Positions 1 through 64,000 of a stretch of 64,000 nt of DNA are shown here, one piece after another. The stretch lies in assembly GCA_024403615.1 (NCBI GenBank), contig JAKSRM010000002.1, forward strand, positions 1 to 64,000, given 5' to 3'. The notes below the pieces were generated by a model that worked only from the letters and a program-made list of their open reading frames with translations, had not been told where the DNA came from and made no database searches. This DNA comes from Lachnospiraceae bacterium. GTDB taxonomy: Bacteria; Bacillota; Clostridia; Lachnospirales; Lachnospiraceae. The stretch's first letter is position 1, and the number at the start of each line of letters is the position of its first letter. Both the position numbers and the translations under genes were made by a program.

Positions 1-5
1 ACGAA

Positions 6-572
6 TTAAGCTCTGGATAAGTATTCACCTGTACGGGTATCAATTTTAATCATTTCGCCCTGCTCAATGAATAATGGAACCATAACCTGTGCGCCTGTCT
101 CAACGATAGCAGGTTTTGTAGCACCGGTAGCTGTATTTCCCTTGAAGCCAGGTTCTGTTTCTGTTACCTGAAGTTCAACAGCTGTTGGAGGCTCAATTGA
201 GAATACTTTGCCTTTATAGGAGCAAACTTTAACCATTTCGTTTTCTTTAACGAATTTCATAGATTCGCCAGCGTCATCATGGCTAACCTGAATCTGCTCA
301 TAAGACTCATTATCCATATAATTATACATATCTCCATCATCATAGAGATACTGCATTTCTACTCTGTCAATATGTGCTGTATCAAAAGTATCTGTAGGTC
401 TGAAAGTTCTTTCTACAACGCCACCAGAAATGATGTTTTTGATTTTTGTTCTAACGAATGCAGCACCTTTTCCTGGTTTTACATGCTGGAATTCAATAAT
501 CTGGTAAACATCTCCTTCAATTTCTACTGTAAGGCCGTTTTTAATTTTGCCAGCTTGTACAACTTCGCCCAT
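6..572 (-). CDS. efp: Translation elongation factor P
   Basis: EF-P binds between the P and E sites and relieves ribosome stalling at polyproline stretches. The protein is 188 aa, the normal family length, with a KOW-like N domain followed by two OB-type domains; it ends in the usual region rich in Asp, Thr and Arg. The loop KPGKG at residues 32-36 carries the lysine (about K35) that some bacteria modify; no modification enzyme lies in this window. The ATG is preceded by the strong ribosome site AAGGAGGAAC, and a possible promoter lies at 602-630. It is the last gene of the minus-strand run at the left edge. Confidence 0.97.
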
Positions 573-601
573 AATAGTTCCTCCTTAATATACGCTTCGC
601 G

Positions 602-630
602 CTAGTATTTCTTGTTCTTTTAATACTCAA
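602..630 (-). promoter_or_regulatory. Possible SigA promoter of efp
   Basis: On the minus strand TTGAGT (625-630) is followed after 17 bases by TACTAG (602-607). The -35 is good and the -10 mediocre. It lies in the gap between aroDK and efp, so efp may be transcribed on its own. Confidence 0.4.
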
Positions 631-640
631 CCAATTTATT

Positions 641-1906
641 TTAATTTAAAAATCCCAAACTTTCAACTATTTCCTTGCAAATTTGGTCGATTGATTTATC
701 GTCTGTATCAATAATCACGTCTGCTACCTGGTTATATGCTTCTTCTCTGCTGTTCATCAGCTGTTTTACATATTCCAGATCAAAGTTTTCTCCCAAAAGA
801 GGACGAGTCTTATCATTTTTTACCCGTTCTTCAATGGTTTCCGGAGAAGCAGTCAATAAAACAATTTCTCCTTTTTCTTTTATCATGTCAATGTTCTCGC
901 TTCGGAGAATAATACCTCCACCCAGAGAAATGACTTGATAATCTTTTCTTAAGATATGTCTTAAATGTTTCGTTTCCTTATCTCGGAACACCTCTTCTGA
1001 CTGGGTTTCAAAAATATCGAAAATACTCATATTCTCTTTCTGTTCAATATAAGCATCCAGATCAATTTTCTTTAATCCATAATTATTTGCAAGGGCATTC
1101 GCAACAGTTGTTTTGCCGGTACCCATAAACCCAATAAGAAATACTTTTTTATAGTTTGTGTGGATAATATCCAAAACGTTTTCTAATTTTTCAACAGGAA
1201 TCTGTCCTGGAGCGGAGCTCTTTGACATAGAGCCAAAAGTAATGGCACTTTCTGTAAACTCTCCAATTACTCGGGTGACTACTCCCAGATGACCCATGGA
1301 AATAGCAACAACCGGACAGAAATCATATTCGTTTGTCATATTGACCGATGCATTAATCAAATTTAATACATCTCTCTTGCTATTCGGCATATAGGCGGTT
1401 TTTACTATATCTGCGCCCATATCCCGCATTGCATAGAAGGTTTCAATAATTTCTTCAAAACTAGGAGTCTTATTGAAATCATGTTTGGAAATAATTACAT
1501 AAGACCCATTTTCTTTTAATTCTTCTACGAAGTCCGTATCGTCTCCAATAGCAGAAGCTTCTACGTCAATCAGCTCTGCATAATAGCACATGGAAACCAT
1601 CTTCAGCAGTTTTTTGTAGTAATCAAGAGGGATCTCTCTCTTGCCACCTTCTTCTGCTCTTCTGCAGGTAAAGATAATCGGTTTTTTACAAACGTTTCTG
1701 ACCTTGGAGGCAATTTCCTTTGCCGCATCCAGATCTAGAATACCGTCGAAATAATCCGCACGGAATTCTACCATATCGCAGTTATTTTCATTTGTTTCCT
1801 GCGCTAAGGACAAAATTTCATCTGCGCTATCGCCGATGACGATAGCGCAGATTTTTGGTTTACCTTGTCCGATATCTACATTTTTTATCTTAATAACTTT
1901 TCCCAT
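641..1906 (-). CDS. aroDK: Fused type I 3-dehydroquinate dehydratase / shikimate kinase
   Basis: This bifunctional enzyme would catalyse steps 3 and 5 of the shikimate pathway: dehydration of 3-dehydroquinate and phosphorylation of shikimate. Residues 1 to about 245 are type I dehydroquinase, with the catalytic His in IISKHDF and the Schiff-base Lys in DIVKTAYMP. From about residue 252 comes shikimate kinase, with the P-loop GFMGTGKTT and the GGG substrate loop (LGGGIIL). I chose ATG 1906 because GGAG precedes it; an in-frame ATG at 1936 has no ribosome site. Step 4 is encoded nearby by aroE, with the ABC exporter genes between. The fused order AroD-AroK is unusual, since these are normally separate proteins. 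Confidence 0.93.
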   Translation of the reverse strand: MGKVIKIKNVDIGQGKPKICAIVIGDSADEILSLAQETNENNCDMVEFRADYFDGILDLDAAKEIASKVRNVCKKPIIFTCRRAEEGGKREIPLDYYKKLLKMVSMCYYAELIDVEASAIGDDTDFVEELKENGSYVIISKHDFNKTPSFEEIIETFYAMRDMGADIVKTAYMPNSKRDVLNLINASVNMTNEYDFCPVVAISMGHLGVVTRVIGEFTESAITFGSMSKSSAPGQIPVEKLENVLDIIHTNYKKVFLIGFMGTGKTTVANALANNYGLKKIDLDAYIEQKENMSIFDIFETQSEEVFRDKETKHLRHILRKDYQVISLGGGIILRSENIDMIKEKGEIVLLTASPETIEERVKNDKTRPLLGENFDLEYVKQLMNSREEAYNQVADVIIDTDDKSIDQICKEIVESLGFLN

Positions 1907-1941
1907 GTCTCTACTCCGAACGAACGGATAAAACATTACAA

Positions 1942-3726
1942 TTAGTCAATCTGATCAAACTGGCTATTGTACAGGTCTGCATAGAAGCCGTTCTGTGCAA
2001 TCAGTTCATCGTGGCTTCCGTGCTCGATGATATCGCCGTCTTTCATAACCAGAATAAGGTCTGCATTCCGGATTGTGGAAAGTCTGTGAGCAATAATGAA
2101 GGAAGTACGTCCGGACATCAGTTTATCCATAGCATCCTGAATTAACTGCTCTGTACGAGTATCAACAGATGATGTAGCTTCGTCTAAGATCAGGAAAGGA
2201 GCATCTTCTACCATTGCACGGGCAATTGTGATCAGCTGTTTCTGTCCTGCAGATACGTTTGCTTCTTCATCCAGAACGGTATCGTAACCCTGAGGCATTG
2301 TCATGATGAAGTGGTGAATACCAGCCATCTTAGCGGCTCTGATAATGTCTTCATCTGAAACGTCTTTGTTATATTTAATGTTTTCTTTAAATGTACCTTC
2401 GAATAACCATGTATCCTGAAGAACCATTCCGAATAAGGAATGAACTTCTGCACGGCTCATATCTTTGGTATCGTGACCATCAATAAAGATGGAGCCTTCG
2501 TTGGTCTCATAGAATCTCATGAGCAGGTTAACCATAGTAGTTTTTCCTGCGCCAGTAGGTCCAACGATAGCAACTTTCTTACCAGCACCAGCTGTTGCTG
2601 AGAAGTTCTTGATGATGATCTTGTCTTCGTTGTAACCGAATTTAACATTACGGAATTCGATATCGCCTTTTGCTGTTCCTTCTGGAATTAAAGCAGGCTT
2701 ATCAGAATCGTTTTCAAGTTCGGTTTCTTCTAAGAATGCAAATACACGCTTGGAAGCAGCTGCGCAGCTCTGAAGCTGTGTAAATACCTGGCCAAACTGC
2801 TGCAGAGGCTGTGAGAACATTCTGATGTACATCATGAATGCAACAACAACGCCGAATGTAATCTGTCCGCTAGCAACCATAGCTGCACCAACGATACATA
2901 CTGCAACGTAACCTAAGTTTCCAGAGAATCCCATGATTGGCTGCATAATACCACCAATGAAGTGAGCTCTGAAGTTAACGAATTTGAAACGAGCATTGAT
3001 TGCATCGAATCTCTTTCCTTCATACTCTTCTGCATTGTAAGCTTTAACTACGTTATGACCTGCATAGATTTCTTCATCATGACCATTTAACTGACCTAAT
3101 TCCTTCTGCATTGCTGAGAAGTATTTCTGTGAGAACTTGGTCAGGATGATCATCAGTACAAAACCGATAACTGCGGAAGCCAATGCTACAAGTGTAAGTA
3201 CCCAGTTAATACTGAACATTAAGATCATACATCCAATGAACTGAGTTGCGGAATGGAACAGGTTACCAACACTCTGATGTAAAGTATTTGCAATAGAGTC
3301 AACATCGTTAACAACTCTGGAAAGGATATCACCGATTAAGTTAGTGTCAAAGAATTTCAGTGGCAGTACGTTAATCTTTGTACTGATATCATTTCTTAAT
3401 CCGAAAGAAGTTTTCTGTGTAACAATGTTCATTAAGTATGCCTGGAAGTAGGACAGAATCCATGCGGTTACATAGAACGCAATCAGCATGATACCAGTCT
3501 TAGTAATTGAGGAAATATCAATAACTTCAACTTCGCCTACAACACCCTGGCGAATAAGATCCGAAATCTTACTTACATATGTAGGTCCGATAATTGTGAA
3601 AATTGTTCCTAAAATTGAGAACAGAATCGCAATAAACAGCGGTACTTTATTTTTTCCTAAATATTTGATCAAAGGCTTTAAGTATTTGAAATCAGCCTTC
3701 TCATGTCTTCCTCCACCTCTACGCAT
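1942..3726 (-). CDS. ABC exporter half-transporter, consensus catalytic subunit
   Basis: A 594 aa membrane-fused ABC exporter half: six transmembrane helices (about residues 20-330), then a nucleotide-binding domain with Walker A GPTGAGKTT, signature VSAGQ, Walker B LILDEAT with the catalytic Glu, and H-loop IIAHR. It overlaps the end of the upstream half-transporter gene by 8 bases and surely pairs with it. The signature motif is slightly degenerate (VSAGQ rather than LSGGQ). The family exports drugs, lipids or peptides; the substrate cannot be read from the sequence. The start lies inside the upstream gene's final codons, which supports translational coupling. Confidence 0.93.
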   Translation of the reverse strand: MRRGGGRHEKADFKYLKPLIKYLGKNKVPLFIAILFSILGTIFTIIGPTYVSKISDLIRQGVVGEVEVIDISSITKTGIMLIAFYVTAWILSYFQAYLMNIVTQKTSFGLRNDISTKINVLPLKFFDTNLIGDILSRVVNDVDSIANTLHQSVGNLFHSATQFIGCMILMFSINWVLTLVALASAVIGFVLMIILTKFSQKYFSAMQKELGQLNGHDEEIYAGHNVVKAYNAEEYEGKRFDAINARFKFVNFRAHFIGGIMQPIMGFSGNLGYVAVCIVGAAMVASGQITFGVVVAFMMYIRMFSQPLQQFGQVFTQLQSCAAASKRVFAFLEETELENDSDKPALIPEGTAKGDIEFRNVKFGYNEDKIIIKNFSATAGAGKKVAIVGPTGAGKTTMVNLLMRFYETNEGSIFIDGHDTKDMSRAEVHSLFGMVLQDTWLFEGTFKENIKYNKDVSDEDIIRAAKMAGIHHFIMTMPQGYDTVLDEEANVSAGQKQLITIARAMVEDAPFLILDEATSSVDTRTEQLIQDAMDKLMSGRTSFIIAHRLSTIRNADLILVMKDGDIIEHGSHDELIAQNGFYADLYNSQFDQID

Positions 3727-5479
3727 TGGCTAATTCCTCCTCTGATAACTGTGAACGTGCAATCTGCTGGTAAACATCACAAGACTCTAACAGTTCTTTA
3801 TGAGTTCCCTCACCAACAACTTGGCCTTCGTCCAAAACAACAATTAAATCTGCATCACGAACGGTACCGATACGCTGTGCAACGATTAAGGTGGTAGCAC
3901 CATTCGTTTCTTTCTTTAATTCACTTCTCAGAGTTTTATCTGTCTTATAGTCCAAAGCTGAGAAAGAATCATCGAAAATGAATATTTCAGGCTGTTTGCA
4001 GATAGCTCTTGCGATAGAAATACGCTGTTTCTGTCCACCAGAGAAGTTTGTACCACTCTGTGCAACGGCCTGATCAATACCTTCATCGGTCTTTGTAATA
4101 ATATCTTTACCCTGAGCTACTTCTAAAGCATGAATAACTCTTTCGTCAGAAACTACTTCATCGCCATAGTCGCCATAAGCAACATTGGAACGAAGAGTGC
4201 CTTTGAACAGAGTTGCTTTCTGGGAAATATAACCGATTCTGGAACGGAGATCTTTCTGTGTATATTCCTTAACGTCTACTCCATCAACTAAAATCTGTCC
4301 TTCGGTAACATCGAAGAATCTAGGAACCAGGTTAATCAGTGTACTCTTTCCTGATCCGGTAGATCCGATAAATGCTACAGTATCTCCAGGATTCGCAGTA
4401 AAGGAAACGTTCTTCAGAACAGCTTCCTCTGCGTCTGGATAAGTAAATCCAACATTCTTGAATTCAACTTTACCTTTGCCCTTAGGGATATTCAGGTTTG
4501 TTCCGTCTTTAATCTTAGTTTCCGTTTCAAGTACTTCATTAACACGGCCAGCAGCAACCAGACATCTTGGAATCATGAGGAATGTAAAGGAAATCATCAT
4601 GAATGCACCGATAATCTGCATTGCATATGCCATGAAAGTAACTAATTCACTGTACATAACAATCTTTGCAGAAGGGTCTGTCATGTTCTGGATTAAACCA
4701 GCGCCTACCCAATAAATGCAAAGAGAAGTCATACTCATAACGAACTGCATGGATGGTGGCAGGTAAGCCATGATTTTTCCTGTGTATAAATGGTTATCAT
4801 ACAGATCCTTATTTGCAATGTTGAATTTATTCTGCTGATATTCTTCCGCATTGTATGCTCTTACGACACGAACACCAGTTAAATTTTCACGAGTAACCTT
4901 ATTCAGGTTATCGGTTAACTTCTGGATTAAACGGAATTTAGGAACAACCAGCTTGAAGTTTGATAAGATAACGCCTACCAAAATAAGAACTGCAATAACC
5001 AAAATGATCAGGTAATGATAATCTCTGCCGGTAATCTTAATGAATGCCCAAACTGCCATAATTGGAGCTCTAAACAGAGACTGCATGCAGTTTGTGATCA
5101 TAATTGCGATCTGGGTAATATCGTTTGTGGATCTTGTCAGTAAGCTTGATGTTGAGAATAAGCTGATTTCTTCCATAGAGAAGCTTACTACTTTGTTGTA
5201 AACAGCAGCACGAAGTGTTGCGGAAAAGTCTGCTGCAACCTTTGATGAGAAATAACCCATGAAGATTGTACAAACAGCATCACCAATAGCGCAAAGCAGC
5301 ATCCAGAGACCTGCTCTCCATACCTCAGCTACGGAGCCGCCAGTGGTAACTAACTGGGTAACCTTTGTCATGTAATCCGGAAGTCTCAGCGAAAGGAAAA
5401 CGCCAAGGCAAACGAATACCACTACTAAGAAGACATAAACCCAGTCTTTCTTGTTGAGGAATCTTAATAACTTAAACAT
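3719..5479 (-). CDS. ABC exporter half-transporter, degenerate-site subunit
   Basis: The 586 aa partner of the downstream ABC gene, with six membrane helices and a nucleotide-binding domain. Walker A is GSTGSGKST and the signature FSGGQ, but Walker B ends FIFDDS, with Asp in place of the catalytic Glu, and the H-loop His is Gln (IVAQR). Together with the partner's full Walker B and weak signature this predicts one hydrolytic and one degenerate ATP site, as in heterodimeric exporters such as BmrCD or TM287/288. It is the first gene of its transcript; two direct repeats (5629-5686) lie upstream. Substrate unknown, multidrug export plausible. Confidence 0.93.
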   Translation of the reverse strand: MFKLLRFLNKKDWVYVFLVVVFVCLGVFLSLRLPDYMTKVTQLVTTGGSVAEVWRAGLWMLLCAIGDAVCTIFMGYFSSKVAADFSATLRAAVYNKVVSFSMEEISLFSTSSLLTRSTNDITQIAIMITNCMQSLFRAPIMAVWAFIKITGRDYHYLIILVIAVLILVGVILSNFKLVVPKFRLIQKLTDNLNKVTRENLTGVRVVRAYNAEEYQQNKFNIANKDLYDNHLYTGKIMAYLPPSMQFVMSMTSLCIYWVGAGLIQNMTDPSAKIVMYSELVTFMAYAMQIIGAFMMISFTFLMIPRCLVAAGRVNEVLETETKIKDGTNLNIPKGKGKVEFKNVGFTYPDAEEAVLKNVSFTANPGDTVAFIGSTGSGKSTLINLVPRFFDVTEGQILVDGVDVKEYTQKDLRSRIGYISQKATLFKGTLRSNVAYGDYGDEVVSDERVIHALEVAQGKDIITKTDEGIDQAVAQSGTNFSGGQKQRISIARAICKQPEIFIFDDSFSALDYKTDKTLRSELKKETNGATTLIVAQRIGTVRDADLIVVLDEGQVVGEGTHKELLESCDVYQQIARSQLSEEELANA

Positions 5480-5628
5480 TTACTACTCCTATTTCTTCTT
5501 CTACCTACAATTGCTACCGCTTTTTTTCTATTTTTTTTCATAAAAAAAGCACAGAAAAAAAGCACAAATTCACTGATGGTATAATTGTATAATCTTTGCA
5601 ATACCAATACAACAACATTTTGAAAGTT

Positions 5629-5686
5629 GGTAGTTTACATACAAAAATCTATAAATTTTACTAAATAATTTTGGGTAGTTTGTATA
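5629..5686 (-). promoter_or_regulatory. Direct repeats upstream of the ABC exporter operon
   Basis: Two near-identical 13-base direct repeats (11 of 13 identical) read on the minus strand TATGTAAACTACC (5629-5641) and TATACAAACTACC (5674-5686), 45 bases apart start to start. They lie upstream of a possible promoter (TTGTTG, 18 bases, TATACA near 5590-5620) for the exporter. They could be binding sites for an activator or repressor; no regulator gene is adjacent. Confidence 0.35.
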
Positions 5687-5692
5687 GAAATA

Positions 5693-6442
5693 TTAAGAAA
5701 GTTTTACGCCATGCCAGATGTAAAATGACAGGTTCGCCTGTTCATAAAGCATAGCCATTCCATTCATGAATTTAAGGCCCTTTTTCTCTGCCATTTTCAG
5801 CAGTTTTGTAGCCTCTGGTTTATAGATTAAATCTGCTACAAACAGATCTTTTTTTACATCATTCAAGTCTTCCACAGGGGAAGAAATTCCATCCATTCCT
5901 ACAGGAGATGCGTTAATAAAAATATCGCACTCCATTAATTTTGCATGCAACTCTTCTTTTTCCGGGCGGTGCAGTTTTTCCACTTCTGCACCCTCCTGCT
6001 CCAGTTCATAACCAACCGCCTTTGCTGCTCCGCCTGCACCAAAAATAAGGATTTTCTTAGCTTTTATTTCTACACCTTGTTTCTTCAGCGCTTCCACAAA
6101 GCCTTTTCCGTCCGTGTTATATCCAGTTAATTTCCCGTTTTGGACCTTTACGGTGTTTACCGCGCCAATGGCCTTTGCCTCCTCCGACAGGTCATCCAGA
6201 TAGTTCATAATTTCCAGTTTGTCCGGCATTGTTACATTAAAGCCTACAAACCGCTCGTCCAGATTTTCCAACATAGAAGCTAAGTTTTCTTCCGCAGAGT
6301 CCATCAAAACGTAGTCATAGCCTTCCATTCCATTCTTTTTAAATCCTTCTTTATGAATGGCTGGAGAAAGACTATGCGAAACAGGACTCCCAATGAGTCC
6401 TGTAAGTGTCGTTATTTCTTTTCCATATTTTGCGTTTCTCAT
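5693..6442 (-). CDS. aroE: Shikimate dehydrogenase
   Basis: Reduces 3-dehydroshikimate to shikimate with NADPH, step 4 of the shikimate pathway. About 249 aa from the chosen start. Visible motifs are the substrate site GSPVSHSLSPAIH near the N terminus, the catalytic-Lys region NVTMPDK, NTDGKGF, and the dinucleotide loop GAGGAAKA. I prefer ATG 6442, one base after the yqeG stop (TAAAATG), over an upstream in-frame start that would overlap yqeG by about 50 bases. The two genes are probably translationally coupled. Confidence 0.95.
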   Translation of the reverse strand: MRNAKYGKEITTLTGLIGSPVSHSLSPAIHKEGFKKNGMEGYDYVLMDSAEENLASMLENLDERFVGFNVTMPDKLEIMNYLDDLSEEAKAIGAVNTVKVQNGKLTGYNTDGKGFVEALKKQGVEIKAKKILIFGAGGAAKAVGYELEQEGAEVEKLHRPEKEELHAKLMECDIFINASPVGMDGISSPVEDLNDVKKDLFVADLIYKPEATKLLKMAEKKGLKFMNGMAMLYEQANLSFYIWHGVKLS

Positions 6443-6443
6443 T

Positions 6444-6959
6444 TTATAAGCTCTTTGGATGGCGTTTTGCATAAGCCAGATAAAAAGGCATAACAATCCG
6501 TTCGCCCAATCGTTTCAGGCGGATTAAAAATTCCGGATCTATTTTAATCGGCTTCACCAAAATAGATTTTATTCCTGTACGGTTGGCTCCGTAGATATCG
6601 GTAAATAGCTGGTCTCCCATGAAAAGCGTATTATTTTTATTTCCACCCAGCAGTTTCATGGCTTTTTCATAGCCGGAACGTTTTGGCTTTCCTGCATCAA
6701 AAATATAATCGCTTTTTACTGCATCTGCGAAAGGTTTAATACGCGCTTCATCGTTATTGGAAAGGATGCATGTTTTCCAGCCAATATTATGGACCTGCTC
6801 AAAAAAAGCAACCGCCTGATTCGTAGCCGGTGCTCCATGTTCCACCAAAGTATTGTCTACATCCAGAACCAATACCCGGTATCCTTTATTATAAAGTTCA
6901 GAAAAATCAACTGTGTATGCGCTTAACACATACACAGTTGGATAAAACTTTTTAAACAT
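6444..6959 (-). CDS. yqeG: YqeG-family HAD phosphatase
   Basis: A 171 aa haloacid-dehalogenase-fold phosphatase (TIGR01668/YqeG family). Motif I is VLDVDNTLVEHG, motif II the LSNN segment, motif III/IV the MGDQLFTDIYGANR region. Family members act on small phosphorylated metabolites; the physiological substrate is not settled. In many Firmicutes yqeG is followed by yqeH and aroE, and here aroE follows directly. It starts 3 bases downstream of nrdR, so nrdR-yqeG-aroE probably form one transcript. Confidence 0.9.
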   Translation of the reverse strand: MFKKFYPTVYVLSAYTVDFSELYNKGYRVLVLDVDNTLVEHGAPATNQAVAFFEQVHNIGWKTCILSNNDEARIKPFADAVKSDYIFDAGKPKRSGYEKAMKLLGGNKNNTLFMGDQLFTDIYGANRTGIKSILVKPIKIDPEFLIRLKRLGERIVMPFYLAYAKRHPKSL

Positions 6960-6961
6960 TC

Positions 6962-7411
6962 TTACTCGTTCAGTTTTTTAATTTCGTCTATGAAGGTGTT
7001 AACGTCTTTGAATTCACGGTAAACTGATGCGAATCTTACATAGGCAACCTGGTCAACCTCTTTCAAAGCGTCCATAACGATTTCTCCAATGGTAGTGCTT
7101 TTTACTTCCGAAGTTTCAAGGGAATAAATTGATGTTTCAATATCATCGATAAGTTGTTCTAATCTAGCTGCGGAAACCGGACGTTTATAGCAAGCACGGA
7201 GAACTCCTTTTTCAATCTTGGTGCGGTCATAAGCTTCCCTGTTATTATCTTTTTTAATAACAATCAGAGGGATGGTTTCAATCTTCTCATAAGTGGTAAA
7301 ACGTTTATTACATTGATCACAAATACGACGCCGACGAATGGCAGTTCTGTCTTCGTTCGGTCTAGAATCTAAAACTTTAGTTTCAATACATCCACAAAAA
7401 GGGCACTTCAT
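6962..7411 (-). CDS. nrdR: Transcriptional repressor of ribonucleotide reductase
   Basis: NrdR senses ATP/dATP and represses ribonucleotide reductase operons through NrdR boxes. The 149 aa protein has the family's normal length and architecture: an N-terminal zinc ribbon (CPFCGC at residues 3-8 and CDQC), then an ATP-cone domain (about 49-139). The ATG has a GGAGGT ribosome site. No ribonucleotide reductase gene is in the window, so its targets lie elsewhere. Confidence 0.96.
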   Translation of the reverse strand: MKCPFCGCIETKVLDSRPNEDRTAIRRRRICDQCNKRFTTYEKIETIPLIVIKKDNNREAYDRTKIEKGVLRACYKRPVSAARLEQLIDDIETSIYSLETSEVKSTTIGEIVMDALKEVDQVAYVRFASVYREFKDVNTFIDEIKKLNE

Positions 7412-7480
7412 TCGAAATAGACCTCCAATATTTTATTTGTGTGAGATTGTACCATATTTAGTAGTCGATAGCAAATAAAA

Positions 7481-7515
7481 ACCACAATTTATGGCGAATT
7501 TCCATAAATTGTGGT
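7481..7515 (-). terminator. Rho-independent terminator of the acidic GH78-like gene
   Basis: A perfect 14-bp stem (7481-7494 with 7502-7515) and 7-base loop, followed on the minus strand by TTTTTATTT. It begins 25 bases past the stop codon at 7540 and separates this gene from nrdR. Confidence 0.9.
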
Positions 7516-7539
7516 CAATATGTTTTATTTTTTGTTCAA

Positions 7540-10500
7540 TTAGATCAGCTGGAATATTTTTTCTTTGATTTCTGCAGCTTTTTCTGCCTCGATTCCCAGA
7601 TTTTCAATAAAATCCAGCGGTTCTGCCAAAACTTTCATATCCGCATTTTGAATCTGTTCTGCCAGTTCCGGGTTAAGTTCTTCAATAATGTCTAAAGAGT
7701 CTTGATACTTCAGAATATCTCCTATGGTACTATTTTCGTTAAACAAATGAATATAATCTTTTGTTGGCATATATTCAAAGTCATAAGTTCCAGCTTCTAA
7801 TTCTTGTTCCGCAATGGTTTCATCCTCGCAAGCAGGAAGAAGAACTTTTGCTGTTGTTCCTTCTGGAATCTCAAAATGCATTTGAATTTTTCCATCTTCC
7901 AAAACTTCCCAACCAGAAACAATCTTTCCTGCTGGTGACTGGAATTCTCCATTTGCATAAATCAGATTGGAGTTTGGCATCGGTGCTAATTCAATCTTCT
8001 TAAATCCCGGTTCCATAGGCTTAATTCCTAAAACATTTGCATATAAGAATTCTGCTACTGCACCATATTCCAGACGATCATCTGCTTCCTGAATCTCGGC
8101 ATCAACAGTTCCGTCTTCCTGGATTGCATCACGGCTGGTCCAGATTGCAGTGTCGGATTCTTCTACGTCGTAAAGCCATCCATAATTATTGATTTCAAGA
8201 AGCAAACGGTATGCCAAATCTTCAAGGCCGTTTTCTGCCAGCGTCTTGCACAGCAGCGGAGTTTCTTCCTCACCGCAAGTAATCTCATAGCAGTTCTCCT
8301 TAAAGTTTGCCTTCAAGTCTTCTATCAAACGTTCTTTGTTATTGAACATACCGGTTCTTAAAGCCGTTATTAATTCTTCCTGAGTAGAAAGGAAGCTTCT
8401 TCCAGAAGCGGTAAAGTATTCATCCAAAACAGCAGCTTTCACATCGTCCGCCAATTTGCTGTACTTTTCTATATCCTCTTCTTTTTCAAGAGCCTGAGCT
8501 GCTTTTGCCACAATGCTAACCGCTTCATAATAATTAGCAGAAGCGATAAATGCTGCGTCCGAATTCTCATCATATGGAAGGAATTCTTCGTTCTCTTTCA
8601 AGTAGCCATCCACACCTGCTGCGATTTCATCCACATATGCCTTCATAGCATCATAATGGTTTTCCAGGCTTTCCTTGTCTCCGTACATGTTATACAGAGT
8701 CCAAGGAACGGTTACTAAACTCTTTCCGCTCTGCTCTTCCAACATATTCTCAATGCCTTCTTTGACATCCATGTTGTAGCAAGCTGCCGCTGTAAATTTA
8801 TCAATCTGCTCTACAGATTCTTCTTGAGATTCTTCTGTTAGATTTTCTTCTGGAAGTTCTCCTAAGAAAATATTTTCCTGACGAGCAAAAATATTATCAA
8901 ATAAACGATTCAGATTTTCATCGGAAGTCTCGATAAAACCGGTCTGGAGGTTTTCTTCTTCCTCCGGTTCTTCCACCAATTCTTCCTCAAGAACTTCTTC
9001 CTCAATTTCTTCCGGTTCCTCTGGAAGCACTACATAGGCAGTAAAATCTTCTGGATTCAGTTCTCCGTCCCATCCACTTACCTTTACATATCTGCCTTTG
9101 AAATAAGTAAAGTGAGTACTTACTACTTCTGGCACACCATCTGCAATATAGGTAAATCCAGGCTGTTCCATTTCTGCGTCTGGATCATCTACATAATTCA
9201 AAACAACCTTGGCACCTTCTGGGAGATTTGAAGTAAAGGAAACATAGCCAGTAAATGGTTTTCCAAAGTCAAGTAAGTCTTCCCCAGCAGCATTTTTAAT
9301 AACTTCTTCCGGTTTTAATTCTTCCAGAACTGAGATTGGCTCTGCATAACGCTCTACTAACGGGATATCCAGGTCAAGCACTTCTACATCTTTATCCGGA
9401 TTGTCTTTCTCTACCCAAAGAAGACGGTTAAATACTTCGCCGTTTCCAATACCGCAAGTTTCAATATCGGAAGCATAATAGCCCCAGGTCTCATCGGTTG
9501 CGATAATGATAACGTTATCTGGTGTTTCTTCTTCAAAGAATTCTTCAGTTTCTTCTATTTCTTCTGATTCTTCTACAACTTCTTCCAGCGTTTCTTCTGA
9601 TTCTTCGGTTGTCTCACCTGCTAAACCAACAGCTGCTGCTCCTGCAAGTCCTTCTGCAGCCTCTAATCCAACCTGTGGTTCTTCTACTTCTTCCGCAATC
9701 TCAGCTTCGGCTTCCACTGCATCAGCTTCTTCTGACTCTTCGTCTACTTCTGGTTCAGCTTCTGCTTCTGATTCTTCTTCCGTTTCTGGCTCTTTTTCAG
9801 TTTCTGGCTCTGCCTCTGCTTCCGGCTCTGCCTCTGCTTCCGGCTCTGCTTCAGCTTCTGGCTCTGCCTCAACTTCAAGTTCCGCCTCTTCTGCTGCTTC
9901 TGCTAAAATGCCATCCAGTTCGTCGTCGAAAAGGTCATCGAACTCTTCGTCAAATTCTTCTTCGAGTTCTTCGTCAATATCATCCACAAATTCCTCTTCG
10001 TATTCTTCAGTTTCTTCTGCGAACTCCTCGACTTCATCCTCAAGAACTTCTTCGAATTCTTCGGTTTCTTCTGCTTCTTCTACAAAGTCTTCTTCAAGTT
10101 CGTCCTCAAAGTCCTCTACGACTTCTTCAAGTTCCTCTTCGATTTCTTCTTCAATTGCTTCTACAGGTTCTTCTTCTGAAACCTCTTCTGCAATTTCATC
10201 GAAACCGGCTTTACTAATGAGCTGTGCAGAAATATCAAAATCCATTTCTTCTACGGAATCTGCTTCTTCTACGGCTTCTTCTACCAGTTCTTCCGGTTCC
10301 AAAACCTCTTCCACAGCCTCTTCTGGAGCGTTTGCCTTCTTTTCCTCTATAATTTCGTTAATGAAGCCATCAAACAAATCATCATTAAACAAATTGTCCA
10401 GATCATCCGGTTCTGCTTCTTCTAAGAATTCTTCTGCTTCTTCCGTTACAGTTTCTATGGTCTCTGGTTTGTCTTCAATAATATCTCCAAGCAGTTCGTC

Positions 10501-11004
10501 CATCTCAGAATCATCCATAAATAAATCATCAAAATCGATGATATCTTCCAGTTTTTCTTTTTTCTTCGGTTCCTCAGAAAAAGTTCCTGGCTTTACGAGA
10601 ATTTCGTCAAATTCCATGGAAAAGTATTCGGTTTCTTCCTCAGTTTGTTCCACTTCAATCACGATTTCTGCTTTTAATGCAAATCGTTCCGGAGCATCCT
10701 CTTCCCAGCCAGTTCCTAAGAAAACATCCAAAGAGTTGGCTTCAGAATCTACGCCATAGTTCAGTTCTTCTGTAATATCAAACTCAAAATACTGAACTCC
10801 TTTTTCCGGATCTTGTTTGTATGGAGTCAGAAACTCGTTGCCGATTCTGGTTCCATTAATATATGCTTCAAACAGCCCTAAGCTTGCGATAAAAAGAGTG
10901 GCCTTTTTTACTTCGTCATCTACAAAGAAGTCTTTATATATTACAGGATTGAATTTATCCTCTTCCTGTGGGCCTATCCATTTTGCAGTCCATTCTCTGT
11001 TCAT
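7540..11004 (-). CDS. Giant acidic GH78 (alpha-L-rhamnosidase) fold protein, likely pseudoenzyme
   Basis: A 1154 aa protein without signal peptide. Residues 1 to about 150 (WTAKWIG...) resemble the GH78 N-terminal beta domain. Residues about 150-500 are an extreme Glu/Asp-rich low-complexity insert. After this the beta domain resumes (TDETWGYYASDI, GNGEVFNR), then LLDFGKPFTGYV, then a second acidic stretch, an alpha-barrel region (PWTLYNMYGDKE) and a C-terminal beta domain (EYGAVAEFLYANVLGI, PGFKKIELAP). At the GH78 acid motif (usually DCPQRDERLGW) there is an unrelated ELPEENLTEES segment. At the general-base motif (usually TIWERW) it has AIWTSRD. I infer a catalytically dead, cytoplasmic scaffold or lectin-like protein. 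The last 70 residues form an added helical tail. It has its own promoter and terminator. Confidence 0.8.
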   Translation of the reverse strand: MNREWTAKWIGPQEEDKFNPVIYKDFFVDDEVKKATLFIASLGLFEAYINGTRIGNEFLTPYKQDPEKGVQYFEFDITEELNYGVDSEANSLDVFLGTGWEEDAPERFALKAEIVIEVEQTEEETEYFSMEFDEILVKPGTFSEEPKKKEKLEDIIDFDDLFMDDSEMDELLGDIIEDKPETIETVTEEAEEFLEEAEPDDLDNLFNDDLFDGFINEIIEEKKANAPEEAVEEVLEPEELVEEAVEEADSVEEMDFDISAQLISKAGFDEIAEEVSEEEPVEAIEEEIEEELEEVVEDFEDELEEDFVEEAEETEEFEEVLEDEVEEFAEETEEYEEEFVDDIDEELEEEFDEEFDDLFDDELDGILAEAAEEAELEVEAEPEAEAEPEAEAEPEAEAEPETEKEPETEEESEAEAEPEVDEESEEADAVEAEAEIAEEVEEPQVGLEAAEGLAGAAAVGLAGETTEESEETLEEVVEESEEIEETEEFFEEETPDNVIIIATDETWGYYASDIETCGIGNGEVFNRLLWVEKDNPDKDVEVLDLDIPLVERYAEPISVLEELKPEEVIKNAAGEDLLDFGKPFTGYVSFTSNLPEGAKVVLNYVDDPDAEMEQPGFTYIADGVPEVVSTHFTYFKGRYVKVSGWDGELNPEDFTAYVVLPEEPEEIEEEVLEEELVEEPEEEENLQTGFIETSDENLNRLFDNIFARQENIFLGELPEENLTEESQEESVEQIDKFTAAACYNMDVKEGIENMLEEQSGKSLVTVPWTLYNMYGDKESLENHYDAMKAYVDEIAAGVDGYLKENEEFLPYDENSDAAFIASANYYEAVSIVAKAAQALEKEEDIEKYSKLADDVKAAVLDEYFTASGRSFLSTQEELITALRTGMFNNKERLIEDLKANFKENCYEITCGEEETPLLCKTLAENGLEDLAYRLLLEINNYGWLYDVEESDTAIWTSRDAIQEDGTVDAEIQEADDRLEYGAVAEFLYANVLGIKPMEPGFKKIELAPMPNSNLIYANGEFQSPAGKIVSGWEVLEDGKIQMHFEIPEGTTAKVLLPACEDETIAEQELEAGTYDFEYMPTKDYIHLFNENSTIGDILKYQDSLDIIEELNPELAEQIQNADMKVLAEPLDFIENLGIEAEKAAEIKEKIFQLI
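9806..9877 (-). repeat. Four 18-bp tandem repeats inside the acidic insert
   Basis: Four copies of an 18-base unit (9806-9823, 9824-9841, 9842-9859, 9860-9877) encode EAEAEPEAEAEPE-type hexapeptides. The first two copies are identical and the others diverge. The region may expand or contract by slippage. Confidence 0.9.
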
Positions 11005-11099
11005 AATTTTGCTCCTATTATTAATGTAAATCCCTTCACAGTGTGAATTTTATTGCCTTTGTATACTTTCCCACGTTAAATCATAAGAATAGTTTTAAC

Positions 11100-11105
11100 A
11101 TTATA
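11100..11105 (-). promoter_or_regulatory. Probable -10 box of the acidic GH78-like gene
   Basis: A perfect TATAAT on the minus strand about 95 bases upstream of ATG 11004. No clear -35 lies 16-18 bases further upstream, so an activator or extended contacts may be needed. The rest of the long leader shows no strong hairpin. Confidence 0.4.
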
Positions 11106-11153
11106 CACTAAATGGTTTACAAATGGTATCCCCTTTTTATATATATAACAATG

Positions 11154-11183
11154 CAAAAAACGGGCAGGCTTTTCAGCCTGCCC
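11154..11183 (-). terminator. Rho-independent terminator of groES-groEL
   Basis: A 9-bp GC-rich stem (GGGCAGGCT pairing with AGCCTGCCC, 11162-11183) with a 4-base loop, followed on the minus strand by a run of six T. It lies 46 bases past the groEL stop. Confidence 0.93.
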
Positions 11184-11229
11184 TAAAAATAGAAGAATTT
11201 ATTTTAATTTCAAATTACATCTTTTTTAA

Positions 11230-12855
<1,626 letters not shown>

Positions 12856-12869
12856 TTATTTGCCTCCTA

Positions 12870-13142
12870 TTATTTAACGATTGCAAGAATGTCGTCGTGA
12901 CGAACGATAACATATTCATCTTTATCTAATTTAACTTCTGTTCCGGCATATTTTGAGTAGATAACTACGTCGCCTACTTTAACCTGCATTTTAACTTCTT
13001 CTGTGCCAGGGCCTACAGCAACAACTTTTGCCTGCTGAGGTTTTTCCTGAGCCTGTCCTGGTAATACGATACCTGATGCTGTTGTTTCTTCAGCTGCTAA
13101 TTGTTCAAGAACAACTCTGTCTCCTAATGGAACTAATTTCAT
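12870..13142 (-). CDS. groES: 10 kDa co-chaperonin GroES
   Basis: Lid of the GroEL chamber. 90 aa, beginning [14 protein letters not shown], with the mobile loop ([16 protein letters not shown], residues about 22-37) and the [15 protein letters not shown] core. It is the first gene of the groESL operon; the ATG follows an AGGAGGACG ribosome site located just downstream of the CIRCE operator. Confidence 0.98.
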
Positions 13143-13166
13143 CTTAATACGTCCTCCTTCGATTTA

Positions 13167-13193
13167 TTAGCACTCTTGCTTAATGAGTGCTAA
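13167..13193 (-). promoter_or_regulatory. CIRCE operator of groES-groEL (HrcA site)
   Basis: A perfect 9-bp inverted repeat TTAGCACTC (13167-13175), 9-base spacer, GAGTGCTAA (13185-13193). This is the exact CIRCE consensus bound by HrcA, encoded at 62541-63629. It sits between the promoter and the ribosome site, as usual. Confidence 0.98.
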
Positions 13194-13204
13194 ACTTTGT
13201 TTTT

Positions 13205-13233
13205 ATAATACAGCAGCATATTGTGTTTTGCAA
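13205..13233 (-). promoter_or_regulatory. SigA promoter of groES-groEL
   Basis: On the minus strand TTGCAA (13228-13233), 17-base spacer, TATTAT (13205-13210). The predicted transcription start falls right at the CIRCE element. Confidence 0.85.
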
Positions 13234-13287
13234 CAACTATTTTTATTTTTTGCTGCTAATTAGGGTCTTTTTCTTTCTGGCTTTTTC

Positions 13288-13316
13288 ATAAGAAAAGGCC
13301 GGCAGTTAGCCGGCCT
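13288..13316 (-). terminator. Rho-independent terminator of ftsZ
   Basis: An 8-bp GC-rich stem (AGGCCGGC, 13296-13303, with GCCGGCCT, 13309-13316), followed on the minus strand by TTTTCTTATG. It begins 18 bases past the ftsZ stop. Confidence 0.88.
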
Positions 13317-13334
13317 AGCCTTGCTTTCAAATAC

Positions 13335-14549
13335 TTATCTTCTCTTCAGGAAATCTGGGATGGTAATGTCCTGTTCCTGAACGGTAGTCTTTGGCTGTCT
13401 TGGAACGTTAAAGCTTAATGGACGTTTTGGCTGTGGCTGAACTGGTTCTTGTTCTTCTACAGCTTCCTGTACCGGCTGCTCTTCTGGTTCAGATTTAACA
13501 ACGAAAGGTTTTTCAGCCTGTGGCTGTGCAGGCTGCTGAGGCATCTGTGGTCTTACAGGTCTTGTTATTGGAGTATTTCCACCTGCCATACGGATGGTAT
13601 TATCATTAATACCAGTAGCAATAACGGTAATTGTGCAGGTATCGGATGGTTCTTCTTCATATCTAGCACCAAAGATGATGTTTGCTCCGTCGCCAGCAAG
13701 ATCCTGAACGTAGGAAGCTGCATCGTTTGCTTCAATAAGAGAAATATCACCGGAAATGTTAATAATAACATGAGAAGCACCACGAATGTTGGTCTCCAGA
13801 AGAGGAGAAGTAACAGCGTATTTAACAGCTTCTTCTGCCTTATCATCACCAGTTCCTGTACCGATACCGATATGAGCGATACCTTTGTCATGCATAACAG
13901 TTCTTACATCTGCGAAGTCCAGGTTAATAAGAGCAGGTACGTTGATCAGGTCAGTAATACCTCTTACGGACTGCTGAAGAACTTCGTCTGCCTTCTTAAA
14001 CGCATCCTGAATAGAAGTGCGTCTATCAACGATTTCAAGAAGTTTATCGTTAGGAATAACGATTAAAGTATCAACAACTTCTTTTAATCTTTCTATACCC
14101 ATAATGGCGTTGTTCATACGGGTCTTATTTTCAAATTTGAAAGGTTTTGTAACGATTGCAACGGTAAGGATATCCATATCTTTTGCAATCTTAGCAATAA
14201 CAGGAGTAGCACCAGTTCCGGTTCCGCCGCCCATACCGCAGGTCAGGAATACCATGTCCGCACCAGCAATGGCTTTCTGAATCATTTCCATGCTCTCTTC
14301 TGCTGCCTTCTGTCCAACCTCAGGCTGAGCTCCAGCACCAAGGCCCTTTGTAATTTTTTCTCCGATTTGAATCGTAACAGGAGCTTTACAAGTCTGTAAA
14401 ATCTGACGGTCTGTATTAACTGCAAGGAATTCAACCATCTGCATACCGTCTTCCATCATTCTATTTACTGCATTATTTCCAGCTCCGCCGACGCCAATAA
14501 CAACGATTCTTGCGCCACGTACGGAATCACCATATTCAAATTCTGACAT
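13335..14549 (-). CDS. ftsZ: Cell division protein FtsZ
   Basis: Tubulin-like GTPase that forms the division ring. 404 aa. The nucleotide site starts with [13 protein letters not shown] (about residues 18-30), the tubulin signature [11 protein letters not shown] is near residue 108, and the protein ends in the conserved tail [11 protein letters not shown] that binds FtsA/SepF/ZapA-type partners. A Pro/Gln-rich linker (about 320-390) separates core and tail. It is the last gene of the division cluster but has its own promoter (14601-14629) and a terminator. Confidence 0.98.
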
Positions 14550-14600
14550 GAGTCTTAGTCCTCTCTGTTAATTTTTTCATGTATATAATTTTACTTGTAT

Positions 14601-14629
14601 ATAATACTTTTATTTATTCCAAATTTCAA
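14601..14629 (-). promoter_or_regulatory. SigA promoter of ftsZ
   Basis: On the minus strand TTGAAA (14624-14629), 17-base spacer, TATTAT (14601-14606), in the 86-base gap after the ftsQ-like gene. It allows ftsZ expression independent of the upstream cluster. Confidence 0.75.
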
Positions 14630-14635
14630 CTTCTT

Positions 14636-15184
14636 TTATTTTTTGTTCTGTCGGAAGGAATATCCAATATTATTTTTGCTCAGTTCCTGCATATCCAAAG
14701 TTCCCTCCAACTGAATCAGATCGTCATAAAAGTCTCTTAAATCGTTAATTTTTTCTTCCGTATTTTCATCTACGCCCATCAGGATTTTCACCTTTGCCAC
14801 ATAGACGGTCGCTTTCATATCGTCTGCTACATATACTTCGGATACTCCCAAAGAATTCTTTTTAAAGCAATCTACTAGCTTTAGCGCATATTTATAAGGA
14901 GCCTCGTCTTTCGGCTCAAACTTTTTTCCTACAATAATGCTGTCAAAAGATACGCCGGATATTTCCGGAAGATTCTCCGGACATTCCGTTGTGCTTCCTG
15001 TCACAACATTATTCTTATCGAGAAGCATATAGGTGTCCATGTATTTCACGTAACACAAGGCTTTTCCTTTTACTAATTCTTCATTTCCGGATTTGAATTG
15101 AATTACCCCTGTCAGCACAAGAATACAGAAAGCGATAACACACACTGCGGCCGCGGAGACAATAATGAGAATTTTCTTTTTCAT
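14636..15184 (-). CDS. Short FtsQ/DivIB-like membrane protein
   Basis: 182 aa: a short basic start, one transmembrane helix (about 5-27), then about 150 extracytoplasmic residues. Position directly after ftsW and before ftsZ, and segments such as YMLLDKNNVVTGSTTECPENLPEISG, match the beta-domain region of FtsQ/DivIB, which links FtsL/FtsB and FtsI in the divisome. The protein is shorter than typical FtsQ and no POTRA domain is evident between the membrane helix and the beta domain. The ATG overlaps the ftsW stop by four bases (ATGA). Assignment rests largely on context. Confidence 0.6.
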   Translation of the reverse strand: MKKKILIIVSAAAVCVIAFCILVLTGVIQFKSGNEELVKGKALCYVKYMDTYMLLDKNNVVTGSTTECPENLPEISGVSFDSIIVGKKFEPKDEAPYKYALKLVDCFKKNSLGVSEVYVADDMKATVYVAKVKILMGVDENTEEKINDLRDFYDDLIQLEGTLDMQELSKNNIGYSFRQNKK

Positions 15185-16398
15185 AAGATGCTTTCCGTGC
15201 CTCGCTCTTTATCCTGCTGATAATAGGTCTGCCGTTTTTCGTCCGTAGTCTGTTCTCGGATTCGGCTGACAGAAAGTACCAGGCCGATTTCCATTAATAG
15301 GAATATGACTGCAGAGCCTCCATAACTAACGAAAGGAAGCGGAACTCCGGTATTTGGCAGAAGATTGGATACTACCGCAATGTTAATAAACGTTTGGATT
15401 GCAATATGAGAAGCTACACCTGCAACTAATACGCGGCTGTAGACATCCGTAGAATTGTCGTATATTTTTTTCATTCTCCAAACCAGAAGTGCAAATAAGC
15501 CAATCAGAATAATTCCTCCTAAAATGCCTAATTCCTCACTAATGATGGAGAAAATCATATCGTTTTCTGATTCTGGAACAAAGCCTAATTTCTGGGTACT
15601 TTTTCCTAAGCCTTTTCCCATAAATCCGCCAGAACCGATAGCATATAAAGCTTGGGTAATCTGGTACCCTTTGTCATCGGCATACTGGTCAATATGTAAC
15701 CATGCTTCAATTCTCACACGTTTTGTAGAGCGAAGAAGCATATAGGACACTCCGGCAACTGCAATGCCTGCATAAGTAATCAGCAACCAGCGGACTCTTT
15801 CGCAGGAAACGAAAAGCATTACAAAACCGATTCCCAAAATGATGATTCCTGTTCCCAAGTCGTCCGATAACAGAACTGTTAAACCTGCACCGACTGCGCA
15901 AAATGCAAATACAAAATAAAACATTTTTACGTTGTACAGATACTGGGCAAATTTTCCAATCAGATAAGAAAGTGCCAAAATAACAGCGATTTTTACAATT
16001 TCGGAAGGCTGAATAGAGGTGACTTTCAGATTCAGCCAACGGGTCGCTCCATTATACTCTTCTCCTAACGGAGAAAGTAACAGTCCCATAGCCAATACCG
16101 AAAAAGCATAAATAATAAATGTTGTCTTTTTCACTACGGTCTGTGGAATAAAAGCCACCACAAACATCGCAATTAAACCGATTACGGTGTTTCTTAGCTG
16201 GTTATTTACGTAAAACGCTGGATTTCCGAATTTCAGTTGGGCATTATAAGAGCTTGCGCTGTATAACATCAAGAGGCCGAAAACTAATAAAAGACATACC
16301 ACAATAACGAGAGGCCAATCCAGGCTTCCCCTAATGATATTTTTTCTTTTATTTACTTTAATCAGCTTCATATCCGGCTGGTTTGGTTTTCTCTTCAT
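15181..16398 (-). CDS. ftsW: FtsW-type peptidoglycan glycosyltransferase (SEDS)
   Basis: SEDS-family integral membrane polymerase that works with a class B penicillin-binding protein in septal wall synthesis. About 405 aa with roughly ten membrane helices. Diagnostic segments are GATRWLNL, IQPSEIVKIA, SDDLGTGIIIL and GKGLGKSTQKLGFVPESENDMIFS. I chose ATG 16398, two bases after the murD stop; the longer frame starts with TTG deep inside murD. The adjacent PBP gene is the likely partner. FtsW rather than RodA is inferred from the division-cluster location. Confidence 0.9.
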   Translation of the reverse strand: MKRKPNQPDMKLIKVNKRKNIIRGSLDWPLVIVVCLLLVFGLLMLYSASSYNAQLKFGNPAFYVNNQLRNTVIGLIAMFVVAFIPQTVVKKTTFIIYAFSVLAMGLLLSPLGEEYNGATRWLNLKVTSIQPSEIVKIAVILALSYLIGKFAQYLYNVKMFYFVFAFCAVGAGLTVLLSDDLGTGIIILGIGFVMLFVSCERVRWLLITYAGIAVAGVSYMLLRSTKRVRIEAWLHIDQYADDKGYQITQALYAIGSGGFMGKGLGKSTQKLGFVPESENDMIFSIISEELGILGGIILIGLFALLVWRMKKIYDNSTDVYSRVLVAGVASHIAIQTFINIAVVSNLLPNTGVPLPFVSYGGSAVIFLLMEIGLVLSVSRIREQTTDEKRQTYYQQDKERGTESIL

Positions 16399-16400
16399 AC

Positions 16401-17756
16401 CTATAACTGGTTCGCGAATTCCTTGAACATTTTTCCTCTTTGCTCGTAGTTTTTGAACTGTCCCCAACTAGCGCAGGCAGGAGATAAAAGAACTACATCT
16501 CCCGGTTCTGCCAACTGGGCGCATTTTGTTACAGCTTCCTTCAGATCTTCGCACATATGAATGTTGGTGAATCCACATTTTAAAGCTGTCTCTTTTATTT
16601 TTTCGGCAGTCTGACCGATTAATACCATATCTTTTACTTTACCGTTAAATCCTTCAATCCATTCGGTAAAATCAGCACCTTTATCATAACCGCCGGCAAT
16701 CAGCACGGTTGGAGCTACCATGGAGGATACAGCCTTTGCTGCCGCATCGGTATTCGTTCCCTTGGAATCGTTATAATATGCTACGCCATTCTTTGTGCAA
16801 ACATATTCAATACGGTGTTCTACTGCCTTAAAGTTTCTTACCACGTTGGCAATGGTTTCAATATCTACTCCCATAGAAATAGCGATTCCACAGGCAGCCA
16901 TTACATTCTCTGTATTGTGGTCACCGAGAAGAATCATGTCATCCTTTTCAATGATTGGGATTTCTTTTTCTCCATCGTTATAGGTAATCATATTGCCAAC
17001 AAGGTAGATTCCCTTCTCCAGTTTTTCTTTTCTGGAGAAATAAAGGACCTCTGGTGTCAGCTCTTTGGATAATTCCCGCAGATATTCATCATCATAGTTA
17101 ATGATGCACTTCTCTTCTTTCGTTTGTTTCTCTGCGATCTGCATTTTTGTCTTGGCATAATTTTCAAAGGTGCCATGACGATCTAAATGATCTGGGGTCA
17201 GATTTAAAACAGCCGTTACTTCCGGATGAAATTCATCCATGGACTCCAATTGGAAACTGGAAATTTCTGCTACGATTACGCAGTCATCGGTAGTTTCGGT
17301 AGCGACGGAAGCAAAACTTGTTCCAATATTTCCTACAACGAAAACTTTTTCAAAAGCCGCTTTCATGATTTCTCCGGTAAGAGCGGTTGTTGTGGTCTTT
17401 CCGTTGGTTCCGGTGATGGCAGCCATTCTTCCTTTGGAAATCTCATAAGCAATTTCTACTTCGCCAAGAATTTTTACACCTTTTTCTGCAGCCATTTTTA
17501 CATAAGGTGCATTAATGGAAATACCAGGACTTAAAGCCAGGACGTCGATACCTTCAAAGGATTCTTCTGTCAGGCTTCCCGTAACTACTTCTGCTTTTCC
17601 TTCTAAATCTAATTCTTTTAATAAAGCATCTTTATCCAGTTCTTCATTTCCATCATAAAGAACCATGTCAGATCCCTGGCTTTTCAGTAGTCTGGCAACG
17701 CCTTTTCCACTGACTCCCATACCAAAAATCATAATTTTTTTATTACTTAATTCCAT
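16401..17756 (-). CDS. murD: UDP-N-acetylmuramoyl-L-alanine:D-glutamate ligase
   Basis: Adds D-glutamate to UDP-MurNAc-L-Ala in the cytoplasm. 451 aa: N-terminal Rossmann-like domain (MIFGMGVSGKGVARLL), central ATPase domain with the P-loop GTNGKTTTTAL near residue 116 and LNLTPDHLDRHGTF, and a C-terminal ligase domain (HRIEYV, NDSKGTNTDA, SPACASWGQF). It is followed tightly by ftsW and preceded by mraY with a 15-base gap. The other Mur ligases are not in this cluster. Confidence 0.97.
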   Translation of the reverse strand: MELSNKKIMIFGMGVSGKGVARLLKSQGSDMVLYDGNEELDKDALLKELDLEGKAEVVTGSLTEESFEGIDVLALSPGISINAPYVKMAAEKGVKILGEVEIAYEISKGRMAAITGTNGKTTTTALTGEIMKAAFEKVFVVGNIGTSFASVATETTDDCVIVAEISSFQLESMDEFHPEVTAVLNLTPDHLDRHGTFENYAKTKMQIAEKQTKEEKCIINYDDEYLRELSKELTPEVLYFSRKEKLEKGIYLVGNMITYNDGEKEIPIIEKDDMILLGDHNTENVMAACGIAISMGVDIETIANVVRNFKAVEHRIEYVCTKNGVAYYNDSKGTNTDAAAKAVSSMVAPTVLIAGGYDKGADFTEWIEGFNGKVKDMVLIGQTAEKIKETALKCGFTNIHMCEDLKEAVTKCAQLAEPGDVVLLSPACASWGQFKNYEQRGKMFKEFANQL

Positions 17757-17771
17757 GTTATCTACCTTCTA

Positions 17772-18728
17772 TTATCGAATGCCTAATACGGCTATTATTG
17801 ACAAAACTAATGTAATAATCGTGAACATTATTACAACTTTCACTTCAGACCATCCGCCTAATTCAAAATGATGATGAATCGGAGCCATACGGAACAGTCG
17901 TTTTCCATGGGTAAGCTTGAAGTAGCCAACCTGAAGAATTACAGAAATGATTTCAATCAGATAAATAAATGCTACCAGAATTAGCATAATCGGCATTTTA
18001 AGAAGAAAAGCTTCTGCCGCTACATATCCGCCTAATGCTAACGAACCGGTATCCCCCATGAAAATTTTTGCTGGATAATGGTTGAAAACCAAGAATGCCA
18101 CTAAAGCTCCTAACATTGCTAAGGAAGCCGGATCCAGGAAATTCGAAAGCATTGCCGTAGCAACTGTAAAGAATAAGGTGATTACAATGGTTACGCAGCT
18201 TGCCAGTCCGTCTAATCCATCGGTAAAGTTTGCTCCGTTTACAGTTCCTAAGATTGCAATAACAGCGATTGGATAGAACCAACCTTTCAGGTCTACCATT
18301 CCATAGAAAGGAATCATGGTAGAAGTACCATTTTCTGTTCCCAGAGCAACATATAGCATCAAAGCAACCATGAAAATGATTTGAAGAGCCATTTTTTGCC
18401 ATGCTTTTAAGCCTTCGGACTGTTTCTTTTTGATTTTCAGATAATCATCCAAAAAGCCAATTAACGCAAATAAAAAGGTGCAAGCTGCTACCGGTATGGT
18501 ATGAGCTGCGGTCTGTGGAAAGAAAACGGCAGTTCCCACGATCATGGCAATAACAATGCAAATACCACCCATAGTTGGAATGCCGGATTTTTTCAGATGG
18601 GCCTGTGGTCCATCTTCACGTACCTGCTGTCCAAATTTCAGTTTTTTCAGTATTGGAATAAATACCGGTACCAGAATAATACCTACTACAAACGCGATTC
18701 CTGCTGCAATTAATGTCAACCAATTCAT
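17772..18728 (-). CDS. mraY: Phospho-MurNAc-pentapeptide transferase
   Basis: Transfers phospho-MurNAc-pentapeptide to undecaprenyl phosphate, making lipid I at the membrane. 318 aa with about ten helices. It has the conserved FLDDYLKI, NFTDGLDGLA and IHHHFELGGWSE motifs that hold the catalytic Asp residues and Mg2+. The next step enzyme, MurG, is not in the cluster. Gap to the upstream PBP gene is 15 bases. Confidence 0.97.
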   Translation of the reverse strand: MNWLTLIAAGIAFVVGIILVPVFIPILKKLKFGQQVREDGPQAHLKKSGIPTMGGICIVIAMIVGTAVFFPQTAAHTIPVAACTFLFALIGFLDDYLKIKKKQSEGLKAWQKMALQIIFMVALMLYVALGTENGTSTMIPFYGMVDLKGWFYPIAVIAILGTVNGANFTDGLDGLASCVTIVITLFFTVATAMLSNFLDPASLAMLGALVAFLVFNHYPAKIFMGDTGSLALGGYVAAEAFLLKMPIMLILVAFIYLIEIISVILQVGYFKLTHGKRLFRMAPIHHHFELGGWSEVKVVIMFTIITLVLSIIAVLGIR

Positions 18729-18743
18729 TTTAAGACCTCTTTG

Positions 18744-20564
18744 CTATTCAACGTCATCTGGCGCTATATTCATATATGACAAAACTTCTGTCATTATATT
18801 ACTAAATAATTCAGAAGAAAATCTACTTGCATCTCCTGTTGCCGGTTCGTCAATAGCGACATAGCATACAACTTCCGGATTATCATAAGGCGCAAAGCCT
18901 TCAAAGGAAATAACGTAGTAGTCTCCCTCTTTATCATACTTCTGGGCAGTACCTGTTTTACCGGCAATTTTATAGCCTTCTACTGCGGCTGGTCCACCAG
19001 TACCATCTGTGATAACTGCTCGCAGACATTCTTTTACATAATTGCTGGTGCTCTGAGAGATGGTCTGAGAAACCAGAACACGGTCATTGGATTTTATCAG
19101 CTCACCATTTGAATTAAGAATATCCTTAACAATGTATGGGCGGTATAAGTATCCTCCATTAATCAGAGAGCAGAACGCGGTACTCATCTGAATCATGGTA
19201 GTGTTAAAGTTCTGTCCGAAAGAGTTGGTAGAAAGGTCAAGAATCGTCATATTGCTTACATTGTAAAGCAATCCCTGACAACTCATTTCGTTTGGCAGAT
19301 CAATGTCGGTATATTTTCCATAACCGAATTTCTGCTGATATTTACAGAAAAGTTCCATACCAATTTTCTGGCTGATTTGAGCCAGAGAAATATTACAGGA
19401 ATTAGCGATGGCTCCCTTTACATCTAAAGTACCGCAGCCACCTCTATTGTGACACCAAATATCCTTCTGCCAAGGAGTATCCGGGAAGAAGGTCTCACAG
19501 CCAAAACAATCAAAAGTATCTGTCGGCTTAATGCAGTTTTCTTCAATGCCGATAGCAACGGTAAATGGCTTAAAGGTAGAACCTGGCTCGTAACTTTGGG
19601 TAACGCAGAAGTTTCTCCAAATCTGGCTTAAGGCATCTGTAACCTCCTGATCACTCATGGCATCAATTTGCTCCTGAGTATAACAATAGGTCAGATCACG
19701 CGGATTATTCGGATTAAAGTTTCCGGAATCTGCCATTGCCAGAATTTCTCCCGTATTAGGGTTCTGAATAATGCAGCCGATATTTTTTGCTTCGGTTTCT
19801 GCCAAGCTTGCCGCAATCCACTTCTCTACAATTGCCTGAATATTGTAATCCATAGTCAGACGGGCGGTATATCCATCTTCCGGATCTTTTCGCACAGTCT
19901 GCAGATTATTCTCGCTGTCCAGATAGGTGTATTCCATACCGTCATTTCCGGTAAGTTCGTCATCATACTGGCTTTCAATGCCATAAATTCCTACGCCGTC
20001 CTGCGTGAAACCGAGAACAGAAGAAGCTAAGGTATCGTAGGTGTAATTTCTACGGAAGGAATCCTCCAGCCATACTCCTTTTACATTCCGGTCTGCCTCT
20101 TTTTCGTTAATGAATTCCTCAACTTCTGAAAAAGTCAGGCCTTTTTTCAACACGATATAACTGCTTTTCGGATTATCTGCAATTTTCCCTCTTAATTCTT
20201 CTGTTGGGATTTCAAAGTGCTTATTAATTAACGCAACGGTTGGCTCCAGGAATTTGTCTTCTTTGGATAAAATAACCTTTGGGTCCAAAATCAGATTGTA
20301 GACCTTGGTACTGGTTACTAATTGGACATTATTTCTGTCAATAATATCGCCTCTTTTTGAAGGCAACGTAGTGGTTGCGGTCTCTGACTGCGCCTGAGCT
20401 GCTTTCGAATATTTTTCTCCATCCAAAACTACGATCCAAACCAAGCGTCCGACCAAAACAGCGAAAAGTATGAGAAAAACGATTATAGCTGCACTAAATC
20501 GTTTTACCATCATCTTTCTATTATTCTTTTTTTTCTTTTCCTTTTTCGTCTGATTTTGGGTCAT
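18744..20564 (-). CDS. Class B penicillin-binding protein (FtsI/PBP2B type)
   Basis: Septal peptidoglycan transpeptidase. About 606 aa: short basic cytoplasmic tail, one membrane helix, PBP dimerisation domain (about 60-240) and transpeptidase domain with active-site SxxK (GSTFKPF), SxN (SCN) and KTG (AGKTGTAQ). I chose ATG 20564, since the longer frame begins with a TTG that has no ribosome site. There is no PASTA domain, which argues against a SpoVD or PBP2x with PASTA repeats. Division-cluster position makes FtsI the best role, with FtsW as partner. Confidence 0.92.
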   Translation of the reverse strand: MTQNQTKKEKKKKNNRKMMVKRFSAAIIVFLILFAVLVGRLVWIVVLDGEKYSKAAQAQSETATTTLPSKRGDIIDRNNVQLVTSTKVYNLILDPKVILSKEDKFLEPTVALINKHFEIPTEELRGKIADNPKSSYIVLKKGLTFSEVEEFINEKEADRNVKGVWLEDSFRRNYTYDTLASSVLGFTQDGVGIYGIESQYDDELTGNDGMEYTYLDSENNLQTVRKDPEDGYTARLTMDYNIQAIVEKWIAASLAETEAKNIGCIIQNPNTGEILAMADSGNFNPNNPRDLTYCYTQEQIDAMSDQEVTDALSQIWRNFCVTQSYEPGSTFKPFTVAIGIEENCIKPTDTFDCFGCETFFPDTPWQKDIWCHNRGGCGTLDVKGAIANSCNISLAQISQKIGMELFCKYQQKFGYGKYTDIDLPNEMSCQGLLYNVSNMTILDLSTNSFGQNFNTTMIQMSTAFCSLINGGYLYRPYIVKDILNSNGELIKSNDRVLVSQTISQSTSNYVKECLRAVITDGTGGPAAVEGYKIAGKTGTAQKYDKEGDYYVISFEGFAPYDNPEVVCYVAIDEPATGDASRFSSELFSNIMTEVLSYMNIAPDDVE

Positions 20565-20599
20565 AAATGCAAACCTGTATACATAACGAAATACCAACT

Positions 20600-21082
20600 T
20601 CAATCAGTTGGTATTTCGGCTACTTGTTGTACATATTCAGAAGCTGATGAATTATAAGTTCGTATTTGTCCCGAGGAACTTCTTACCATTCCCATGTCCC
20701 CGGTAGCGACCTGTACTACGTAGTTTAAATCTACCGAGCAGTTCAGGTCATATTCTTTGGAATCGTTTTGGCTTTTCAGTTCCGATATGGAACTTTCTAA
20801 AGCACTGATTTCTTTTTTCAATCCGCTGTTCTCACCGGATATGTTGAGCATGGTCACGCACAAAGCTACGAGTAAGACTACGGCAGCCAGTACTGAGGTA
20901 ACTGCCAGCAGGGCTTTCTGTCTGCGAACTTTCTGGCTAACCTGTTTCTGTCTTTCAGTCCTTTCACGTGGAAGTCGGATTACGGCTGGCTCGCTGATCA
21001 CTTCGACCCGTACCGTATTGCCCTCTGCGAAAATACGTTCAACGCTATTCTGTTGTGAATGATTTCTGGTTCTAACTCCCAT
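20600..21082 (-). CDS. FtsL-like septum formation protein
   Basis: 160 aa single-pass protein: basic cytoplasmic N terminus of about 70 residues, one membrane helix (about 58-80, ALLAVTSVLAAVVLLVALCVTML), then a short leucine/serine coiled coil (LKKEISALESSISELKSQ). Topology and position between rsmH and the PBP gene match FtsL, which with FtsB/DivIC and FtsQ recruits and activates FtsW-FtsI. Sequence is poorly conserved in this family, so the call rests on topology and context. It begins 1 base after rsmH. Confidence 0.75.
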   Translation of the reverse strand: MGVRTRNHSQQNSVERIFAEGNTVRVEVISEPAVIRLPRERTERQKQVSQKVRRQKALLAVTSVLAAVVLLVALCVTMLNISGENSGLKKEISALESSISELKSQNDSKEYDLNCSVDLNYVVQVATGDMGMVRSSSGQIRTYNSSASEYVQQVAEIPTD

Positions 21083-21083
21083 G

Positions 21084-22016
21084 TTACGCTTTCTCGAACA
21101 CTCTTAGCTTTGCGCTGGATGCTCTTTTATTTCTTTGACATTCCTCTTCTGTAGGAATGACAGGCCTCTTAGTTAATACTTTTCCCTTGCTTACAGCTCC
21201 GCAGGTACATACCGGAAAGCTCGGAGGACAGGTGCAAGGATTTTCTGCTTTTCGGAACTCGTTCTTTACGATTCGATCTTCCAGAGAGTGGAAAGTGATA
21301 ATACAAAGTCTTCCGCCTGGATTTAAAAGATCAATCATGGTCTGGATGGAATCTTTCAGGACATCTAATTCGGAATTGACTTCGATTCTTAATGCCTGGA
21401 AGGTTTTCTTTGCGAATCCTTTCTTTCCTTTTCTTACAGACTGTGGAATGGCCTGTTCTACGATTTTGGAAAGCTGACCGGTGGTAACGATTTCCTCTTT
21501 CGCTCTTTCATTTACAATGTGCTTTGCAATATTGTTTGCGAAGTTGTCTTCGCCATAATCCCGAATAATTCTTGCCAGGTCTTCTTTAGAATAAGTATTT
21601 ACAATGTCTCTGGCGGATATCGGCCGTTCCTGATCCATTCTCATGTCCAAAACTGCATCTTCCCGGTAGGAAAAGCCTCTTTCTGGATTGTCAATTTGGT
21701 AAGAAGAAACACCGATATCAAGGAGTATTCCGTCTACCCCGTTAATATTCAAAGAATCTAAGACGCTCTGAATATTCACAAAATTATTTTTTATCAAGGA
21801 AACTTTATCTGAGAAAGGAGAAAGTCTACTTCCTGCTGCCTGTAAGGCTTCCGCATCCTGATCGATTCCGATCAGTCGTCCGGTGGTAAGCTGTTCGGCG
21901 ATGTGATAAGAATGGCCGCCGCCGCCTAAAGTACCATCAACGTAGATTCCTTCGGGATTTATATTTAAACTTTCAATGGTTTCTGTAAGAAGTACCGATT
22001 CGTGTTTAAATTCCAA
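21084..22016 (-). CDS. rsmH: 16S rRNA (cytosine(1402)-N(4))-methyltransferase
   Basis: SAM-dependent N4-methylation of C1402 in the ribosomal P site. 310 aa, standard length. Motifs are [11 protein letters not shown] at the start, [10 protein letters not shown] (SAM motif I), [14 protein letters not shown] and [12 protein letters not shown] near the C terminus. Its start overlaps the end of mraZ by 11 bases, so the two are translationally coupled. Confidence 0.98.
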
Positions 22017-22446
22017 ATCCCCAATCTCCCATGTGTTCTGCTATATCATCCATGTTGTCGTAGGTAGTTCCTTTTTCCCAGGCTTTCTTGTCCCAGATCT
22101 CAATTCTTGAACCAATACCTACCATCGTTATGTCTTTATCTAATTCCGCATATTCTCTTAAGTTCTGCGGCAGTAAAATTCTTCCTTGCTTATCCAGTTC
22201 TGCATTCATGGCACCTGCCATAAAATGTCTTACGAACTTTCTTGCGTCTTTATTGGCAACAGGCAGGCTGCGGAGCTTTCCTGCGAAATCATCCCATTCT
22301 TCGTTTGGAAAAACCCATAAGCAGCCGTCTAAACCCTTCGTAACCACGAAACTTTCACCCAATAGTTCCCGGAATTTCGAAGGAATGATTATTCTGCCCT
22401 TGGCATCTATGGAATGGTTGTATTCACCCATCAACATAGTGCTCAC
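22006..22446 (-). CDS. mraZ: Division/cell-wall cluster regulator MraZ
   Basis: AbrB-fold DNA-binding protein that regulates the division/cell-wall operon it heads. 146 aa with two SpoVT/AbrB-like domains ([21 protein letters not shown] at the start; [21 protein letters not shown] in the second half), each with the family's DxKGR/DxQGR motif. Three 10-bp-spaced GTGG boxes (22593-22617) lie upstream, fitting autoregulation. Confidence 0.98.
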
Positions 22447-22592
22447 CTGTTACCTCCCAGCGACATTTTTGTCAAATTTATACTTAAGCGCGAATCACGC
22501 ATTGTATATAACTTAAGGAGCGCCGTGCCCTTTACTCTTGAGCAATCGCAAAAGGTAAATAAATTCAAAAAAGTTGCCGGCTCGGAGTATTT

Positions 22593-22617
22593 CCCACTTT
22601 GCTCCACTAAGTACCAC
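22593..22617 (-). promoter_or_regulatory. MraZ-binding direct repeats
   Basis: Three GTGG motifs on the minus strand (22614-22617, 22604-22607, 22594-22597) spaced exactly 10 bases apart, the third extended to GTGGG. This is the known MraZ box arrangement (TGGG-type direct repeats on one helix face) and lies just downstream of the promoter. Confidence 0.85.
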
Positions 22618-22637
22618 TTTTCTCTACTTTTATGGTG

Positions 22638-22666
22638 ATTTTACTATTATATATGGAAAAAATCAA
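22638..22666 (-). promoter_or_regulatory. SigA promoter of the mraZ cluster
   Basis: On the minus strand TTGATT (22661-22666), 17-base spacer, TAAAAT (22638-22643). The start point would fall about 15 bases upstream of the first MraZ box. Confidence 0.65.
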
Positions 22667-22790
22667 CTGTTTTTTCGAAATTTTTCAAAAAAATTTTGTG
22701 AAAAAACCTTGAAAAATATAGGTTTTTTGGACTTTTTGGGTTCGAGGGGGGAAAGTGGAGGGATTTTTTCCAAATATGTGTTTTTTTATA

Positions 22791-22819
22791 TTGACATTAC
22801 CCTTTTTTATACCCAAAAT
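22791..22819 (+). promoter_or_regulatory. Putative SigA promoter of ylmH
   Basis: A perfect TTGACA (22791-22796), 17-base spacer, CAAAAT (22814-22819). The predicted start point is at or within a base or two of the ylmH ATG, which would give a leaderless transcript. The alternative -10 TATACC (22809-22814) is too close to this -35. Confidence 0.5.
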
Positions 22820-22826
22820 TAGTTCT

Positions 22827-23591
22827 ATGAACGCAGATAAGGAGAAAGAATTTCTAATAAAAAGGATTTATGACCTGGCAGACACGTCCCTGTCCCGCCA
22901 GACCTATACCTATACCAACTTTCTATCTCCTTTGGAGCAGGATTATTTTTTAAGTTGCAGCAGCGATTTTTCTTCCGTAGGCTGCCAGTTATGGGGAGGC
23001 GCCAGTTCCTGCCTTAGAAAACTGATTATTTTCGGTTCGGAAGATAATATTGGCTATCCCCTTCCTTCTCCGATCCGGATTCTCCATATCGCTCCGAAAG
23101 CCGCTAAATTTGCAGAAGAACTTTCCCACAGGGACTATTTAGGCTCCTTAATGGCCCTGGGAATTGACCGTGGACTGACTGGCGACATTATTATTCGAGA
23201 CCATCAGGCTTGGGTATATGTGTTGGACAGCGTGGTCAGCTTTATTACCGAAAATCTGACTTCCGTACGCCACACAGCGGTCCTTTGCACAGAAGTTGAG
23301 GGTGAAATTCCGGAATTAGAAATAAAGTTCCAGACGATTTCCGCCAATCTGGCTTCTGAACGTCTGGATTTGATTTTAGGCGCCATTACCGGTCAAAAAC
23401 GAGAACAAGCAAAGTCTCTCTTAGCGGACCAAAAAGTGTTTGTAAACGGAAGATTGGCAGAAAACTCTGGAAAATCTTTAAAAGCAGGAGATGAAATCAC
23501 GGTCCGTGGCTTTGGTAAATTTATCTATGATGGAATCAGTTCCGAAAGCCGAAAAGGCCGTTTAAATATAACGATTCGTAAGTACGTATGA
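22827..23591 (+). CDS. ylmH: YlmH-family S4 RNA-binding protein (ribosome-associated quality control factor)
   Basis: 254 aa. The N-terminal two thirds match the YlmH N domain (FLSPLEQDYFL, RDYLGSLMALGIDRGLTGDI) and the C-terminal S4 domain runs from about residue 180 (SERLDLILGAITGQKREQAKSLL). In Bacillus subtilis YlmH binds stalled 50S-peptidyl-tRNA and can act in the RqcH quality-control pathway. I chose ATG 22827; an upstream GTG at 22755 would add an implausible Phe-rich leader encoded by promoter DNA. No Shine-Dalgarno precedes the ATG. Its stop overlaps the next gene's start (ATGA), so the two are co-translated. Although ylmH is usually near ftsZ, here it is divergent from mraZ. Confidence 0.9.
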   Translation: MNADKEKEFLIKRIYDLADTSLSRQTYTYTNFLSPLEQDYFLSCSSDFSSVGCQLWGGASSCLRKLIIFGSEDNIGYPLPSPIRILHIAPKAAKFAEELSHRDYLGSLMALGIDRGLTGDIIIRDHQAWVYVLDSVVSFITENLTSVRHTAVLCTEVEGEIPELEIKFQTISANLASERLDLILGAITGQKREQAKSLLADQKVFVNGRLAENSGKSLKAGDEITVRGFGKFIYDGISSESRKGRLNITIRKYV

Positions 23592-26185
23592 AAAAAATAA
23601 CCATGGGAATAATTGCACATGTTGATTCTGGAAAGACCACTTTATCGGAAGCGGTCCTTTTCCGCACCGGTGCAATCCGTAGTTTCGGCCGTGTCGATAA
23701 AGGAGCCTCCTTTTTTGACAACAATCAGCTGGAACGGGCCCGTGGAATTACCATCTACAACAAACAGACTACTTTTCAATACGGTCAAACATCCTTTAAC
23801 ATGATTGACACCCCTGGCCACGCAGACTTTTCTTCGGAAATGGAGCGTTCCCTTCAGGTGCTGGATTATGCAGTTCTCCTAATCAGTGCCGCTGATGGAG
23901 TCAAAGGACAGACCCAAACCATCTGGCGTCTTCTTTCCGAATACAATATTCCAACTTTTATTTTCTTTAATAAAATGGACCAGGACCGCGCAGACAAAGC
24001 AGTCCTGTTAAAAGAAATCCGAGAATTATCGTCTGATCTGGCTGTAGACTTTTCGGACGATGGAACCGATGAGTTTTTTGACCGGGTTGCTATGAGTTCG
24101 GAAGATGCGATGGAAGAATTTTTATCGGAGGGCGTTCTGACCGATGAAACGATTTCGTCTCTCATTGCCAACCGTCAGATTTTCCCTTGTTATTTCGGTT
24201 CTGCCCTTCAGATTCAAGGTGTTGACGAATTCTTATCCGGTTTGGACAAATATACGATAGATTTTTATCCAGAAGAATTGTCACAGGAAGAATTCGGCGC
24301 CCGGGTTTATAAGATTGATCATGCCGATGACGGCAGTCGTCTGACATTCATTAAAGTTACCCAGGGTGTTCTGAATAATAAGACCTTACTTCCTGACGGC
24401 GAAGATTCTTCGAAAATCAACCAAATTCGTCTCTACTCTGGTAATAAATACCAGCTGGCAGAAAAAGTCTCTGCTGGTGATATTTGTGCCTTAACCGGCC
24501 TGAAAGAAAGTTTCTCCGGCCAAGGCTACGGCTGTGAGTCCGAAATTGCTTTGCCTCTTTTAATGCCAATTTTGGATTACCGTGTAAGAATTTTAAGTAA
24601 TGTAGACGCAGTCTCTGCTCTACCTTATTTCCGTTCCTTAGAAGAAGAAAACCCAGAACTTTCCATCCGTTGGGACGAAGACAAAAACGAAATTTCGGTC
24701 TGTGTCATGGGGGAAGTTCAGTTAGAAATATTAAAGTCTCTGTTAAAGGACAAATTCAACTTGGATGTAGCCTTTGATTCTGGCTCCGTTATGTATAAAG
24801 AGACCTTAACGAAGCCAACCATCGGTGTCGGCCACTTTGAACCGTTACGTCATTACGCAGAAGTTCATCTCTTAATGGAGCCTCTGCCTTTAGGAAGCGG
24901 TTTGATTTTTGAAACGCAGGCAAAGACCGACTATCTGGCAAAGAATTGGCAACGTCTGATTCTGACCCATTTATCGGAACGTCAGCATCGCGGTGTTTTA
25001 ATTGGCGCGCCGATTACAGATATGAAAATCACGTTAATCAACGGAAGAGCCCACCTGAAACATACAGAAGGCGGCGACTTCCGTCAGGCCACCTATCGTG
25101 CCGTCCGTCAGGGGCTGATGATGGCAGAAAGCTGTATTTTAGAGCCGTTTTATAAGTTTACCATCGAAGTTCCTTCCGAAAATGTAGGCCGTGCTTTGAC
25201 CGATTTAGGCATGATGAATGCGGAATTTTCTATGCCAGATATGAACGTAGAAAAAGGTACTTCAATTATCAACGGCCGCGGACCGGTTGCCGCAATAAAG
25301 GATTATCCAAAGACTCTTACCTCCTATACCAAAGGTTTAGGAACGATCAGTTTCATGGTAGACGGATACGGACCATGCCATAATCCAGAAGAAGTTATGG
25401 AAGAAAAAGCTTATGACCCGTTAAGAGATTTGCGGAATACTCCAGACTCCGTCTTCTGCTCCCATGGAGCCGGCGTAATTGTGCCATATGATGACGTTTA
25501 TAATCATATGCATTTAGCTTTTGATGGCTCTGTCCGGGTTCGCTCCGGGGACGATTTCGATGTAACCAAAAGCAGTCGGACGGTTTCCGATACGCCGTTA
25601 GGCACCGAAGAAATCAACGCCATCATTAATAAATTCTCCCGTTCCAACGCGAAGGACAAATCTCAAGGGAATAATTGGAAGAAATCCTTCGGGGGAAAGA
25701 AAATCGAAATATCTGCGCCAAAAGTCCCTATTACTCCACCTTTCCCTATGGAAGATGCAGACTTTGTTGTAGTAGACGGATATAATGTTATTTTTGCATG
25801 GAAGGAATTAAACGAACTGGCAAAAGAAAATATTGATGCTGCCAGGGATTCCCTTTTGGACACTTTAAGCAAATTTAAATCCATGACAAAAGCGGAAGTG
25901 ATTGCTGTTTTTGACGCTTACCGGGTGAAAGGCCATGTAATCGAAAACAGCCGTTTCCAAGATGTTCAGATTATCTACACTCGAGAAGATGAAACTGCCG
26001 ACCAATATATTGAACGGTTCACTAACGATTTAGGGAAAAAGAAGAAAATCGTCGTAATAACCTCCGACGGTGCGGAACAAGTCATCACCCGAGGACAAGG
26101 CTGTAAACTAATCTCCTCCCGGGAATTCCAACTTCGAATCGAAGAACTGACAAAGCAGACGAATGAAAAATATAACATAAAATAA
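23588..26185 (+). CDS. Tet(M)/EF-G-like translational GTPase fused to YacP/Rae1-like NYN endonuclease
   Basis: 865 aa. Residues 1 to about 640 are a ribosome-protection-type translational GTPase: G1 AHVDSGKTTLSE (10-21), switch II DTPGHADF, G4 FNKMD, then the EF-G domains II-V. After a basic linker (about 680-715), residues 722-865 form a YacP/NYN domain (DFVVVDGYNVIFAWKEL; VIAVFDAYRVKG; DETADQYIERF; IVVITSDGAEQ) with acidic residues of a PIN-like nuclease site. B. subtilis YacP is Rae1, which cuts mRNA in the ribosomal A site. The overlap with ylmH suggests a shared task on stalled ribosomes. True tetracycline resistance is possible but not implied: Tet(M) itself is about 640 aa and lacks the NYN domain. 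Confidence 0.88.
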   Translation: MKKITMGIIAHVDSGKTTLSEAVLFRTGAIRSFGRVDKGASFFDNNQLERARGITIYNKQTTFQYGQTSFNMIDTPGHADFSSEMERSLQVLDYAVLLISAADGVKGQTQTIWRLLSEYNIPTFIFFNKMDQDRADKAVLLKEIRELSSDLAVDFSDDGTDEFFDRVAMSSEDAMEEFLSEGVLTDETISSLIANRQIFPCYFGSALQIQGVDEFLSGLDKYTIDFYPEELSQEEFGARVYKIDHADDGSRLTFIKVTQGVLNNKTLLPDGEDSSKINQIRLYSGNKYQLAEKVSAGDICALTGLKESFSGQGYGCESEIALPLLMPILDYRVRILSNVDAVSALPYFRSLEEENPELSIRWDEDKNEISVCVMGEVQLEILKSLLKDKFNLDVAFDSGSVMYKETLTKPTIGVGHFEPLRHYAEVHLLMEPLPLGSGLIFETQAKTDYLAKNWQRLILTHLSERQHRGVLIGAPITDMKITLINGRAHLKHTEGGDFRQATYRAVRQGLMMAESCILEPFYKFTIEVPSENVGRALTDLGMMNAEFSMPDMNVEKGTSIINGRGPVAAIKDYPKTLTSYTKGLGTISFMVDGYGPCHNPEEVMEEKAYDPLRDLRNTPDSVFCSHGAGVIVPYDDVYNHMHLAFDGSVRVRSGDDFDVTKSSRTVSDTPLGTEEINAIINKFSRSNAKDKSQGNNWKKSFGGKKIEISAPKVPITPPFPMEDADFVVVDGYNVIFAWKELNELAKENIDAARDSLLDTLSKFKSMTKAEVIAVFDAYRVKGHVIENSRFQDVQIIYTREDETADQYIERFTNDLGKKKKIVVITSDGAEQVITRGQGCKLISSREFQLRIEELTKQTNEKYNIK

Positions 26186-26231
26186 GTCCCCGACAGTTGT
26201 AATTTTACATCCATCGGGGACATTTTTTATT
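26186..26231 (+). terminator. Rho-independent terminator of ylmH/GTPase-NYN operon
   Basis: Stem GTCCCCGA (26186-26193) with TCGGGGAC (26214-26221) enclosing a second small hairpin (TGTAATTTTACA), followed by ATTTTTTATTT. It starts directly after the stop codon. Confidence 0.9.
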
Positions 26232-26254
26232 TATCTATTCTTATTCCATTCTTT

Positions 26255-27595
26255 TTAGAAGAAGGTTACCAGACCATAAATCCAAAGAGCGAATACGATA
26301 ATCGGAGTTATGTACTTGAAGAAAACTTTCATCCAAGATTTAACTTTCAATCCTTTACCGGTATTTGCCTCTAATTCGAATTCATCCCAGCCCCACAGCT
26401 TGTCGCTGCAGCAAACTACTAAGAATAAAACGGAGCCAAGTGGCTGAATAACGGTTTCTACCAGGAAATCCCACAGATCTAAGAAACCTGTTTCTCCACC
26501 AAGAGGATGAACATTGGCAAGAACGTTTCCAGTAAGAGCCATAGGAGTACATAATACCAGCAGCATAATGCAGCAGATAAAGCAGCCTTTTTTACGGCTC
26601 CATCCAGTTAACTCTCTCATCATCGCAAGAATATTTTCAAATACAGCTACTACGGTACTCATAGCTGCGAAAATCATAAAGATGAAGAACAGAGAGCCCC
26701 AGATACGTCCACCACTCATATTCTGGAATACAGTTACCATTGTGGTAAACAGAAGTGGAGGGCCAGCATCCGGATTAATATTAAAGGTGAAGCAAGCTGG
26801 GAAAATAATAAAGCCAGCCAGCAAAGCAACTAAGGTATCCAAAGCACAAACGTTTACAGCTTCTCCAAGAAGAGAACGGCTCTTATCGGTATAACTTCCA
26901 AAAATCGCCATAGAGCCCATACCAAGAGACAGACTGAAGAACGCCTGACACATCGCTGCAATAATTACACTTGGTGTAATTAAAGAGAAATCTGGTTTCA
27001 GATAAAAGCTGATTCCGTCGCCAAATCCGGAAAGCGTGCAACTGTGAATTGCTAATACAATCATCAGGGCAAACAGTGCAAGCATCATCCATTTGGTTAT
27101 CTTTTCCAATCCTTTCTGAATATCAAAAGAAAGAATTACAAAACCAAGGACAACAACCAAAACCATGAAGCCTACATTGACTCCCGTATTGGAAACCGTT
27201 TCGCCCCAGGTCAGATGTTCCATATTTCCGGAAATAAATCCGATTAAATAATGGAAGAAGTAACCTGCGATGGTGGTATAGAACATCATCAGGAAAAAGT
27301 TTCCTGCTAAACTAAGCCAACCTTGCAGATGAAACGGGCTCTTTTCATTCTTAAGAAGAGGCCGATACATATTTACAGGACTCTTACGAGCTGCACGTCC
27401 CATAGCAAATTCTGCAGTCATAATCGGAACGCCGAGCAGTAATACGCAGATGATATATACAAATACGAATGCGCCGCCGCCATTATGACCTACTTTGTAC
27501 GGGAATCCCCATACATTACCAAGTCCGATCGCACATCCGGCGGAAAGTAAAATGAACCCAAGCCGGCTACCGAGGCTTTCGCGTTTTTCTTCCAT
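26255..27595 (-). CDS. Sodium-dependent transporter, neurotransmitter:sodium symporter (SNF) family
   Basis: 446 aa LeuT-fold membrane protein with about 11-12 helices. The signature GCAIGLGNVWGFPYKVGHNGGGAF (about residues 20-43) covers the Na+ and substrate site of helix 1. Family members take up amino acids with Na+; the particular substrate is unknown. A single-gene unit with a promoter and an inverted-repeat operator upstream (27613-27655) and AGGAGG before the ATG. Confidence 0.93.
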   Translation of the reverse strand: MEEKRESLGSRLGFILLSAGCAIGLGNVWGFPYKVGHNGGGAFVFVYIICVLLLGVPIMTAEFAMGRAARKSPVNMYRPLLKNEKSPFHLQGWLSLAGNFFLMMFYTTIAGYFFHYLIGFISGNMEHLTWGETVSNTGVNVGFMVLVVVLGFVILSFDIQKGLEKITKWMMLALFALMIVLAIHSCTLSGFGDGISFYLKPDFSLITPSVIIAAMCQAFFSLSLGMGSMAIFGSYTDKSRSLLGEAVNVCALDTLVALLAGFIIFPACFTFNINPDAGPPLLFTTMVTVFQNMSGGRIWGSLFFIFMIFAAMSTVVAVFENILAMMRELTGWSRKKGCFICCIMLLVLCTPMALTGNVLANVHPLGGETGFLDLWDFLVETVIQPLGSVLFLVVCCSDKLWGWDEFELEANTGKGLKVKSWMKVFFKYITPIIVFALWIYGLVTFF

Positions 27596-27612
27596 AAAAT
27601 TTCCTCCTAAAT

Positions 27613-27655
27613 TCTACAATGTTCGTATTGTAGCATTGTAGAAAATGAATGTCTA
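27613..27655 (-). promoter_or_regulatory. Promoter and overlapping inverted repeat of the SNF transporter
   Basis: On the minus strand TAGACA (27650-27655), 17-base spacer, TACAAT (27627-27632). A 9-bp inverted repeat TCTACAATG (27613-27621) / CATTGTAGA (27634-27642) brackets the -10 box, and a third copy of ATTGTAG lies within the loop. This looks like a repressor operator, possibly substrate-responsive. Confidence 0.55.
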
Positions 27656-27702
27656 TAAAATAGTTCTATCGTCCTCCAGAAGATACCGGAGAAACCTATC
27701 TT

Positions 27703-28722
27703 TTACTCTACTTCTACTCCTGCTGCAAAGATAGGTTCCATAAAGTCTGTAACAATTCTTTTTAACTTTTGGAACTCTTCCGGAATCTCATCTTTTCCAT
27801 AGAAGCAGTTAAACTGTTTTCCATTTTCAATTTCGATACAAAATTCCACAAACGGATCATCCATAAAATCAAATCCAACCGGTTCGATCTGACCATTGGT
27901 CAAAGAAATGATGTTATGTTCTTCAATTAACGCTTTTACACGGACGAAATAACCATCTGGGATGTGAATGGTCTTTCGTTCTTTTTTGTCACCTTTTCGT
28001 TCATAACAATTCTTCCAGATACAGGTAATCTGCTCTCCCGTGGTTTTATCGTGAGTGATAATATTTCCGTACCAATAAACCATGTTTCCTTCATTATACT
28101 TGAAGTCAAAGCGGGTAATGGCCATGGCTTTTTCTTTTATAGCGAACTGTTCAAAGCCTTTGGACGCCAGATATGCCCGGAACAAATCGACAAAGGCACA
28201 GCTCCATCCGTCATAAGGATTTCCTTGCAGATAAAAGTACAACTTTTCACCAGAAGCATATTTTACATCCAATAAATACGGTTGATATTCCGGAGAAAGC
28301 CCCTGGGTATAGGATTCTTTTCCATTTGCTTTGGCTAATTCGTATTTATCTATGATAGCCTGGGCATTCTCCAGTAATTCCTTATCCGCCTCACATTCCG
28401 TGGTTTCCAAACGGCCATGTTTCAGCATCATTGTGCCCGCATCATTTTTATAAAGTTCAAAGTCATACCAGCCATCAATGCCGCTATAAATAGCATTTTT
28501 ATAACATACGCTGACTCTCAGGCTGACAATGTCTTTTGATTTAATCGTCTTTGGGGCCATCGGATCGGAATGTTCCACTCTTCCTCCCGGTGCCATAAGA
28601 TTGTCGTTCAGTCCTCCCATGCCATTCATCACCTGACCAGCGTTAACAGGAAGTCCCATAGACGGAATCGCATTTCCGCCAAATCCCGTTCCTATCATCG
28701 TATCCATACTATTATTAATCAT
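27703..28722 (-). CDS. Uncharacterised protein, 339 aa
   Basis: I recognise no family. Residues 1-55 are rich in Met, Gly, Asn and Pro and look disordered. The rest alternates beta-strand-like segments (KDIVSLRVSVCYKNAIYSG, GWYDFELYKND, MVYWYGNIITHD, FVEFCIEIENGKQFNCFYG) and a helix (FVDLFRAYLASKGFEQFAI), suggesting an all-beta-plus-alpha globular domain. No signal peptide or membrane segment. It starts 12 bases after the XRE regulator gene and is probably co-transcribed with it. Confidence 0.75.
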   Translation of the reverse strand: MINNSMDTMIGTGFGGNAIPSMGLPVNAGQVMNGMGGLNDNLMAPGGRVEHSDPMAPKTIKSKDIVSLRVSVCYKNAIYSGIDGWYDFELYKNDAGTMMLKHGRLETTECEADKELLENAQAIIDKYELAKANGKESYTQGLSPEYQPYLLDVKYASGEKLYFYLQGNPYDGWSCAFVDLFRAYLASKGFEQFAIKEKAMAITRFDFKYNEGNMVYWYGNIITHDKTTGEQITCIWKNCYERKGDKKERKTIHIPDGYFVRVKALIEEHNIISLTNGQIEPVGFDFMDDPFVEFCIEIENGKQFNCFYGKDEIPEEFQKLKRIVTDFMEPIFAAGVEVE

Positions 28723-28734
28723 TTTTTCTGTCCT

Positions 28735-29187
28735 TTATTTCTTGAAAAGAGAATCGATGGCAGAACCAAGGAAATCTCCTACTGTATCGACTACGCTGGT
28801 TCCCTTTAATACAGACATGGCCTGCTTCTTCGTATCCGAATCTGCCGCCCGGTAGAGTTCCACCAAACGTTTTTCTGTTGCAGTCAATTTCATCGAAGTC
28901 TTTGAACTAGAAGAAGTGCTGGAGGAAGAACTGCTGGATGGTTTTGAGGAACCGGAAGAACTGCTACTATAGGTGCTGGAAGCTGCGGCCTCAATTAAGG
29001 ATTTCTGGGTTACGCCAGTCGCTTTTGCAATCTGTTTCAGCTGGTCATTGGTCAGTTTCAGCTGTCCTCTTTCTGCTTTGCTGATGTCAGAAGTGTCCGC
29101 ACCTTTTACCTTGCGTGCTAATTGTTCCTGTGTAAGTCCTGCGTCTGTACGAGCCTGCTTGATTAATTTGCCAACTTTATTTGCCAT
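28735..29187 (-). CDS. XRE-family regulator with Ser-rich linker
   Basis: 150 aa. Residues 1-65 form a helix-turn-helix of the XRE/Cro type (GKLIKQARTDAGLTQEQLARKV, then TSDISKAERGQ). A low-complexity serine tract follows (about 70-97), then a short helical segment and a C terminus resembling a small oligomerisation tail (VVDTVGDFLGSAIDSLFKK). The gene is divergent from the sigma factor gene and heads the unit with the 339 aa protein. Regulatory target unknown; autoregulation of the divergent region is a reasonable guess. Confidence 0.85.
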   Translation of the reverse strand: MANKVGKLIKQARTDAGLTQEQLARKVKGADTSDISKAERGQLKLTNDQLKQIAKATGVTQKSLIEAAASSTYSSSSSGSSKPSSSSSSSTSSSSKTSMKLTATEKRLVELYRAADSDTKKQAMSVLKGTSVVDTVGDFLGSAIDSLFKK

Positions 29188-29311
29188 AACCTTCTCCTTT
29201 CGGTTTTGCAGATATATAGATTATTATTTTTAACGATTATACCATACTGCCCTAAAAAAAAATTCATAAAATGTTCAGACCTGTGTAGTTTTCCCTTCGG
29301 AATCCGTAGTA

Positions 29312-29317
29312 TATAAT
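29312..29317 (+). promoter_or_regulatory. -10 box upstream of the sigma factor gene
   Basis: TATAAT 20 bases before ATG 29338, with the ribosome site GGAAAGGTGG between. No SigA-like -35 lies 17 bases upstream; the segment TAGTTTTCCCTTCGGAATCCGTAGTATATAA could instead be read by an alternative sigma factor, possibly the gene's own product. Confidence 0.35.
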
Positions 29318-29337
29318 TGAGGCGGAAAGGTGGAACC

Positions 29338-29895
29338 ATGGACGATAAAAAAATAATCGATTTATTTTTTGAACGATCAGAGAAAGCGATTGAAGAGCTG
29401 TCGGAAAAATACGGAAAGCTCTGTCATAAAATCGCCCAAAATATCTTAAATAATAATTCCGACGCAGAAGAATGTGTCAATGACACCTATCTGGGAGTTT
29501 GGAACAGCATTCCCCCGAACCATCCCGAATCTTTGGTTTCTTATGTATGTAAGATTGCCCGGAACATAGCCTGCAAGCGATACAACTACAATACTGCCTC
29601 TAAGCGGAACAGTGTCTATGATGTGGCTCTCGAAGAGTTGGAAGAAACATTAACCTCCATGAAAGATGTAGAAAGTGAAATTGAATCCAATCAACTGACA
29701 GAAACCATTGAGCAATTCCTCGATACATTGGATCAAAAAGACCGTGTTATCTTTATGCGCAGATATTACTTTTCCGATTCCTACGGAGAAATATCTGAGC
29801 TGACCGGTCTGACGGAAAAGAATGTATCTGTTCGCCTTACCCGTCTACGCAGCAAGTTGAGGGATTATCTTACAGAAAGGGATTACATCGTATGA
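29338..29895 (+). CDS. ECF-like RNA polymerase sigma factor
   Basis: 185 aa with sigma-70 region 2 (about 10-75; DAEECVNDTYLGVWNSIPP) and region 4 helix-turn-helix (about 120-180; YYFSDSYGEISELTGLTEKNVSVRLTRLRSKLRDYL). I chose ATG 29338 with its GGAAAGGTGG site. Its stop overlaps the DUF4349 gene by four bases (ATGA). Such pairs usually respond to envelope stress, the membrane partner holding the sigma factor. The regulon is unknown. Confidence 0.88.
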   Translation: MDDKKIIDLFFERSEKAIEELSEKYGKLCHKIAQNILNNNSDAEECVNDTYLGVWNSIPPNHPESLVSYVCKIARNIACKRYNYNTASKRNSVYDVALEELEETLTSMKDVESEIESNQLTETIEQFLDTLDQKDRVIFMRRYYFSDSYGEISELTGLTEKNVSVRLTRLRSKLRDYLTERDYIV

Positions 29896-31001
29896 AAACA
29901 GAACAATTTTCAAATGCTTTAAATAATATAAATGATACATACGTGGAAGAAGCTGCAAATTATCAAGCAAAGGCTTCTACCGACGCTATAATCTTTGAAA
30001 CGAAGAAAGAACGTAAAAAAGCTCCAAAAGGATTGAGAATCTGGAGAGGTATCGCCATTGCAGCTTGTGCTATATTGGTAGCCGGCATCGGCCTAGTTGC
30101 CATTGCAGCCAATCTGTCTATGGGTGGTGCTAGTAAGGATGCGGCTTATGAATATATGAACGAGGTTGCTCCTGGTGCTGGTGCTTATGTAGACGCTGAG
30201 TCAGAAGGCTCCTATTTCGGAGCCGTGGCGATGGATGAAGGCTTAACGGATTACAACAATGAAAAATCTGAAGATATGGCAGGCATCCCGGAAGCCATTG
30301 CCAATAACAAAATTATCTACACTGCTTACATCAGTATGGAAACCAAGGAATTTGAGAAAGTTGCTTCCGATCTGGAACTGTTAGTAAATTCCATGGGTGG
30401 TTATTTTGAATGGGCGGAAGTAAACAGCAATTCCTCCGATTACCGGTATGGTTCTTACACCATTCGTATCCCCGCAGAACGTCTGAAGGAATTTTTAGAC
30501 CAGGCTGGTTCCTTATGCACCGTCAAGAACAGCAACAAGAGCGCCGAAGACGTTTCCGAATACTACTATGATACAGAATCTCGTCTGGAAACAGCGAAAA
30601 CGAAGCTGAAACGATTACAGGAACTTTTAGCTCAGGCAGCAACCATGGAAGATATTATCGAACTGGAGCGTGAAATTTCCGATACAGAGCAGCTCATCGA
30701 TAGCTATACCGGAACTTTAAAACAGTACGATTCTTTAGTGGACTACGCAAAAGTAAATATTGATTTACGAGAAGTATATAGAGACTCTTCGGTAAATCAG
30801 CCTTTGACCTTCGGTCAGAGAATTTCCAATTCCTTCAAAGATGGTCTGAAAGGTTTCGGTTGGTTCTTAGAGAACCTCCTTGTATGGCTGGCTTCCAGCT
30901 GGATCTGGCTTCTCATTATCGCAGCCATCGTAGTGGTTGTCGTTCTCATCATTAAGAAAAAGATCAACAAAAAGAAAAACAATAAAAACATTCAGCAGTA
31001 A
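29892..31001 (+). CDS. DUF4349 membrane protein, putative anti-sigma partner
   Basis: 369 aa: a cytoplasmic N terminus of about 45 residues, a first membrane helix (about 48-70), an extracytoplasmic DUF4349 domain (about 140-305; IYTAYISMETKEFEKVASDLE, YTIRIPAERLKEFLDQ) containing a long coiled coil (SRLETAKTKLKRLQELLAQA, DIIELEREISDTEQLI), a second membrane helix (about 330-352) and a Lys/Asn-rich tail. Translational coupling to the sigma gene suggests it controls the sigma factor through its N-terminal tail. No zinc-binding HxxxCxxC anti-sigma motif is seen. Confidence 0.85.
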   Translation: MKTEQFSNALNNINDTYVEEAANYQAKASTDAIIFETKKERKKAPKGLRIWRGIAIAACAILVAGIGLVAIAANLSMGGASKDAAYEYMNEVAPGAGAYVDAESEGSYFGAVAMDEGLTDYNNEKSEDMAGIPEAIANNKIIYTAYISMETKEFEKVASDLELLVNSMGGYFEWAEVNSNSSDYRYGSYTIRIPAERLKEFLDQAGSLCTVKNSNKSAEDVSEYYYDTESRLETAKTKLKRLQELLAQAATMEDIIELEREISDTEQLIDSYTGTLKQYDSLVDYAKVNIDLREVYRDSSVNQPLTFGQRISNSFKDGLKGFGWFLENLLVWLASSWIWLLIIAAIVVVVVLIIKKKINKKKNNKNIQQ

Positions 31002-31020
31002 ATAAAAAGTATTTATAACA

Positions 31021-31047
31021 AAAGCGGCGATTTTCTCGCCGCTTTTT
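31021..31047. terminator. Bidirectional terminator between DUF4349 and radical SAM genes
   Basis: A perfect 10-bp stem (AAAGCGGCGA, 31021-31030, with TCGCCGCTTT, 31036-31045) flanked by A and T runs. It serves the two convergent genes and touches the radical SAM stop codon. Confidence 0.9.
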
Positions 31048-31918
31048 ATTTCTTCCAGATTTCCTTATTAATCCGATTTAATACTCTCTTTTTATCACCG
31101 CTCCACAACGGCGCGATTAACAGTTTTTTCGGTCCATCTCCCGTTAATCGATGCACTACCATTTCCTCCGGAATTTCCGCTACACAGGCCTTTAAAATGT
31201 CCATATAAGCATCCAGACTTAATACTTCGAACTTTCCTGCTTCGTAATCTTCTGCCAGGTCCGTTCCTTTTAACACATGCAACAATTGAAGCTTAATTCC
31301 GGAGCTTTTATGCTGTACCACGTATTTCACCGTTTCCACCATATCTTCTTTCGTTTCTCCCGGAAGGCCTAAAATCACATGAGTTACGGTATGACAGCCC
31401 ATACCATTCAGCTCAGCAATCGCCTCCTCATACTCCTGATTCTCATAAGCCCTGCGGATATAGTTTATGGTTTTCTTGTGAATAGTCTGAAGTCCCAGCT
31501 CCACGATGAGGGGCTTTTTCTCTTGAACTTCTTTTAGAACCTCAAATACTTCTTCACCTAAGCAATCTGGCCGGGTAGCAATATCAATGGCCGCAATATC
31601 GTCTCGTTCCGCTACGGGAAGAAATATATCCCGGAGCCGTTCTGGTTCTCCATAAGTATTGGTGAAGGCCTGAAAATAAGCAATATAACGGGTTCCCTGA
31701 TACTTATCGGCAACCTGGTGTTTTGCCTGCTCTATCTGCTCATTAACCGAAACGCAAAGGGATTGGGCAAAATCGCCACTGCCTCCTTCGGAGCAAAAAA
31801 TACAGCCACGGCTCCCCTTCGTTCCGTCTCTATTGGGACAGGAGAACCCGGCATTCAAGCTGATCTTATATAATTTTTCGCCGAAGGTATTCCGACAATA
31901 ATCGTTAAAAGAAATCAT
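31046..31918 (-). CDS. YhcC/TIGR01212-family radical SAM protein
   Basis: About 290 aa. The N terminus carries the cysteine cluster of the family (GFSCPNRDGT, GCIFCSEGGSGDF), then a radical SAM TIM-barrel segment (AIDIATRPDCLGEEV, VELGLQTIHKKTINYIRR, VTHVILGLPGETKEDM). The family is widespread but its reaction is not established. An upstream in-frame GTG directly precedes the ATG; neither start has a strong ribosome site. Confidence 0.9.
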   Translation of the reverse strand: MISFNDYCRNTFGEKLYKISLNAGFSCPNRDGTKGSRGCIFCSEGGSGDFAQSLCVSVNEQIEQAKHQVADKYQGTRYIAYFQAFTNTYGEPERLRDIFLPVAERDDIAAIDIATRPDCLGEEVFEVLKEVQEKKPLIVELGLQTIHKKTINYIRRAYENQEYEEAIAELNGMGCHTVTHVILGLPGETKEDMVETVKYVVQHKSSGIKLQLLHVLKGTDLAEDYEAGKFEVLSLDAYMDILKACVAEIPEEMVVHRLTGDGPKKLLIAPLWSGDKKRVLNRINKEIWKK

Positions 31919-31927
31919 CACTTTTTC

Positions 31928-31954
31928 AAAGGACCGGGAAAATCCCGGTCCTTT
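31928..31954 (-). terminator. Terminator of the URO-D/aldo-keto reductase operon
   Basis: A 12-bp stem (31928-31939 with 31943-31954), loop of three bases. The T-run on the minus strand is short (TTTG), so termination may be partial. It lies 35 bases past the operon's last stop. Confidence 0.7.
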
Positions 31955-31988
31955 TCATTCTTTAATAATCTTTCTGAAATTTCAATAA

Positions 31989-33050
31989 TTACAGGCCAAG
32001 ATATTTCTTTCTGGAGTATTCGTATAATTCCTCGCGGAATACTCTGCAGTCTAATGCTTCTCTGAATCCCATGCCCAGTAAGGATGGTTTTCCAGGTTTG
32101 CAGAAGAAATCGAAGAATTCTCTAGCTGCTTCTACTGCTGCTGCATCATCGTTTACATCGAAAGGATGTGGCCATGCCTGGAAGCAAAGCTTATCGCCGA
32201 ACTCTGTGTAAAGTTTACGAACGTCATTGATGTTCATCATTTCCCAACCATCAATGCCAGCTTCTACGAAGATATGTACTCTGTCTTCAATCTTACCGCA
32301 AGAATGGATGGTAATATATCTGCCTTTGCTATGAATATGATCTACGAAATCTTTCATGTATGGGAAGAACATTTCATAAGCTGTGCTCTCTGCGAAGAAA
32401 GGAGCTTTCTGTGCGCCCCAGTCATCATGTACGGTAAATCCATCGATTCCAGGGAAGTATTCGCAAATCTTGTCAACTAATTTGATACCCATGTTTGTCA
32501 TTTCGCCAAACAGGTCTTTAACAGCGTCCTGCTGATCTGGATCGATCAGAGCCATAGCAGCATTTTCGAAGTCCATGAGAGAAATCAGTCTCTCAAACCA
32601 GAATCCGTTTAAGAAAGTAAAGATTCTGGAGAATCTAGGATCCATCTTGTAATCCTTAGCAGCTGCTTCCCAATCCCATTTGTCTACATCAGGAATAGAG
32701 ATTTTGTCTCTCCACTCGTTGGCATCGGTAAATGTAGGATTTCCGCCAGGAGTGATAGAACCGCCAGCACTCTCAACCCATTTCCATGGAACGCCGAAGA
32801 AGTCAACTGCGTCATGGCCATGAGGTCTGGAAAGATTCTCGTTGTAATCTTTCAGCTGAAGGCTTGTGGTATCACGGATAGAAGCTGTGAACCAAGGGTC
32901 TTTGTCAAAGTAATGAGCATTCATGTTTTCTCTGTAAGAAACAGGAGTGTCCATAAGTGGGATATCACCAGAGCCGAAAAAGCCAGGTTTTGTATCCACG
33001 GTCAGTAATTCTCTTTTACTGTATGCAGGTTTTTTCTGTAAACCGTTCAT
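31989..33050 (-). CDS. Uroporphyrinogen decarboxylase (URO-D/MtaA) family protein, operon gene 3
   Basis: 353 aa TIM-barrel protein of the URO-D superfamily, which contains heme-synthesis decarboxylases and zinc-dependent methyltransferases of corrinoid systems. The HSCGK motif (HxC) in its C-terminal half fits the zinc site of the methyltransferase branch and argues against true HemE. It lies downstream of the iron-sulfur aldo/keto reductase and a second, divergent URO-D paralogue in one operon. No corrinoid protein gene is adjacent. The substrate is unknown; demethylation of a small metabolite is the plausible general role. Confidence 0.85.
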   Translation of the reverse strand: MNGLQKKPAYSKRELLTVDTKPGFFGSGDIPLMDTPVSYRENMNAHYFDKDPWFTASIRDTTSLQLKDYNENLSRPHGHDAVDFFGVPWKWVESAGGSITPGGNPTFTDANEWRDKISIPDVDKWDWEAAAKDYKMDPRFSRIFTFLNGFWFERLISLMDFENAAMALIDPDQQDAVKDLFGEMTNMGIKLVDKICEYFPGIDGFTVHDDWGAQKAPFFAESTAYEMFFPYMKDFVDHIHSKGRYITIHSCGKIEDRVHIFVEAGIDGWEMMNINDVRKLYTEFGDKLCFQAWPHPFDVNDDAAAVEAAREFFDFFCKPGKPSLLGMGFREALDCRVFREELYEYSRKKYLGL

Positions 33051-33084
33051 AAAATAAAATCCTCCTCTATGTTATGTTAATTTT

Positions 33085-34221
33085 TTATCCAAGATAGTTC
33101 TTTACTTCCTTCAGAAGAGCTGGAATTTCCAGATGCTGTGGGCAAATATCCATACAAGCGCCGCACTCGATGCAATCACCGATGTTTGCACAGGATCTGT
33201 CATAATTTCTTTTCTGGGAAGCTGGGTTACGGAATTTCTTTCCAGCATTATAAAGGCTGAATGCGGTAGGGATTGCAATGTTCTGAGGGCAGCCAGCTAC
33301 GCAATAACGGCAGGAAGTACAAGGAATATTCTCTGTCTTTTCCAGAATCTGGCAGATTTCCTCCACGCAGTTCTGCATTTCCGTAGTAAACATTCCTTCA
33401 CTGCTTCTGTCAGCGATTTCGATATTGTCTTTTACCATATCCAGAGTTCCCATGCCGCTTAAAACAGTAAGGAGACCCTTTTTGTCATAAACATAATCGA
33501 AGCCTAACTCTACGCTGCTCATATTGCCAAGACCGTATTTCTCCTTCACTGCATCAATTTCCGGATAATCCGGGAAGGTTACCATACCGCCCTTTAAAGG
33601 CTCCATAATAGCAAGTGGAACGCCTTTTTCGATTGCATAAGCAATTCCTTTATCGCCGGCCTGAATTTCATGGTCAATATAGTTATACTGAATCTGAGCG
33701 AAATCCCAACCATCAAAATCGTCTAAAATGGTTTTGAACATTTCATATTCATCATGGAAAGAAAAGCCAATATGACGTAATACGCCCTGGCTCTTCAGAT
33801 CCTGAAGATAGTCACAAATATTCAGTTTATCACGAAGGGTGGTCCACTGTTTTCCGTGAAGTCCATGCAGCAGATAGAAATCAATATGATCTGTTTTCAA
33901 CCGTTCTAACTGCTCATCTAACATTTTTCTAGGGTCAAAATCTGGAGCTTCAATACCGAAAGTGAACATTTTTGTAGCAACGTTCATTTTATCTCTCAGG
34001 TTATTGTTTTCCATAATCTGGCCAAGAACCTTCTCGGAAAATCCATTGTGATATACATAAGCAGTATCGAAATAGTTTACGCCATGCTCTACTGCATAAA
34101 GAACCATTTCTTCTACTTTGTCATAATCAATTTTGGACTGGTCATCATCAATAACCGGAAGTCTCATAAGGCCAAAGCCTAAACGGGAAATTTTCTCTCC
34201 CTGATAATCTGTATATTTCAT
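33085..34221 (-). CDS. Aldo/keto reductase with C-terminal two-[4Fe-4S] ferredoxin domain
   Basis: 378 aa. Residues 1 to about 280 are an aldo/keto reductase barrel (RLGFGLMRLP, NYFDTAYVYHNG with the catalytic Tyr, DFYLLHGLHGKQW). The C terminus has two cysteine clusters for [4Fe-4S] centres (CTSCRYCVAGCPQN and CIECGACMDICPQH). This architecture (COG1453 type) is common in anaerobes and can pass electrons between ferredoxin-like carriers and a carbonyl substrate. It sits between two URO-D-family genes and probably supplies a redox step for the same substrate. Confidence 0.92.
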   Translation of the reverse strand: MKYTDYQGEKISRLGFGLMRLPVIDDDQSKIDYDKVEEMVLYAVEHGVNYFDTAYVYHNGFSEKVLGQIMENNNLRDKMNVATKMFTFGIEAPDFDPRKMLDEQLERLKTDHIDFYLLHGLHGKQWTTLRDKLNICDYLQDLKSQGVLRHIGFSFHDEYEMFKTILDDFDGWDFAQIQYNYIDHEIQAGDKGIAYAIEKGVPLAIMEPLKGGMVTFPDYPEIDAVKEKYGLGNMSSVELGFDYVYDKKGLLTVLSGMGTLDMVKDNIEIADRSSEGMFTTEMQNCVEEICQILEKTENIPCTSCRYCVAGCPQNIAIPTAFSLYNAGKKFRNPASQKRNYDRSCANIGDCIECGACMDICPQHLEIPALLKEVKNYLG

Positions 34222-34242
34222 TTAAAATTCCTCAACTACTTT

Positions 34243-35277
34243 TTATTCAAAATCTGTATCGCCGTAGAATCTATGTCCATAGTAATGAGCTTCTTCACGA
34301 ACAATCTTGTTTGCTTTCTTAGAAGCTTCATCTTTTCCAGGAATACCACCGGAGAAGGAATATCCACCGTCTTTGCCGTATTTGTCGATAGAATCTCTTA
34401 CGCCCTGACGAAGTTCTTCTTCATCGTATCCATCTGGCCATCCCTTAGGCATCTTAGAATCCCAATCCCAGCATCCTACTAAGCAGATTTTGCCTTTGTA
34501 TTTTTCTTTAATTCCTAACAGGTCGTTCATTTCCTGTGCTGGATCCCAATATTTAACACCAAAGTCGATCATGTCTTCTACGAAGATTTCACATTTTCCA
34601 CAGTTATGGAACTGAATTGGAATACCTCTTTCCACAGCAGGTTTTGCCAGTCTCTTGTAGATTGGAACGAAAATATCGCGGTAGGTATCTAATGAGAAGA
34701 ATGGAGTATGCTTTGCAGCGGTATCATCTAACATGTACCAGATGTCCGGCTTGTAAGCATCGATAACACGATACATAACAGGCTCAATCCAATCTACCAT
34801 AGCGTTTAACATATCTTTAACAACATCCGGATCAGTTGCTAAAGCGCAAAGTCCTTCGGTAAATCCCATTAAAGCAACTAACTGCTGGAATGGCATAAAT
34901 CCACTATGAGCGATTGTTGCGGATTTATTTCTATCGATACCAGTTCTTTCCAGATCCTGTTTGTACATCATTTCCAGATCATATTCTTCATGTCTGTTCG
35001 GGAATTTAATAACTTTTTCCCAATCATTAATGTCTTCCAGTAAGAAGTTATTTGGTTCAGGAAGAGTTGCTCCTGTATTTTCATCTGCAGCATAGCGAAC
35101 GCCCCACATATCATATCCGCCAGGCTGGAAATGGTTTTCATCAAAAACTCTAGGTGATAAAGTTTTAACGCACGCTTCTCCGTTAAACTCAGTTCCCATC
35201 ATGGTATAGAAAGGAACGTACTCAGGCATTTCGCCACGTCCGAGCATTAAATAGTTCTCTTTTGGTGTTAACTTCAT
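34243..35277 (-). CDS. Uroporphyrinogen decarboxylase (URO-D/MtaA) family protein, operon gene 1
   Basis: 344 aa, first gene of the operon. TIM-barrel of the URO-D superfamily, with HNCGKCE (HxC) followed by GVKYWDPAQEMND and VGCWDWDS, matching the zinc-binding methyltransferase branch. It is only distantly similar to the operon's third gene, so the two may act on different methyl donors or form a heteromer. The promoter region contains a palindrome abutting the -10 box (35348-35366), suggesting substrate-dependent repression. Confidence 0.85.
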   Translation of the reverse strand: MKLTPKENYLMLGRGEMPEYVPFYTMMGTEFNGEACVKTLSPRVFDENHFQPGGYDMWGVRYAADENTGATLPEPNNFLLEDINDWEKVIKFPNRHEEYDLEMMYKQDLERTGIDRNKSATIAHSGFMPFQQLVALMGFTEGLCALATDPDVVKDMLNAMVDWIEPVMYRVIDAYKPDIWYMLDDTAAKHTPFFSLDTYRDIFVPIYKRLAKPAVERGIPIQFHNCGKCEIFVEDMIDFGVKYWDPAQEMNDLLGIKEKYKGKICLVGCWDWDSKMPKGWPDGYDEEELRQGVRDSIDKYGKDGGYSFSGGIPGKDEASKKANKIVREEAHYYGHRFYGDTDFE

Positions 35278-35341
35278 AATATCCTTCTCCTTTTTATAAT
35301 TTATTTCTTATATCGCAATCTTATACACTAGTCCATTTAAC

Positions 35342-35366
35342 ATTATAACATTTTTACCAAAAATGT
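35342..35366 (-). promoter_or_regulatory. -10 box and palindromic operator of the URO-D operon
   Basis: A perfect TATAAT on the minus strand (35342-35347) directly joined to a perfect 8-bp inverted repeat ACATTTTT / AAAAATGT with 3-base spacer (35348-35366). The palindrome occupies the promoter spacer, typical for a repressor operator. No regulator gene for it is evident nearby except possibly the HTH gene at 35403-35957. Confidence 0.55.
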
Positions 35367-35402
35367 ATAGAAACTTTATGATTCAATTGTTAAATAATAA
35401 CA

Positions 35403-35957
35403 TTATTTTCCGCCCAAAAGTTTCTGGTCAAACTCGTAGAGAGCGGCGTTAATTTCATCAATGTCATATTTCTGGTTTTTAATGAAATATTCTACGATGA
35501 CATCCAGCTTATAACTATGGGACAGGGCGTATCCAGCTCGTTCCAAAAGCTCTTTCGTTTCTTCCAAATCCAGTTGCAAGGCTACCGCGAAAGCAAGCGC
35601 GGTGGTCTTAGAAGGAACGTAAAGACAATTGCTGCGGATGTTGGAAAAGACCTGTTTGCTGACATTGGCTGCTTTATATACTTCCGAGTCTTTCTTTCCG
35701 CTTTCATCGATTTTTCTTAAAAGCATTTCTGAAAAACTCTCATCCAGCTCCATAGGAATATCCATGTCGCAGCATGCTTCTTCCATTTTCGCTTCATTCT
35801 TCGCACTTGACAGCTTTGCATAAGCGCCTAAGGACATGAGAGGTTTTGGGCTAAGGAACGGATGTTGTGGTTCGTCTTCGTCAAGAAGGAAAATCTCCTC
35901 TTCCCAATTTCCTGCAATATATTGTTTTAATTCTTCCAATAAAATTTTATCAATCAT
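35403..35957 (-). CDS. HTH-domain protein of the type also found at macrodomain C termini
   Basis: 184 aa. Residues 1 to about 75 are acidic. The rest (about 85-180; FSEMLLRKIDESGKKDSEVYKAANVSKQVFSNIRSN, then SKTTALAFAVALQLDLEETKELLERAGYALSHSYKLDVIVEYFI) is a helix-turn-helix-like domain that I recall as a C-terminal extension of macrodomain (ADP-ribose-binding) proteins in many Clostridia. Here it is not fused to a macrodomain. ATG 35957 has the ribosome site AAGGTGGG. It follows a VWA-domain gene. DNA binding is inferred, not shown. Confidence 0.7.
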   Translation of the reverse strand: MIDKILLEELKQYIAGNWEEEIFLLDEDEPQHPFLSPKPLMSLGAYAKLSSAKNEAKMEEACCDMDIPMELDESFSEMLLRKIDESGKKDSEVYKAANVSKQVFSNIRSNCLYVPSKTTALAFAVALQLDLEETKELLERAGYALSHSYKLDVIVEYFIKNQKYDIDEINAALYEFDQKLLGGK

Positions 35958-36017
35958 AGGATTCCCACCTTTTCCCGATAAGTATAACATATTATTTTAT
36001 TTCAATACAGTAAAGCG

Positions 36018-36047
36018 TTAAAATGCCGGTATGTTTCCATACCGGCA
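36018..36047 (-). terminator. Terminator after the VWA-domain gene
   Basis: A perfect 10-bp stem TGCCGGTATG (36024-36033) / CATACCGGCA (36038-36047), loop TTTC, followed on the minus strand by TTTTAACG. It lies 22 bases past the VWA stop, so the HTH gene downstream would need partial readthrough or its own promoter. Confidence 0.85.
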
Positions 36048-36069
36048 CTTAAGTTGGATAAGAATTCTG

Positions 36070-36717
36070 TTATCTGGATTCAAAATCTGCGTCCGCTTCT
36101 TCCCTCCATGCCACACTTGGCATATTCCTTCTCATGGCGCCCAGTTTCTTTCCTGCGCATTTGTAGATTACATTGGTTCCTATGGAGTCGGCATGATAAT
36201 CAAATGCATTTTCCTCTGCGATTCCATAAGTTTTCGCAGTCTCTACCGCGTCAATATTGGCGCCGGCGAAAACAAACTCCCAGCCTACTTCCTTCTTCGC
36301 TTCAATTTTCCGTTTCACATCATCGCTGGAGAACTTATGGCTGGCATTTTCCAGTCCGTCCGTAGTAATAAAGAACATTACATGCTCCGGAACGTCTTCC
36401 TTGCGGATGTATTTATGAATGGTTTCGATATGCTCAATGGAAGATCCCAGAGCATCAATCAGGGCAGTACAACCACCAACCCGATAGTCTTTCTTGGTAA
36501 GTGGCTTTACCTGACTCAGCTTTACCCGATCATAAGTAAACTCCCACGCTTCATTAAACATCACTGCCGTGACATAGCATTCTCCGTCAATGCTCTTCTG
36601 TTCCTTCAGCATAGCGTTAATTCCGCCAATGGTGTCCTCTTCCAGTCCTTCCATAGAACCGCTTTTATCAATGACAATCACCAGTTCTGTAATACCGTTT
36701 TTTATCTTTTCCATCAT
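36070..36717 (-). CDS. VWA-domain (MIDAS) protein
   Basis: 215 aa, almost entirely a von Willebrand factor A domain with an intact metal site: DKSGSM (about residues 17-22), the Thr of GGCTAL and the Asp of TTDGLENA. No signal peptide or membrane helix, so it is probably cytoplasmic, resembling TerY-like/chloride-channel-type soluble VWA proteins that act with kinases or in stress systems. An AGGAGGTAACG ribosome site precedes the ATG. Neighbouring HTH gene lies downstream. Function unknown. Confidence 0.88.
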   Translation of the reverse strand: MMEKIKNGITELVIVIDKSGSMEGLEEDTIGGINAMLKEQKSIDGECYVTAVMFNEAWEFTYDRVKLSQVKPLTKKDYRVGGCTALIDALGSSIEHIETIHKYIRKEDVPEHVMFFITTDGLENASHKFSSDDVKRKIEAKKEVGWEFVFAGANIDAVETAKTYGIAEENAFDYHADSIGTNVIYKCAGKKLGAMRRNMPSVAWREEADADFESR

Positions 36718-36807
36718 CGTTACCTCCTAAAAGTAATTGTATTCGTTTGCATGACTGCATTTTACTTTTTCGGAGGACGCATTTGGTCAATTTGTAATTG
36801 ACGTTTT

Positions 36808-36834
36808 AAAAAAAGTCGGCCCCGAAGGACCGAC
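36808..36834 (-). terminator. Terminator of the dipeptidase-surface protein-DUF169 operon
   Basis: On the minus strand the stem GTCGGTCC / GGGCCGAC (one G.U pair) closes a TTCG tetraloop (36815-36834) and is followed by seven T (36808-36814). It begins 10 bases past the DUF169 stop. Confidence 0.92.
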
Positions 36835-36843
36835 ATTTTTTTA

Positions 36844-37662
36844 TTATTTATTTTTCAGTTCTCTCTCCCAGACCTTACTCTGTCCAAGGCCCCAAAGTTC
36901 AAACAAACGGTTATAGAAGGATGGACGTTCGAATTCATATTCCATCATTGGCTGCATATCGTGATAACCGATATGGTGGCTCATATTGAACTTGCAGCCT
37001 TCAATCAGCTCACCCATTTTCTCTACAGGAACGCCTAAAATCATTTCGTTGCTCTGTGCCAAAGCTCTTTCCTGATCGCCTGGATCTGGAACTGCCATAG
37101 TATATTCCCGGGTAATCATACTCTTTACCAGCGTATAAACACAGGAGTCGATCATTTCTAAAGAAACATCTAACATTTTTCCTGTCTGTGATTTAATCGC
37201 TCCGATTAAAGTTCTCAACTGGAAGTTATTATCGCAGTTAATTAAAAGAACGTCTGGTTCGAAATCTGCTGTGCGGGCAGGGCCAATCAAAAGGCCCTTA
37301 TATTTTCCGTAAGGAAGTTTTGGGAAATGATCCAGAAAAGCTTTTGCTCTGTCCGGGTCCGGAATTCCGATAAACATACTTACTTCTTCAAATCCAGGAG
37401 TTCCTGGTGCGCACTCAACATAGCCTAAAGAAATGACTGGTGCCCAGCACCATTCTGCTTCTTTGCAAGTATAAACGGTTTTTCCCTGACGTTTGGTAAG
37501 AGCCATGGCCTGGCAAAGTGCTAAATGACCTAACTCATCTTTTGCTCTTACTGCATTTTCCGGAATCTGGGATTCGTCCTCAATAAATTTTACTGCCTGG
37601 ATTTCCAATACAAGGTCTAAATTGTCTTTTAAAAATTGTGCTTGTTCATTTAATGTAGTCAT
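36844..37662 (-). CDS. DUF169 (COG2043) family protein
   Basis: 272 aa soluble protein. The family is common in anaerobes and its biochemical role is not established. Family features include the conserved LCQAMALTKRQGKTVYTCKEAEWCWAPV region with two Cys (a possible metal or cofactor site), GPARTADFEPDVLLINCDN and the C-terminal GCKFNMSHHIGY. It ends an apparent operon with a secreted surface protein and a renal-dipeptidase-like enzyme; the link between the three is unclear. Confidence 0.85.
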   Translation of the reverse strand: MTTLNEQAQFLKDNLDLVLEIQAVKFIEDESQIPENAVRAKDELGHLALCQAMALTKRQGKTVYTCKEAEWCWAPVISLGYVECAPGTPGFEEVSMFIGIPDPDRAKAFLDHFPKLPYGKYKGLLIGPARTADFEPDVLLINCDNNFQLRTLIGAIKSQTGKMLDVSLEMIDSCVYTLVKSMITREYTMAVPDPGDQERALAQSNEMILGVPVEKMGELIEGCKFNMSHHIGYHDMQPMMEYEFERPSFYNRLFELWGLGQSKVWERELKNK

Positions 37663-37685
37663 AATCGTCTCCTCTATTCCGCCTT

Positions 37686-39542
37686 TTATTTTCTGTCTTT
37701 CTGTTTTTTATTCTTTGCAAGAACAACAGCTAAAACAATAACTACAATTACTGCAATCGCTGCAATCGCAGCAATAATCCATAGGATTGGGGAAGATGTT
37801 GGTGCTGGGTCTGGAACTGGATCGTCCTTACTAGAATCATCATCAATCGTAAACTGTGCACTGACAGAGCCATCTACGAATTTTAATGTAACAGTATAGG
37901 AATCTTCTGTTAGTTCCTCCAAATAATCACTTGGAATCGTTACTACTAAGTTTCCAGCTACTTCATCCGTTGATAAACCAAATTTTCCCTGTTCTACCGT
38001 TTTCTCGTTGATTAATAATTCTTTAAAGTCTCCTGCTTTTCCATCACAAGTAATTTCAATCGCTTCCGTAGAACCTTTTTTCCATAAAGTATCATTTCCA
38101 GATAAAATCTTATATTCTTTGGAATTGCTCATATCAAATTTGCAGACATCGCATTTTCCATCTTTATCTGCATCAACGTGTGCTGTTTTATTTAAGATTT
38201 TTCCACATTCGCATAACTGCCAATGATTACCGGAATCTGTTTTCCATTCCTTTTCGGCTACATGATTTACGGTATAAGTAACTACGTCCGATTTAACGCT
38301 GCCTGCCTCATTAGAAACGATGCAGTAGAACTGGTCGCCCGTATATTCGCAATCATGCTCATTGGTTTTCATTTTATTAACGGATTTAACAATAATGGTA
38401 TCCGTTCCCTGTCCAATAAAGTATTTGGAATCCTTCTCAATTACTTTTTCTTTCTGCTTTTTGTAATCGATGTAATGCCATTCATAAGTAAGTCCTTCCC
38501 CTTCTGCTTTTGTAATGTACATTACTTCCGCTCCGGTATCCAATACTTCACTTGTTGGCTGAGCTGTAATCTTTGGTAATTTTGCTTTTCCTTCTGCAAT
38601 ATTTACCTTTACATCACCGGATGCTAACTGGTTTCCATCTGCTTTTGTACGAATCAGATACTGTCCGGCAGGAAGTCCAGCCATAACAGGTTCCGTAATA
38701 TCCTGGTAAGAAGTTTCTCCTGGTTTTTTCATCTCATAATCGGAGGAAAGTCCAGAAATGATACCATCATTATTCTTTGTTGAAGTACAGTTGGAAGAAG
38801 TAATTCCATCCGGAACAGAAGCTCTGGTAATCTGGATAACCTGAACATTTGCTGTGCTGTCTGCGTAACGAATTTCCAAAGTTCCTTCCGATAATCCGCT
38901 TAACGTAATTCTGTCACTACCACAATTAATCCAATTTACTCCATCAATGGAATATTGCATGGATGGATGAATATTTCCCAATAAACCAGTGTCATATCCC
39001 GTTGCTGCAAAAACAGCCTGCGGAACTTCCTTGTCTGTGGACTTAAACTGCTTTGCAAATAACAAAGTAACGCCCGTATGGTCCTCATCCGCATAGCCTT
39101 CATAAACAAGGTCTTTTCCATTCAGGTGTAATTCAGAGGCTGGTCCAAGAATTCCTTTTGTAGAAGATACTTCCAGAATTACCAGATAATTTTTGTCTTG
39201 TTGGAAAACATCGGTATCCTTCATTGTGGAAACGGTTTTCCCTTTGCATTCCAGTCCATTCGCTCCCATTTGGATATTTCCAGTGGTTTCTCCACTTGGA
39301 AGTACTGTTGGTAATGGAAAATCCGGAACCCAGTATATTTTTTCTACTTTGAATCCCTCTTTTTCAGACGTTAATGTTTTGTTAACCTCTGCCACAGTCT
39401 GGCCAACGACCGGTGGTTGTAAGCTGAACTCTGCCCCAGATACATAAGGCATGATTTCGCCTGCAAATGCCGGTACAACCATCAGTGCAATTACCATTGC
39501 TGCAGCCAAAAAGCCTGCAATTGTTTTTTTCATGAGTTTCAT
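37686..39542 (-). CDS. Secreted, membrane-anchored surface protein with Ig-like and Cys-rich segments
   Basis: 618 aa. A signal peptide (about 1-27, AFA-G cleavage) is followed by an extracellular part of about 550 residues and a C-terminal membrane helix (about 588-611) with a KNKKQKDRK stop-transfer tail. The centre contains Ig/MBG-like strands (PKITAQPTSEVLDTGAEVMY, GSVKSDVVTYTVN). About residue 440-470 carries a CECG, HVDADKDGKCDVC motif that may bind Ca2+ or Zn2+, often seen in clostridial surface proteins. No LPXTG sorting motif was seen. Ligand unknown. Confidence 0.82.
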   Translation of the reverse strand: MKLMKKTIAGFLAAAMVIALMVVPAFAGEIMPYVSGAEFSLQPPVVGQTVAEVNKTLTSEKEGFKVEKIYWVPDFPLPTVLPSGETTGNIQMGANGLECKGKTVSTMKDTDVFQQDKNYLVILEVSSTKGILGPASELHLNGKDLVYEGYADEDHTGVTLLFAKQFKSTDKEVPQAVFAATGYDTGLLGNIHPSMQYSIDGVNWINCGSDRITLSGLSEGTLEIRYADSTANVQVIQITRASVPDGITSSNCTSTKNNDGIISGLSSDYEMKKPGETSYQDITEPVMAGLPAGQYLIRTKADGNQLASGDVKVNIAEGKAKLPKITAQPTSEVLDTGAEVMYITKAEGEGLTYEWHYIDYKKQKEKVIEKDSKYFIGQGTDTIIVKSVNKMKTNEHDCEYTGDQFYCIVSNEAGSVKSDVVTYTVNHVAEKEWKTDSGNHWQLCECGKILNKTAHVDADKDGKCDVCKFDMSNSKEYKILSGNDTLWKKGSTEAIEITCDGKAGDFKELLINEKTVEQGKFGLSTDEVAGNLVVTIPSDYLEELTEDSYTVTLKFVDGSVSAQFTIDDDSSKDDPVPDPAPTSSPILWIIAAIAAIAVIVVIVLAVVLAKNKKQKDRK

Positions 39543-39565
39543 AATCTTTCCCTTTCAAAATATGA

Positions 39566-40660
39566 TTAGCCAAGCACCTTTTTGAAGACGCGAAGGGCAT
39601 TCTTATAAAATACTTTATCTATTTCTTCTTCTGTGAAGCCTGCTTTTTTCATGGCATCTGCTAATTTTGGCATACCTTCACAGCCGCCAAATTCCACCTT
39701 ATTGTCAATCCCATCGAAGTCTGTTCCCAGACCGATACAATCGGTACCACTAATGTTGCGGATATATTTCATATGCTCGATCATATCCTCCGCAGTGCTT
39801 AAGTTGTCTCCTCTTTCGTTCAGGAAATCGGCTGCAAAGTTAATACCGCTGATACCGCCATGATCTGCAATTTTCTTCAACATTTCGTCGGTCAGGTTTC
39901 TGCAATGTCCAGTTACGGCTCTTGCGTTGGAATGGCTGGCAATTACCGGAGTATCCTTCTGAACCAAGTCCAGAATATCCAGAATACCGGCATCGTTTAA
40001 ATGACTGACATCAAGGATGACACCCATTTCTTCCATGGCCAGTACCATTTCCCGTCCGGTTTCTTTCAGTTTCCGGTCTTGATCTGGTTCCGTCCAAACA
40101 CGGACAATCTCCTTATTCATCGGAGAAGGCATTCCTTCTTCTGCAGAACAGTGTAAAGCTCCATCCTTTGTTTCCCATTTGAAGTAGTTCGGGTAAGCCA
40201 GTTCATTTTCAAAGTTCCAGGTCAAGGTCGACATTCTGGCGCCTTTGTCGTAAAGAGCTTTCATTTTGTCGATGCTGCCTTCATAAACAGCGCCTTCCTC
40301 CACGGTCTTTAAAGCGGACATAAAACCAGCCTTGTAGTTTTCTTCAATTTCCGTTCCGGTAAGTGCCGGTTTAATCAGGTCTGCGTTTGCCAGAATCTCT
40401 CTGTCCCAAGTATCATTGAGACGATTTACGTAATCAAAAGCAGATATGCCCAGTTTTGGAATCATATCCATTCCGGTGAACATGGCAAAGCACTGGCACA
40501 TGTATCCGGCTTCTTTCATACGAAGCAAATCAATATGAAGCAGATTCTCCCGAAGGGGAACCTGCTCCACTGTATCTTTACCTCTTAATTTTCTGACAGC
40601 ATCCCATTCTTTGTTCAGTATCATTGCTATGGTGTCGCAATGCATGTCAATTATAGGCAT
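39566..40660 (-). CDS. Membrane dipeptidase (peptidase family M19)
   Basis: 364 aa zinc dipeptidase of the renal dipeptidase family. The DMHCDT motif at residues 4-9 provides zinc ligands, EEMGVILDVSHLND and PVIASHSNARAV give the remaining active-site residues, and GLGTDFDGIDNK is the barrel's last conserved segment. Bacterial members hydrolyse dipeptides, including D-containing ones. It heads the operon with the surface protein and DUF169 gene; its promoter is at 40708-40737. Confidence 0.93.
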   Translation of the reverse strand: MPIIDMHCDTIAMILNKEWDAVRKLRGKDTVEQVPLRENLLHIDLLRMKEAGYMCQCFAMFTGMDMIPKLGISAFDYVNRLNDTWDREILANADLIKPALTGTEIEENYKAGFMSALKTVEEGAVYEGSIDKMKALYDKGARMSTLTWNFENELAYPNYFKWETKDGALHCSAEEGMPSPMNKEIVRVWTEPDQDRKLKETGREMVLAMEEMGVILDVSHLNDAGILDILDLVQKDTPVIASHSNARAVTGHCRNLTDEMLKKIADHGGISGINFAADFLNERGDNLSTAEDMIEHMKYIRNISGTDCIGLGTDFDGIDNKVEFGGCEGMPKLADAMKKAGFTEEEIDKVFYKNALRVFKKVLG

Positions 40661-40707
40661 TTGTATTTTTCCTCCACTTCTACATTGTGAAATGTTCTAT
40701 TGGTTTT

Positions 40708-40737
40708 ATTTTATCATAAGATTTTGCTGTGCCTCAA
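40708..40737 (-). promoter_or_regulatory. SigA promoter of the M19 dipeptidase operon
   Basis: On the minus strand TTGAGG (40732-40737), 18-base spacer, TAAAAT (40708-40713), 48 bases upstream of the dipeptidase ATG. Confidence 0.55.
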
Positions 40738-40750
40738 GGGCTATCTTTTC

Positions 40751-41926
40751 TCAGATGCGAGCCACGCCCGTAGCTTTGGCAGCTTCTGCTACGGCTTTTG
40801 CAACCGCCTGTCCTACTCTCGGATCAAAAGCCTTTGGAATGATATAGTCTTCGCTTAATTCATCCTCGGAAATAAGGCTCGCTAAGGCGTTTGCTGCTGC
40901 CAGTTTCATTTCTTCGTTAATCTGGCTGGCTCTTACATCAAAAGCTCCACGGAAGATTCCCGGGAAGGCTAATACGTTATTAATCTGGTTCGGGAAGTCG
41001 CTTCTGCCGGTAGAAACAATTCTTGCTCCCGCTTCTTTCGCTTCGTCCGGGAAAATTTCCGGAGTCGGATTTGCACAGGCAAAAATTATTGGATCTGCTG
41101 CCATGGATTTTACCATTTCTTTCGTCAGCATACCTGCTACGGAGAATCCTACAAAAATATCTGCTCCCTTAATTACATCTTCCAGAGAGCCTTTTGCCTT
41201 TCTCGGATTGGTAATTTTTGCCATAGCTTCCTTTGCAGAATTTAATCCCTCTTTTCCATCATAAATGGCGCCTTTTCGGTCGCACATAATGATGTCTTTG
41301 ATACCATAATTTAAAAAGATTTTCGTTACGGCAGTGGCTGCAGCACCAGCACCGCTAATAACAACTTTAACGTCTTCTTTCTTCTTACCAGTTACTTTCA
41401 GGGCATTCATAACGCCTGCTAAAGTAATAACCGCAGTTCCATGCTGGTCATCATGGAAAATTGGAATATCGCATTTTGCTTTCAGTTTTTCTTCAATTTC
41501 AAAGCATCTCGGAGCTGCAATATCTTCCAGATTAACACCGCCAAAGCTTCCGGAAATTAAATAAACCGTATTAACAAATTCATCTACGTCCTGAGTCTTT
41601 ACGCATAAAGGAAAAGCATCTACGTTACCGAATTCTTTAAACAGTACGCATTTTCCTTCCATAACCGGCATGCCGGCTTCTGGTCCGATATCTCCAAGAC
41701 CTAAAACCGCGCTGCCATCGGTAATAACGGCGCACATATTCCAACGTCTTGTCAATTCGTATGATTTATCCAGGTTCTTCTGGATTTCCAGACAAGGCTG
41801 AGCAACGCCTGGCGTATAAGCCAGGGACAGGTCTTCACTGCTTTTTACGCTGACTCTGGATACTACTTCTATTTTTCCTTGTTTTTCATAATGGAGCTTT
41901 AAACTTTCTTCCGCAATTGGAGTCAT
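40751..41926 (-). CDS. NAD(P)-dependent malic enzyme
   Basis: Oxidatively decarboxylates malate to pyruvate (or the reverse). 391 aa, the short bacterial form. Visible motifs are AYTPGVAQPC, ITDGSAVLGLGDIGP, PIFHDDQHGTAVITLAG, the Rossmann loop VISGAGAAATAV and FACANPTPEI. It lies 7 bases downstream of the fumarase beta subunit gene, so fumarate, malate and pyruvate conversion is encoded by one operon. Cofactor preference cannot be read with certainty. Confidence 0.96.
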   Translation of the reverse strand: MTPIAEESLKLHYEKQGKIEVVSRVSVKSSEDLSLAYTPGVAQPCLEIQKNLDKSYELTRRWNMCAVITDGSAVLGLGDIGPEAGMPVMEGKCVLFKEFGNVDAFPLCVKTQDVDEFVNTVYLISGSFGGVNLEDIAAPRCFEIEEKLKAKCDIPIFHDDQHGTAVITLAGVMNALKVTGKKKEDVKVVISGAGAAATAVTKIFLNYGIKDIIMCDRKGAIYDGKEGLNSAKEAMAKITNPRKAKGSLEDVIKGADIFVGFSVAGMLTKEMVKSMAADPIIFACANPTPEIFPDEAKEAGARIVSTGRSDFPNQINNVLAFPGIFRGAFDVRASQINEEMKLAAANALASLISEDELSEDYIIPKAFDPRVGQAVAKAVAEAAKATGVARI

Positions 41927-41932
41927 TCTTTT

Positions 41933-42478
41933 TTACCTCTCGTATAAATTATTACCGGCACAATCGATTACTACGATTGCCGGAAAATCTTCCACATAAA
42001 GTTTTCGAACTGCTTCGGTTCCTAAATCATCGTAAGCAATGACTTCCGAACTTTTTATTCTCTTTGACAGAAGGGCGCCTGCGCCGCCAACTGCCGCAAA
42101 ATATACGGCCTTATGTTCCTTCATCCCCTGGATAACTTCTGCCGACCGACGGCCTTTGCCAATCATTCCTTTCAAGCCTTTTTCCAAAAGAGCAGGCGTG
42201 TATTTATCCATACGGGAAGATGTGGTCGGGCCAGCGGAACCAATGACCTTTCCTTCCCTTGCCGGAGACGGTCCCAGATAATAAATAACCGTATTCTCCA
42301 AATCAAAAGGAATCTCCTCTCCCTTGTTCAAGGATTCCCAGATTCTTAAATGGGCCGCATCTCTCGCCGTATATATTTCGCCGGTAAGACTTACCATGTC
42401 TCCGGCCTTTAAGCCTAAAACTTTTTCTTTCGTTAAAGGCAATTTAATCTTTTTCATTCTATATCTCCACGCTTTCAT
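41933..42478 (-). CDS. Class I fumarate hydratase, beta (C-terminal) subunit
   Basis: 181 aa. Beta subunit of the two-subunit oxygen-sensitive [4Fe-4S] fumarase, homologous to the C-terminal domain of FumA/FumB. It holds the GSAGPTTSSRMDKYTP motif, which contains the substrate-binding Ser/Arg residues, and YFAAVGGAGALL. Its start overlaps the alpha gene's end by 20 bases as written; a slightly later ATG (MKKIKLPLT, start about 42457) would instead give adjacent genes. L(+)-tartrate dehydratase (TtdB) is a possible alternative function; the malic enzyme neighbour favours fumarase. Confidence 0.9.
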   Translation of the reverse strand: MKAWRYRMKKIKLPLTKEKVLGLKAGDMVSLTGEIYTARDAAHLRIWESLNKGEEIPFDLENTVIYYLGPSPAREGKVIGSAGPTTSSRMDKYTPALLEKGLKGMIGKGRRSAEVIQGMKEHKAVYFAAVGGAGALLSKRIKSSEVIAYDDLGTEAVRKLYVEDFPAIVVIDCAGNNLYER

Positions 42479-43301
42479 GTCGGTTTACATGACAGCAAAT
42501 ATTTACCGCAACCGGAAGGCCTGCAATATGGGTAGCATAAGTTTTAATTCTTATACCAAGACAGGTCGTGGTTCCGCCCAGTCCTGCTGGTCCAATATCC
42601 AAGCGATTGATTTCTTCCAGCAATTCCTCTTCCATCTGAGCAATATGGGAAGACGGATGCCGTTCATCTAATTTCAAAGTCAGGGCTTCTTTTGCTAGCT
42701 GGGCACACTTCTCAAAAGTTCCACCGATTCCTACGCCAATCATCATCGGAGGGCAGGCATTAGGGCCCGCATCTTTCACTGCCTGAAGCACCGCATCCTT
42801 TACGCCCTGAGCGCCATCGGCTGGTTTCAGCATGAATATCCGGCTCATGTTTTCGCTTCCAAAGCCCTTCGGTGCAACGGTGATTTTCACCTGTTCTCCA
42901 GGCACAATACTGTAATGGATTACCGCTGGCGTATTATCGCCAGTATTTACCCGTAACAAAGGATCGCCTACTACGCTTTTTCTTAAATAGCCTTCTTGGT
43001 AGCCCTGGCGTACGCCTTCCTGAATCGCATCCTCCAAGAAACCGCCCGTAAAATAAACTTCTTGGCCGATTTCTAAAAATACCACAGCCATTCCCGTATC
43101 CTGGCAAATTGGAATCATTTCCTCTTTTGCCAGTTGTAGGTTTTCCTGAAGCTGAGACAGAATATTCTTTCCCAGTTCATTCTGCTCTGATTCATGGGCT
43201 TTATTTAAAGCAGCTTTCACATCTTCCGACAAATCATAATTTGCCGCAATGCAAAGCTCTTTTACTTTTTCTGTTATGAGATTTACGTTAATTTCTCTCA
43301 T
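42459..43301 (-). CDS. Class I fumarate hydratase, alpha (N-terminal) subunit
   Basis: 280 aa. Alpha subunit that carries the [4Fe-4S] cluster: cysteines in PICQDTGMAVVF, NACPPMMIGVGIGGTFEKCAQ and GLGGTTTCLGI. With the beta subunit it interconverts fumarate and malate in the anaerobic cell. Gene order alpha-beta-malic enzyme points to a fermentation or anaplerotic pathway. It starts 75 bases downstream of the pta terminator. Confidence 0.93.
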   Translation of the reverse strand: MREINVNLITEKVKELCIAANYDLSEDVKAALNKAHESEQNELGKNILSQLQENLQLAKEEMIPICQDTGMAVVFLEIGQEVYFTGGFLEDAIQEGVRQGYQEGYLRKSVVGDPLLRVNTGDNTPAVIHYSIVPGEQVKITVAPKGFGSENMSRIFMLKPADGAQGVKDAVLQAVKDAGPNACPPMMIGVGIGGTFEKCAQLAKEALTLKLDERHPSSHIAQMEEELLEEINRLDIGPAGLGGTTTCLGIRIKTYATHIAGLPVAVNICCHVNRHESVEI

Positions 43302-43327
43302 TTGATGTCCTTAATATAAACCGAAAA

Positions 43328-43354
43328 CAGCACAGCTGTTTGTCAGCTGTGCTG
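43328..43354 (-). terminator. Rho-independent terminator of pta
   Basis: A perfect 11-bp stem (CAGCACAGCTG, 43328-43338, with CAGCTGTGCTG, 43344-43354), followed on the minus strand by TTTTCGG. It lies 22 bases past the pta stop. Confidence 0.88.
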
Positions 43355-43375
43355 CTCTTAAAATCTAATAATGAA

Positions 43376-44377
43376 TTATTCCTGATTTGCTGCTCTAACA
43401 ACACACATTGCAATGTTTCCAACGATTTCAGAAACAGGAGCGGAACGTGAGCAGTCAGAAGCAATTTTCTTGAAGCCCTGAAGGAATGGACCTGGAGCAT
43501 CTGCTTTTGCAAAGAACTGAACCAGTTTAACACCAATATTACCAACGTTAATATCTGGCCAAATAATAATGTTTGCCTTGCCAGCAACTTTGGATTCTCT
43601 CTTAACTTTCTTTGCAGCAACCTTAGGATCAATAGCAGCATCCAGCTGGAACTCACCATCGATAGCAAGGTCCGGACGACGCTCATTGGCGATTCTTACA
43701 GATTCGCGAACGTCTTCTACCATTTCACCTTCCATACTTCCGTCTGTTGAGAAGCTGAGCATCGCACATCTAGGCTCCCAACCTAAAAGGCTCTGAACGG
43801 TTTCGCAAGCGGAAATCGCGATAGAAGCTCTTTCTGCAGGGGTCGGTTTTGTGCAAACAGCACTATCACCAAAGAGAAGGTACTGGCCTTCACTTCCTTC
43901 ATAACCAGGAATTACAAAAAGTCCGGTAGAAGAAGGAGTATCAATACCATCTTTCAAACCGATAATCGTAGAAGCTGCCAGAATAACTTCACCGGTGGTA
44001 TGGGTAAGACCTGCAAAAGTAACATCGAACATGCCTAAGCACTGCTGAACCATAGCAGTGTACATAGGGTCTTTGCTCTTTCTAGTCAGAGATTTTACAC
44101 TGAACATGTCAGAATATTCTGCAACATATTTTTCAAAAGCAGCTGCGTTCTGTTCTGCGTCTGTATTGTCGTAGATTTCCATTGTGCTGATGTCTACGCC
44201 AAACTGTTCTGCTGCAGCTTTGATTTCCTCTGGATTACCTACCAGAGTTGCCTTGCAGTAACCATTACTATGAGCTTCGAAAGCTGCCTGGAGCATTTTC
44301 TCTTCCGTTGCCTCAGGAAAAGCTACTCTCTGTGGATTCGCTTTTGCCTTTTCGTAAATCATTTCCATTAAATCCAT
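43376..44377 (-). CDS. pta: Phosphate acetyltransferase
   Basis: Converts acetyl-CoA and phosphate to acetyl phosphate, the first step of acetate fermentation. 333 aa, the short single-domain form typical of Firmicutes. Segments include ANPQRVAFPEATEEKMLQAA, TTGEVILAASTIIG, FGDSAVCTKPTPAERASIAI and AKANIIIWPDINVGNIGVKLVQ-type C-terminal residues. Phosphate butyryltransferase is a related alternative but the motif set fits Pta better. No ackA is in the window. The leader carries two tandem hairpins (44407-44439). Confidence 0.92.
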   Translation of the reverse strand: MDLMEMIYEKAKANPQRVAFPEATEEKMLQAAFEAHSNGYCKATLVGNPEEIKAAAEQFGVDISTMEIYDNTDAEQNAAAFEKYVAEYSDMFSVKSLTRKSKDPMYTAMVQQCLGMFDVTFAGLTHTTGEVILAASTIIGLKDGIDTPSSTGLFVIPGYEGSEGQYLLFGDSAVCTKPTPAERASIAISACETVQSLLGWEPRCAMLSFSTDGSMEGEMVEDVRESVRIANERRPDLAIDGEFQLDAAIDPKVAAKKVKRESKVAGKANIIIWPDINVGNIGVKLVQFFAKADAPGPFLQGFKKIASDCSRSAPVSEIVGNIAMCVVRAANQE

Positions 44378-44406
44378 AATTCGAATCTCCTACTTGATGT
44401 ATGTTC

Positions 44407-44439
44407 GTGCCAAAGAGGCACATAAACCGGCCTCGCCGG
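44407..44439 (-). promoter_or_regulatory. Tandem hairpins in the pta leader
   Basis: Two short inverted repeats, GTGCC-N5-GGCAC (44407-44421) and CCGGC-N3-GCCGG (44427-44439), lie between the acpP terminator and the pta ribosome site. They could be protein operators or RNA structures controlling pta. Confidence 0.4.
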
Positions 44440-44452
44440 ATTCTTTCCGTAT

Positions 44453-44487
44453 AAAAAAATCTCCACCCCCACGAAACGTGAGGGTGG
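44453..44487 (-). terminator. Rho-independent terminator of the acyl carrier protein gene
   Basis: Stem CCACCC-CACG / CGTG-GGGTGG with one G.U pair and a short loop (44463-44487), followed on the minus strand by seven T (44453-44459). Confidence 0.9.
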
Positions 44488-44502
44488 CATGAAAACACTT
44501 AA

Positions 44503-44751
44503 TTATTCGTCGCAAAGTTCTGCAATATATTCAGCTGCATCAGCAAAAGTAGCTTTTCTATTGAACTCCATGTATGGAACTTCAATATCAAACTCATCCT
44601 CTAAAGATGTTGTGAACTGAACGATATTAGCTGACTTACACTGTAAATCCTCTTTGAAATTTGTGTCAGGACCTAAAGTTGCTGGGTCAACGCCGAACAT
44701 CTTAACAGCCTTTTCAATAAGAATTTTCATTACTTGCTCTCTGAACTCCAT
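44503..44751 (-). CDS. Atypical acyl carrier protein
   Basis: 82 aa four-helix carrier protein. The phosphopantetheine attachment Ser lies in LQCKSANIVQF, where ordinary ACPs have a DSL motif, so Lys replaces the conserved Asp before the Ser and Ala the Leu after it. The rest (SLEDEFDIEVP, ATFADAAEYIAEL) is ACP-like. ATG 44751 has a perfect AAAGGAG site; an earlier in-frame start lacks one. It is a single-gene unit beside pta rather than in a fatty-acid operon, suggesting a specialised carrier. The carrier's partner synthetase is not in the window. Confidence 0.85.
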   Translation of the reverse strand: MEFREQVMKILIEKAVKMFGVDPATLGPDTNFKEDLQCKSANIVQFTTSLEDEFDIEVPYMEFNRKATFADAAEYIAELCDE

Positions 44752-44855
44752 TTGGGTTCTCCTTTCATATGTCAATTATTTTTATTATTTGTAAAATACC
44801 TATCCTAACGGTTGTTAATTGTAACATAAAACGATTGATTTCTCAAAGTTTTCTG

Positions 44856-45635
44856 CTATTTTTTTAACTTTTTAAAGAATTTAAAGAATAAAGCAACACA
44901 TATTCCCAAAGTGATGACCATTACAAGAAGATAAACCCACATTACAGGGTATGTAAGGTTCGTATACTGTAAAATTACAGATAACAGGTTGCCAGCAAAA
45001 TGCAATAAAATCGTAGCCCACAGGTTCTGGAAAATATCATAGATGAGGCACATCACAATGCCGTATAGGAATGCGTAAACTCCCTGAGCCAGATTCATAT
45101 GATAAAGGCCAAATAAAGCCGAACTGATGATCGCTGCAACCCAGAAGTTGGTATAGTTTTTCAGCCGGTTAAAGGTCAGCCCACGGAAAATCAATTCCTC
45201 TGCCAAAGGCGTCAAAATCACGACACGAATCAGCACAAAAACAGCACTGGCACCAAAAATTTCATTTTCTACATTACTGTAATTGCCTAACAATCCATCA
45301 ATGTTTAAAAGAGAAATGAGAAGGCTCAGGCCATGGGCCAGAAGTGCGCCAAAAACAATCAGCAATATAATATTTACCGGTTTCCGGATCAGCGCAGTTT
45401 CTTTTACCACAAAATCACTCCGGTAATATATATATTCAACAAACAACGTAATCGCCAGGGCAATACAAGTAATCAGGGCAAAGTTGTCGTTCATGGCCAT
45501 ATCCAAAGTCCACGCATGACCATTGGATGCCAAAAACATCATGCCAACATAAATTACGATGAAATAAATGGCAAAAAACGTAAGGGCCGGATATAAAACT
45601 CTCCATATTTTTTTGGGAATACTTTCACCAATCAT
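44856..45635 (-). CDS. CPBP-family intramembrane glutamic endopeptidase
   Basis: 259 aa with about eight membrane helices. The three active-site motifs of the Abi/CPBP (Rce1-like) family are present: EELIFRGL (EExxxR), LFGLYHMNLAQGVYAF (His) and LHFAGNLL (second His). Family members cleave CAAX-like or other membrane substrates and sometimes give bacteriocin immunity; the target is unknown here. It appears to be in the esterase-trhP run with 15-base spacing. Confidence 0.9.
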   Translation of the reverse strand: MIGESIPKKIWRVLYPALTFFAIYFIVIYVGMMFLASNGHAWTLDMAMNDNFALITCIALAITLFVEYIYYRSDFVVKETALIRKPVNIILLIVFGALLAHGLSLLISLLNIDGLLGNYSNVENEIFGASAVFVLIRVVILTPLAEELIFRGLTFNRLKNYTNFWVAAIISSALFGLYHMNLAQGVYAFLYGIVMCLIYDIFQNLWATILLHFAGNLLSVILQYTNLTYPVMWVYLLVMVITLGICVALFFKFFKKLKK

Positions 45636-45650
45636 AAGCGCTCGTCCGTT

Positions 45651-46433
45651 CTATTCTGCAAAGAAATCCATGCACTCCTTTAAATGTTCATCCCAGAACT
45701 GCCAGTCATGCATTCCTTCGTACTCCACATAGGTATGGGCAACCTTTTTCTCTTCCAGATAGTTATGGAAGGAGCGGTTATTCTCGACCATATAGTCCAA
45801 GTTGCCAATCAGAACCAGAATATCAGCAAACTGATCAAAGGTTCCTTCTGCATCTTCTAATATTTTCACCAGATCATATTCGGAGCCTTTCTGCTCTTTC
45901 CATTTTCCTAAGGTCTGGTCCGTATTCACACCGATTTTCCGGATGACTCTGGAAGACCAGGCGATATCTACTACAGGAGACATAATGGCACATTTGGAGA
46001 AAATTTCCGGACGTTTAAATACGGCCTTTAACGCGCCATATCCGCCCATACTAACGCCGCATACATAATTGTCCTCTTTCTTATCGGAAAGCGGGAATAT
46101 GCCCCTTACGAAGCCCATCAGTTCCTCCAGAATAAAGTCTTCCCAACGCATGCCGTCTTTTCCGTTGGCATAAAAAGAATTGCCTACGGAAGGTATAACT
46201 AAAGCAAAACCAGCCTTTTGGGCCAATCTTAAAGCGCTGGTATTCTCTACCCACTGACTGCCGCCATCCCAGGCTCCATGAAGTAAATAAACGGTCTTAA
46301 AAGGCTGGAAGGTAAAGTTTTCTTTATAGTCCTTCACGTCTTTCATCAGATTCACTTCGTAAGGCAGATATACTTCTACCGGCACTCTGGTATTTAATAT
46401 TCTGGAATCAAATTCACATTTAAAATTAATCAT
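45651..46433 (-). CDS. Alpha/beta-hydrolase-fold esterase (EstA/esterase D-like)
   Basis: 260 aa serine hydrolase. The nucleophile elbow is GVSMGGYGAL (about residues 131-140), an oxyanion region lies at VYLLHGAWDGGSQW, and the catalytic His is probably in YEGMHDWQFWDEHL near the C terminus. No signal peptide, so cytoplasmic. Similar to tributyrin/feruloyl-type acyl esterases; the substrate is unknown. It overlaps neither neighbour and is spaced 14 bases from trhP. Confidence 0.88.
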   Translation of the reverse strand: MINFKCEFDSRILNTRVPVEVYLPYEVNLMKDVKDYKENFTFQPFKTVYLLHGAWDGGSQWVENTSALRLAQKAGFALVIPSVGNSFYANGKDGMRWEDFILEELMGFVRGIFPLSDKKEDNYVCGVSMGGYGALKAVFKRPEIFSKCAIMSPVVDIAWSSRVIRKIGVNTDQTLGKWKEQKGSEYDLVKILEDAEGTFDQFADILVLIGNLDYMVENNRSFHNYLEEKKVAHTYVEYEGMHDWQFWDEHLKECMDFFAE

Positions 46434-46447
46434 GGTTCTTTCCTAGT

Positions 46448-47713
46448 CTATTCTGCAAAGTTGGAACGGATAATATCGTATTCTTCCAAATCAGTTCCAA
46501 GGTCTACATAGAAAACCTGTTTTGGATGCGGACAACTTTCCATCGGAGCGCCCTCTTCATCTTCCATGTAACGGACGGTGGCTTCAATATTTCTTCCGTC
46601 CGGTTTCATAATTTCAACTTTATCTCCTACACAGAATTTATTTTTCTGTTCTAAACGGTATAACTTGGCACCACCTTTTTCCCGGAATTCCGTTCCTGCA
46701 ATACCTAAGAAAATCCACTCTTTTACGTAGGTATTGGCGTCATAAATCTGAGCCGTATCATCTGGTTTTCCAAAGAAGAAAGCGGTCGTATATTCCCGGT
46801 ATGTACATTTGGAAATTTCCTGTTTATAAAAGTCCAAACGGCTCTTGTATTTTTCAACATCCTCAAAGCAGTCATCAATGGCCATACGGTAAGTACGGGC
46901 AACGCTGGCTACATAGAGAGCCGTTTTCATTCTGCCTTCTACCTTAAAGCTGTTAATGCCAGCATCCATCATTTCCGGAATATGTTCTACCATGCATAAG
47001 TCCTTGGAATTGAAAATAAAAGTTCCTCTCTCATTTTCATAAACCGGCATATATTCTCCCGGTCTGGTTTCTTCCATAACGCTGTATTTCCAACGACAAG
47101 GATGGGTACAATCGCCCATGTTTCCAGAGCGGCCGGTCATATAAGCGCTCAACAAACAGCGACCGGAATAGGAAATGCACATAGCTCCATGAATAAAGCT
47201 TTCGATTTCCATGTCTTCCGGAATCTGACTTCTTAATTCCTTAATCTCTGCCAGACTCAATTCTCGGGCGCTAACCACACGGGAAGCTCCCAACTCATGC
47301 CAGAAGTTATAAGTCCCATAGTTGGTATTATTAGCCTGAGTGCTGATATGGATATCCACTTCCGGCAGAACTTTCTTTGCCAACATGAAAATTCCCGGGT
47401 CAGAAATAATCAGGGCGTCGATGCCCACATCTTTCAGTTCCTCAAAGTATTTTTCTGCCTCATCTAAGTCCTTGTTATGGGCAAGAATGTTTGCCGTTAC
47501 AAATACTCTTACATTGTGGTCATGGGCGAACTTTACGCCCTCTTTCATGTCCTCTAAAGAGAAATTATGAGCATGGGCGCGAAGAGAAAAGGCTTCGCCG
47601 CCGATGTATACTGCATCCGCTCCATAAAGTACTGCAATTTTTAATACCGGAAGGCTTCCTGCCGGCATCAGCAATTCTGGTTTATTTTGTTTTAATCTAT
47701 CGTTTGTTATCAC
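46448..47713 (-). CDS. trhP: U32-family tRNA U34 hydroxylation protein (TrhP/YrrO type)
   Basis: 421 aa. Annotated families name it a U32 peptidase, but TrhP-type proteins make 5-hydroxyuridine at tRNA position 34 from prephenate. N-terminal ELLMPAGSLPVLKIAVLYGADAVYIGG and the family Cys motif (SYSGRCLLSAYMTGRSGNMGDCTHPCRW) support the call, the latter probably holding an iron-sulfur centre. The adjacent trmR methylates ho5U34 to mo5U34, so the two act in sequence. B. subtilis has the same neighbourhood (yrrM-yrrN-yrrO). Confidence 0.88.
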   Translation of the reverse strand: MITNDRLKQNKPELLMPAGSLPVLKIAVLYGADAVYIGGEAFSLRAHAHNFSLEDMKEGVKFAHDHNVRVFVTANILAHNKDLDEAEKYFEELKDVGIDALIISDPGIFMLAKKVLPEVDIHISTQANNTNYGTYNFWHELGASRVVSARELSLAEIKELRSQIPEDMEIESFIHGAMCISYSGRCLLSAYMTGRSGNMGDCTHPCRWKYSVMEETRPGEYMPVYENERGTFIFNSKDLCMVEHIPEMMDAGINSFKVEGRMKTALYVASVARTYRMAIDDCFEDVEKYKSRLDFYKQEISKCTYREYTTAFFFGKPDDTAQIYDANTYVKEWIFLGIAGTEFREKGGAKLYRLEQKNKFCVGDKVEIMKPDGRNIEATVRYMEDEEGAPMESCPHPKQVFYVDLGTDLEEYDIIRSNFAE

Positions 47714-47717
47714 TGTT

Positions 47718-48368
47718 TCACCGTATCTTTCTGCTCACGGTAACGCCATCGCCCACTGTAAGCATCGTTGTTTCCAGATTTTCGTTATGTTTTACTTCCC
47801 AGATAAACCCCCTCATCCGTTCATGAATGGTCCGCTGCCGTCTTGGCGTAATGTACCGGGAATCAATAATATCCCCTTCCTGAAGGACGTTGTCTGCAAT
47901 CAGCAGACCACCTACTGGCATCAACTCCAATAAAGTTGGAAGCATGTGGATGTACTGGGCCTTCGGGCCATCTAAAAAAATCAAATCATAGGAACCGCTA
48001 CAAGTTTTGATGCTTTCTGCAGCATCCCCTTCCATCAGGTTGATTTTAATGGTTTTATCTTTCGTATATTCTGCAATGTTTTTTCTAGCTTCCACCAACC
48101 GCGGCTCGTAATTTTCCATGGTCACGATTTCTTTCAAGCTTTCCGAATTGTCCGCAAAAAACAAGGTGGAATACCCAATTCCGGTTCCAATTTCCAGAAG
48201 ACGTTCCGGTTTCGAAAGATGCAAAAGCAACCGTAAAAAGCTTTCCATTTCCCGGCGAATAATCGGAACCCCAGTTTCTTCTGCAAACTGACGTAAGTCT
48301 TCAAAAAAAGGCTTTCCCTCCGGTTCCAGAGAATGCAGATATTTTGTTAAATTCTCATCTACTATCAT
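47718..48368 (-). CDS. trmR: tRNA 5-hydroxyuridine methyltransferase (YrrM type)
   Basis: 216 aa SAM-dependent O-methyltransferase of the catechol-O-MT fold. SAM motif I is LLEIGTGIGYSTLFFA, motif II YDLIFLDGPKAQY with the metal-binding Asp, and ADNVLQEGDIIDS follows. Position beside trhP matches YrrM/TrmR, which makes 5-methoxyuridine at the tRNA wobble base. A new transcript may begin here, since a terminator-like hairpin lies just upstream. Confidence 0.88.
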   Translation of the reverse strand: MIVDENLTKYLHSLEPEGKPFFEDLRQFAEETGVPIIRREMESFLRLLLHLSKPERLLEIGTGIGYSTLFFADNSESLKEIVTMENYEPRLVEARKNIAEYTKDKTIKINLMEGDAAESIKTCSGSYDLIFLDGPKAQYIHMLPTLLELMPVGGLLIADNVLQEGDIIDSRYITPRRQRTIHERMRGFIWEVKHNENLETTMLTVGDGVTVSRKIR

Positions 48369-48381
48369 GTTTCAAATTATA

Positions 48382-48411
48382 AACGAAAAGCACCTCTATT
48401 TGAAGTGCTTT
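48382..48411 (-). terminator. Terminator of the MltG-like gene
   Basis: A 10-bp stem (48387-48396 with 48402-48411, one G.U pair on the minus strand), loop of five bases, followed by TTTTCGTTT. It separates the MltG-like/RNase J side from trmR. Confidence 0.75.
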
Positions 48412-48439
48412 CCAAACCATTTCTTATAAATTTCCCAGC

Positions 48440-49000
48440 TTATTCTTCCATCGTTCCATCGGAGTAGTCATATCCGGAAAGGATGTTAATTAATTTTTCT
48501 GTAGTGAAGGAAGGACTTACTTTATAAGTTCCCGGAACATATTTCGCATCGTAAATATAGGTTCTGAATTTATAAAGTTTCTTGTCTTGAATACAGCCCG
48601 CATCAAATAAGAGCTCTGCCACTTCTTCGTCGGTGATTCCTTCGTTAATGGTAATTTCTGTTTTTGTCTTATTGGTTGGGTCTAACGCAGTATCGTAAAA
48701 CAGTTTAAAGGTCAGCAAGAACGCTACTACACAAAGAGCTATTACAAATACGGCAATGGCCAAACGAACTACAACTTTTACGCCTTTGCCTTTTCTAGCT
48801 TCTGCGATTGCCTTTTTGCGTCTGTTTGCTACTTCTTTATTTCTCTGTGCAGTCGTTGCCTGTCTTTTCTTGATTTCAGCGACGTCGTCAGATCTGTATC
48901 TCTCAGAATTTTCGCGGATGGTTCCTGTACCGTTTGCCGGTTCACTATTCATATTCTGTCCCCTGCTTCCGCTGGCTCTGGTTCTTCTTTCGTATGCCAT
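48440..49000 (-). CDS. Short MltG/YceG-like protein without catalytic domain
   Basis: 186 aa: basic cytoplasmic N terminus (about 1-75), one membrane helix (about 76-99), then a LysM-like segment (TEITINEGITDEEVAELLFDAGCIQD, YVPGTYKVSPSFTTEKLINILSG) matching the N-terminal part of MltG, the lytic transglycosylase that ends glycan strands. MltG is about 340-360 aa; here the sequence stops before the YceG catalytic domain. B. subtilis has full mltG (yrrL) at this locus next to yrrM. Possibly a regulator, a partner of another MltG, or a truncation. Confidence 0.72.
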   Translation of the reverse strand: MAYERRTRASGSRGQNMNSEPANGTGTIRENSERYRSDDVAEIKKRQATTAQRNKEVANRRKKAIAEARKGKGVKVVVRLAIAVFVIALCVVAFLLTFKLFYDTALDPTNKTKTEITINEGITDEEVAELLFDAGCIQDKKLYKFRTYIYDAKYVPGTYKVSPSFTTEKLINILSGYDYSDGTMEE

Positions 49001-49009
49001 GATAATCTC

Positions 49010-50794
49010 CTACTCAACTTCCAATATAAACGGCAAAATCATCGGCCACTTATGGTTCTGCTTCCGAAGATACTTCTTGACCTCGTCTGCAATGATCATC
49101 TTTGCCTTTCCTCTGTTGTAGTGATTTTTCGTTAAATAATCAACTAAAGTATTATAAATGATTGCCCGTACTTCTTCAATAAGTTTTTCGCTTTCTCCCT
49201 CATAAGCCCATCCTCGAGTAAAAACTTCCGGTCCGGAAACAACAAACTTATTTTCCACATCCAGACATACCGAAACAATCAGCATTCCCCGCTCGGAAAG
49301 GTCTTTTCGGTCTTCCAAAATCGTTCTTCCTACATCCTCTACGCCAGAGCTATCTACATAGATTCCTCCGGACTGGACGTGATCCACAACCTGGCCTTTT
49401 TTCTCGCTCAGTTCCAGCACATCTCCCGTGTCAATAAGAAATACGTTATTCTTATTATACCCCATATTGTGTGCAATTTGTGCATTCGCAACACGATGAC
49501 GATATTCTCCGTGAACCGGAATAATATATTTTGGTTTCAAAAGGGCGTATACCAGTTTAATTTCTTCCTGGCAGGCGTGGCCGGATACATGGGTCTGTTC
49601 AAAAATAACCTTTGCACCCAGTACCGATAACTCATTCATAACGTTGGATACGGCCTTCTCATTTCCCGGAATCGGATTGGAGGAGAAAATAACCACGTCG
49701 TTGGATTTAATATCGATTTTCTTATGGTTTTGGGCCGCCATTCTGGAAAGAGCCGCCATACTCTCTCCCTGACTACCAGTAGTAATAATTACAATTTTAT
49801 TATCTGGATAATTTCCCATTTCGTCGATAGAAATCAGCGTATTCTTCGGCATATTGATGTAGCCTAATTCAGTGGCTGTTTCAATAACATTCAGCATGGA
49901 ACGGCCTTCCAGAATAACTTTCCGCTTGAATTTATAGGCGGAATTGATTGCCTGCTGCACACGATCTACGTTGGAAGCAAAGGTTGCAATAATAATTCGC
50001 TCCTTCTGATGCTCTGCAAATAGATTATCAAACCGTTCTCCTACGGTGGTCTCGCTCATAGTATAGCCAGACCTTTGCGCGTTAGTAGAATCACATAAAA
50101 CCGCCAAAACTCCCTTCTGCCCCAGTTCTGCCATTCTCCATAGGTCGATGGCATCTCCATAAACCGGCGTGTAATCCACTTTAAAATCACCGGTATGCAA
50201 AATTAAGCCGGCTGGGGTACGAATGGCAATAGCCGCTGCGTCAGAAATACTATGATTGGTACGAATAAATTCTACCTTGAAATCACTAACATAGAATTTC
50301 TGACCGTAATCTACAACTTTCAGTTTTGCTTTATCCAAAAGTCCCGCTTCCGCCAGCTTTTTCTGGATTAAAGCGATGGATAATTTCGTTCCATAAATCG
50401 GCACATTGATTTCCTTCAGAATATGAGGGATAGCGCCAATATGGTCTTCGTGTCCATGAGTAATAAATAAAGCCTTTACTTTCGACTTATGCTGTTTCAG
50501 ATACGTAATATCCGGAATAATCAGGTCGATTCCCAAAAGGGTATCATCCGCAAACGCCATACCACAGTCAATCAGTACAATGTTTTCATTGTACTCAATG
50601 GCCGTCATATTCATACCAATCTGTTCCATTCCACCCAGTGGGATGATTTTTAATTTTTCAATTTTTGCTTGTTGCTTTTTTGCAGACCGTTTTTTCGCTG
50701 TCTGTTTTTTTGCGCTTTGTTTCTTCGTCGTCTGCTTATTTATAGACGGCGAAATAACGGGCTTATTCTGCCCGGTTCCTTTACTTCTAGCCAT
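49010..50794 (-). CDS. rnj: Ribonuclease J with Lys-rich N-terminal tail
   Basis: 594 aa metallo-beta-lactamase/beta-CASP RNase with 5'-exo- and endonuclease activity. The catalytic HGHEDHIG is near residue 115, GLILHTGDFKVD and SSNPIPGNE follow, and the C-terminal domain is present. The first 45 residues are an extra Lys/Gln/Ala-rich tail (TKKQSAKKQTAKKRSAKKQQAK) that is not part of the enzyme fold and may bind RNA or ribosomes. Start chosen at ATG 50794 with AGGAGG-like site. It lies between MltG-like and DUF1292 genes. Confidence 0.95.
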   Translation of the reverse strand: MARSKGTGQNKPVISPSINKQTTKKQSAKKQTAKKRSAKKQQAKIEKLKIIPLGGMEQIGMNMTAIEYNENIVLIDCGMAFADDTLLGIDLIIPDITYLKQHKSKVKALFITHGHEDHIGAIPHILKEINVPIYGTKLSIALIQKKLAEAGLLDKAKLKVVDYGQKFYVSDFKVEFIRTNHSISDAAAIAIRTPAGLILHTGDFKVDYTPVYGDAIDLWRMAELGQKGVLAVLCDSTNAQRSGYTMSETTVGERFDNLFAEHQKERIIIATFASNVDRVQQAINSAYKFKRKVILEGRSMLNVIETATELGYINMPKNTLISIDEMGNYPDNKIVIITTGSQGESMAALSRMAAQNHKKIDIKSNDVVIFSSNPIPGNEKAVSNVMNELSVLGAKVIFEQTHVSGHACQEEIKLVYALLKPKYIIPVHGEYRHRVANAQIAHNMGYNKNNVFLIDTGDVLELSEKKGQVVDHVQSGGIYVDSSGVEDVGRTILEDRKDLSERGMLIVSVCLDVENKFVVSGPEVFTRGWAYEGESEKLIEEVRAIIYNTLVDYLTKNHYNRGKAKMIIADEVKKYLRKQNHKWPMILPFILEVE

Positions 50795-50818
50795 AATCCT
50801 CCTTGTGCAACAATAAAA

Positions 50819-50886
50819 GCATATGGATATGCCCTTATCAAAACACTAAAATAACGGGTTGAGATCCAACCCTGAATATATATTCA
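50819..50886 (-). terminator. Three palindromes between DUF1292 and RNase J genes
   Basis: GCATATGGATATGC (50819-50832), GGGTTG-N5-CAACCC (50856-50872) and TGAATATATATTCA (50873-50886) lie in tandem. The first two read on the minus strand as small hairpins followed by TTTTATTG and GTTATTTTAG, so one may end the ireB-ruvX-DUF1292 transcript. A 5'-leader role in RNase J control is also possible. Confidence 0.5.
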
Positions 50887-50923
50887 TGGTCGCGGTCCTG
50901 TTCGCCGGTGCCGCATCCAAAAA

Positions 50924-51184
50924 TTAAATCAATTCCTCGTCTTCTAAAAGCTCTGCAAAAATATCGGCTAAAGCTTCCAGTTCATTATCGTCTTCTACGA
51001 ATTCATATACAGCTTCGGCATCTTCCGGTGCAGATAAATCTTTCAAAATAAAAGCATCGGTTTCTTCTTCCATGCTGTCACATACCAGAAGATATTTTAC
51101 ATTGTTGAGCATCGTTTCCTCTACAACGTAAAATTCATCTTTTTCGCCATCTTCATTTGTAAAAACAATTTTATTATCTTCCAT
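50924..51184 (-). CDS. DUF1292 (UPF0473/YrzB) family protein
   Basis: 86 aa small acidic protein with the DUF1292 pattern: VFTNEDGEKDEFYVVEE at the start, YLLVCDSMEEETDAFILKDL in the middle and an acidic tail. Function unknown. The order ireB-ruvX-DUF1292 is the same as yrzL-yrrK-yrzB of B. subtilis. Confidence 0.93.
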   Translation of the reverse strand: MEDNKIVFTNEDGEKDEFYVVEETMLNNVKYLLVCDSMEEETDAFILKDLSAPEDAEAVYEFVEDDNELEALADIFAELLEDEELI

Positions 51185-51252
51185 TTTATCAATTTCCTTT
51201 GTATCAATAATACCTGTAGCGCCCGCCTTGTGTCAAATTTCTTTTCTTACGC

Positions 51253-51681
51253 TTATTTTTGCAGATTTTGATTATGCAAATAATCTTCTAAAATATGGCA
51301 GGCAGCCAACTGATCTACATACTTTTTCATTTCCGAACGTTTAATCTGCATTTCTTCCAGTTCTTCTTCTGCTGCCGTAGTGGTATAACGTTCATCAACC
51401 ATAATAACTTCTAAGCCCGTTCTGGCCTTTAGTTTTTCAGCAAAATCCAAACAAAGCTGTGCCCGGTCCCCAACAGAATCATCGGTCATTAAAGGCAAAC
51501 CTAAAACGATTTTTTCCACGTTATTCTCTTTTATCAACTCTTCAATTCTGGCCAGAGTCTTCCGCAACTTGTTTTCGCCAGACCGGATAATCGTTTCTGT
51601 CGGCTGGGCGGTCAGGAGCAGTTCATCACTCATAGCTACTCCAACGGTTTTCGACCCATAATCCAGACCCATAATTCTCAT
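51253..51681 (-). CDS. ruvX: Putative pre-16S rRNA nuclease RuvX/YqgF
   Basis: 142 aa RNase H-fold nuclease (YqgF), implicated in 16S rRNA 5'-end processing. Family motifs are MGLDYGSKTVGVA (catalytic Asp), IVLGLPLMTDDSVG, and MVDERYTTTAAEEEL with a catalytic Asp/Glu. ATG 51681 has an AGGAG site at 8 bases; a longer frame to 51720 is less likely. Sits between ireB and DUF1292. Confidence 0.95.
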   Translation of the reverse strand: MRIMGLDYGSKTVGVAMSDELLLTAQPTETIIRSGENKLRKTLARIEELIKENNVEKIVLGLPLMTDDSVGDRAQLCLDFAEKLKARTGLEVIMVDERYTTTAAEEELEEMQIKRSEMKKYVDQLAACHILEDYLHNQNLQK

Positions 51682-51723
51682 GTATCGTTCTCCTAGATGA
51701 AAGCCCCTAAATAGGCCCACAAT

Positions 51724-51764
51724 AAAATAAAAAGCTCTGCTATGAATTTTATCACAGCAGAGCT
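51724..51764 (-). terminator. Terminator-like hairpin after ireB
   Basis: A 9-bp stem AGCTCTGCT (51733-51741) / AGCAGAGCT (51756-51764), followed on the minus strand by TTTTTATTTTATT. It lies 11 bases past the ireB stop and so limits readthrough into ruvX. Confidence 0.88.
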
Positions 51765-51775
51765 ACTTCAGGCAA

Positions 51776-52039
51776 TTATTTCAGTTTGTTGTCAATGTAG
51801 AATCTTATGGCCTCTTCAATTAATTCGTCTCGTTCTACTTTGGCAATCATTCCTCTGGCATTGTTATGACTGGTAATATAAGTAGGGTCACCAGACATAA
51901 TATAACCAACAATCTGGTTTACCGGGTCATACCCTTTCTCTGCTAACGCTTTATAAACTCTTTCAAAAACTTCTTCTACGGTCGGAAGTTCTTCTTTTGG
52001 GATCTTATAGTGCTGTGTGTAATCTAAATTGTTCTCCAT
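51776..52039 (-). CDS. ireB: IreB-family regulatory phosphoprotein (UPF0297/YrzL)
   Basis: 87 aa. IreB is the substrate of the PASTA kinase IreK/PrkC and phosphatase IreP in enterococci, linked to cephalosporin resistance and envelope stress. The YTQHYKIPKEELPTVEEVFERVYKALAEKGYDPVNQIVGYIMSGDPTYITSH core is typical, including the Thr-rich phosphorylation region near the N terminus. ATG 52039 has an AAAGGTGAT site. Promoter at 52105-52133. Confidence 0.93.
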   Translation of the reverse strand: MENNLDYTQHYKIPKEELPTVEEVFERVYKALAEKGYDPVNQIVGYIMSGDPTYITSHNNARGMIAKVERDELIEEAIRFYIDNKLK

Positions 52040-52104
52040 AATTATCACCTTTGGTATTTCTTGTAAAATTTATGTAACAATTTTGTAAACATTTCTTTTT
52101 ATTT

Positions 52105-52133
52105 ATTCTACACTCGTATTTTCAAAAAATCAA
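52105..52133 (-). promoter_or_regulatory. SigA promoter of ireB
   Basis: On the minus strand TTGATT (52128-52133), 17-base spacer, TAGAAT (52105-52110), 65 bases upstream of the ireB ATG. The gap to mtaB (52040-52163) shows no other structure. Confidence 0.65.
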
Positions 52134-52163
52134 GTAATAATAAGGATTTTTTCAATACAAGGT

Positions 52164-53453
52164 CTACAGCAGAACCCATTCCCCTTCTGCAAATATTGCA
52201 TTTTGTGGTGTAAATGTTACGATTTTATTAATTTCTATTTTATTTGACCTTAAGCCAGCCTTAACGTAATCCTTTGTGAAACCAATCTGATATTTTTCGC
52301 CTTGAATCATTTTTTCTTCTTCCACAAGAATTTCCAGTTTCTGTCCGATATGGGCCCGTACAAATTCTTCCGTAAGATGATTGGTGGTCTGCATCATCTG
52401 GGCTACTCTGTTTGCCTTTTCCGCTTTGGATAACTGTCCTTTCATCAAATCTGCCCGGGTTCCTTTTCTTCTGGAATATGGGAAAACATGACTTTCCGCA
52501 AAAGCAATTTTTTCTGCAAAAGCTCTGGATTCTTCAAAATTCTCTTCGCTTTCTCCAGCAAATCCTACAATAATATCTGTCGTAATCGCCGGATTCTCAA
52601 AAGCCTTCCGTAACAATTCTACTGCCTTCGCATACTCTTCCGGCGTATAATGCCGGTTCATAGCTTTCAGCGTTTCCTGACAACCGCTCTGAAGAGAAAG
52701 ATGGAAATGCGGACATATTTTCCTGCAAGAAGCAATAGTTTTTACAAACTCTTCTGTAATCAGACTAACTTCCAGGCTTCCTAAACGGATTCTTTCAATC
52801 CCTTCTATTTCATTTACCTTTTGGATCAAGTCTGCCAACGCCTTCGGGCCATCTTTCTGGTAATCGCTGATATCGATTCCCGTAAGGACGATTTCTTTAT
52901 ACCCATTTTCCGCCAAAGTCTTAATTTCATCTAAGACATCTTCCTGGGCACGGCTTCTGCTTCGGCCTCGTAAAAACGGAATAATACAATAAGAACAGAA
53001 CCGGTTACAACCGTCCTGAATTTTTACATAAGCCCGAACATGACTTCCTTGATTGGTAATGGTCTGGTCTTCGTAGTCCGTACAATGGGTCAGATCATCT
53101 ACTAAAACCTTTTCCTGTTGCCGTTCCGCAATCAAACTTAAAATACGAGACTTTTCGTTATTTCCTACGACGTAGTCAACAGCCCCATCCTTCAACAGTT
53201 CCTCTTTTGCCTCCTGAGCAAAACATCCACAAGCGATGACCGTCGCATCTGGATTGATTTTTTTGCATCGATGGAGCATCTGGCGGGACTTTCTTGCAGC
53301 TTCCGCCGTTACAGAGCAGGTATTCACAATATAGACATCGCAAAAGTCAGAAAACTGAGCAATCTCAAAATTTTCATTTAAGAACTGCTCAGCTACTGCT
53401 TGGCTTTCATATGAATTAACTTTACAACCTAAAGTATGAAACGCTACTTTCAT
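52164..53453 (-). CDS. mtaB: tRNA t6A37 methylthiotransferase
   Basis: Radical SAM enzyme that converts N6-threonylcarbamoyladenosine-37 to its 2-methylthio form. 429 aa: N-terminal UPF0004 domain with three Cys (TLGCKVNSYES, NTCSVTAEAAR, CGCFAQE) for one cluster, radical SAM CxxxCxxC at NRFCSYCIIPFLRGRSRSR, and a C-terminal TRAM-like domain (LEILVEEE). Its ATG overlaps the thiI stop (TGATG), so the genes are coupled. Supply of sulfur from the adjacent iscS fits. Confidence 0.96.
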   Translation of the reverse strand: MKVAFHTLGCKVNSYESQAVAEQFLNENFEIAQFSDFCDVYIVNTCSVTAEAARKSRQMLHRCKKINPDATVIACGCFAQEAKEELLKDGAVDYVVGNNEKSRILSLIAERQQEKVLVDDLTHCTDYEDQTITNQGSHVRAYVKIQDGCNRFCSYCIIPFLRGRSRSRAQEDVLDEIKTLAENGYKEIVLTGIDISDYQKDGPKALADLIQKVNEIEGIERIRLGSLEVSLITEEFVKTIASCRKICPHFHLSLQSGCQETLKAMNRHYTPEEYAKAVELLRKAFENPAITTDIIVGFAGESEENFEESRAFAEKIAFAESHVFPYSRRKGTRADLMKGQLSKAEKANRVAQMMQTTNHLTEEFVRAHIGQKLEILVEEEKMIQGEKYQIGFTKDYVKAGLRSNKIEINKIVTFTPQNAIFAEGEWVLL

Positions 53454-54631
53454 CAGATTTCTATTACTTCCGTAGTTTCAATTGCTCGTTCCATGAGCTC
53501 ATCAATGATGCTGTCTAATTTATGTTCGCTCTTTACGATGCGATCCAGTTTCGGCTTTGTTACCGGATGTTTCGCTACGAAAATCGTACAGCAGTCTTCA
53601 TAAGGAAGAATGGATGTCTCATAAGCATCTATTTTTTCTGAAATTGCAACAATATCTAATTTATCAAATGCGCAAAGCGGACGATAAACCGGTAAGGTGC
53701 AAACTTCATTGGTTACTAACATACTCTGCATGGTCTGGCTAGCTACCTGTCCAATAGATTCGCCGGTAACCAGGCCTAAACAATCATTTTTAATTGCGAA
53801 ATGTTCTGCCAGGCGCATCATGAACCGGCGCATAATAATGGTCAGTTCGTCATGTGGACAGATTTCGTAAATTTTCATTTGGATTTCCGTAAAGTTTACG
53901 ACATGGAGTTTAATCGGTCCGGAATAACGAGAAATAATCTTCGCCAGATCTACAACCTTCTGTTTCGCTCTTTCGCTGGTATAAGGAGGCGCATGGAAAT
54001 AAATTGCATCCACGCTGACGCCTCGTTTGGCAATCATATATCCTGCAACCGGAGAATCAATTCCGCCGGAAAGAAGCAGCATGGCTTTTCCACTGGAGCC
54101 TACCGGCATTCCGCTTAAGCCTTCAATGGCTTTAGAATAAATATTTACATCATATGGACGGATTTCGATATTAATCATGATTTCCGGGTCATGAACATCT
54201 ACTTTCATATTTGGAAACTCATTCAGAACCGTTTCTCCAATGGATTCGTTTACTTCTACGGAAGTCATTGGAAAGGCTTTGTCAGCACGACGGCAGTTTG
54301 CCTTAAAGGTATGTTCTTCTAACATATCATAGGTGTTTTTCAGATGTTCATTTACTGCCTGGGCAATGTCTTCAAAGCCCATCTTATCGTACTGGTCCAT
54401 CGGGCAGATCCATGCAATACCAAAAACTTTGGTAAGGGCAGAAATCGCCTCATCATAATCGTTTTCATCATAGGTTACATAAACACGGCCCTGCGCCTTG
54501 CGGACACTAGCTCCTCCCGGAAGTACCTTCAACGCACTGTTAATATTTCGAACCAGCATATCTTCAAAAATATACCGGTTTTTTCCTTTCACACCAATCT
54601 CGGAATACTTGATTAATAATTTTTTATCCAT
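53453..54631 (-). CDS. thiI: tRNA 4-thiouridine synthetase ThiI
   Basis: Adenylates U8 of tRNA and transfers sulfur to it. 392 aa: N-terminal ferredoxin-like and THUMP domains (about 1-165), then a PP-loop AANH domain with LLSGGIDSPVAGYMIAKRG (about 183-201). It lacks the C-terminal rhodanese domain found in enterobacterial ThiI, as is usual in Firmicutes, and so depends on a dedicated cysteine desulfurase, here encoded next door. Gene order iscS-thiI-mtaB. Confidence 0.96.
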   Translation of the reverse strand: MDKKLLIKYSEIGVKGKNRYIFEDMLVRNINSALKVLPGGASVRKAQGRVYVTYDENDYDEAISALTKVFGIAWICPMDQYDKMGFEDIAQAVNEHLKNTYDMLEEHTFKANCRRADKAFPMTSVEVNESIGETVLNEFPNMKVDVHDPEIMINIEIRPYDVNIYSKAIEGLSGMPVGSSGKAMLLLSGGIDSPVAGYMIAKRGVSVDAIYFHAPPYTSERAKQKVVDLAKIISRYSGPIKLHVVNFTEIQMKIYEICPHDELTIIMRRFMMRLAEHFAIKNDCLGLVTGESIGQVASQTMQSMLVTNEVCTLPVYRPLCAFDKLDIVAISEKIDAYETSILPYEDCCTIFVAKHPVTKPKLDRIVKSEHKLDSIIDELMERAIETTEVIEI

Positions 54632-54659
54632 AAATACCTCTATCTAAAAGATTTTCTTC

Positions 54660-55838
54660 TTATCTGCTGACAAATTTTGAAAGCATTGGCAACAATTCCT
54701 TCAGTTGATTTAACGTATACTCTACTTCTCCCGCTGTGCTGGTATCGCAGAAGCTGAACCGTAAAGTACAGTCTGCTTCTTTCGCACTCAGGCCGATAGA
54801 CTGTAAGGTTCCGCTCAGTCCCGGCTTATTCGAAGAACAAGCAGAGCCAGAAGAAACATAAACGCCTCTATCCTCCAGAGCATGAAGCAGTACTTCGCTC
54901 TTTACCGGAGAAAACGTCGCGCTGACAATATGAGGAGCGGATGCTTCATCTTTATAGCTGTTTATTTTAATCATTACACCATCGATGTGGATTTCAGACA
55001 GTCCGTCAATCAGCATGTTTTTCAGTTCCGTCATATGAGCAACGTTTTCCTGCTTGGAGCCATAAGCTTCTGCAGCAGCAACCGCCATACCTGCGATTCC
55101 CGGAACGTTATCGGTTCCGCTTCGCATGCCTTTCTGCTGGCCTCCGCCTAAAATCAACGGTTTCACTTTTACCTTATCATTGATATATAAGAAGCCTACG
55201 CCCTTCGGTCCATGGAATTTATGACCGCTGACGCTGACCATATCTACATTCATTTTCTTCGGGAAAATATCATACTTTCCAAAAGCCTGTATTGCATCCA
55301 CATGGAAGAGGGTTTTCGGATTTTTCTCTTTTATGATTTTTCCTATGGCCGGAATGTCCTGGACCGCGCCGATTTCGTTATTGACCATCATAATGGAAAC
55401 CAGAATCGTATCTTCCCGAATCGCTGCCTTCAAATCGTCTAAAGAAATGTGTCCCTTGCTATCTACGGGCAGATAAGTGATTTCAAAATTTGGTTGGTCC
55501 TTTAACTCATTCAAGTACTTTAACGGTTCCAAAACACTGGCATGTTCAAAGCAAGTCGTGATGATGTGACGGCCCTGTCTTTGATTCGCCAAAGCTGCTC
55601 CAATCAAAGCCGTATTATTAGATTCCGTTCCACCGGAAGTAAATAAGATTTCTTTCTCATTTACTTTCAGAATTTTGGCAATCGCCTCTCTGGCATCCTT
55701 TAAATAGGTTTCACTTTCAAAACCCTTCATATGTTTGCTGGAAGGATTTCCGTAATCCAAGTCCATGACTTTGGTTACTGTCTTTATTACGTTTTCGCTG
55801 GCGCGTGTGGTCGCACTATTATCTAAATAACATTCCAT
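54660..55838 (-). CDS. Cysteine desulfurase (IscS/NifS type)
   Basis: PLP enzyme that takes sulfur from cysteine. 392 aa. The pyridoxal Lys is in SVSGHKFHGPKGVGFLY, the substrate segment YLDNSATTRASENV is at the N terminus, TSGGTESNNTAL binds PLP, and the catalytic Cys lies in SSGSACSS. No iscU is adjacent, so it probably serves ThiI and MtaB. The promoter lies so close to the ATG that the transcript may be leaderless. Confidence 0.95.
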   Translation of the reverse strand: MECYLDNSATTRASENVIKTVTKVMDLDYGNPSSKHMKGFESETYLKDAREAIAKILKVNEKEILFTSGGTESNNTALIGAALANQRQGRHIITTCFEHASVLEPLKYLNELKDQPNFEITYLPVDSKGHISLDDLKAAIREDTILVSIMMVNNEIGAVQDIPAIGKIIKEKNPKTLFHVDAIQAFGKYDIFPKKMNVDMVSVSGHKFHGPKGVGFLYINDKVKVKPLILGGGQQKGMRSGTDNVPGIAGMAVAAAEAYGSKQENVAHMTELKNMLIDGLSEIHIDGVMIKINSYKDEASAPHIVSATFSPVKSEVLLHALEDRGVYVSSGSACSSNKPGLSGTLQSIGLSAKEADCTLRFSFCDTSTAGEVEYTLNQLKELLPMLSKFVSR

Positions 55839-55847
55839 AACTAAAAT

Positions 55848-55876
55848 AGTATAACAAAATCACGAAAGCCATACAA
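55848..55876 (-). promoter_or_regulatory. SigA promoter of iscS-thiI-mtaB
   Basis: On the minus strand TTGTAT (55871-55876), 17-base spacer, TATACT (55848-55853). Only nine bases separate the -10 box from the ATG at 55838, and no Shine-Dalgarno precedes it. Confidence 0.65.
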
Positions 55877-55918
55877 GGCGACTTTTCCGCATTCTTTCAG
55901 TGACTTATTTTTGGATAT

Positions 55919-55947
55919 AAAAAAAGAGAACCAGTGATAACTGATCC
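55919..55947 (-). terminator. Terminator-like hairpin upstream of iscS
   Basis: On the minus strand an 8-bp stem GGATCAGT / ACTGGTTC (two wobble pairs, 55928-55947) with loop TATC, followed by TCTTTTTTTAT (run at 55919-55925). No minus-strand gene ends nearby; it is placed to stop rsmE transcripts that run antisense through merR. Confidence 0.6.
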
Positions 55948-55987
55948 CCCTTTTTCGTATATATAAACCCCTTCGACAAAATTCAAT

Positions 55988-56015
55988 TTGAATTTCTTAG
56001 ACCGTATGGTAAACT
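55988..56015 (+). promoter_or_regulatory. SigA promoter of merR
   Basis: TTGAAT (55988-55993), 16-base spacer, TAAACT (56010-56015), about 55 bases before the GTG start. Confidence 0.55.
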
Positions 56016-56071
56016 ATGGGGTAAGACAATACTCAATTGTTAAATGTTCACAATATTTGGAGGTGATTTTT

Positions 56072-56917
56072 GTGATAGATAACAATAATGATGAGCTTTT
56101 TACCATTAATGACTTTGCGAAAGCATGCAAAACAACCAAAGACACCTTATATCATTACGAAAAAAGTGATATCTTACGGCCAACCATTGATGCAAACAAT
56201 CATTACAGATATTACACTTCCCTGGACTTTCATAAGTTCCAGTTTATTGCCCATTTAAGAAATCTTGGATTTTCTGTTGCGGAAATCCGCGAGTATCAAG
56301 GCCACCGCTCCGTTTCGGGCTATATTGATCTCTTAGAAACAGTTCAGGAAAGAACAACAAAAGAAATTGAAGGCTTAAACAAACGGTTAGTAGTATCCAA
56401 GTTTACCCGAGAGGCTATGTTGGAATACCAGAATTGCATTTTAGACACTCCTTCTATTTTTCATTTAGGAGAATCCTATTATTTTATGTCTCCATTTAAT
56501 GGAAGTCTGAATTCCTTACAAGGAATTCAGGAAATGTCGGAGCATCTGGAACAGTTACTTCAAAAGCCTTCCAAAACAGCTCCTGTTGTTGCTATTAAAG
56601 TAGGCCTCAATGAGAAGAAAAAAAGTACTGGAGAACGTCCGGTAACCTTTACTTCCAAAACAACGACTCCAGAGTTGTTCGACCAAGAACGTATTTACCA
56701 CCGTCCTGCCGGTGAGCATATGCATATGTATATCAAGGCAGATTTATTGTCTTACGACCATAGTCCAATAATAAATGGATTTGAAAAAATGGCAGAATAT
56801 GCTAAAAAGCATAACTACCATTTCACAACCGACTTATTCTGTATCAACCGCGTAAACCGGTTCGTTACCACAGACCCGGATGAGTACCTGGTAGAACTGG
56901 TTATCGGCGTTGAATAA
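56072..56917 (+). CDS. MerR-family transcriptional regulator with effector domain
   Basis: 281 aa. Residues 1-75 form the winged helix-turn-helix (FTINDFAKACKTTKDTLYHYEKSDILRPT; HYRYYTSLDFHKFQFIAHLRNLGFSVAEIREY), a coiled-coil dimer helix follows (about 80-125), and the last 150 residues resemble a GyrI-like effector-binding domain (ERPVTFTSKTTT, FDQERIYHRPAGEHMHMYIK), like BmrR-type multidrug regulators. I chose GTG 56072 with GGAGGTG; the longer frame to 55988 starts inside the promoter. The target gene is not apparent. It converges with rsmE with one base between stops. Confidence 0.85.
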   Translation: MIDNNNDELFTINDFAKACKTTKDTLYHYEKSDILRPTIDANNHYRYYTSLDFHKFQFIAHLRNLGFSVAEIREYQGHRSVSGYIDLLETVQERTTKEIEGLNKRLVVSKFTREAMLEYQNCILDTPSIFHLGESYYFMSPFNGSLNSLQGIQEMSEHLEQLLQKPSKTAPVVAIKVGLNEKKKSTGERPVTFTSKTTTPELFDQERIYHRPAGEHMHMYIKADLLSYDHSPIINGFEKMAEYAKKHNYHFTTDLFCINRVNRFVTTDPDEYLVELVIGVE

Positions 56918-56918
56918 T

Positions 56919-57659
56919 CTATTTTTCCATCTGGAACATTAAGACACTGAGCAGCATCAAAGGTGCTGTTTCAGTTCTTAATATTCGGCTTCCTAAAGAG
57001 ATCTGTACTGCGCCGGACTCTTCTGCATCTTTAACTTCTGACGGCTCAAAACCGCCTTCCGGGCCTACAAAAAAGCCCACCTTCATTCCCGGCTGAATCG
57101 AAGCAATCAATTCCTTGGTGGATTGCATATTTTTGAAATTCTCGTAAGGAATCATAATAAGGTCTAAATTTTCTTTAGCATATTCCAAAGCTTTCGCCAT
57201 ATTCATCGGCGCTTTTACTTCCGGAATAATTCCTCTCCGACTCTGTTTTGCTGCGCCTTCTGCAATCTTCTGCCACCGCTCCAATTTTGCTTTCTGCTTT
57301 TTCGCATCATATTTTACGATACTCCGGACCATTTCTACAGGAATGATTTCATAAACTCCCAGTTCCACGGACTTTTGAATAATATGTTCAAACTTATCTG
57401 CTTTTGGAAGTCCCTGGAACAGGTAAAACTGTACATTAGGTTCCGAACAACTGGTCTCCGTATCCAGAACCTGACAAAGGACTTCTTCATTTTCGAAAGC
57501 AGAAATACGGCAATGATAATCCGTACCTTCTCCATCGCTGATTAAAAGTTCTTCTCCCACTTTCATTCTCAGGACGTTTTTAATATGGTTTACATCATCA
57601 CCGGTTACCTTTACCAGGCCGTCTCGTTCCGATATTCCGCTTACGAAAAAATGCTTCAT
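56919..57659 (-). CDS. rsmE: 16S rRNA (uracil(1498)-N(3))-methyltransferase
   Basis: Methylates U1498 of 16S rRNA in the decoding region. 246 aa, normal length. Motifs are the N-terminal PUA-like segment (MKHFFVSG, NHIKNVLRMKVGEELLISDG), LPKADKFEHIIQKSVELGVYEI and the trefoil-knot SAM site GFFVGPEGGFEPSEV with LGSRILRTETAP. ATG 57659 abuts prmA; an upstream start would overlap prmA. Last gene of the hrcA operon. Confidence 0.96.
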   Translation of the reverse strand: MKHFFVSGISERDGLVKVTGDDVNHIKNVLRMKVGEELLISDGEGTDYHCRISAFENEEVLCQVLDTETSCSEPNVQFYLFQGLPKADKFEHIIQKSVELGVYEIIPVEMVRSIVKYDAKKQKAKLERWQKIAEGAAKQSRRGIIPEVKAPMNMAKALEYAKENLDLIMIPYENFKNMQSTKELIASIQPGMKVGFFVGPEGGFEPSEVKDAEESGAVQISLGSRILRTETAPLMLLSVLMFQMEK

Positions 57660-57661
57660 AG

Positions 57662-58699
57662 TTATACTCTTTCTGCCGTTACTCTTACCCATTCTCCATC
57701 CTGGAAAACTTCGATAAGTTTCAGATTCTTGTTTGCTTCAATGCCATCACGGATTAACTGTTCTTTCACATCCAGAATACCAGAAAGAATCAGATAACCG
57801 CCTTTCTTCAGGTACTGATCCAATGTAGGCAACATCAGTTTAATAACGTCTGCTAAAATATTGACAACAACTACATCATAAGGACCATAACCTTCTTCAC
57901 ATTTATGAAGAGCGATGACCTGATTTTTCAGTTCTTCATTTTCTACAACATCCCCAAGGAAGAAGGTGCTGACTTCCGGGCAGACATCGTTGATTTCAAA
58001 ATTCTCTTTTGCAACTTTTACTGCCTGTTCATCAATGTCTACGGAAGTGATGGTAGAAGCGCCTAATTTAATAGAGCCAATTCCTAAAATACCACTGCCA
58101 CAGCCTAAATCCAGAACCTTATCGCCCTCTTTCATATATTTACGAAGGCCTCTTAAACACAGTCTGGTGGTTTCATGAGTACCAGTTCCAAAAGCCATTC
58201 CCGGGTCAATTCGGATAGTTAATTTCGGCTCCGTTTCTTCTGCGTCACCAGCTCCGCCTTTATTCTCCAAGCCTTCCATATTCTCTGGAATCATTTCCCA
58301 AGTTGGGGCAATCAGAATATCATCTACACGGAAGGGCTTAAAGAATTCCTTCCAGTTATTTTCCCAATCTGCAGAATCCTGTTCTTCTTCCACAAATTCT
58401 ACCGGGTCAATTCCATAAATGTCCGGAGCCTCTGCCAATCCAGCTTTTACGTCTTCAATCAGCTGAGCCGTTTCTTCAACCTTTTCTTCATCGTAATCAA
58501 TAAAGAAGCTTATGGAACAACTGCCATCATCTTCCGGAAGGTCCTTCACCATGGCTGCATATAACTGATTTAATTCTTCGTCCGTCAGCTGAACATTATT
58601 TTCAATCTGAACGTCAACAATATCGTAATCCATAAGAAGGGCGCAGACCATGTCCGCGTCCTTCGTTGTTGTTTTTATCGTGTATTTCGTGTATTTCAT
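57662..58699 (-). CDS. prmA: Ribosomal protein L11 methyltransferase
   Basis: Methylates lysines and the N terminus of ribosomal protein L11. 345 aa: N-terminal L11-recognition domain (about 1-110), then a Rossmann-fold SAM domain with VLDLGCGSGILGIGSIKLGA, PGMAFGTGTHETTRLCL and VVVNILADVI. In Firmicutes it commonly sits between dnaJ and rsmE, exactly as here. Confidence 0.96.
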   Translation of the reverse strand: MKYTKYTIKTTTKDADMVCALLMDYDIVDVQIENNVQLTDEELNQLYAAMVKDLPEDDGSCSISFFIDYDEEKVEETAQLIEDVKAGLAEAPDIYGIDPVEFVEEEQDSADWENNWKEFFKPFRVDDILIAPTWEMIPENMEGLENKGGAGDAEETEPKLTIRIDPGMAFGTGTHETTRLCLRGLRKYMKEGDKVLDLGCGSGILGIGSIKLGASTITSVDIDEQAVKVAKENFEINDVCPEVSTFFLGDVVENEELKNQVIALHKCEEGYGPYDVVVVNILADVIKLMLPTLDQYLKKGGYLILSGILDVKEQLIRDGIEANKNLKLIEVFQDGEWVRVTAERV

Positions 58700-58714
58700 G
58701 AGCGTCTCTCTTTA

Positions 58715-59830
58715 CTATTTATACATTAAATCTGCAAAAGCTTTTAAGGCTTCTTTTTGCTTGGAATTCATCTTTTCTGGGACCTTTACTACCAGAGTCG
58801 TATATTGGTCGCCCCGGACGTTTTTATCCCTTAAGGAAGGAACTCCTTTGCCTTTCAGACGGATTTTCGTATCCGTCTGGGTTCCTGGTTTAATTGGGAA
58901 TAAAACATCGCCATCGATGGTTTTTACTTTAATATCACCACCCAGAGCAGCTTCTGCAAAGGTAATGGAAGCGGTAGAATAAAGGTCCATTCCGTCTCTT
59001 ACGAAAATCGGATGACGGCCTGCTACAACTTCTACCAACAAATCGCCTCGGGATCCACCGTTGGTTCCCGGCTCGCCTAAACCAGAAATACGGATGCTCT
59101 GACCAGAGCTAATACCTGCCGGAATGCTGACGGATATTTTTTTCTTAATGTTCTTATATCCAGAGCCATGGCAAGAAGTACATTTGTCTTTAATCATCTT
59201 TCCGGTTCCATTACAACCCGGACAAGCCGATACTTCTCGCATGGTGCCAAAGAAGCTCTGGCGATTTCTTACTACCTGACCGGAGCCATTGCAAGTGGTA
59301 CAAGTTTCCGGAGAAGTTCCCGGTTTCGCTCCCGTTCCGTGACAGGTAGCGCATTCTTCTTTATAGTTAATTTCAATGTCTTTTTCACAGCCAAAGACCG
59401 CTTCTTCAAAAGTAATGCGGACACCAGCGCCTACATTCATTCCCTTCATTGGGCCATTGTAAGCTGCTCCACGGCTTCCGTAACTTCTTCCGCCTCCGCC
59501 GCCGAAAAGATCACTGAAAATGTCGCCAAAGCCAAAGCCTCTCAGGATATCATCTACGTTCATGTCCTGATAAGCGGCTCCGCCTCCGCCCATTCCGCCT
59601 TGTTCAAAAGCGGCATGGCCGAACTGGTCGTACTGTTTTCTCTTGGTTTCGTCACTTAAGATACCATAAGCCTCAGAAGCTTCTTTAAACTTCGCTTCCG
59701 CTTCTTTATCTCCCGGATTCATGTCCGGATGATACTGTTTCGCCAGTTTTCTGTATGCCTTTTTTATTTCATCCTGTGTGGCAGTTTTTGCAACGCCCAG
59801 GACTTCATAATAATCTCTCTTGTCTGCCAT
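58715..59830 (-). CDS. dnaJ: Chaperone protein DnaJ
   Basis: Hsp40 co-chaperone that delivers clients to DnaK and stimulates its ATPase. 371 aa: J domain (1-70) with the HPD motif in QYHPDMNPG, a Gly/Phe-rich region ([23 protein letters not shown]), four CxxCxGxG zinc motifs (about 140-220: [32 protein letters not shown]), and a C-terminal substrate domain. Spaced 86 bases from dnaK with a hairpin between. Confidence 0.98.
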
Positions 59831-59853
59831 TATTTATCCTTTTATGGAAACTT

Positions 59854-59880
59854 AGGTGAAGGGCCATTTGCCCCTCACCT
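59854..59880 (-). promoter_or_regulatory. Hairpin between dnaK and dnaJ
   Basis: Stem AGGTGAAGGGCC / GCCCCTCACCT region (59854-59880), strong but without a T-run on the minus strand. It probably works as an mRNA-processing or attenuation element that lowers dnaJ relative to dnaK. Confidence 0.6.
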
Positions 59881-59916
59881 TTTCCCATTTCTATCTATTA
59901 AAATCGTAAATTTTTA

Positions 59917-61821
59917 TTAGATTTCTTTAAAGTCGCCATCTACTACATCGCCTTCTGGGCTTGGATTTGGATCCTGCTCTGGCTGTGAATAATTAGCGCC
60001 GCCGTTGAAGCCGCCCATGTCCGGACCAGCCTGTCCAGCATTTGCATTGGCCTGAGCCTGTGCCTGCTCATACATCTTTGTGAATAACTGCTGGGAGCTT
60101 GCTAATAATTTTTCCTTAGCTTCTTTAATAGAGCTTACCTGTTCTGGTGTTAATTCAACGCTTGCGTCGGTTCCGATTAATGCTTTCAAAGTGCTTAAGT
60201 CAGATTCAACGGTAGCTTTGTCGGTAGGATCCAGTTTATCGCCAGCATCCTTCATAGCCTTTTCAACCTGAGTTGCCAGAGCGTCTGCTTCGTTTCTAGT
60301 ATCAACAGCTTCTTTTCTTACTCTGTCCTGTGCCTCGAACTCAGCTGCTTCTTTCACAGCCTTCTCGATATCCGCATCACTCATGCTGGAACCAGAAGTA
60401 ATGGTAATATGCTGCTCTCTTCCTGTACCAAGGTCTTTTGCACTTACATTAACGATACCGTTGGCATCAATATCGAAAGTAACTTCAATCTGAGGAATTC
60501 CACGAGGAGCTGGAGCAATACCGTCTAAGCGGAACTGTCCTAAGGTCTTGTTGTCACGTGCGAATTCTCTTTCGCCCTGTACAACGTGGATATCTACTGC
60601 GCTCTGGTTGTCCGCTGCGGTAGAGAATACCTGGCTCTTCTTTGTAGGAATTGTAGTATTTCTTTCAATCAGTCTTGTAGCGATTCCGCCTAAGGTTTCG
60701 ATTGAAAGAGAAAGTGGAGTTACATCCAAAAGGAGAACATCACCTGCACCAGCATCGCCTGCTAATTTTCCGCCCTGGATAGCAGCACCGATTGCTACGC
60801 ACTCATCTGGGTTCAGAGCCTTGGAAGGTTCCTGTCCGGTCAGCTGTTTAACTTTTTCCTGAACTGCAGGAATACGTGTAGAACCACCTACTAAAAGGAC
60901 TTTGCCTAATTCACTAGCGGTAAGACCAGCATCTCTTAATGCCTGCTGTACTGGAGCTGCAGTAGCTTCAACCAGGTCATGAGTCAGTTCATCAAATTTT
61001 GCTCTGGTAAGGTCCATATCAAGGTGTTTCGGACCTTCTGCGGTAGCTGTGATGAATGGAAGGTTAACGTTTGTGCTGGTAGCACTGGAAAGTTCCTTCT
61101 TTGCTTTTTCTGCTGCTTCACGGATTCTCTGAAGCGCCATCTTATCGGTGCTTAAATCAACACCTTCCTGAGCCTTAAACTGTGCAATCAGGTAGTTGGT
61201 AACTCTCTCATCAAAGTCGTCGCCGCCTAATCTGTTATTTCCTGCTGTTGCAAGAACTTCGATAACGCCATCACCAATTTCAATGATGGAAACATCGAAA
61301 GTACCACCACCAAGGTCGTATACCATAATCTTCTGTTCAGCTTCATTGTCCAGACCATAAGAAAGAGCTGCTGCGGTAGGCTCGTTGATAATACGATCAA
61401 CTTTCAGACCTGCGATTTTACCAGCATCTTTGGTAGCCTGTCTCTGTGCATCGTTGAAGTATGCAGGGACTGTAATAACAGCTTCTGTTACGGTTTCACC
61501 TAAATGAGCTTCTGCATCTGCTTTTAATTTCTGCAGAATCATTGCTGAAATTTCCTGTGGGGAATAAGTTTTTCCATCAATATTTACTCTGTAGTCCGAA
61601 CCCATCTGTCTCTTGATAGAAGAGATGGTGCGGTCAGCGTTTGTAACTGCCTGACGTTTTGCAGGTTCGCCTACTAATCTTTCTCCGTTCTTTGAAAAAG
61701 CTACTACGGAAGGAGTTGTACGAATACCTTCTGCATTGGCGATAACAGCTGGTTTACCACCTTCCATAACTGCTACACATGAGTTTGTTGTTCCTAAATC
61801 GATTCCGATAATCTTTGACAT
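59917..61821 (-). CDS. dnaK: Hsp70 chaperone DnaK
   Basis: ATP-driven chaperone. 634 aa of normal length: nucleotide-binding domain with [17 protein letters not shown] at the start, [17 protein letters not shown] and [11 protein letters not shown]; linker [14 protein letters not shown] near 380; substrate-binding domain; acidic Asn/Gly/Gln-rich tail ending in DGDFKEI. Part of the CIRCE-controlled hrcA operon. Confidence 0.99.
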
Positions 61822-61904
61822 TTTTATTTTCCTCCTGTTTCGGGCCTTTGCCCTCTGGTTTTTCTTAAGTTTTTATTTTCACGCGGTTTCCCGCGGTTGT
61901 TGCC

Positions 61905-62519
61905 TTAGTTTGCTACTTTTACCATACTGTAGCGGACGATAGAGTCTTTATAGGTGTAACCCTTCTGTAACTCTTCCACTACGATGTTGTCACCTACGGT
62001 TTCATCTTCCACATGCATTACCGCATTATGTAAGTTCGGATCAAATTCCTTTCCTACTGCTTCGATGGCCTTTACTCCGGCGTTTTCTAAAACCGTAATG
62101 AACTGTTTATGGATTTTTTCCATTCCGTCTACGAACGGAGAATCCTGTTCTGCTTCCGGAACATTCTTCAGAGCTAATTCAAAGGTATCCAGAACCGGCA
62201 AAATCTTTTCTACCATGTCCCTAGCGCCCATATCATAGCGCATGCTCTTTTCCCGTTCCGTTCTCTTACGGAAATTATCAAATTCTGCAAATAATCTTTT
62301 GTATTTTTCCTGGGCTTCTGCAAGAGCCTTGTCTGCAGGATTTTCTTCTGCCTCTGCTGCTTCTTCCACAACTTCGCCTTCCAAAACTTCTTCAATAGCT
62401 TCTGCGGTTTCTTCTGCAGTTTCTTTAACTTCTTCGTTTACTTCTTCTGTTTCTTTTTTTAATTCTTCTTCCATTCTCTGCTTCGCCTCTTTAGCCCATT
62501 TCATTTCTCTGTCTGCCAA
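61905..62519 (-). CDS. grpE: Nucleotide exchange factor GrpE
   Basis: Releases ADP from DnaK. 204 aa: Glu-rich coiled-coil N terminus (about 1-70; EEELKKETEEVNEEV), long helix (ALAEAQEKYKRLFAEFDNFRKRTEREK) and C-terminal beta domain (VGKEFDPNLHNAVMHVEDETVGDNIVVEELQKGYTYKD). I kept a TTG start at 62519 because AAAGGTAGG lies 9 bases upstream; the next ATG at 62504 lacks a ribosome site. Lies 21 bases after hrcA. Confidence 0.95.
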   Translation of the reverse strand: MADREMKWAKEAKQRMEEELKKETEEVNEEVKETAEETAEAIEEVLEGEVVEEAAEAEENPADKALAEAQEKYKRLFAEFDNFRKRTEREKSMRYDMGARDMVEKILPVLDTFELALKNVPEAEQDSPFVDGMEKIHKQFITVLENAGVKAIEAVGKEFDPNLHNAVMHVEDETVGDNIVVEELQKGYTYKDSIVRYSMVKVAN

Positions 62520-62540
62520 ACCTGTATGCCTACCTTTCTC

Positions 62541-63629
62541 TTATCCTTCGTCTTTTTCTTTCTTAAACGTCTTATCCAGGTTTCCGGTTACGTTTTTCAA
62601 CGCATCCAGTACCTTTTCATAATCCATTCTCTTCGGTCCGATAATACCGATCTTTCCGTAAACGCCCTTTTCAAATTCGTAAGTTGCGGTTACTACGGAA
62701 CAATCTTTCATGGAATTTACCGGAGTTTCTTCTCCGATATAAACCTGAATGCCGGTAGTATTTTCACCGATTTCTTCCAGACTGTCGGTAAGGAGTTCCG
62801 TAAGCTTTTCTTTTTCTTCCAAGGTGGAGATCAGTCTGCTTGCATTTCCGTTATCGCTAAGTTCCGGATATTTGAAAATGTTGGTTGCCCCACTGGTAAA
62901 AATTTCAATTCCGTCTGCCGAGCCAATGGCCGCCACAACAGCATTAATAATTTCCGTTACTAAAGCTCCGTATTCGCCAGCTTGGTCTGCCATATTGGCA
63001 GCCATGTCAAAATTGATTTCCTGAAGGGTCAGACCATTTAATTTATTATTGAAAAGAAGATTCAGACTTAATAACACCTGTTGATCTAAGTTCTGACTGA
63101 TCTTTATCATTTCGTTTTTAACGATGTTACCTTCTAGTACAATGGTACAAAGAAGTTTTCCTTCATCGAGCTGAGTTAACTGAACAAATTTCAGCCGGTT
63201 CTTGTTGGTCTGAGGCATAGATACCATGGAAGTGTAGTTGGTGTTGTTTGCCAGCATCTTCGCCATATCTTTCAGGACTTCCTCGATACGGTCTACCCTT
63301 TTGTCCATGATTTCCTGCATGTTTTTCAGGGTTTCTTCCTGTTCCTCGAGTTTCCGGTTTTTCTGACTCAGTTCTTCTTGTTTTCCGGAGAGCATATCGT
63401 CTACATACAGCCGATATCCGGCATCCGTAGGAATTCTTCCTGCAGAAGTATGTGGCTGGAAAATATAGCCCAGTTCCTCCAAATCTGCCATTTCGTTTCG
63501 GATCGTCGCAGAACTTAAATTCAAATCCGTGTATTTCGAAATGGTACGGGAGCCAACCGGTTCTCCTGTCTCCAGATAGTTCTTAATTACCGCTTGCAGT
63601 ATTTTCTTTTTTCTCTCATCTAATTCCAT
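62541..63629 (-). CDS. hrcA: Heat-inducible transcription repressor HrcA
   Basis: Represses groESL and dnaK operons by binding CIRCE; GroEL keeps it active. 362 aa: winged helix-turn-helix (about 1-90; RKKKILQAVIKNYLETGEPVGSRTISKYTDLNLSSATIRNEMADLEELGYI), then the GAF-like and dimerisation regions (GQLNG-type CLTLQEINFD..., LLTDSLEEIGENTTGIQVYIGEE). Its own CIRCE at 63687-63713 gives feedback control. First gene of the hrcA-grpE-dnaK-dnaJ-prmA-rsmE operon. Confidence 0.97.
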   Translation of the reverse strand: MELDERKKKILQAVIKNYLETGEPVGSRTISKYTDLNLSSATIRNEMADLEELGYIFQPHTSAGRIPTDAGYRLYVDDMLSGKQEELSQKNRKLEEQEETLKNMQEIMDKRVDRIEEVLKDMAKMLANNTNYTSMVSMPQTNKNRLKFVQLTQLDEGKLLCTIVLEGNIVKNEMIKISQNLDQQVLLSLNLLFNNKLNGLTLQEINFDMAANMADQAGEYGALVTEIINAVVAAIGSADGIEIFTSGATNIFKYPELSDNGNASRLISTLEEKEKLTELLTDSLEEIGENTTGIQVYIGEETPVNSMKDCSVVTATYEFEKGVYGKIGIIGPKRMDYEKVLDALKNVTGNLDKTFKKEKDEG

Positions 63630-63686
63630 CTTTTTTACCTTTCGGTTCGCGCGCTTTATGGTTTCGCCTGAGTTTCCTTTTCCTTG

Positions 63687-63713
63687 TTAGCACTCAAATC
63701 AAAAGAGTGCTAA
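63687..63713 (-). promoter_or_regulatory. CIRCE operator of the hrcA operon
   Basis: A perfect inverted repeat TTAGCACTC (63687-63695), 9-base spacer, GAGTGCTAA (63705-63713), identical in its arms to the groESL site. Confidence 0.98.
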
Positions 63714-63724
63714 CATCTGGTGTT

Positions 63725-63753
63725 ATATTAGCATTATAACAATTTACTGTCAA
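63725..63753 (-). promoter_or_regulatory. SigA promoter of the hrcA operon
   Basis: On the minus strand consensus TTGACA (63748-63753), 17-base spacer, TAATAT (63725-63730). The start point falls next to CIRCE. Confidence 0.85.
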
Positions 63754-63816
63754 CAATATTTCAATAAAAAACCGGTGAAAAATCTATGAAAAAGCGTCTC
63801 AAATTCCGACCGAAAC

Positions 63817-64000
63817 TTATGAAAAAATCAGCGTCAAAATCGTGCTAAAAGCGATGGATGGTCCGAAAGGAATTCTTCCTTGTTGGAAGTGTTTTCTCCC
63901 CAGAAAAGCCGAAATAAGGCCTAAAATGCAGGCAATCAGCACCATGAATAAAGAACAATCTGTTCCGAGGTATAAAGAAACCGCGAAAATCAGTTTCACA
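63817..64000 (-). CDS. Prepilin peptidase C-terminal fragment (cut by window edge)
   Basis: At least 60 residues, open at the right edge. The visible part begins VKLIFAVSLYLG, continues with a membrane helix (MVLIACILGLISAFL) and ends GRIPFGPSIAFSTILTLIFS. VKL followed by helices and the PFGP motif are typical of the C terminus of type IV prepilin peptidases (family A24), where a GD residue pair precedes VKL. A second membrane helix ends the protein. The catalytic GxGD lies outside or at the edge of the window. Confidence 0.6.
   Translation of the reverse strand, partial: VKLIFAVSLYLGTDCSLFMVLIACILGLISAFLGRKHFQQGRIPFGPSIAFSTILTLIFS

Follow-up and report, generated by a model that had tools for sequence, protein, structure and literature searches.

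A GH78-derived pseudoenzyme with long acidic inserts in one Lachnospiraceae genus and its possible role as a scaffold

The window, i.e., the whole 64,000-nucleotide stretch of Lachnospiraceae DNA analysed here, carries on its minus strand (7540..11004) a gene for a protein of 1154 residues with a pI of ~4.05, which appears from its sequence to be a GH78 rhamnosidase that has lost its active site, kept most of its fold and gained acidic inserts. We propose that this domesticated GH78 pseudoenzyme is a platform with a multivalent, acidic arm which organises partners, a reading that is partly inferred and to which we give roughly even odds (a probability of about 0.5). An open-reading-frame check gave ATG as the start codon of the gene, and all features of it described below lie on the minus strand.

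All four GH78 Pfam families matched the 1154-residue protein above their cut-offs, and no other domain did so, in agreement with the preliminary description, which had recognised a GH78 frame on both sides of a Glu/Asp-rich insert. The N-terminal beta-sandwich is split, with its first half at residues 1-124 (10633..11004; Bac_rhamnosid_N match at residues 31-102, profile positions 2-69, above the Pfam cut-off) and its remainder, TDETWGYYASDIE, at residues 495-572 (9289..9522). There follow the Bac_rhamnosid concanavalin-like domain found by Pfam (residues 573-659; 9028..9288), the (alpha/alpha)6 domain, from which the active-site loops are gone (Bac_rhamnosid6H; residues 688-991; 8032..8943; Pfam 6H match at 761-991), the Bac_rhamnosid_C beta-domain (residues 993-1067; 7804..8028) and a C-terminal tail common to intact Lachnospiraceae GH78 proteins (residues 1068-1154; 7543..7803). 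The same domain order is found in GH78 rhamnosidases such as SaRha78A (3w5m), the Aspergillus enzyme (6gsz), KoRha and the sequences L106-L113, with homology across the fold and the C-terminal tail. The PDB matches of the window protein were the rhamnosidases 3w5m, 6gsz, 6i60 and 2okx, there was no match to it in PHROGs, and an hhalign comparison of the family with intact GH78 proteins covered 607 columns with a probability of 100 and an E value of 7e-141. As read from these alignments, the protein is of GH78 ancestry; the nearest GH78 subfamily differs from it in possessing an N-terminal domain of ~115 residues. An AlphaFold2 model of residues 495-1154, made from a two-sequence alignment that is too shallow in depth, reached a mean pLDDT of 38.7 and a pTM of 0.25, values too low for the model to be used, and a profile search of viral contigs gave no usable GH78 homologue to deepen that alignment.

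The fate of the active site was followed by aligning the family with a reference set of 11 intact Lachnospiraceae GH78 proteins. The motifs DCPQRxERLGW, GDWLAxDG, TIWERW and NSLNHY are present in 11/11 of these proteins and in 0/7 of the orthologues covering the sites. In the window protein, ELPEENLTEES stands where the catalytic-acid motif DCPQRDERLGW belongs (residues 716-726; 8827..8859) and AIWTSRD where the catalytic-base motif TIWERWN belongs (residues 953-959; 8128..8148), both as the preliminary description had named them. The substrate-pocket loop GDWLALDG is deleted (site at residues 807-817; 8554..8586), and EADDRLEYG is found where NSLNHYSYG, with the rhamnose-binding His, belongs (residues 973-981; 8062..8088). 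Among the orthologues, labelled here by genome with G000 as the window's own, the catalytic-acid site holds unrelated residues or a deletion in the alignment; the base segment is deleted in G002, G003, G009, G010 and G011, with the relic AIWTSRD left in G000 and G004, which also have in common the relic EADDxLEYG at the NHY site; and each of the seven orthologues covering the site has lost the GDW loop and the NHY histidine, by deletion or replacement. Of the positions invariant in the intact set, the window protein keeps 18/26 in the N-terminal sandwich, 14/24 in the concanavalin-like domain, 13/24 in the late 6H region and 10/10 in the C domain, its best-kept part, i.e., 54-100% in most scaffold regions, against 2/18, 1/10 and 7/26 in the acid loop, the GDW loop and the base region, respectively, and 6/19 (32%) in the helices just past the acid loop. 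The acid-loop replacement is also under freer evolution, with a dN/dS of 0.69 over 36 codons. Since all active-site segments are replaced or deleted while the fold still aligns over 607 columns, the loss of rhamnosidase chemistry is well supported at the level of sequence, a loss that is narrower than one of all activity. A shift of the catalytic acids to other conserved positions was not seen, and the base region is missing altogether from sister species, so that the earlier view of a scaffold that had lost catalysis stands.

Relative to GH78 enzymes, the window protein not only lacks the catalytic acid, the base and the rhamnose-binding loops but also has acidic inserts. The GH78 match breaks off between residues 102 and 495, and the alignment places insert 1 at residues 125-494 (9523..10632), in a probable beta-hairpin turn within the N-terminal sandwich; it holds DDLFMDDSEMDELLGDII, an example of an amphipathic acidic segment, together with DDLDNLFNDDLFDGFINEII, EEFDDLFDDELDGILAEA and EAEAEP repeats, the latter encoded by 18-bp tandem repeats. 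Residues 103-494 (~390 residues) are 47% D/E with a net charge of −171 and ~183 acidic residues, whereas the full-length chain has 31% D/E, a net charge of −290 and ~357 acidic residues, so that the gain of "several hundred" acidic residues claimed earlier fits the protein as a whole and is too high for insert 1 taken by itself. Insert 1 lies at the matching position in the orthologues L032-L038 and leaves the fold at a like point in every orthologue, the turn between '...ALKAE[IVF]' and '..TDETWGYY', which in the intact proteins is probably a beta-hairpin turn. Insert 2 (residues 660-687; 8944..9027) lies in the linker from the concanavalin-like to the (alpha/alpha)6 domain, reaches ~115 residues in G002 and is absent from G009-G011, and insert 3 takes the place of the acid loop, forming in the window protein an acidic stretch around residues 716-740. 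Across the family, insert length varies widely (~370-880 residues) while acidity stays high, and full-length proteins have net charges of −224 to −394. Insert pieces gave Pfam matches to Extensin_1 and Sos7 below the cut-offs, which are probably composition matches, and the plus-strand open reading frames at 9506-10759 and 9522-10217 were set aside as Ser- and Leu-rich shadows of the GAA/GAG-rich insert.

Acidification extends beyond the insert to the fold itself, as indicated by gains of acidic residues in the core. In aligned core columns, these gains (15-38) exceeded the losses (9-14) in 5/5 orthologues tested, whereas losses exceeded gains in the cores of intact control GH78 proteins. The net charge of the window core is −106 vs. 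−29 expected from the intact proteins, and those of the remaining orthologues are −43 to −87 vs. −20 to −29 expected. This core acidification also fits a bulk electrostatic role.

The design of the insert was examined by comparing orthologues. Between G002 and G005, 14 near-identical islands, each 15 residues or longer, are spaced by indel-rich E/A/V/P sequence, and bulky hydrophobic residues make up 8% of the residues in indels vs. ~20% in aligned positions (p ~1e-4; this pair only); the gap count for G011C/G010C, which spans a contig end, was left out of the indel evidence. Over three insert comparisons, the residue class was kept, among the larger classes, at 0.89 for acidic, 0.89 for bulky hydrophobic, 0.73 for polar and 0.66-0.70 for Val/Ala residues. 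A helix-type pattern, hxxhh, occurs 14 times in the window insert vs. 3.4 times in shuffles (z 6.3), an enrichment that is strong only in G000, moderate in G011 and G003 (z ~3) and near chance in G002, G009 and G010. The islands vary by subclade, with VGGLP modules in G009-G011 and TRRMRRW and KKQGFFKKHF in G002/G005, suggesting that no single partner-binding motif runs throughout the family; within the genomes searched, this gene was the only place where islands and VGGLP modules turned up. Thus, in one species pair, the insert appears to consist of acidic-hydrophobic islands rather than of a plain polyanion. From its composition, the arm is probably disordered; all inserts count as disordered in a charge-hydropathy estimate, a weak call since parts of the folded core do so as well.

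The main rival to the scaffold reading is that the protein works as a bulk polyanion, in which charge alone acts as a counter-ion or cation buffer, a solubiliser or bristle, or a nucleic-acid mimic, with the GH78 fold a mere carrier. The ~47% acidic content of the insert, the strongly negative full-length proteins, the retention of the acidic class at 0.89, the acidic gains of the core with the reverse in intact controls, and the persistence of acidity despite wide variation in insert length are all consistent with it. However, the bulky hydrophobic residues of the inserts are conserved like the acids and form near-identical islands, neither of which a pure polyelectrolyte needs; ~760 residues of conserved fold would be unneeded; the moderate codon adaptation of the gene is unlike that of an abundant buffer protein; and a simple pattern search found no EF-hand-like (DxDxDG) or RTX-like (GGxGxD) motif in any orthologue. 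We regard this alternative as doubtful. The cation-buffer and nucleic-acid-mimic roles put forward in the preliminary description, like an S-layer-type role, are so far unsupported: the metal motifs are missing, and the insert has conserved hydrophobic-acidic islands where a featureless polyanion would have none.

The surroundings of the gene bear on a second alternative, an acidic client-holding or anti-aggregation factor coupled to GroEL. The gene directly follows groEL in G000, G002 and G005, and acidic disordered arms can serve as solubilisers. However, a strong intrinsic terminator separates groEL from the gene (11162..11183), an ETF-type gene cluster is upstream instead in G010 and G011, and groEL is retained by species without the pseudoenzyme, which makes such coupling unlikely. 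The terminator scan found another strong intrinsic terminator past the gene end (7480..7516), ahead of nrdR, which most carriers have immediately or shortly downstream. Because intrinsic terminators lie on both flanks (11183-11162 and 7516-7480), the gene probably forms a transcription unit by itself. A ribosome-binding site, AGGAG (11012..11016), precedes the ATG by 7 bases, and TATAAT at 11100..11105, spotted by eye and absent from the scan that gave the terminators, is a candidate −10 element of an own promoter, with no convincing −35 element beside it in the upstream region inspected. High expression of the gene was considered and dropped, since its codon usage is adapted to that of groEL to a moderate degree only (rank 12 of 52, lower once D/E codons are removed).

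A carbohydrate sensor or lectin, in which the dead GH78 domain binds rhamnosides and signals via the acidic arm, is less probable still. Glycosidase pseudoenzymes can turn into glycan binders, and the fold and C-terminal domain are kept here. However, the substrate pocket is gone too: the GDW loop is missing, and the NHY histidine has been either substituted or lost. Residues of the kind lost here (Trp, Asp, His) hold rhamnose in KoRha, where residues like those of the active-site motifs bind rhamnosides and are thought to hydrolyse them (PMC4690510).

Orthologues were found in 8/14 genomes of the genus, the window's own included. Since the same architecture recurs in 7 further genus genomes, it is not a product of chance. 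The orthologues of G002, G009 and G011 measure 1734, 1272 and 1242 residues, respectively, that of G011 having been joined from two contigs with an identical 47-residue overlap, and those of G003, G004, G005 and G010 are cut by contig ends. The G004 sequence is JAKSRL010000105.1, from a Lachnospiraceae MAG of horse faeces, and this copy was the sole match in a profile scan of genome contigs. Whole-genome searches gave no orthologue in G001, G006, G007, G008, G012 and G013, of which several are incomplete; in G001, G006 and G007, the groEL-nrdR stretch holds other genes. In a tree of 716 fold columns, built by a quick method and including two rows of unusual composition, the orthologues formed one clade (SH-aLRT 100) inside the intact Lachnospiraceae GH78 proteins, and the pseudoenzymes are, on this tree, of single origin among intact enzymes. 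A search outside the genus covered 397 family genomes and 392 order genomes, and among the matches listed there, open frames reached at most 1161 residues, most of them 720-1000. Neither the 13 intact-type sequences that were read (L106-L118) nor the rest, judged by frame length in a test that includes a few partial matches of 1067-1161 residues with sequences unread, yielded an intact enzyme with the insert, which agrees with the preliminary picture of a scaffold that lost its active site and gained the insert.

Over three species pairs, the larger fold regions gave dN/dS values (NG86) of 0.05-0.14, and insert 1, where computable, gave 0.11-0.41; by this measure, the gene is maintained by purifying selection. 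A decaying pseudogene or an assembly artefact, with low-complexity sequence growing by slippage, could account for the lost active site, for the short tandem repeats of the insert and for the breaks of contigs inside the gene in 5/8 carrier genomes, all MAG assemblies. However, the frame is open in 8/8 carriers, up to 1734 residues, separately assembled genomes carry the orthologues, the gene has a ribosome-binding site and terminators, and the low dN/dS in the fold speaks against decay, so that we consider this explanation very improbable. Equally remote is a glycosidase that is still active through catalytic residues located elsewhere, for which the many acidic residues able to replace the lost acid and the AIW relic of the base segment might be cited, since the base, GDW and NHY segments are missing from sister species that conserve the rest, and the orthologue alignment shows no replacement carboxylate conserved clade-wide at the lost segments.

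The N terminus of the window protein is not signal peptide-like, which supports a cytoplasmic location as first described. This absence had also been listed among the features of the protein, and it holds but marks no change, since the close intact Lachnospiraceae GH78 relatives likewise start without a signal peptide; the cytoplasmic location would then be inherited, and the ancestral absence says nothing on a new role.

The scaffold reading starts from what the sequences show: within a single lineage of the genus, a Lachnospiraceae-type GH78 rhamnosidase lost all active-site loops with the rest of the fold kept, and acidic arms arose in as many as three of its loops. The dead fold would provide a rigid, perhaps oligomeric platform, and the long arm, which is highly charged and probably disordered, would be a multivalent binder, in which the acidic-hydrophobic islands are putative binding sites ("stickers") and the charged E/A/V/P-rich spacers between them would keep the arm expanded and soluble. 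By analogy with SpmX and PopZ in Caulobacter, the protein may recruit and organise cytoplasmic partner proteins. The more specific form of this idea, a genus-restricted organiser whose dead GH78 fold with its internal sticker-and-spacer arm (~370-880 residues) builds a cytoplasmic hub or condensate, is tentative.

SpmX, in which a lysozyme-like fold and a negatively charged proline-rich disordered domain make an oligomeric scaffold (PMC5347347), resembles what we propose for the window protein, i.e., the reuse of an inactive glycoside-hydrolase fold next to a negatively charged region; SpmX has no detectable activity and its region is disordered, as the acidic arm here probably is, and the scaffold role is assigned here by analogy. 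However, its fold is unrelated, its sequence keeps the catalytic glutamate, it is membrane-anchored with known partners, and its acidic proline-rich region sits after the domain, whereas the arm of the window protein is inside the fold. The linker of PopZ, whose acidity is conserved and tunes condensates (PMC9512792), offers a likeness in conserved acidity (fraction ~0.29), in a disorder that is probable for the arm here, and in the multivalency proposed for that arm, but it is much shorter (78 residues), has more proline and is joined to no enzyme fold. CsoS2-type scaffolds (PMC11365436) combine conserved repeated motifs with a disordered chain used in assembly, but serve carboxysome assembly, with no pseudoenzyme platform. 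We take SpmX and PopZ as parallels rather than relatives. We know of no sequence relation of CsoS2 to the window protein. In the open-access literature searched, no bacterial pseudoenzyme of glycosidase descent was reported to bear acidic inserts.

A rhamnosidase label on this gene would mislead annotation. As intact relatives, the window copy with its base relic and sister species with the deletion are all available, the change from enzyme to new role can be followed stepwise. Bacterial proteins seldom carry a large acidic arm that has grown from a surface turn within a folded domain. Should the scaffold reading hold, another glycosidase fold would have been turned into a cell organiser, independently of SpmX and with its disordered arm arising within the fold, where that of SpmX is appended, and gut Lachnospiraceae would possess an organising system that has so far gone unrecognised.

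In five of the eight carrier genomes (G003, G004, G005, G010 and G011; sequences L034-L040), the pseudoenzyme gene is interrupted by contig ends, and because contigs end inside the gene this often, its repeats probably either vary from strain to strain or defeat short-read assembly. Opposite the acidic insert, the forward strand of the window holds two long Ser- and Leu-rich ORFs (9506-10759 and 9522-10217), both of which we rejected as genes, since they are shadow frames of GAA/GAG codons, although automatic annotation might call them.

Two further observations concern other loci. In G006, a genome without the pseudoenzyme, the groEL-nrdR region (L120, 1972-3391) contains two ORFs between these genes, i.e., a short radical-SAM-like ORF (CPCACTFCLRQN) and a HAD-type ORF. 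The ribosomal protein L11 methyltransferase PrmA of the window (57662-58699, reverse strand) is highly acidic (D/E 0.21, pI 4.26); at 345 aa against a profile of 296 positions, it may carry a small acidic insertion.

In the subclade of G009, G010 and G011, insert 1 of the orthologues (L033, L036 and L034, respectively) contains repeated LVGGLP modules, none of which were found elsewhere in the searched genomes. Although otherwise acidic, insert 1 of L032 (G002) and L038 (G005) includes two basic islands: VKKQGFFKKHFKAFDLAKKIGLTL, which is amphipathic and strictly conserved, and TRRMRRWNLELV. These islands could contact a membrane or polyanion, or could fold back onto the acidic chain.

Follow-up and report, generated by a model that had tools for sequence, protein, structure and literature searches.

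A Rae1/YacP-type nuclease carried by an EF-G-like GTPase in Lachnospiraceae and other Clostridia, a candidate for the Rae1 of these bacteria

The gene at positions 23,588–26,185 on the plus strand of the window (the 64,000-nucleotide stretch of a Lachnospiraceae contig that was analysed here) encodes a protein of 865 aa, in which an EF-G/Tet-type translational GTPase is joined to a Rae1/YacP NYN nuclease. We consider it probable that this fusion acts as Rae1 in these bacteria, so that an mRNA endonuclease that depends on the ribosome would here be linked covalently to an EF-G-like GTPase of its own. Gene order and alignments demonstrate, at the level of sequence, that the home operon no longer contains a free rae1 and that the fusion is the only form in which the nuclease remains, with both predicted active sites strictly conserved. 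In many gut Clostridia, it looks as though Rae1 persists solely as the tail of a GTPase that enters the ribosome, and this protein looks like the ordinary Rae1 of the cell.

The fusion gene follows ylmH (22,827–23,591, plus strand), which codes for an S4-domain RNA-binding protein of 254 aa. Both genes overlap in the four bases ATGA (23,588–23,591), where the ylmH stop meets the start of the fusion, and translational coupling is likely. An intrinsic terminator with an 8-bp stem and a T-run was found by folding at 26,186–26,228 (−18.8 kcal/mol, z −5.9, no shuffled sequence being equally stable). The open reading frames and the hairpin bear out the initial annotation, which had described two plus-strand genes with an ATGA overlap and one terminator. 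Its naming of the first gene as YlmH agrees with the Pfam domains of the product (YlmH_RBD, 49.8 bits, and S4) and with the closest solved structure, Bacillus subtilis YlmH (PDB 8S1P, E 4e-17). The host genome (1.67 Mb, 29 contigs) is 87% complete, and its nearest named relatives are Lachnospiraceae/Parasporobacterium genomes, animal gut metagenome assemblies. An assembly artefact is excluded because the same arrangement is present in a 97% identical relative (L095/L104) and dozens of families have a fusion of this kind; the domain and structure matches also lie far outside chance expectation.

The G domain spans aa 4–223 (23,597–24,256) and its G1, switch and G4 motifs are intact in the window copy, which reads AHVDSGKTT at G1, followed by RGITI, DTPGH with a histidine of the catalytic type, and NKMD. 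The core G motifs are invariant across 49 aligned full-length fusions. Pfam assigned GTP_EFTU (174 bits), EFG_III, EFG_IV, EFG_C and NYN_YacP (155.6 bits, cut-off 24.6), which confirms both parts that had been proposed for the second gene, namely a GTPase with intact G1, switch II and G4 and a YacP/NYN domain. Based on the G motifs and the presence of domains II–V, the fusion is a translational GTPase with an EF-G-type fold. In line with this assignment, the AlphaFold2 model shows an EF-G fold over aa 1–636 (mean pLDDT 85) that matches EF-G and TetM with Z values of 32–41, and the closest solved structures to the GTPase part are TetM/TetO and EF-G.

Profile scores, the tip of domain IV and phylogeny were used to determine which factor the GTPase represents. 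The fusion reaches 407 bits with the NCBIfam model tet_protect, which is below the cut-off of 775 (TetM control, 880), and 276 bits with the NCBIfam EF-G model, again below the cut-off (659). A separate EF-G gene of 709 aa is present in the host genome. Domain IV (aa 399–513, 24,782–25,126; Pfam and structure model) carries the tip GRAHLKHTEGGDFR (aa 486–499, 25,043–25,084), which is kept in fused and unfused relatives. It features HLKHTEGGDFR in the window copy and H-x-KHTEGGDFR in the clade, whereas the same position reads YYSPVSTPADF in Tet proteins and SYHEVDSSEMAF in EF-G (HEVDSSEMAF). Past domain V follows a family-specific tail (aa 593–642, 25,364–25,513; GYxxC...SVFCxHGxG..V.W..V..MH). 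In quick trees with long branches, fused and unfused GTPases formed one group apart from five Tet proteins with SH-aLRT values of 98–99. Judged by these characters, the GTPase belongs with neither EF-G nor the tetracycline-protection proteins and represents a putative clade of its own.

These results bear on the role that was suggested when such proteins were first described. According to Atkinson 2015, ten clostridial species have Tet proteins that acquired a YacP-like NYN RNase domain; these ten fusions were assigned to the Tet subfamily there, and an RNase-based resistance mechanism was suggested (PMC4342817). TetM and TetO are indeed the nearest characterised sequence relatives. A protein protecting the ribosome against tetracycline or another antibiotic would, however, have to do so with a tet_protect score far below that of TetM, without the SPVSTPADF loop that Tet proteins have in domain IV and from a clade with an SH-aLRT support of 99 for its separation. 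In addition, the fusion is found genus-wide in place of a housekeeping nuclease, and two genomes (G023 and G029) have a Tet-like protein of 644 aa besides. We therefore regard a resistance function as highly improbable.

The NYN_YacP (Rae1) nuclease domain is located at 25,757–26,182 (Pfam, structure match and alignment), and the closest solved structure to this part is YacP/Rae1 of B. subtilis (5MQ8/5MQ9, E 7e-22). Across 49 fusions, residues D730, D776, D805 and D827 do not vary, and they align with D7, D53, D81 and D104 of Rae1; the absence of the acidic residues, which the initial annotation had named as an argument against its reading, was found in none of them. From general knowledge of PIN/NYN domains, we take these four aspartates to be the catalytic set.

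The target of the nuclease might be a different one if the GTPase were an elongation or ribosome-assembly factor, in which case the fused NYN domain would cut rRNA or tRNA and not mRNA. The neighbours of rae1 in its home operon, mrnC and rlmB, are known to act on 23S rRNA. According to the prediction cited in PMC4342817, the NYN family was first thought to process rRNA or tRNA. Against this stands the description of B. subtilis Rae1 as a ribosomal A-site endoribonuclease (PMC6613710), with which the fusion shares the acidic residues, and cleavage of rRNA or tRNA appears quite unlikely to us.

At the C-terminus, free and fused nucleases differ in length. All 33 single NYN copies compared, one split copy included, extend at least 54 residues past the last conserved glycine, whereas 29 of 53 fusions, the window copy among them, are short in this region and end after 25–37 residues. 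In B. subtilis Rae1, the exchange R166P in the C-terminal region was obtained as a rae1 suppressor mutation and behaved as a loss of function (PMC6613710). A complete C-terminal segment is thus shared by the stand-alone copies compared, but it does not strictly define Rae1/YacP. A natural reading of the alignment is that the GTPase may have taken over a targeting role of the C-terminal segment of free Rae1.

For the distribution of both forms, 293 genomes of the class Clostridia were searched with the profile PF05991, and the domain was detected in 192. Matches in frames of at least 600 aa were counted as fusions and those in frames of 150–240 aa as stand-alone; frame length is a proxy, which is backed by the 49 full-length fusions that were read and aligned. 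Among the 149 genomes with matches listed, 84 are fused-only, 59 single-only, 5 unclear and 1 has the two forms together; in three more genomes, there is a second NYN match that is not among the matches listed. Both forms thus occur together in at most 4 resolved genomes of the class, compared to ~36 expected for NYN-bearing listed carriers if the forms were independent. The 100 Lachnospiraceae genera gave a similar picture: 90 have an NYN domain, which is of fusion length only in 76, stand-alone only in 9 and unclear or accompanied by an extra fragment in 5, and no clear case of both forms in one genome was found among them. Coexistence with stand-alone rae1 in most genomes would have spoken against the initial annotation; near mutual exclusion was observed instead, in the class as well as in the family. 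This exclusion could merely reflect that one nuclease copy is sufficient.

Within the genus of the host, 13 of 14 members carry the fusion, and it is the sole NYN_YacP match in the host genome (87% complete). Lachnospiraceae with free rae1 usually feature the gene order cysS-mrnC-rlmB-rae1 (six loci). In the genus of the host, cysS-mrnC-rlmB is intact, with another gene in the place of rae1 (12 loci read, that of the host included). A position behind rlmB is common for rae1, though not strictly defining; the fusion lies elsewhere and has moved. Clustering of flanking genes revealed no conserved neighbours of the fusion beyond the genus level. Among all observations, an rlmB gene without rae1 behind it, together with the fusion as the only NYN_YacP gene of the host, argues most strongly that the fusion may serve as the Rae1 of these cells.

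The GTPase part also exists on its own. Unfused sister GTPases of ~650 aa without a nuclease (L123–L129, L157–L159) have the tip of the fusion and its tail past domain V (SVFC..G...W..MH), after which they stop; this tail is absent from Tet and EF-G. The unfused proteins form a clade (support 98). For the fused group, the best tree shows one origin, though with a weak support of 37. The NYN tree requires three changes and does not reflect one clean fusion event. An origin of stand-alone Lachnospiraceae rae1 by fission of the fusion, hinted at by the weak NYN tree, was rejected, since stand-alone rae1 sits in the canonical operon.

The unfused GTPase is encoded in 7 of 10 Lachnospiraceae genomes with free rae1 compared to none of 10 without any NYN gene (P 0.003), and in an eleventh Lachnospiraceae genome (G332) the fusion is split into two overlapping genes (L076). 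Class-wide, outside the Lachnospiraceae, no association between unfused GTPase and free rae1 was found (2/20 versus 3/18). No sampled genome had both the fused and the unfused GTPase at the threshold used. That GTPase and nuclease are joined in some genomes and occur together as separate proteins in others suggests a functional pair, which is optional and not obligate.

Between the two parts lies a variable and mostly disordered linker (25,514–25,756). The region aligned to window aa 639–725 ranges from 71 to 122 residues across 49 fusions. It contains a conserved helix (aa 673–687, 25,604–25,648; alignment and structure model), predicted with low confidence, with the motif E-L/I-x-x-I-F/I-x-x-T-Y-G in most fusions (EEINAIINKF in the window); E675 and I679 are kept in at least 90% of fusions. 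With a linker pLDDT mostly below 50 and a pTM of 0.68, the AlphaFold2 model places the NYN domain without reliable position relative to the GTPase.

A long and variable linker, the natural split into two overlapping genes and the unfused GTPase beside free rae1 in most stand-alone Lachnospiraceae would also fit a fusion without special mechanism, in which two independent ribosome factors were joined for co-expression and stoichiometry. The conserved linker helix and the lost C-terminal segment of free Rae1 suggest, however, that both parts are interdependent, and we regard co-expression as the sole basis of the fusion as rather unlikely. Co-regulation instead of delivery could still be what the fusion serves.

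The initial annotation had combined YlmH and the fusion into a dedicated rescue machine that clears the A site, cuts the mRNA and rescues the peptidyl-tRNA. Several observations are in favour of it. Besides the ATGA overlap in this species and its 97% relative, ylmH adjoins the fusion with a 4-base overlap in one other genus (L062, G331), and in a further locus (L063) the two genes are divergent and 1.1 kb apart; these two near pairs besides the own one compare to ~0.2 expected (rough P 0.02). Residues R179 and R192 of the window YlmH correspond to R182 and R195 of B. subtilis YlmH, which are needed for function (PMC11317155), and RqcH is encoded in 13 of 14 genomes of the genus, the nearest relative included. 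With the functional arginines kept and RqcH this frequent, ribosome-associated quality control is plausible in the genus. The apparent lack of RqcH in the host genome was rejected as a real loss; its frequency in the genus, the nearest relative included, indicates that the 87% completeness is probably the cause. A tmRNA search of the host genome yielded sub-threshold matches only.

The wider survey does not bear out such a system. Of the 78 Lachnospiraceae genomes that contain ylmH and the fusion, 3 have them as neighbours (own included, one divergent), and in the other 75 they are not close, as far as contigs show. In a class-wide sample of 40 fusion loci, no ylmH was found nearby, and among the other genus members read only the 97% relative has it beside the fusion, which contradicts the conserved neighbourhood that had been expected. 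YlmH is also broadly present without the fusion. After examination of 40 class loci, 100 family genomes and the genus, a conserved operon was rejected. Judged by gene order, the pairing is a local, mostly coincidental arrangement and not a system, and a dedicated machine of both proteins is very unlikely.

For the fusion as a GTPase-borne Rae1, we propose the following sequence of events. When 70S ribosomes pause, the GTP-bound GTPase would bind at their factor site, and domain IV, with its tip unlike those of EF-G and TetM, would probe an empty or blocked A site and either recognise or clear it. TetM and EF-G place domain IV in the A site. Since this site cannot hold both parts together, domain IV and NYN are expected to act sequentially: GTP hydrolysis would let domain IV leave, and the nuclease, on its long linker with the putative docking helix, would then occupy the A site and cut the mRNA there. 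YlmH would be an ordinary quality-control factor that is co-transcribed here and plausibly serves the 50S half after rescue, without being a fixed partner of the fusion. The GTPase should be dispensable for cleavage as such, because B. subtilis Rae1 works without it and only the 2 of 20 stand-alone-rae1 Clostridia outside the Lachnospiraceae mentioned above have it. More tentatively, and with less than even confidence, the GTPase could represent an unrecognised third class of EF-G-like proteins besides the translocases and the antibiotic-protection factors. It would work as a gate, timed by GTP, through which an mRNA nuclease gains access to the A site when ribosomes pause. Joined to Rae1 in Clostridia, it would form one protein that cuts mRNA in the A site in an energy-dependent manner, and in other species an unfused version would work alongside free Rae1.

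For the question of how Rae1 enters the A site and chooses paused ribosomes, a Rae1 permanently tied to a putatively ribosome-dependent GTPase points to a possible answer and offers a one-protein test system. It also matters for annotation, as these genes score as distant Tet relatives and were once suggested to confer resistance, while the sequence-based evidence obtained here favours a role in housekeeping mRNA decay.

The pair of ylmH and fusion is, as far as searched, unpublished, as the initial annotation had supposed; the fusion itself is not, and its architecture cannot be called new, because it was published in Atkinson 2015 (PMC4342817). The clostridial 'Tet' proteins mentioned there in a short remark have the same architecture, without a link to Rae1 replacement, a separate clade or an unfused sister. 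A literature search covering few subscription journals found no later paper on the fusion. New, as far as seen, are the wide distribution of the fusion, its replacement of rae1, the separate clade of the GTPase, and the tip, tail and linker motif. An annotated homologue of the same fusion, the 'translation factor GTPase family protein' of Monoglobus (WP_320690501.1), is listed by NCBI under this name only, with no function given.

Compared to known systems, the fusion shares the EF-G-type multi-domain fold with Tet(M)/Tet(O) (PDB 3J9Y, 4V6V), its best sequence match among solved structures (~30% identity), but differs in its separate clade, domain IV tip, extra tail, sub-cut-off Tet score and nuclease. 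The window YlmH has YlmH_RBD, S4 and the arginines in common with B. subtilis YlmH (8S1P), the gene of which is located in the ylm operon with no GTPase adjoining. With Rae1/YacP of B. subtilis (5MQ8, 5MQ9), the fusion shares the NYN_YacP domain, the four matching aspartates and the occurrence of one copy per genome. While B. subtilis Rae1 is a free protein, the gene of which lies behind rlmB in the operon of those relatives that have retained it, the fused nuclease is GTPase-borne, encoded at a new locus and missing the C-terminal segment.

The linker between the GTPase part and the NYN domain is variable across the 49 aligned fusions, except for a short, conserved, helix-like motif (E-L/I-x-x-I-F-x-x-T-Y-G, window positions 25604-25648; family alignment A2). 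A natural split of the fusion was observed at locus L076 (5513-8198, minus strand), where a GTPase ORF of 711 aa and an NYN ORF of 190 aa lie in different frames and overlap by 23 bases, reflecting either a true fission or a frameshift.

A promoter-like sequence (TTGACA-17-CAAAAT) in the region 22791-22827 of the window ends 7 bases upstream of the ylmH ATG; promoter-like matches around this region are no more numerous than in shuffled sequence. No obvious Shine-Dalgarno sequence precedes this ATG in the window and, judged from the sequence, the ylmH mRNA is possibly leaderless. In genome G331, which belongs to a second genus, ylmH overlaps the fusion start by 4 bases (L062:4035-7468:+), a linkage that apparently arose independently.

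Comparison of G022, G120, G174, G208 and G253 with G051 showed that genus g36 is mixed: some genomes have only the fused form, others have two NYN genes, and one has only the stand-alone form. The genus may represent a snapshot of rae1 replacement.

Outside the Clostridia, a Limosilactobacillus fermentum replicon carries a broken unfused GTPase of the type found in the fusion (L117:3034-4897:+), with gpsB upstream and a tail reading NTPDSVFCAHGAG. Unfused sister GTPases of approximately 650 aa, in which the nuclease is absent, were found at L123-L129 and L157-L159 (e.g. L127:1498-3447:-); the bacteria that carry them are Lachnospiraceae with a free rae1 as well as other members of the phylum. 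They share the domain IV tip and the tail of the fusion GTPase, and apparently constitute an uncharacterised translational GTPase subfamily.
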